Shown one piece after another: positions 1-14,107 of a DNA stretch of 14,107 bases (positions are counted from its first letter, which is position 1; every line of letters begins with the position of its first letter). The stretch spans positions 1 through 14,107 of the forward strand of contig JAGXSQ010000006.1 of the NCBI GenBank assembly GCA_018333395.1, in the 5' to 3' direction. This DNA is from Dethiobacter sp. GTDB lineage: Bacteria > Bacillota_D > Dethiobacteria > Dethiobacterales > Dethiobacteraceae. Below the pieces are notes generated by a model. The model saw nothing but the letters and a program-made list of their open reading frames with translations, was not told the DNA's origin and did not search any database. A program made the translations under genes and the position numbers.

Positions 1-328
1 CCCGCGCCCCTCGCGGCGAACCGGCGGCTTCGGCCAGCTCACGGTAGGTCAGGCGCCCGCCGTACGGGATAGCGGCCGTTACCGCCAGCGCCCGGGCAAA
101 AAAAGGAGGGTAACCGGCGACATCTACCGGACAGGAAAAAGCAACAGGCGAACCGTTGAAATAAGCCTGCAGATCGTCCTGAAGCCGCCACAGCCAGGCC
201 AAATCGCTTTCCGTCACGTCGGAAAAGCGCTGACTGTTTGCCGCCGGCAGCTGCAGAACAGACAACCCGTTTGGCGTAAATGCCACCCCCACTGTACCGG
301 CCACCGTCATTACAGAGCGCCATTCCAT
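1..328 (-). CDS. Methylated-DNA--protein-cysteine methyltransferase (MGMT/Ogt-like), partial: 5' part only, runs off the left edge
   Basis: Suicide alkyltransferase family that moves alkyl groups from O6-alkylguanine to its own cysteine. Translating the minus strand from 328 gives 109 residues before the edge. They contain the family pattern PPFFARALAVTAAIPYGG (about 74-91) followed by RLTYRELAEAAGSPRGAR (92-109). This is the usual F..VW.AL..IPYG...TYGELA..AG.P.AAR stretch that precedes the active-site PCHRV, which must lie outside the window. I chose the ATG at 328 because GGGGG sits 7 nt upstream; an in-frame ATG at 334 is too close to that purine run. The gene starts 20 bp after the stop of the Rrf2 regulator, so the two are probably cotranscribed. 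Family membership rests on the N-terminal half only; an alkyltransferase-like protein lacking the cysteine cannot be excluded. Confidence 0.8.
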   Translation of the reverse strand, partial: MEWRSVMTVAGTVGVAFTPNGLSVLQLPAANSQRFSDVTESDLAWLWRLQDDLQAYFNGSPVAFSCPVDVAGYPPFFARALAVTAAIPYGGRLTYRELAEAAGSPRGAR

Positions 329-348
329 CTTCATTCCCCCAAATCAAC

Positions 349-798
349 TCAGATATGATACATGTAGCCTTCGCCGCCTAATCGCCGTTGCTCTTCGCAA
401 ACATCAGCTAGGGTAATGCCGTCCAGTATGGCATTAATCTGTTCTTTCACTCTGCACCAGACTAGGCGCATCACACATTCGGAGGCTCTTTCGCAATCTT
501 CGTGTCCGTCCCCATCAATAACACATTCCGTTGGCGAGATGGGACCTTCTAGGACACGGATGATATCTCCCAGCGTAATTTCCTCCGGCAGTCGGCCCAA
601 ACGGTAACCGCCCTGCGCACCGCGCACACTGTGAATCAGGCCGGTTTTCTTTAGGCTGGCAAAGAGATGCTCTAGGTATTTTTCCGAGATATGCTCCCGT
701 TGGGCTACGCTTTTTAAAGTGACAGCCCCCTCTTGGCTGTGCATGGCTAGGTCGAACATGGCACGCACGCCGTACCGGCCTTTAGTCGAAAGTCTCAT
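349..798 (-). CDS. Rrf2-family transcriptional regulator with Fe-S type cysteines (IscR-like)
   Basis: DNA-binding regulator of the Rrf2 family, 149 residues, the normal length. The N-terminus MRLSTKGRYGVRAMFDLA is the family hallmark. The winged helix-turn-helix spans about 28-66 (VAQREHISEKYLEHLF, then the wing SVRGAQGGYRLG). Three cysteines, C92, C102 and C108 (C-x9-C-x5-C), lie where IscR/NsrR-type members bind an Fe-S cluster; C115 is extra. The protein therefore probably senses Fe-S status, redox or NO, rather than being a cluster-free CymR type, but which signal is inference. GAGG lies 7 nt before the ATG. An extended -10 promoter lies 28 bp upstream, so it can be made separately from the oxidoreductase gene before it. 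No cysteine desulfurase gene follows directly, as it does in many iscR operons; an MGMT-like gene does. Confidence 0.9.
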   Translation of the reverse strand: MRLSTKGRYGVRAMFDLAMHSQEGAVTLKSVAQREHISEKYLEHLFASLKKTGLIHSVRGAQGGYRLGRLPEEITLGDIIRVLEGPISPTECVIDGDGHEDCERASECVMRLVWCRVKEQINAILDGITLADVCEEQRRLGGEGYMYHI

Positions 799-825
799 CC
801 CCGCACCTCATCTTCATCTCTATTT

Positions 826-834
826 ATTATAGCA
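826..834 (-). promoter_or_regulatory. Extended -10 promoter of the Rrf2 gene
   Basis: On the minus strand the sequence reads TGCTATAAT, a consensus TATAAT with the TGn extension. No good -35 hexamer lies 17-18 bp upstream, as expected for an extended -10 promoter. It falls in the 57-bp gap after the oxidoreductase stop and gives a leader of about 20-25 nt. Many Rrf2 genes repress their own promoter; I see no clear Rrf2 operator palindrome here. Confidence 0.6.
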
Positions 835-855
835 GCGCCTTCTGCATCATCCATT

Positions 856-2703
856 TTATTCCGCAGGCAGAACGCCTAGTTGCCGCAGAGTCTCTACCTT
901 CAGGGCATAGGCCAGTCCGACGGTAATGGGCTGGCCTGGCGGCACCCACCGGGACTGCACATTCTGGCTAAGCCAGCCTTGGGTCACAAAATGCTCGTAG
1001 AGATCTTCAGGCCTTATCTTGTGGGGGTCTTCACCCCGCATGACCATCAACATCATTAAAGCCTTCTCCGCCGTCAGCAGGCCTCTCTCCCGGCCCAAGT
1101 CCACCAAAGCCTCTTGGTTTAGTTGTGCGGGAGCCCGCCGCCCGAATATCTGCAGACTCATCTCGACCATCCATTGCTCGGGCATGGGTTCATCCAAGCG
1201 CCAGTTATTCTCGTAACCTCCGCTGACCACCCCCAGGGAAAGGAGAGCCTGCAGGTAAGGGTAGGCCCAATGGCCGGCCCAGGGATTGGGCAGACTGAAA
1301 GCTTTCAGGTAGACGCCCTGACCGGTCAATAACCGCTGTAGCTCAGCCACACGCTCTGCATCCCGGGATAAATCCCGGGGGGTGATGTTCTCCCGCAAGC
1401 TATAAACGCTGGCTACCCCGGCCGCCTGACCGGTGGCCATGCCGATGGGGATGACCCGGGCGCTCCCCATAGCCAGAGAACTAAAGGAGGCAGAACGGCC
1501 CACCACTAAGAGGTTATCTACTTTGAGCGGGACAAGACAACGGAAAGGAATGCTATATTTTTGGGGTTCCCCGATAATAAAGCCGTGGTTTTTGGGACTG
1601 GTGGACTGAATGTCTACCGGATAAGACCCGTGGGCAATCCGGTCGGGGAAATCGCGGTTCTCCAGCACATCCAGGATGGACAGCGTATATTCTCCAGTAA
1701 TTTGGCGCGTCTGGCGGATATATAGTTCAGGAGCCACCACGGCCAGATAAGCATTAGCAAACCCAGCGATATTGCTGCGCAAAAATTTTACTATCCGGGG
1801 CAGTTCTCTTGTTGCCAGGGCGATGGCCTCTTTTTTAGCTTCCTTGTCCAGACCGTCCACCCCAAAAATGTGCAGAGCGTTGATTAGCACGGTGCCGTCC
1901 TGCTGTCTTCCTAGATTAAGACCCCGCATCCTGATTCTGGGATTATACGGCTGATAGCCCTTCATTTCCCGCCCAAACCCCCAGCCGCTAACCTCGTTGG
2001 CTCCGGTATGGCGATCATTGTCCCGGTTTAAAAATCGGGACACCTCTTGCCAGTCCACACCCCCGACACCAAAAACCAAGGTTTGGGCCATGGCCTTGCT
2101 GATCCCGATATCCTCTGAGCCTAAGGTGTACGGAACACCTGCGCTGGCCGCCACATCAGCGTCTTGGGTGGCATCAACCACCCGGGGGGCAAAGAACCGC
2201 TGAGCTTGCCCTTCTCTGGTCACCTCTACGCCGATGATGGCTGTTCCAGGCTCATTCAGTAATGCTTTCTCAAATCTAGTGTTAAGCAACAGGGTAATGT
2301 CCTGATTCTCTTGCACCATGCGCCGGAAGACTTCTTTAGCCTTTTTCACATCAAAGGAGTCTCCGCCCACCGCTTCAAAAAATTCTGCAAAAATCCCCCG
2401 GTTTAAGAGCTCTCCCTGCGGGTCTTTGTTCATATCAATGGAGTTTAGCATACCGAAGGTCATCAGGCCACCTAAGCCGTCCCGATGCTCCAGAAGTAGC
2501 ACCCGCCCCCCCTGACGGACAGCAGCTATGGCTGCAGCCACTCCTTCCGGCTCTCCGCCCACCACAATCACATCGTAGCCGGACCTGTCTGACTCTGCTG
2601 GCTCAGGGGGAACAACCTGATCCTCCAGCCGATGACTGCCAGCCAGCAGTATGGCAAGAATTATTAGCAATGCTAATGATAGTTTAGCGTTTTTAGCCCT
2701 CAC
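856..2703 (-). CDS. Exported FAD-dependent oxidoreductase (FAD_oxidored type) with SLH-like C-terminal region
   Basis: A 615-residue flavoprotein of unknown substrate. Residues 1-22 are a signal peptide or N-terminal anchor (basic RAKNAK, then a hydrophobic run LSLALLIILAILLAG); there is no lipobox cysteine. The FAD-binding Rossmann motif follows at 43-75 (YDVIVVGGEPEG...GRVLLLEHRDGLGG). Its third glycine is Glu, a variation I recall in the FAD_oxidored family rather than classic GxGxxG. A DATQDADVAASAG segment matches the second family block. The last 146 residues are separate: GHWAYPYLQALLSLGVVSGGYENNWRLDEPM-type sequence (about 477-508) resembles an S-layer homology repeat, and a second weak copy lies near 568-611. 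I infer secretion and cell-wall attachment. The start is GTG; GAGGAG is 12 nt upstream, somewhat far, and an in-frame stop lies just above. It begins 118 bp after hisK. Confidence 0.75.
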   Translation of the reverse strand: MRAKNAKLSLALLIILAILLAGSHRLEDQVVPPEPAESDRSGYDVIVVGGEPEGVAAAIAAVRQGGRVLLLEHRDGLGGLMTFGMLNSIDMNKDPQGELLNRGIFAEFFEAVGGDSFDVKKAKEVFRRMVQENQDITLLLNTRFEKALLNEPGTAIIGVEVTREGQAQRFFAPRVVDATQDADVAASAGVPYTLGSEDIGISKAMAQTLVFGVGGVDWQEVSRFLNRDNDRHTGANEVSGWGFGREMKGYQPYNPRIRMRGLNLGRQQDGTVLINALHIFGVDGLDKEAKKEAIALATRELPRIVKFLRSNIAGFANAYLAVVAPELYIRQTRQITGEYTLSILDVLENRDFPDRIAHGSYPVDIQSTSPKNHGFIIGEPQKYSIPFRCLVPLKVDNLLVVGRSASFSSLAMGSARVIPIGMATGQAAGVASVYSLRENITPRDLSRDAERVAELQRLLTGQGVYLKAFSLPNPWAGHWAYPYLQALLSLGVVSGGYENNWRLDEPMPEQWMVEMSLQIFGRRAPAQLNQEALVDLGRERGLLTAEKALMMLMVMRGEDPHKIRPEDLYEHFVTQGWLSQNVQSRWVPPGQPITVGLAYALKVETLRQLGVLPAE

Positions 2704-2821
2704 AGCCCTATAATGCTCCTCATAAAGTTAATCGTCGGTCGGCAATCACCAGTCATCAATATTGTGCTCGCTTAACTGACAAGCAAACTGCGTCAAATTC
2801 GCCTTTGCCTTATTCGGGTTG
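2704..2821. other. Gap between hisK and the oxidoreductase gene; no clear signal
   Basis: This 118-bp gap holds no convincing rho-independent terminator and no good promoter. TTGACG and TTGTCA hexamers occur on the minus strand but without matching -10 boxes. Read-through from the his operon into the oxidoreductase gene is therefore possible but not shown. Confidence 0.4.
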
Positions 2822-3622
2822 TTAGTCACCAAGCGCCAACGAGGTACGCCTCCGGCTGGCAAAAGCAGTTACACTTGTAAACCCGAGCGACTTGAGGAGG
2901 GAAACGGCCTTTTCAAGTCCTGCCCCCACATCTTTGGGGCAGTGGGCGTCAGACCCCAGAGTTACCGGTACCCCAAGCCTAAAACATTCACGCAGGAAAG
3001 CTTCGCTCGGATATGCTTCCTTTACCGGCGCCCGCCATCCCGCCGTGTTCAGTTCCACGCAGATACCGCTTTTGGCTAGCACGCCGCAAGTTTCCCGTAG
3101 CAAGTCATCCCAGTCTTGTTGCGGGAAAAAAGCGTATTTCTTGACTACATCCAAGTGGCCGACGATATCAAACAAGCCACTTTCTGCCATGTCCTGCAAA
3201 GTCTGAAAATATCTGCGGTACAGTTTGTCCACATCGAAAGTGCGGTAATACTCCACAAAGCGCGGGTGAGTAAAATCCCAGCCCTCCAAAAAGTGGATCG
3301 AACCGATACAGTAATCCAAAGGATAGCGGGCCAGCAGTTTTTCCGTCAGTGCTTCACGGCCCGGCAGGTAATCTACTTCCACGCCAAGGCGCACCGGCAC
3401 GGCGGAGCGTTCCCGAAGCTTCAGCACGTCGCTCAGATACACTGTCAACTCCCCGGCGCTCATGGTCACCGGGGTTTCCGGCGTAAAGTCCAGCAACTCC
3501 AGCGGAAAATGGTCGGCGAAGCCGATTTCCTGCAAGCCTTTTTGCGCGGCCTCGGCCATATACTCTTCCATACTCCCGGTAGCATGACAACAACGAACAG
3601 TGTGGACATGATAATCAATCAT
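2822..3622 (-). CDS. hisK: Histidinol-phosphatase, PHP family
   Basis: Hydrolyses L-histidinol phosphate to histidinol and phosphate, the penultimate step of histidine synthesis (HisJ/HisK type, unrelated to the HAD phosphatase of E. coli HisB). The 266 residues show all PHP metal motifs: DYHVHT (H5, H7), FADH (D37, H38), GVEVDYLPG (E82), GSIHF (H110), GHLD (H156), VELN (E190) and GSDAH (D225, H227). Length is normal. The ATG overlaps the hisIE stop as ATGA, with GGAGG 5 nt upstream, so it is translationally coupled. It is the last his gene of the operon. With it, the operon does not need a bifunctional HisB, which agrees with the short dehydratase-only hisB here. Some databases call the same family hisJ. 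Confidence 0.92.
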
Positions 3623-4227
3623 CGGTGCCTCCGCGCCAGCTCTGCCAGTACTTCCGAGAGGGCCACATCTTGCCGGGCCAACAGCACCAGCAGGTGGAAA
3701 AGCAAATCGCCAGTTTCGTACACCAGCTCGGCACGGTCTTCATTTTTGGCAGCGATAATGACTTCCCCCGCTTCCTCGGCCACTTTCTTCAGGATGCGGT
3801 CTACTCCCGCCTCCAGCAATTTGACTACGTACGAACCTTCCGGCCGCTCTACTTTACGCTGGCTGATAATCCGTTCCAGTTCCGCGAGAAAATGCTCTGC
3901 CGGCGGCGTGCCGACGGCCTGCAACGTCCTGAAAAAGCAGCCGGCAGCTCCCGTATGGCACGCCGCACCAGTTTGTTCCACCTGAACGAGCAACGCATCT
4001 CCGTCACAGTCATAGCTTATCCGCCGTACTTGTTGGAAATGGCCGGACGTTTCCCCCTTGTGCCAGAGTTCGTTGCGGCTGCGGCTATAAAACCAAGTCT
4101 CTCCGCTCTCCAGCGTCTTTTGCAGTGCTTCCCTATTCATATAAGCCAGCATCAGCACTTGCCCCGAATGCCAGTCCTGAACAATAGCCGGCACTAACCC
4201 GGCCTGGTCAAACTTTATTTCGTTCAT
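3619..4227 (-). CDS. hisI: Bifunctional phosphoribosyl-AMP cyclohydrolase / phosphoribosyl-ATP pyrophosphatase
   Basis: Fusion HisIE protein, 202 residues, catalysing steps 2 and 3 of histidine synthesis: PR-ATP to PR-AMP (HisE part), then opening of the adenine ring (HisI part). The cyclohydrolase domain is about 1-113 with [12 protein letters not shown] (54-65), the metal-binding DCDGD (73-77) and zinc cysteines C90 and C97 in CHTGAAGC. The pyrophosphohydrolase domain is about 114-202 with [14 protein letters not shown] (148-161) and [13 protein letters not shown] (171-183). Start and stop both lie in 4-bp ATGA overlaps, with hisF upstream and hisK downstream. The Shine-Dalgarno is weak, so translation probably depends on coupling from hisF. 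Confidence 0.95.
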
Positions 4228-4985
4228 CGCCGCACAGCCACCCCTCGTTCGGCCAGATATTTCTTCACCTCAGCCACAGCAAATTCCCGGTAGTGAAAAA
4301 CAGAAGCTGCAAGAGCCGCATCGGCTTTACCATGCGTGAGCACCTCGCAAAAGTGTTCCGGTTTTCCCGCCCCACCGGAGGCAATAACCGGGATGTTGAC
4401 CAGTTCCGCTACCGCCGCCGTCAGGCGCAGGTCGTAGCCATCTTTTGCGCCGTCAGCGTCCATGCTGGTTAGCAGAACTTCCCCGGCGCCGCGCCTGGCC
4501 CCTTCTGCCACCCAAGCCAGTGCCGACCTGCCGGTGGGCCGGCGGCCGCCGTGAGTGTAAACCTCCCAGTCGTCTAGGGCTGAATTCCACTTGGCATCAA
4601 CGGCCAGAACAACGCACTGCGACCCGAAACACCCAGCACAAGCGGTAAGCAATTCCGGGCTCTCCACCGCCGCCGTGTTTAAAGAAACCTTGTCGGCTCC
4701 GGCGGCCAGGATTTGGCGCACGTCTTCCAGGCTGCTGATACCGCCGCCGACAGCAAAAGGAATAAAAACCTGGGCGGCTGTGCGGCGAACCACCTCCAGC
4801 ATAGTGCCACGCCCTTCATGGGAAGCGGTAATATCCAGGAAGACCAGTTCGTCCGCCCCGGCTCCGTCATAATATTTGGCCTGTTCCACCGGGTCTCCCG
4901 CATCCCGCAGATTAATAAAGCGAGTACCTTTAACCACCCGCCCGTCCAGTACATCAAGGCAGGGGATAATCCGCTTAGCAAGCAC
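4224..4985 (-). CDS. hisF: Imidazole glycerol phosphate synthase, cyclase subunit
   Basis: Joins ammonia from HisH to PRFAR and releases IGP and AICAR; a beta/alpha barrel that works as a HisF-HisH complex. From the GTG at 4985 the protein is 253 residues, the usual length, and both catalytic aspartates fall at canonical numbers: D11 (PCLDV) and D130 (LAVDAK). Phosphate-binding loops VGGGIS (79-84) and IASGGAG near the C-terminus are present. An upstream in-frame start at 5024 would add 13 residues with no family match. The GTG has AGGAGG 8 nt ahead, so I reject the longer form. The start overlaps the hisA stop by 11 bp; the stop overlaps hisIE as ATGA. Confidence 0.95.
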
Positions 4986-5718
4986 TGTTCCGGCCTCCTG
5001 CGGCCAGGGACAACGCAGCGCCAAGCTCTAGGCGGTCGGTATAGAGTGCCTGACCGACTATTACGCCGGTTACGCCAAACTCTTCCAGCATCAGCAAATC
5101 GGCAATATCTTGCAACCGCGAAACGCCGCCGGAAGCGATTACTTTCACCGGCGCTGACTCGGCCAGCCGGCGGATAGCCACTAGGTTCGGGCCGGAAAGC
5201 GTCCCATCGCGGCGGATGTCGGTATAGATTACCTCACGCACCCCCATTTCCGCGACGCGGCAAGCAAGGCTTCCTGCCTCAACATCCGCTTCTTCCACCC
5301 AGCCACGGACAGCTACCTTCCCGTCTCGCGCATCAATACCGACCATAACCTGGCCCGGGAAACGATTACAGAGTTCTGCTACCACTTGCGGCTCCGTCAC
5401 TGCCACGGTGCCAAGAATCACCCGCTCCACACCGCGAGCCAGAAGGTCAGCCGCAGTGGCCGAGTCACGGATGCCGCCCCCTACTTGGACGGGAATATGC
5501 AAGGCCCGGACAATTTTTTCGATAACCGCGGCATTTTGCAATTTTCCGGCAAAAGCACCGTCCAAGTCCACCAAGTGCAAACGCTCGGCACCTTCAGTCT
5601 GCCAGCGCAGCGCCGCAGACAGGGGATCGTCATAATAAACAGTTTCTTTAGACAACTCTCCATGAATCAAGCGCACACAGCGGCCGGCACGCAGGTCGAC
5701 AGCAGGAATAATCAGCAT
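4975..5718 (-). CDS. hisA: ProFAR isomerase: 1-(5-phosphoribosyl)-5-[(5-phosphoribosylamino)methylideneamino]imidazole-4-carboxamide isomerase
   Basis: Amadori-type isomerase that converts ProFAR to PRFAR, the substrate of HisFH. A beta/alpha barrel of 247 residues, normal length, and homologous to HisF next door. The catalytic pair is visible: D8 in [15 protein letters not shown] and D129 in VGIDARDG. The phosphate-binding GGGIRD (80-85) and IASGGVS loops are intact. The ATG overlaps the hisH stop by 7 bp (ATGCTGA), with a run of six G 8 nt upstream. The 3' end overlaps the hisF GTG. Nothing suggests a PriA-type bifunctional enzyme, which would be expected in Actinobacteria. Confidence 0.95.
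4994..4999 (-). promoter_or_regulatory. Ribosome binding site that sets the hisF start
   Basis: AGGAGG on the minus strand, 8 nt before the GTG at 4985 and inside the 3' end of hisA. It supports the 253-residue HisF over an N-terminally extended one. Confidence 0.7.
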
Positions 5719-6320
5719 GACGCAAGCCCCCCAAAATTAGACAGGATTCTAATGCCCAGTCGGCTGCTTTTCTCCGGGTGGAACTGCAGGCCAAAAACGT
5801 GGCCCCGCCCGACGACTGCCGGGAACTCCACGCCGTAATTGGCCGTGGCCAAGACCGCTTCCCCGTCGCAGGAACCGACGTAATAAGAGTGGACAAAATA
5901 AACATAGTCACCACTCTTGATGCCCTCCAACAGTGGATGCGGACGACGGATAAGCAAATCGTTCCAGCCAACCTGCGGGACTTTCCGCCCGTTGCGAAAA
6001 AGCACTACTTTGCCTGGCAGCAGACCTAGTCCGGCGTGGTCGCCCATTTCTTCGCTGCCTTCAAAGAGCAGTTGCAGTCCTAGGCAAATACCGAGCAACG
6101 GCACGCCCTGGCGAACACGCTCCACCAACATCGACGCCAATCCAGTTCGGCGCAGGTTTTCCATGGCCTGGCCAAAAGCACCGACCCCGGGCAACACCAA
6201 ACCGGAAGCCCTCGCCAAATCACCCGGGTCGCTGCTGATAGGCGTGTCAAAGCCGGCGGCAACAAAGCCGTTCCGGACGCTCTGCAGGTTGCCCAGGCCA
6301 TAGTCGACAATCACAATCAC
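5712..6320 (-). CDS. hisH: Imidazole glycerol phosphate synthase, glutaminase subunit
   Basis: Class I glutamine amidotransferase that feeds ammonia to HisF. The 202 residues are the usual length. The catalytic triad is visible: C79 in GICLGLQLLFEGSEE, and H181 and E183 in QFHPEKS. The oxyanion-loop region PGVGAFG is at 44-50. The start codon is GTG, with GGGGGA 6 nt upstream; a second GTG two codons later is possible. The 7-bp overlap with hisA suggests coupling. Unlike its neighbours it is separated from the preceding gene (hisB) by 68 bp, and that gap carries a long T-rich run on the coding strand. Confidence 0.94.
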   Translation of the reverse strand: MIVIVDYGLGNLQSVRNGFVAAGFDTPISSDPGDLARASGLVLPGVGAFGQAMENLRRTGLASMLVERVRQGVPLLGICLGLQLLFEGSEEMGDHAGLGLLPGKVVLFRNGRKVPQVGWNDLLIRRPHPLLEGIKSGDYVYFVHSYYVGSCDGEAVLATANYGVEFPAVVGRGHVFGLQFHPEKSSRLGIRILSNFGGLASC

Positions 6321-6345
6321 CCTACGTCCCCCTGTTCTATTTCAC

Positions 6346-6360
6346 AAAAAAAGAAAAAAA
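6346..6360 (-). other. T-rich run (T7-C-T7 on the coding strand) in the hisB-hisH gap
   Basis: The 68-bp gap between hisB and hisH carries seven T, one C and seven T in the transcribed sense. The sequence before it can form only a very weak CCT/AGG hairpin, so I do not call a terminator. It could cause some polarity inside the operon, or nothing. Confidence 0.4.
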
Positions 6361-6388
6361 TCCTGCTGCTTTACTAGGTTTTATTCTT

Positions 6389-6979
6389 CTACAAAACGCC
6401 TTTGGTGGAAGGCACCCCTGTCAGCCGCGGCTCACGGGAGGTAGCCTCGTCGAGAGCCCGTCCCAAACCTTTAAAGACAGCTTCGATGATATGGTGAGTA
6501 TTCTTGCCGGCCAACAGCCTGACATGCAGTGTCAGGCGTGCCTTGTTCACAAAAGCGCGCAGGAATTCCTCCACCAGTTCCGACTCAAAGTTGCCAAGAC
6601 GCGCGGCTGGCAGCGGTAGATCCAGGCCCAGATACGGACGCCCCGACAAGTCAACCGCTACCAACACCAGCGTTTCATCCATGGGTAAAAGGGAGGCACC
6701 GTAGCGCCTGATACCGGATCTATCACCCAGCGCCTCCCCGAAGGCCTCCCCTAAGACAAGCCCTAGGTCCTCCACCGTGTGATGAGCATCGACGGCCAAA
6801 TCGCCGCGAGCAGTGCTCTCCAGGTCAAAAAAGCCGTGCCTGGCAAACAGTTCCAGCATATGCTCCAGAAATGGGACGTCTAAGCCGAGCTCGGCCTGGC
6901 CGCTGCCGTCTAGGTTGAGCGTCACGCTGACCGTTGTTTCCGCCGTCTTACGCGTTATTGTCGCACTTCTGTTGTTCAA
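6389..6979 (-). CDS. hisB: Imidazoleglycerol-phosphate dehydratase
   Basis: Dehydrates IGP to imidazole acetol phosphate. At 196 residues it is the stand-alone dehydratase without the N-terminal HAD phosphatase found in enterobacteria. Manganese-binding motifs are present: DVPFLEHML with H40, DAHHTVED (64-71, H66, H67, E70) and THHIIEA (161-167, H162, H163, E166). The tail ends GVPSTKGVL, as is typical. The motif DVPFLEHM has Glu where many homologues have Asp. The start is TTG at 6979, chosen because AAGGAGGG sits 6 nt upstream; the gene overlaps the hisD end by 32 bp. In many Firmicutes hisC lies between hisD and hisB; here it is missing. Confidence 0.94.
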   Translation of the reverse strand: MNNRSATITRKTAETTVSVTLNLDGSGQAELGLDVPFLEHMLELFARHGFFDLESTARGDLAVDAHHTVEDLGLVLGEAFGEALGDRSGIRRYGASLLPMDETLVLVAVDLSGRPYLGLDLPLPAARLGNFESELVEEFLRAFVNKARLTLHVRLLAGKNTHHIIEAVFKGLGRALDEATSREPRLTGVPSTKGVL

Positions 6980-8252
6980 GATATTCCCTCCTTATCTTGA
7001 CCGCCTGCCCGTGTGCCGTGAGCCCTTCTACGGCCGCCAGGGTCTCCACAGCGCGGGCCGCTCCAAGCAGCGCTGCCGCAGGATAATGAATAATGCTGCT
7101 TCTTTTCTGGAAGTCTGCTGCCGAAAGAGGCGAGCAAAAGCGCGCTGAGCCCGCTGTAGGCAGAACATGGTTCGGACCGGCCCAATAGTCGCCGAGTGGT
7201 TCCGGCGTATAAGCGCCGACAAAAATAGCACCGGCATTTTCTATCTGCTCAAGAGCTTGCCAGGGGTCGGCCAAATGCAGCTCCAGGTGTTCGGGAGCCA
7301 GTGTATTAACAATATCCAGTGCTTCGCTCATGTCTTTTGCCAGTACCAGCGCCCCCTGCTCCGCCAGCGCCTTGGCCGCCACGCTGCAGCGCGCGAGCTT
7401 CACGCATTGCTTCTCCAGCTCACGCGGCAGTTCTGCCGCCAGCCGCCGCGAGGTAGTGACACAGTAAGCCGCCGCCAGTACATCGTGCTCCGCCTGGGAA
7501 AGCAAATCGGCCGCCACAAAGTCGCTGCGAGCCGTATCGTCGGCCAACACCAGCACCTCGCTTGGCCCGGCCAGCATGTCGATACCTACCATCCCGGCTA
7601 CTTCCCGCTTGGCCAGGGTAACGAACAAATTGCCAGGTCCGACAATCTTGTCTACAGACTGAATGCTTTCCGTTCCGTAAGCGAGGGCGGCAATAGCCTG
7701 AGCACCGCCGCATTTATAAACCTCATCAGCTCCGGCCAAACGCGCCGCCACCAGCGTATTCGCGTTTACCTCACCTCCGGCCTGCGGCGGCGTTACTACC
7801 ACTACTTTCCGCACCCCTGCCACTCGAGCCGGTATGACCGTCATCAATACTGAGGAAGGATACGCTGCGCCGCCGCCCGGCACGTAAGCCCCCACGCTGG
7901 CCAGCGCCGTGACGCGCTCACCAAGAACCACGCCATCCGCGCCCCGTTCCTGCCAAGATTGACGCAAACCGCGCCGATGAAAACCGGCAATGTTTTCTCC
8001 TGCCCGGCAGAGCAACTCCCGGACATCCCGGTCAACAAGCCGCTCCGCCCGTTCAAACTCTTCCTCACTGACACGCCACGTCTCCAGCACAGCACCGTCA
8101 AATTCCGCCGTATAAAACCGTAGCGCCTCGTCGCCTTTTAGCTGCACGGCCCGGATAATCTCCCGCACCGTGGCCAACGCCTCCGGGTAGTCGTCAAAAG
8201 TGCGGCGGCTAAAGCGTCGTTTAAAAAAACGGGCCTCCAGCACCTTCAACAC
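6948..8252 (-). CDS. hisD: Histidinol dehydrogenase
   Basis: Zinc enzyme that oxidises histidinol twice with NAD+ to give histidine, the last step. From the GTG at 8252 it has 434 residues, matching the family. Zinc ligands are Q253 and H256 (LLSQAEHD), D355 (PLGDYW) and H414 (LTAHGQ); the catalytic pair is E321-H322 (LAPEHLEL). The hallmark VGAYVPGGGAAYPSSVLM is at 120-137 and KIVGPGNLFV at 202-211. The frame is open 51 bp further upstream, but those residues (glycine/arginine rich) match nothing. AAGGGAG lies 9 nt before the GTG, and the GTG overlaps the hisG stop (GTGTTGA, 7 bp). The 3' end overlaps hisB. Confidence 0.95.
   Translation of the reverse strand: MLKVLEARFFKRRFSRRTFDDYPEALATVREIIRAVQLKGDEALRFYTAEFDGAVLETWRVSEEEFERAERLVDRDVRELLCRAGENIAGFHRRGLRQSWQERGADGVVLGERVTALASVGAYVPGGGAAYPSSVLMTVIPARVAGVRKVVVVTPPQAGGEVNANTLVAARLAGADEVYKCGGAQAIAALAYGTESIQSVDKIVGPGNLFVTLAKREVAGMVGIDMLAGPSEVLVLADDTARSDFVAADLLSQAEHDVLAAAYCVTTSRRLAAELPRELEKQCVKLARCSVAAKALAEQGALVLAKDMSEALDIVNTLAPEHLELHLADPWQALEQIENAGAIFVGAYTPEPLGDYWAGPNHVLPTAGSARFCSPLSAADFQKRSSIIHYPAAALLGAARAVETLAAVEGLTAHGQAVKIRREYLEQQKCDNNA
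6986..6993 (-). promoter_or_regulatory. Ribosome binding site that sets the TTG start of hisB
   Basis: AAGGAGGG on the minus strand, 6 nt before TTG at 6979 and inside hisD. A near-perfect anti-16S match compensates for the weak TTG codon. Confidence 0.75.
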
Positions 8253-8896
8253 TTTCTTTCGCTCCCTTCCCCCAGCGCCGCAGCCAGTTTGGCTACCAGC
8301 CACGCCACCCGTTCACCCTTAACCTGGTAGCTGCCTGGGTTAGCGACCAGGCGAGAGGTAATCTGGGTAATTGTCTCCACTTCCTCCAAGTTGTTTTCCC
8401 GCAGCGTTTTCCCGGTAGAAACCAGGTCTACAATCACGTCGGCCAAGTTCAAAAGCGGCGCCAACTCTATGGAACCGTGCAGCTTGATAACCTCTACCTG
8501 CCGGCCCTGACCCTGAAAGTAGCGCTCTGTAATCCGCGGGTACTTGGTAGCTACATAACCACCATGGAAATCGCCACTGCCAACTCTTTGCGCCACCGAC
8601 AGCCGACAGCAGCCAATATGCAAATCAAGCAGTTCATAAAGCTCCCGCTCCTGCTCCAGAAGCACATCTTTGCCGACAATACCAAGGTCTGCCACGCCGT
8701 ACTCCACATAAGTGGGGATATCAGCAGGTTTGGCCAGGATGAAGCACAGATTGTGCTCCTCCAAAGCAAAAGTAAGCTGGCGTGTCATTTCCCGCAGTTG
8801 GCCGCAGCCAAGGCCTGCTTTTTCCAAAAGATTAAGCGCTGGCGGCAACATACGCCCTTTGGCCAGTGCTACCGTTAACCACTCATTACCAGTCAC
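8246..8896 (-). CDS. hisG: ATP phosphoribosyltransferase, short (HisZ-dependent) form
   Basis: Catalyses the first, committed step: ATP + PRPP to phosphoribosyl-ATP. From GTG at 8896 it is 216 residues, typical of the short HisG that lacks the C-terminal histidine-binding domain and needs HisZ for activity and feedback control. Visible motifs are LTVALAKGRML (7-17), ADLGIVGKDVL (69-79), LHGSIELAPLLNLAD (139-153) and the PRPP loop DLVSTGKTLRENNL (157-170). The frame is open to TTG at 8920, but AAGGAG sits 8 nt before the GTG, and the longer form overlaps the small membrane gene. The start lies 13 nt after that gene's stop, with the RBS overlapping the stop codon, so coupling is likely. Confidence 0.94.
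   Translation of the reverse strand: MTGNEWLTVALAKGRMLPPALNLLEKAGLGCGQLREMTRQLTFALEEHNLCFILAKPADIPTYVEYGVADLGIVGKDVLLEQERELYELLDLHIGCCRLSVAQRVGSGDFHGGYVATKYPRITERYFQGQGRQVEVIKLHGSIELAPLLNLADVIVDLVSTGKTLRENNLEEVETITQITSRLVANPGSYQVKGERVAWLVAKLAAALGEGSERKC
8262..8268 (-). promoter_or_regulatory. Ribosome binding site that sets the GTG start of hisD
   Basis: AAGGGAG on the minus strand, 9 nt before GTG at 8252 and inside the end of hisG. It argues against the 17-residue longer HisD. Confidence 0.65.
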
Positions 8897-8904
8897 TGCT
8901 GCCA

Positions 8905-8910
8905 CTCCTT
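8905..8910 (-). promoter_or_regulatory. Ribosome binding site that sets the GTG start of hisG
   Basis: AAGGAG on the minus strand, 8 nt before GTG at 8896. It directly abuts the TGA stop of the small membrane protein gene (reads TGAAGGAG), a layout typical of translational coupling. Confidence 0.7.
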
Positions 8911-9143
8911 CATCCACCAAGCGTCGGCATCAAAAATAATGCTAAAAAAACCACTAAAACTAAGACAACACCCAATAAAACAACAACTATTTTTCCGGCC
9001 CGCCGGTATTCCTCCTCTTTGCCTGCTATATAGTAATAAACGGCAAGCACTGTGGCCACAAGAAAAACTACCCCTGCCAGCCACAGCATGAACATTAGTA
9101 CAACACTCAAAGCGCCACCCAAAGGCATCACTGACACTGACAT
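8910..9143 (-). CDS. Small two-helix membrane protein of unknown function inside the his operon
   Basis: I do not recognise this gene. From ATG at 9143 (GAGGG 7 nt upstream; an in-frame TTG lies at 9149) it encodes 77 residues. Two hydrophobic segments are evident: about 10-40 (ALSVVLMFMLWLAGVVFLVA continuing to VLAVYYYIA) and about 52-72 (a run of V, L and F), joined by a charged hinge GKEEEYRRAGK (41-51). The C-terminus is a short LMPTLGG. No signal peptidase site or catalytic motif is visible. It lies 69 bp after hisZ and 13 bp before hisG, with the hisG ribosome site overlapping its stop. It therefore sits between the two genes whose products form one ATP-PRT complex. The overlapping frame with a 93-residue reading has no such structure. 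It is probably a real gene; the role is unknown. Confidence 0.7.
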   Translation of the reverse strand: MSVSVMPLGGALSVVLMFMLWLAGVVFLVATVLAVYYYIAGKEEEYRRAGKIVVVLLGVVLVLVVFLALFLMPTLGG

Positions 9144-9212
9144 GTCCAAACCCTCTTTCCCCTTTAATAATCAATTTTTCCCATCACAGCAGCTACGGCG
9201 AATAGTTATAAG

Positions 9213-10394
9213 CTAACCATAATAATGTGTTACAGCCGCGCCCAGCCTCTTGCCTTCCCGCCCGGTCTCGGCTTTGTCGCGCGCCTTGACGTCCACTATC
9301 ACGGCGGCGCCTTGACGCCGCAACTCTTCTGCTCTGGCAAATGCAGTTGCGCGATTCGCTTCATCGTAACCCACAAAGACCAGTTCCTGGCCGTTGGGCA
9401 ATTTTTTCAGGCGCTGCAGAACTGTAAGCAAGTGGTCTGTGTTCAAAGCAAACCCCACCGCCGGCAGATCAGGGCCAAAATGTCCGAGCAGCCGGTCATA
9501 GCGGCCGCCGCCACAAAGAGGAAAGCCAAGTCCTGCCGTATAGCCCTCAAAGACCATGCCGGTATAGTAATCCATATCACGGACCAACCCCAGGTCCAGT
9601 GAAACGAAGCGAGTCATCCCGTAATCATCTAGTATCTGGCATACTTCCCTCAGCGCGGCCAGGGCGCTCTCGCCCCGTTCGCCCGGCAAAAGCCTCTCCG
9701 CCTCGCGCAGCACCTCCTGCCCGCCGCGCAGTGCCGGCACCCGCAGCAGACACTCTTTGGAAAACGCCGGCAGGGGCAAAGCATGCACCATTTCCTGCAA
9801 AGAAACGAAGTCTTTGCTGTTTAGGTAGTGTTTCGCCTGCTCGCCCGCCCTTCCTTCTATCCCGTGAGCGTTAAGCAGCGCCTGCAAAAAACCGACATGC
9901 CCAAGGCAGATGGTAAACTGCTCCATCCCTAGTTCACGCAGCACAGTAACAGCCAGCGCTACCGTTTCAGCATCACTGCCGGCGCAGTTTGCGCCAATCA
10001 GCTCCACGCCAGCTTGGGCCACCTCTCGCTGCCGCCCCTGCCGGCCGGAAGTGTAGCGGTAAATGCTGCCGCTGTAGCATAAGCGCAGTGGCTTGGGCTC
10101 TCCGGCCAGGTGCGTCGCGGCCAGCCGGGCGAGCGGAACTGTAAAATCGGGGCGAAGCACTAACGTCCGCCCCCGCTCATCCGGAAAACGGTACATCTGT
10201 TCTTCTAGGCTATCGGCCGAACCGGCTGTAAAACTGGCACTGTACTCAAAGGCTGGTGTGACTACCTCTCGATAGCCAAAGCGCAGAAAAATTTCCTGCA
10301 TCAGGTTCTCCACGGTCCGCTTCGACCCGGCCAAAGCAGGCAATAAATCGTGTACCCCTTCCGGAGTCAGCAACCGCCGAAGCTTTTCATTCAT
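9213..10394 (-). CDS. hisZ: ATP phosphoribosyltransferase regulatory subunit
   Basis: Class II histidyl-tRNA-synthetase paralogue that activates short HisG and carries the histidine feedback site; no tRNA charging. The 393 residues fit HisZ (HisRS is usually about 420 or more). Visible are TPEGVHDLLP (10-19), TPAFEY (46-51), LRPDFTVPLARLAA (80-93, where HisRS has LRPEGT.P), QAGVELIG (127-134), LGLVRDMDYYTGMVFEGYT (268-286), GGGRYDRLLG (295-304) and AVGFALN (312-318). A short C-terminal domain (about 336-393) remains. It is the first gene of the his operon: ATG with GGAG 7 nt upstream, preceded by the promoter and operator array. Being first fits co-production with hisG. Confidence 0.93.
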   Translation of the reverse strand: MNEKLRRLLTPEGVHDLLPALAGSKRTVENLMQEIFLRFGYREVVTPAFEYSASFTAGSADSLEEQMYRFPDERGRTLVLRPDFTVPLARLAATHLAGEPKPLRLCYSGSIYRYTSGRQGRQREVAQAGVELIGANCAGSDAETVALAVTVLRELGMEQFTICLGHVGFLQALLNAHGIEGRAGEQAKHYLNSKDFVSLQEMVHALPLPAFSKECLLRVPALRGGQEVLREAERLLPGERGESALAALREVCQILDDYGMTRFVSLDLGLVRDMDYYTGMVFEGYTAGLGFPLCGGGRYDRLLGHFGPDLPAVGFALNTDHLLTVLQRLKKLPNGQELVFVGYDEANRATAFARAEELRRQGAAVIVDVKARDKAETGREGKRLGAAVTHYYG

Positions 10395-10413
10395 GACGCC
10401 ACTCCCTATCCCC

Positions 10414-10453
10414 TTAATGCTTTAACTAGTTAAAGCATTAACGTGTTAACGCA
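10414..10453 (-). promoter_or_regulatory. His operator: five TTAA tetramers at exact 8-bp period, with a perfect 28-bp palindrome (10414-10441)
   Basis: TTAA begins at 10414, 10422, 10430, 10438 and 10446, with spacers TGCT, CTAG, AGCA, CGTG and CGCA; a TCAA follows in phase at 10454. Positions 10414-10441 form a perfect palindrome centred on CTAG, and 10435-10452 form a second 18-bp palindrome with one mismatched pair, centred 16 bp away. The array starts right after the -10 box and covers the likely transcription start, so a bound protein would block initiation. In E. coli, TrpR dimers bind side by side 8 bp apart on sites built from CTAG and TTAA. I infer a TrpR-family regulator (YerC/HisR type), which in Firmicutes has been linked to histidine genes. 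An RNA hairpin role is the alternative. Confidence 0.75.
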
Positions 10454-10457
10454 TCAA

Positions 10458-10486
10458 ATTTTAACATGGCCCGCACTACTTGTCAA
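10458..10486 (-). promoter_or_regulatory. Promoter of the his operon
   Basis: Minus strand: -35 TTGACA (10486-10481), 17-bp spacer, -10 TAAAAT (10463-10458). This is a near-consensus housekeeping promoter. The start should be near 10451, giving a leader of about 55 nt before the hisZ ATG, too short for a T-box or long attenuator. The operator array begins at the next bases downstream. Confidence 0.8.
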
Positions 10487-10494
10487 TCACCTAA

Positions 10495-10566
10495 TGAAAG
10501 GCAGAAGCGCCTGAAAGAGAAAATTAATGCCTAGGCATAACAAAGTCATGTGGATTCCTGCTTGCG
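10495..10566 (-). other. Gap after bshA: 12-bp palindrome and a weak hairpin
   Basis: The stretch after the bshA stop contains the perfect palindrome ATGCCTAGGCAT (10527-10538), which shares TTAATGC and CTAG with the his operator. Nearer the his promoter is a weak AGGC/GCCT hairpin (about 10500-10513). Neither makes a convincing terminator: stems are short and T runs are poor. Transcription from the bsh genes could leak into the his promoter region. Confidence 0.35.
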
Positions 10567-11682
10567 TCACAGTAAAGCCTCGTAAAGCTGCTCGTACCGG
10601 GGCACAATAATCTGACTGTCAAAGAGCTTCTCGGCCCGATACCGAGCAGCATCCCCCATGCGCCGCAGAAGCTTTTCATTGCCCAGTAATTCCAGAGCAT
10701 AGCCTGCCAGCGCCTCCACGTCGCCCACCGGCGCCAGGTAGCCTGTTTCACCGTGCCTGACCACCTCCGGCAACCCCCCAGTATGTGTAGCAATAACAGG
10801 AACCTGGCACGCCATAGCCTCCAGGGCGCCAAGGCCAAAGCTCTCCTTCTCCGAGGGCAACAAAAAAAGGTCCGCTGCCGAAAAAAGTGGCAGGACGTTG
10901 TCCTGCAGTCCAAGGAACTGCACATCCTGTCCGATCTGCAGTCGATCCACCAGCCTTTGTGCCTCCGGTCGCTGCGGCCCATCGCCTACCAGCAACAGCT
11001 TGGCCTCCATTTTCCGGCGCACCCGCGCGAAAACCTCTATAACATCGGGAGATCTTTTTACGGGCCGGAAATTGGAAACGTGCAGCAAAACCTTACATTC
11101 CGTCTGCCAGCGGCAGACACGCTCCCGGGCCCCAGGTTGGCGGAAAAAGCGGCGCGTATTGATAAAATTATAGATAGTTTGCACCTTTTTGTCCGTACCA
11201 AAAGTTTCACCTGTCTCCAACGCGAGGCTCTCTGACACGGCGGTCACGCCGTCGCTCTGCTCCATGCTGAACTTGGTAATACGCTTAAAAGACGGGTCGC
11301 TGCCCACCAGGGTAATATCGGTGCCGTGCAGCGTGGTAACAACGCGGACGTGGCGATCGCCCACGATTTCCCGGGCCACATGAGCACAGAAAGAATGCGG
11401 AATAGCGTAATGGGCGTGAATGATGTCCAACTTTTCCCGTTCCAGCAGTTCCACCAGCTGGTTGATGAGCGCCAGCGTGTAGGGCGGATACTTAAACAGC
11501 GGATAAGACGGCATGTCTACCTCGTGATAGTAAACATTGGACTGGAAGCGGTCGAGGCGCAGGGGCATCTGGTAAGAGACGAAATGGACAATATGGCCGC
11601 GCTCCGCCAGCTCCTTACCGAGCTCAGTGGCCACCACCCCGCTGCCGCCATGAGTTGGATAGCAGACCATGGCGATTTTCAC
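10567..11682 (-). CDS. bshA: N-acetyl-alpha-D-glucosaminyl L-malate synthase (bacillithiol synthesis, glycosyltransferase family 4)
   Basis: Transfers GlcNAc from UDP-GlcNAc to L-malate, the first step of bacillithiol synthesis. GT-B fold retaining glycosyltransferase, 371 residues, normal for BshA. Landmarks are the N-terminal glycine loop PTHGGSGVVATELGKELA (9-26), DIIHAHYAIPH (86-96), LHGTD (118-122), KFSMEQSDGVTAVSESL (137-153), NFRPVKR (204-210) and the EX7E nucleotide-sugar motif E280-E288 in KESFGLGALEAMA. The malate-pocket region around LHGTDITLVG matches BshA rather than general GT4 enzymes. The ATG overlaps the bshB1 stop by 4 bp, so the two are coupled. A related GT4 with another acceptor cannot be ruled out by eye, but the bshB1 neighbour makes BshA strongly favoured. 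Confidence 0.9.
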   Translation of the reverse strand: MKIAMVCYPTHGGSGVVATELGKELAERGHIVHFVSYQMPLRLDRFQSNVYYHEVDMPSYPLFKYPPYTLALINQLVELLEREKLDIIHAHYAIPHSFCAHVAREIVGDRHVRVVTTLHGTDITLVGSDPSFKRITKFSMEQSDGVTAVSESLALETGETFGTDKKVQTIYNFINTRRFFRQPGARERVCRWQTECKVLLHVSNFRPVKRSPDVIEVFARVRRKMEAKLLLVGDGPQRPEAQRLVDRLQIGQDVQFLGLQDNVLPLFSAADLFLLPSEKESFGLGALEAMACQVPVIATHTGGLPEVVRHGETGYLAPVGDVEALAGYALELLGNEKLLRRMGDAARYRAEKLFDSQIIVPRYEQLYEALL

Positions 11683-12434
11683 GCTTTACCCTCCCTAACG
11701 GCTTTCCACGCCGGTCCATCCTGCGACAAACCTCTAAGGGAGGTCAGGTCTTCCACAACCAACTTTTGTTCCAGGTACAGCCCCTCACCGTACCAGGCCT
11801 GCACCATTGAACCCACATACTGGTCGCGCGCTTGGATCATGCGGATAAACCGCGGGTCATTGACCAGTGTCTTCCAGTCGGCATCGCGGGGCAGACCAAA
11901 TTGGCTCTGGTGAGCGCACAAAGCCGCGAGCTTACGCTCGTAAAAATCACTGACATCCACCACAAACGTGGGCTCTTCAAAAATGGCCAGAAAATACTGA
12001 CAGACGAGCGGCGGTCGGTAAGGTTCCCCATCGGCCGGGTAGCGCCGCAGACCGGACAGGTGGGCCGCCTCGCGCACCAGTTGGCTAGCGCGCAGGTGGT
12101 CTGGATGCTTGTCCTTCCAGTACGGTCCGAGGATAACAAGCGGCCTGTATTTGCGGATAACCTCTATGACGGCGCGCAGGCTCTCTTCATCCACCCGCAA
12201 GCGTGCGTCCGGCAGCCCTAGGTTATCGCGCACTACCATCCCCATAATTTCTGCCGCGTGCAACGCCTCTTGCCGGCGAATCTCCGGCGTGCCGTTGCTG
12301 CCCATTTCTCCCCTGGTCAGGTCAACTATACCACACCTAAGTCCCAGAGAGGCATGCTTAATCAGTGTTCCGCCGATGCCAATTTCCACGTCGTCGGGAT
12401 GAGAGCCAAAAGCCAAAATGTCCAGTCGCATCAT
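11679..12434 (-). CDS. bshB1: Bacillithiol biosynthesis deacetylase, LmbE/PIG-L family
   Basis: Zinc-dependent deacetylase that turns GlcNAc-malate into GlcN-malate, step two of bacillithiol synthesis. The 251 residues show the LmbE motif ILAFGSHPDDVEIGIGG (6-22; H12, D14, D15) and the second zinc motif KDKHPDH (107-113; H110, H113), the positions known from Bacillus BshB. Ser replaces the usual Ala just before the first His, a mild change. Other family blocks are TRGEMGSNGTPEIRRQEA (40-57) and NLGLPDARL (71-79). The N-terminus has two Met in a row; AAGGAAGG lies about 6 nt ahead. It starts 12 bp after the glycosyltransferase gene and ends in a 4-bp overlap with bshA. Activity on a bacillithiol S-conjugate, as in Bca-type members, is a possible side role. 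Confidence 0.88.
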   Translation of the reverse strand: MMRLDILAFGSHPDDVEIGIGGTLIKHASLGLRCGIVDLTRGEMGSNGTPEIRRQEALHAAEIMGMVVRDNLGLPDARLRVDEESLRAVIEVIRKYRPLVILGPYWKDKHPDHLRASQLVREAAHLSGLRRYPADGEPYRPPLVCQYFLAIFEEPTFVVDVSDFYERKLAALCAHQSQFGLPRDADWKTLVNDPRFIRMIQARDQYVGSMVQAWYGEGLYLEQKLVVEDLTSLRGLSQDGPAWKAVREGKA

Positions 12435-12446
12435 CGTCCACCTTCC

Positions 12447-13766
12447 TTAGTCGTCAGAACCTGCCGCTTGGGATAGCGGCAAGCTTGGCGGTTGATATTG
12501 ACCGTTATCGACAGGCTGGGGCCTGCCGTCCTGCAAAAATGAGCAGATATCCGCCCATCTGTTCAGCACATTCTGAAACTGCCTGAAATGCCTGTCCACA
12601 TTTTTATGGTACTTTTCAAGCTCCGTCATAATGTTCCGGAAGGAGTCCCTTTGAAAATAGGAGCAGATTTTGGGAATCGTCCTGCTGAGTTTCTCCCTCA
12701 TTTCATCGATCTTCTCTGCATACTGCTCCCGGTTAGTGATGTAGACAAGCAACGGTTTGTAGCGCACCCATCCGATGCAGGCACGGTAGAACCGATCGAT
12801 GTTCGGCTCCGAATCGGCCCGTATATATTTCAGATTAATCGGCAAAACGCCGTCCATCAGATGGTGATAGGTGGAAAACCCGTCGTGAAACGTATAGCAC
12901 GGAACCCTTAGGACCTTGTGGTGAGACAGGCATGTGCTTAAAAAAGTGTCCTCCCCGCGTGCGCCGGGCGGGTTGTAAAACGGCCTTATGCGGCCGAGGT
13001 CGGTGAGGTTGATACACAGGTTCGCGCCCGAGATGAACTTCGCGTGATTTTTCTCCCGCACTTCCGCGGGCGTATTAACGGTCAGGATTTTGGTGTCCGC
13101 ATATGTTACGCCACCGCTTTGCATGACGGTGCGGATCTTGTCCCAGTTGATGATATCGTTGCTAATGGCTTCAATAAACGAACGGAAATCCGCTTCCGTG
13201 AGGACATCGTTGAATTCCATGTAAGGGATGGGTGAAATATATCCGCAATGATGCCCATGTGTGATATCCGCGTTTTTGATGTGTTCCAGATGCGTTGACA
13301 GCACATGCTGCCCGCCCCAGACGGCAGTGTCACGCGTTTTTGTCACCGCCATCGGATACTCGTCGTCGTCCAGAAATATCAGATAATCGATGTTGTTTTT
13401 GATCGCGCAATACAAAACCGCGTTCCGTTTCCCGGCATATCCTTTGCCGAAGACAATTTCCGCTTCTTCCCGCGTGACCACCTGTTCGCGGATCAAAAAC
13501 TCCGTTTCCTCTGTCATGGCGGCGTTCCCGATAAAGTACGTTTCGTCCAGATAGTCCAGAATATCCCTGCAGATGTCAGTGTAGTCCGCCTTTTTCGTAT
13601 TGGTGTACTTCAGATCATAGGCCACGATGAGGCTCAGGCACACGTTTTCCCTTTCCCTGAGGCCGGACTCCTTCAGGTTGTAGACATACGTTCTGAGCAC
13701 TTTTTTGAAGCTACTTCGTCCCGTGGCAAATCCCAAGCCAAATCTGATTATCTTTTTATCCGTCAA
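12447..13766 (-). CDS. Putative GT-A fold glycosyltransferase, acceptor unknown
   Basis: A 439-residue protein I cannot assign to a named family. Features that suggest a GT-A glycosyltransferase are the hydrophobic strand DYLIFLDDDEYP (127-138) with an acidic DDDE patch like a DXD metal site, preceded by KGYAGKRNAVLYCA (108-121); then GARGEDTFLST (268-278), where an acidic catalytic or binding residue is expected, and CYTFHDGFSTYHH (290-302). There is no signal peptide or membrane segment; the last 80 residues look helical and end in a Pro/Gln-rich tail. The start is TTG at 13766 with GGGGAG 7 nt upstream. The stop is 12 bp before bshB1, so it is probably in one transcript with bshB1-bshA. 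By eye it is less GC-rich than its neighbours (not counted), which may point to a later arrival. Confidence 0.65.
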   Translation of the reverse strand: MTDKKIIRFGLGFATGRSSFKKVLRTYVYNLKESGLRERENVCLSLIVAYDLKYTNTKKADYTDICRDILDYLDETYFIGNAAMTEETEFLIREQVVTREEAEIVFGKGYAGKRNAVLYCAIKNNIDYLIFLDDDEYPMAVTKTRDTAVWGGQHVLSTHLEHIKNADITHGHHCGYISPIPYMEFNDVLTEADFRSFIEAISNDIINWDKIRTVMQSGGVTYADTKILTVNTPAEVREKNHAKFISGANLCINLTDLGRIRPFYNPPGARGEDTFLSTCLSHHKVLRVPCYTFHDGFSTYHHLMDGVLPINLKYIRADSEPNIDRFYRACIGWVRYKPLLVYITNREQYAEKIDEMREKLSRTIPKICSYFQRDSFRNIMTELEKYHKNVDRHFRQFQNVLNRWADICSFLQDGRPQPVDNGQYQPPSLPLSQAAGSDD

Positions 13767-13795
13767 TCATCCGCTCCCCTTTCACGTAGTCTCAA

Positions 13796-13825
13796 ATATT
13801 TGCTTTAATCCTAAATCCGTGACAA
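13796..13825 (-). promoter_or_regulatory. Weak promoter candidate for the glycosyltransferase-bshB1-bshA cluster
   Basis: Minus strand: TTGTCA (13825-13820), 18-bp spacer, AAATAT (13801-13796). The -35 is good and the -10 is poor (4 of 6). It is the best pair found between the element at the right edge and the TTG start. Confidence 0.3.
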
Positions 13826-13831
13826 AAAACA

Positions 13832-13871
13832 GCAGCAAAATATGTGAGCGCAAACAAGTAACTTTTGCTGC
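13832..13871. repeat. 9-bp perfect inverted repeat with a 22-bp loop
   Basis: GCAGCAAAA (13832-13840) and TTTTGCTGC (13863-13871) are exact inverse copies. On the minus strand the second arm is followed by TGTTTTTTG, so it could be a long-loop terminator for a gene beyond the window, a leader hairpin, or an operator just upstream of the candidate promoter. Confidence 0.5.
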
Positions 13872-13941
13872 CGCGCTATTACCGCGCCGCTGAACAGCTG
13901 TCACATAGGGTGCCCGGCTAGGCAAGCTTGGGATTTAATAT

Positions 13942-13961
13942 ACCTGGGTATTTACTTGACT
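13942..13961. repeat. Left terminal inverted repeat
   Basis: Pairs with 14087-14106, 19 of 20 bases, with one mismatch at the 17th base (G against C). Confidence 0.8.
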
Positions 13962-14086
13962 ACAATTGACCAAATTCTGTGGGAAGACGGCCCCATTTTG
14001 GGCGGCAATAGTGGTACATTTCAGGCGAATCTCCACCATAAGGACATCAACTTGGCAACAAAAGTTAATCTACGCCCCACTATCAG

Positions 14087-14106
14087 AGTGAAGTAAATAC
14101 CCAGGT
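14087..14106. repeat. Right terminal inverted repeat
   Basis: Inverse copy of 13942-13961. The window ends one base further, which would fit an assembly break at a repeated sequence. Confidence 0.8.
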
Positions 14107-14107
14107 T

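Follow-up and report, generated by a model that had tools for sequence, protein, structure and literature searches.

We report a multi-unit array of TTAA-like tetramers, set at an exact 8-bp period, at the promoter of a histidine biosynthesis operon in the 14,107-base stretch of DNA analysed here (hereafter the window; 55.7% G+C). Judged from sequence, the array (10414..10457, minus strand) probably serves as an operator for HisR (YerC), whose histidine-bound dimers would shut off the whole operon from hisZ to the phosphatase gene, a reading to which we assign a probability of roughly 85%. Several dimers loaded side by side in the 8-bp register would, in our best reading, account for the layout.

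The operon lies on the minus strand and begins with hisZ (9213..10394, TIGR00443), followed by hisG (8246..8920, PF01634), hisD (6948..8303, PF00815) and the imidazoleglycerol-phosphate dehydratase gene hisB (6389..6979, PF00475). Further downstream are a class-I glutamine amidotransferase gene, named hisH from its place in the operon (5712..6320, PF00117), hisA (4975..5718) and hisF (4224..5024), both PF00977 and assigned to A or F by eye from gene order, hisIE (3619..4227, NF002747) and a PHP-type histidinol-phosphatase gene (hisJ/hisK; 2822..3622, NF005596). No hisC was seen among the his genes of the operon. The relatives of the window's HisZ point to Dethiobacter-like bacteria, with proteins of Dethiobacter sp. 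(65%) and D. alkaliphilus (63%) among the named matches. Directly upstream of the operon, on the same strand, lie the bacillithiol genes bshA and bshB1 (10567-12434), and the 439-aa open reading frame at 12447-13766 matches nothing in NCBIfam (E 1e-3) or in Pfam (E 1e-5). Searching plasmids with the his promoter region likewise gave no match.

A consensus scan of the minus strand places the his promoter immediately upstream of the array. It carries 11 of 12 consensus letters, with the -35 hexamer TTGACA (10481..10486) and the -10 hexamer TAAAAT (10458..10463) separated by a 17-bp spacer, and from this match transcription is predicted to start near 10451. The first base of the array directly adjoins the -10 box, and its other end lies 19 nt from the start of hisZ, within the range of about 13-25 nt seen in relatives. 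On the plus strand, TTAA stands at 10414, 10422, 10430, 10438 and 10446, and TCAA at 10454; read along the minus strand from 10457 down to 10414, this is one TTGA followed by five TTAA. The period of exactly 8 bp across all six units matches the half-site register of a tandem TrpR-type operator. Four of the six units form a perfect 28-bp palindrome by reverse-complement comparison (10414..10441), and an 18-bp element (10435-10452), centred 16 bp from the centre of the palindrome, is an imperfect palindrome. The first-pass annotation had described these features of the array (five TTAA with an in-phase TCAA at 8-bp steps, the 28-bp palindrome, an 18-bp near-palindrome 16 bp away, and an array starting right after a near-consensus -10 box), and each was located where expected, although in the 18-bp element just 14 of the 18 letters agree with the reverse complement.

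Chance does not explain the array. The pattern TTAA-N4-TTAA-N4-TTAA has three overlapping matches in the window, as against none in 200 dinucleotide shuffles. When the 200-nt upstream region was shuffled 20,000 times with dinucleotides preserved, the longest in-phase run was five units (two shuffles), compared with the six observed; for the 75-nt core, shuffled as many times, it was four (eight shuffles).

In Firmicutes, his genes are described as targets of the TrpR-family repressor HisR/YerC, with the motif cacTTTAnnnnnnTAAAgtg, whose cac/gtg flanks are printed in lower case and weakly conserved (Ashniev et al. 2022, PMC9413887). The core of this motif, TTTA-N6-TAAA, occurs with 8/8 letters at one place in the window, the 20-bp palindrome TGCTTTAACTAGTTAAAGCA (10418..10437), which lies inside the array, and the remaining four adjacent pairs of units score 6/8. 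The cac/gtg flanks agree only partly, at 2/6 letters here and at 1-5/6 in relatives. One could see in the window an ordinary single HisR site, with one dimer on 10418-10437 and the other boxes as turnover remnants or functionless weak neighbours. This would fit the published model of one 20-bp palindrome and the test of R. gnavus HisR, which used one 20-bp site and saw binding to it only with histidine present (both PMC9413887); it would also fit the full core being confined to one register in the window and, in 15/19 relatives, to the downstream pair alone.

The comparison of hisZ upstream regions within the class, however, points beyond a single site. We surveyed 97 genomes of the class to which the window and genome G117 belong, found a close HisZ (52-73% identity) in 18 of them, and compared the sequences upstream of hisZ in these genomes and in contig L001, each represented by its best place in 120 nt. 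All 19 promoters contain a best four-unit match scoring 13-16 of 16, for which TTTAataCgTTAacaCtTTAAcGtATTAAAG is the majority sequence. In 16/19, four units in a row have no more than one mismatch apiece and at least two perfect units are present; L132 has three units of this kind in place of four, and L143 and L146 fall short of two perfect units. Column conservation across the 19 relatives is high in all four units, including those outside the best pair, and two samples of distant genomes, described below, show enrichment at the 8-bp offsets on either side of the core. Outer units that stay in phase argue against remnants, because a remnant would lose phase. We regard a lone functional site as unlikely, if not negligibly so, and favour the multi-unit HisR operator.

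The alignment of relatives also bears on where the array sits and how long it is. The 8-bp phase is kept at the same place in the promoter, and the array starts at most two bases from a -10-like box in 16/19 relatives (by eye). A search of the 18 genomes for four-unit arrays with at most one mismatch returned the hisZ promoter in 13 of them and nine other places across all 18, while a reversed control pattern turned up at one place in each of three genomes. The length of the array, singled out earlier as its unusual part, is exceptional only in degree: no other run seen reaches the six units of the window, but the next longest is just one unit shorter, four are typical of the class, and other Bacillota have runs of 4-5. 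Insertion of two extra 8-bp units would yield the six-unit array of the window.

Of the nine places away from hisZ, one lies upstream of trpE in G117, and G117 and G247 each have one upstream of a glutamate dehydrogenase-like gene (both genes named by eye). In these two related genomes, the latter gene is preceded, at a distance of about 30 nt, by a five-unit TTAA-like array of 8-bp period (L205 2029-2064 in G117; L206 2048-2083 in G247). A survey of trpE across the 18 genomes, 12 of which gave a match for a total of 20 loci, found an array only in G117, at 15/16; the other 19 loci score 11 or less, and G247, a close relative of G117, has no array at trpE. Since the array is present at only one of 20 trpE-like loci, trpE is not a conserved target. 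The G117 locus itself (L207, G117:C163; 174-210 and 206-452) comprises a trpE-like gene (by eye) with a TTGACA/TAAAAT-like promoter, an adjoining five-unit 8-bp array and then a T-box leader, possibly a repressor site and a T-box acting in series. In a separate pattern search, with units spaced one N wider and hits close to control level, the palindrome CACTTTACAAATGTAAAG recurs among the matches listed, several times in G253 and one time in both G250 and G251; we take it to be perhaps the site of another regulator, BlaI/CopY-like.

The palindrome could alternatively work at the level of RNA, as a hairpin or attenuator in the leader of the his transcript. The predicted leader of the window does fold into a 12-bp-class hairpin (-13.3 kcal/mol, z -2.55), but in the five of the 19 relatives whose leaders were folded, none has excess structure (z -0.52 to 0.28). 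Moreover, the conserved left end of the array precedes the predicted transcription start, a T-run terminator was not found, and Rfam gives no match in the window or at 20 hisZ loci of the class, some of which have short upstream flanks (e.g., 119 nt at L142). With no excess structure in the five relatives folded and no Rfam match, we rejected a hairpin or attenuator as highly improbable. T-box leaders, which in Firmicutes are the other widespread means of controlling his genes (PMC9413887), are an RNA mechanism unlike that proposed for the window, and the T-box family RF00230 has no Rfam match in the window and none at the 20 class loci. The suggestion in the first-pass annotation that the array replaces a T-box common in related bacteria is accordingly unsupported; because no Rfam match exists at these 20 loci, HisR control looks ancestral in the class. 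At gathering score, a T-box was found at 1 of 16 HisR-negative hisZ loci (L247, G046).

The distribution of the putative regulator largely agrees with that of the array. A TrpR-family gene scores above the Pfam cut-off in 17/18 class genomes with a close HisZ, which, together with the conserved phase, supports, as far as sequence can, the earlier proposal that the operator at the his promoter belongs to a TrpR-family protein (YerC/HisR). In G246, the closest genome, HisR scores above the cut-off of the YerC model (141 bits vs 42.2) and below that of the TrpR model (25.9 vs 67.25); the solved structures that it matches by sequence are 3G1C, 3FRW and 3KOR. Most hisR upstream regions, scanned with approximate start calls, lack a site. 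The sole HisR-negative genome of the 18, G255, is likewise negative for TIGR02531. Three further class genomes with a more distant HisZ (G211, G032 and G236) have no HisR above the cut-off; an array is absent in G211, and none is found in the 104-nt region of G032. Despite the missing HisR, G236 has a five-unit array and G255 a four-unit array, so either these two genomes speak against a strict link between array and HisR, or their assemblies are incomplete.

G246 also encodes, at L212 556-1152 (G246:C63), a 198-aa single chain with two TrpR/YerC-like domains. A different TrpR-family protein, such as this one, might read the array in place of HisR, as its presence in the closest genome and the arrays of G236 and G255 would allow. 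A second TrpR-family protein above the cut-off is found, however, in 1 genome of 97, as against an array in 18/18 close relatives, and we consider such a reader very unlikely; HisR itself remains our candidate.

To place the phase in a wider context, we turned to other Bacillota and drew on 149 genomes of the phylum that includes G012; apart from the 18, they gave 88 his promoters. These are 88 of 89 regions (L266, taken from the wrong side of the gene, was left out; G133, G117 and weaker places were likewise excluded), 72 with HisR above the Pfam cut-off and 16 without, the weak sub-cut-off matches of G032, G061 and G103 being counted as negative. Near-duplicate genomes, e.g., G026/G072 and G106/G140, were retained, and the helix-turn-helix motif served to estimate the start of hisR wherever this gene comes before hisZ. 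Scores of at least 13/16 at period 8 were reached by 20/72 HisR-bearing promoters, compared with 0-2 at periods 5-7 and 9-14. The promoters without HisR gave 0/16 at period 8, a weak control in that the set is small and scores lower at every period. A good HisR core is present in 32/72 promoters with HisR and 0/16 without. When positions were anchored on the core, the offsets -8, +16 and -16 were the three most TTAA-like outside it (z 4.5, 3.4 and 3.4); here and below, z values compare offsets within one sample and, related genomes being non-independent, serve as guides and not as probabilities.

Because the anchored-offset test had been designed after the arrays were seen, it was repeated on 79 unused genomes. 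This held-out sample comprises 79 promoters, two of their regions cut by contig ends, taken without regard to HisR status, with a 1500-nt flank assumed for 11 loci. The core criterion was passed by 25/79, and offsets -8 and +16 again ranked as the top two (z 4.3 and 3.1), followed by +17, -9 and -13; offset -16 was weak (z 1.8). At least 13/16 was scored by 15/79 promoters at period 8, as against 0-3 at other periods, and at least 14/16 by eight, as against none. A five-unit run occurs in 6/79, several of these directly after a TATATT-like box. Scores stayed below 13/16 in 52/72 HisR-bearing and 64/79 held-out promoters, and no good core was found in the chosen region in 40/72 and 54/79, respectively, some regions having perhaps been wrongly chosen. 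Long arrays are therefore not universal, as most sampled promoters show no such array or core.

Among known systems, E. coli TrpR offers a parallel in layout. With tryptophan as co-repressor, it binds in tandem in 8-bp steps, and tandem binding of TrpR was reportedly the subject of work by Lawson and Carey in 1993. TrpR-fold dimers, self-complementary tetramer half-sites and the 8-bp step are common to both systems; the E. coli operators differ in their effector, in a CTAG-type half-site and in shorter arrays. With the published HisR operators (PMC9413887 and, for Clostridium acetobutylicum, PMC3828012), the window shares the operon, the TTTA-N6-TAAA core and the regulator family found in its relatives, but those operators are given as one 20-bp palindrome, whereas the window and its relatives have 4-6 half-sites in an 8-bp ladder at the -10 edge. 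For Clostridia, PMC3828012 gives a conserved motif resembling that of HisR ahead of hisZ, with no phase described in the consulted part, and that of PMC9413887 holds no statement on phased HisR sites. The operator is of a known kind, and its phased, multi-unit layout seems undescribed within the papers searched, although it may be visible in print in sequence logos, supplements, RegPrecise or subscription papers.

We envision the following sequence of events at the his promoter. Each TTAA-like tetramer would act as a half-site, two neighbours 8 bp apart making up one dimer site, and, as TTAA is self-complementary, one tetramer could serve two adjacent dimers. Four units could thereby hold two or three dimers, and six could hold three to five. 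When histidine is plentiful, histidine-bound HisR dimers would settle on the array, probably more than one next to another at 8-bp intervals, as TrpR does on tandem operators. Because the array starts at the -10 edge and covers the predicted start, bound HisR would bar RNA polymerase and the operon would be off; when histidine is low, HisR would depart and the operon would be expressed. Within this scheme, we infer the presence of HisR in the window's organism, the binding of more than one dimer, the sharing of half-sites and any effect of array length.

More tentatively, and with rather less than even confidence, which the lack of a clear array in most sampled promoters has lowered, we suggest that in much of the Bacillota HisR may act not as a lone dimer but as a short chain of dimers on an 8-bp TTAA ladder over the start site, the number of rungs, added in 8-bp steps (four in most of the class, six in the window), setting the steepness of the histidine shut-off. 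To our knowledge, the effector and DNA contacts of the histidine-sensing branch of the TrpR family are still unsolved. If our reading is true, the known HisR motif would be one register of a longer phased operator, and current site models would miss part of the platform. In that case his operons, with 3, 4, 5 and 6 units, would form a series provided by nature for testing how operator length tunes a repressor, and tandem binding would be extended from TrpR to the histidine-sensing branch of its family.
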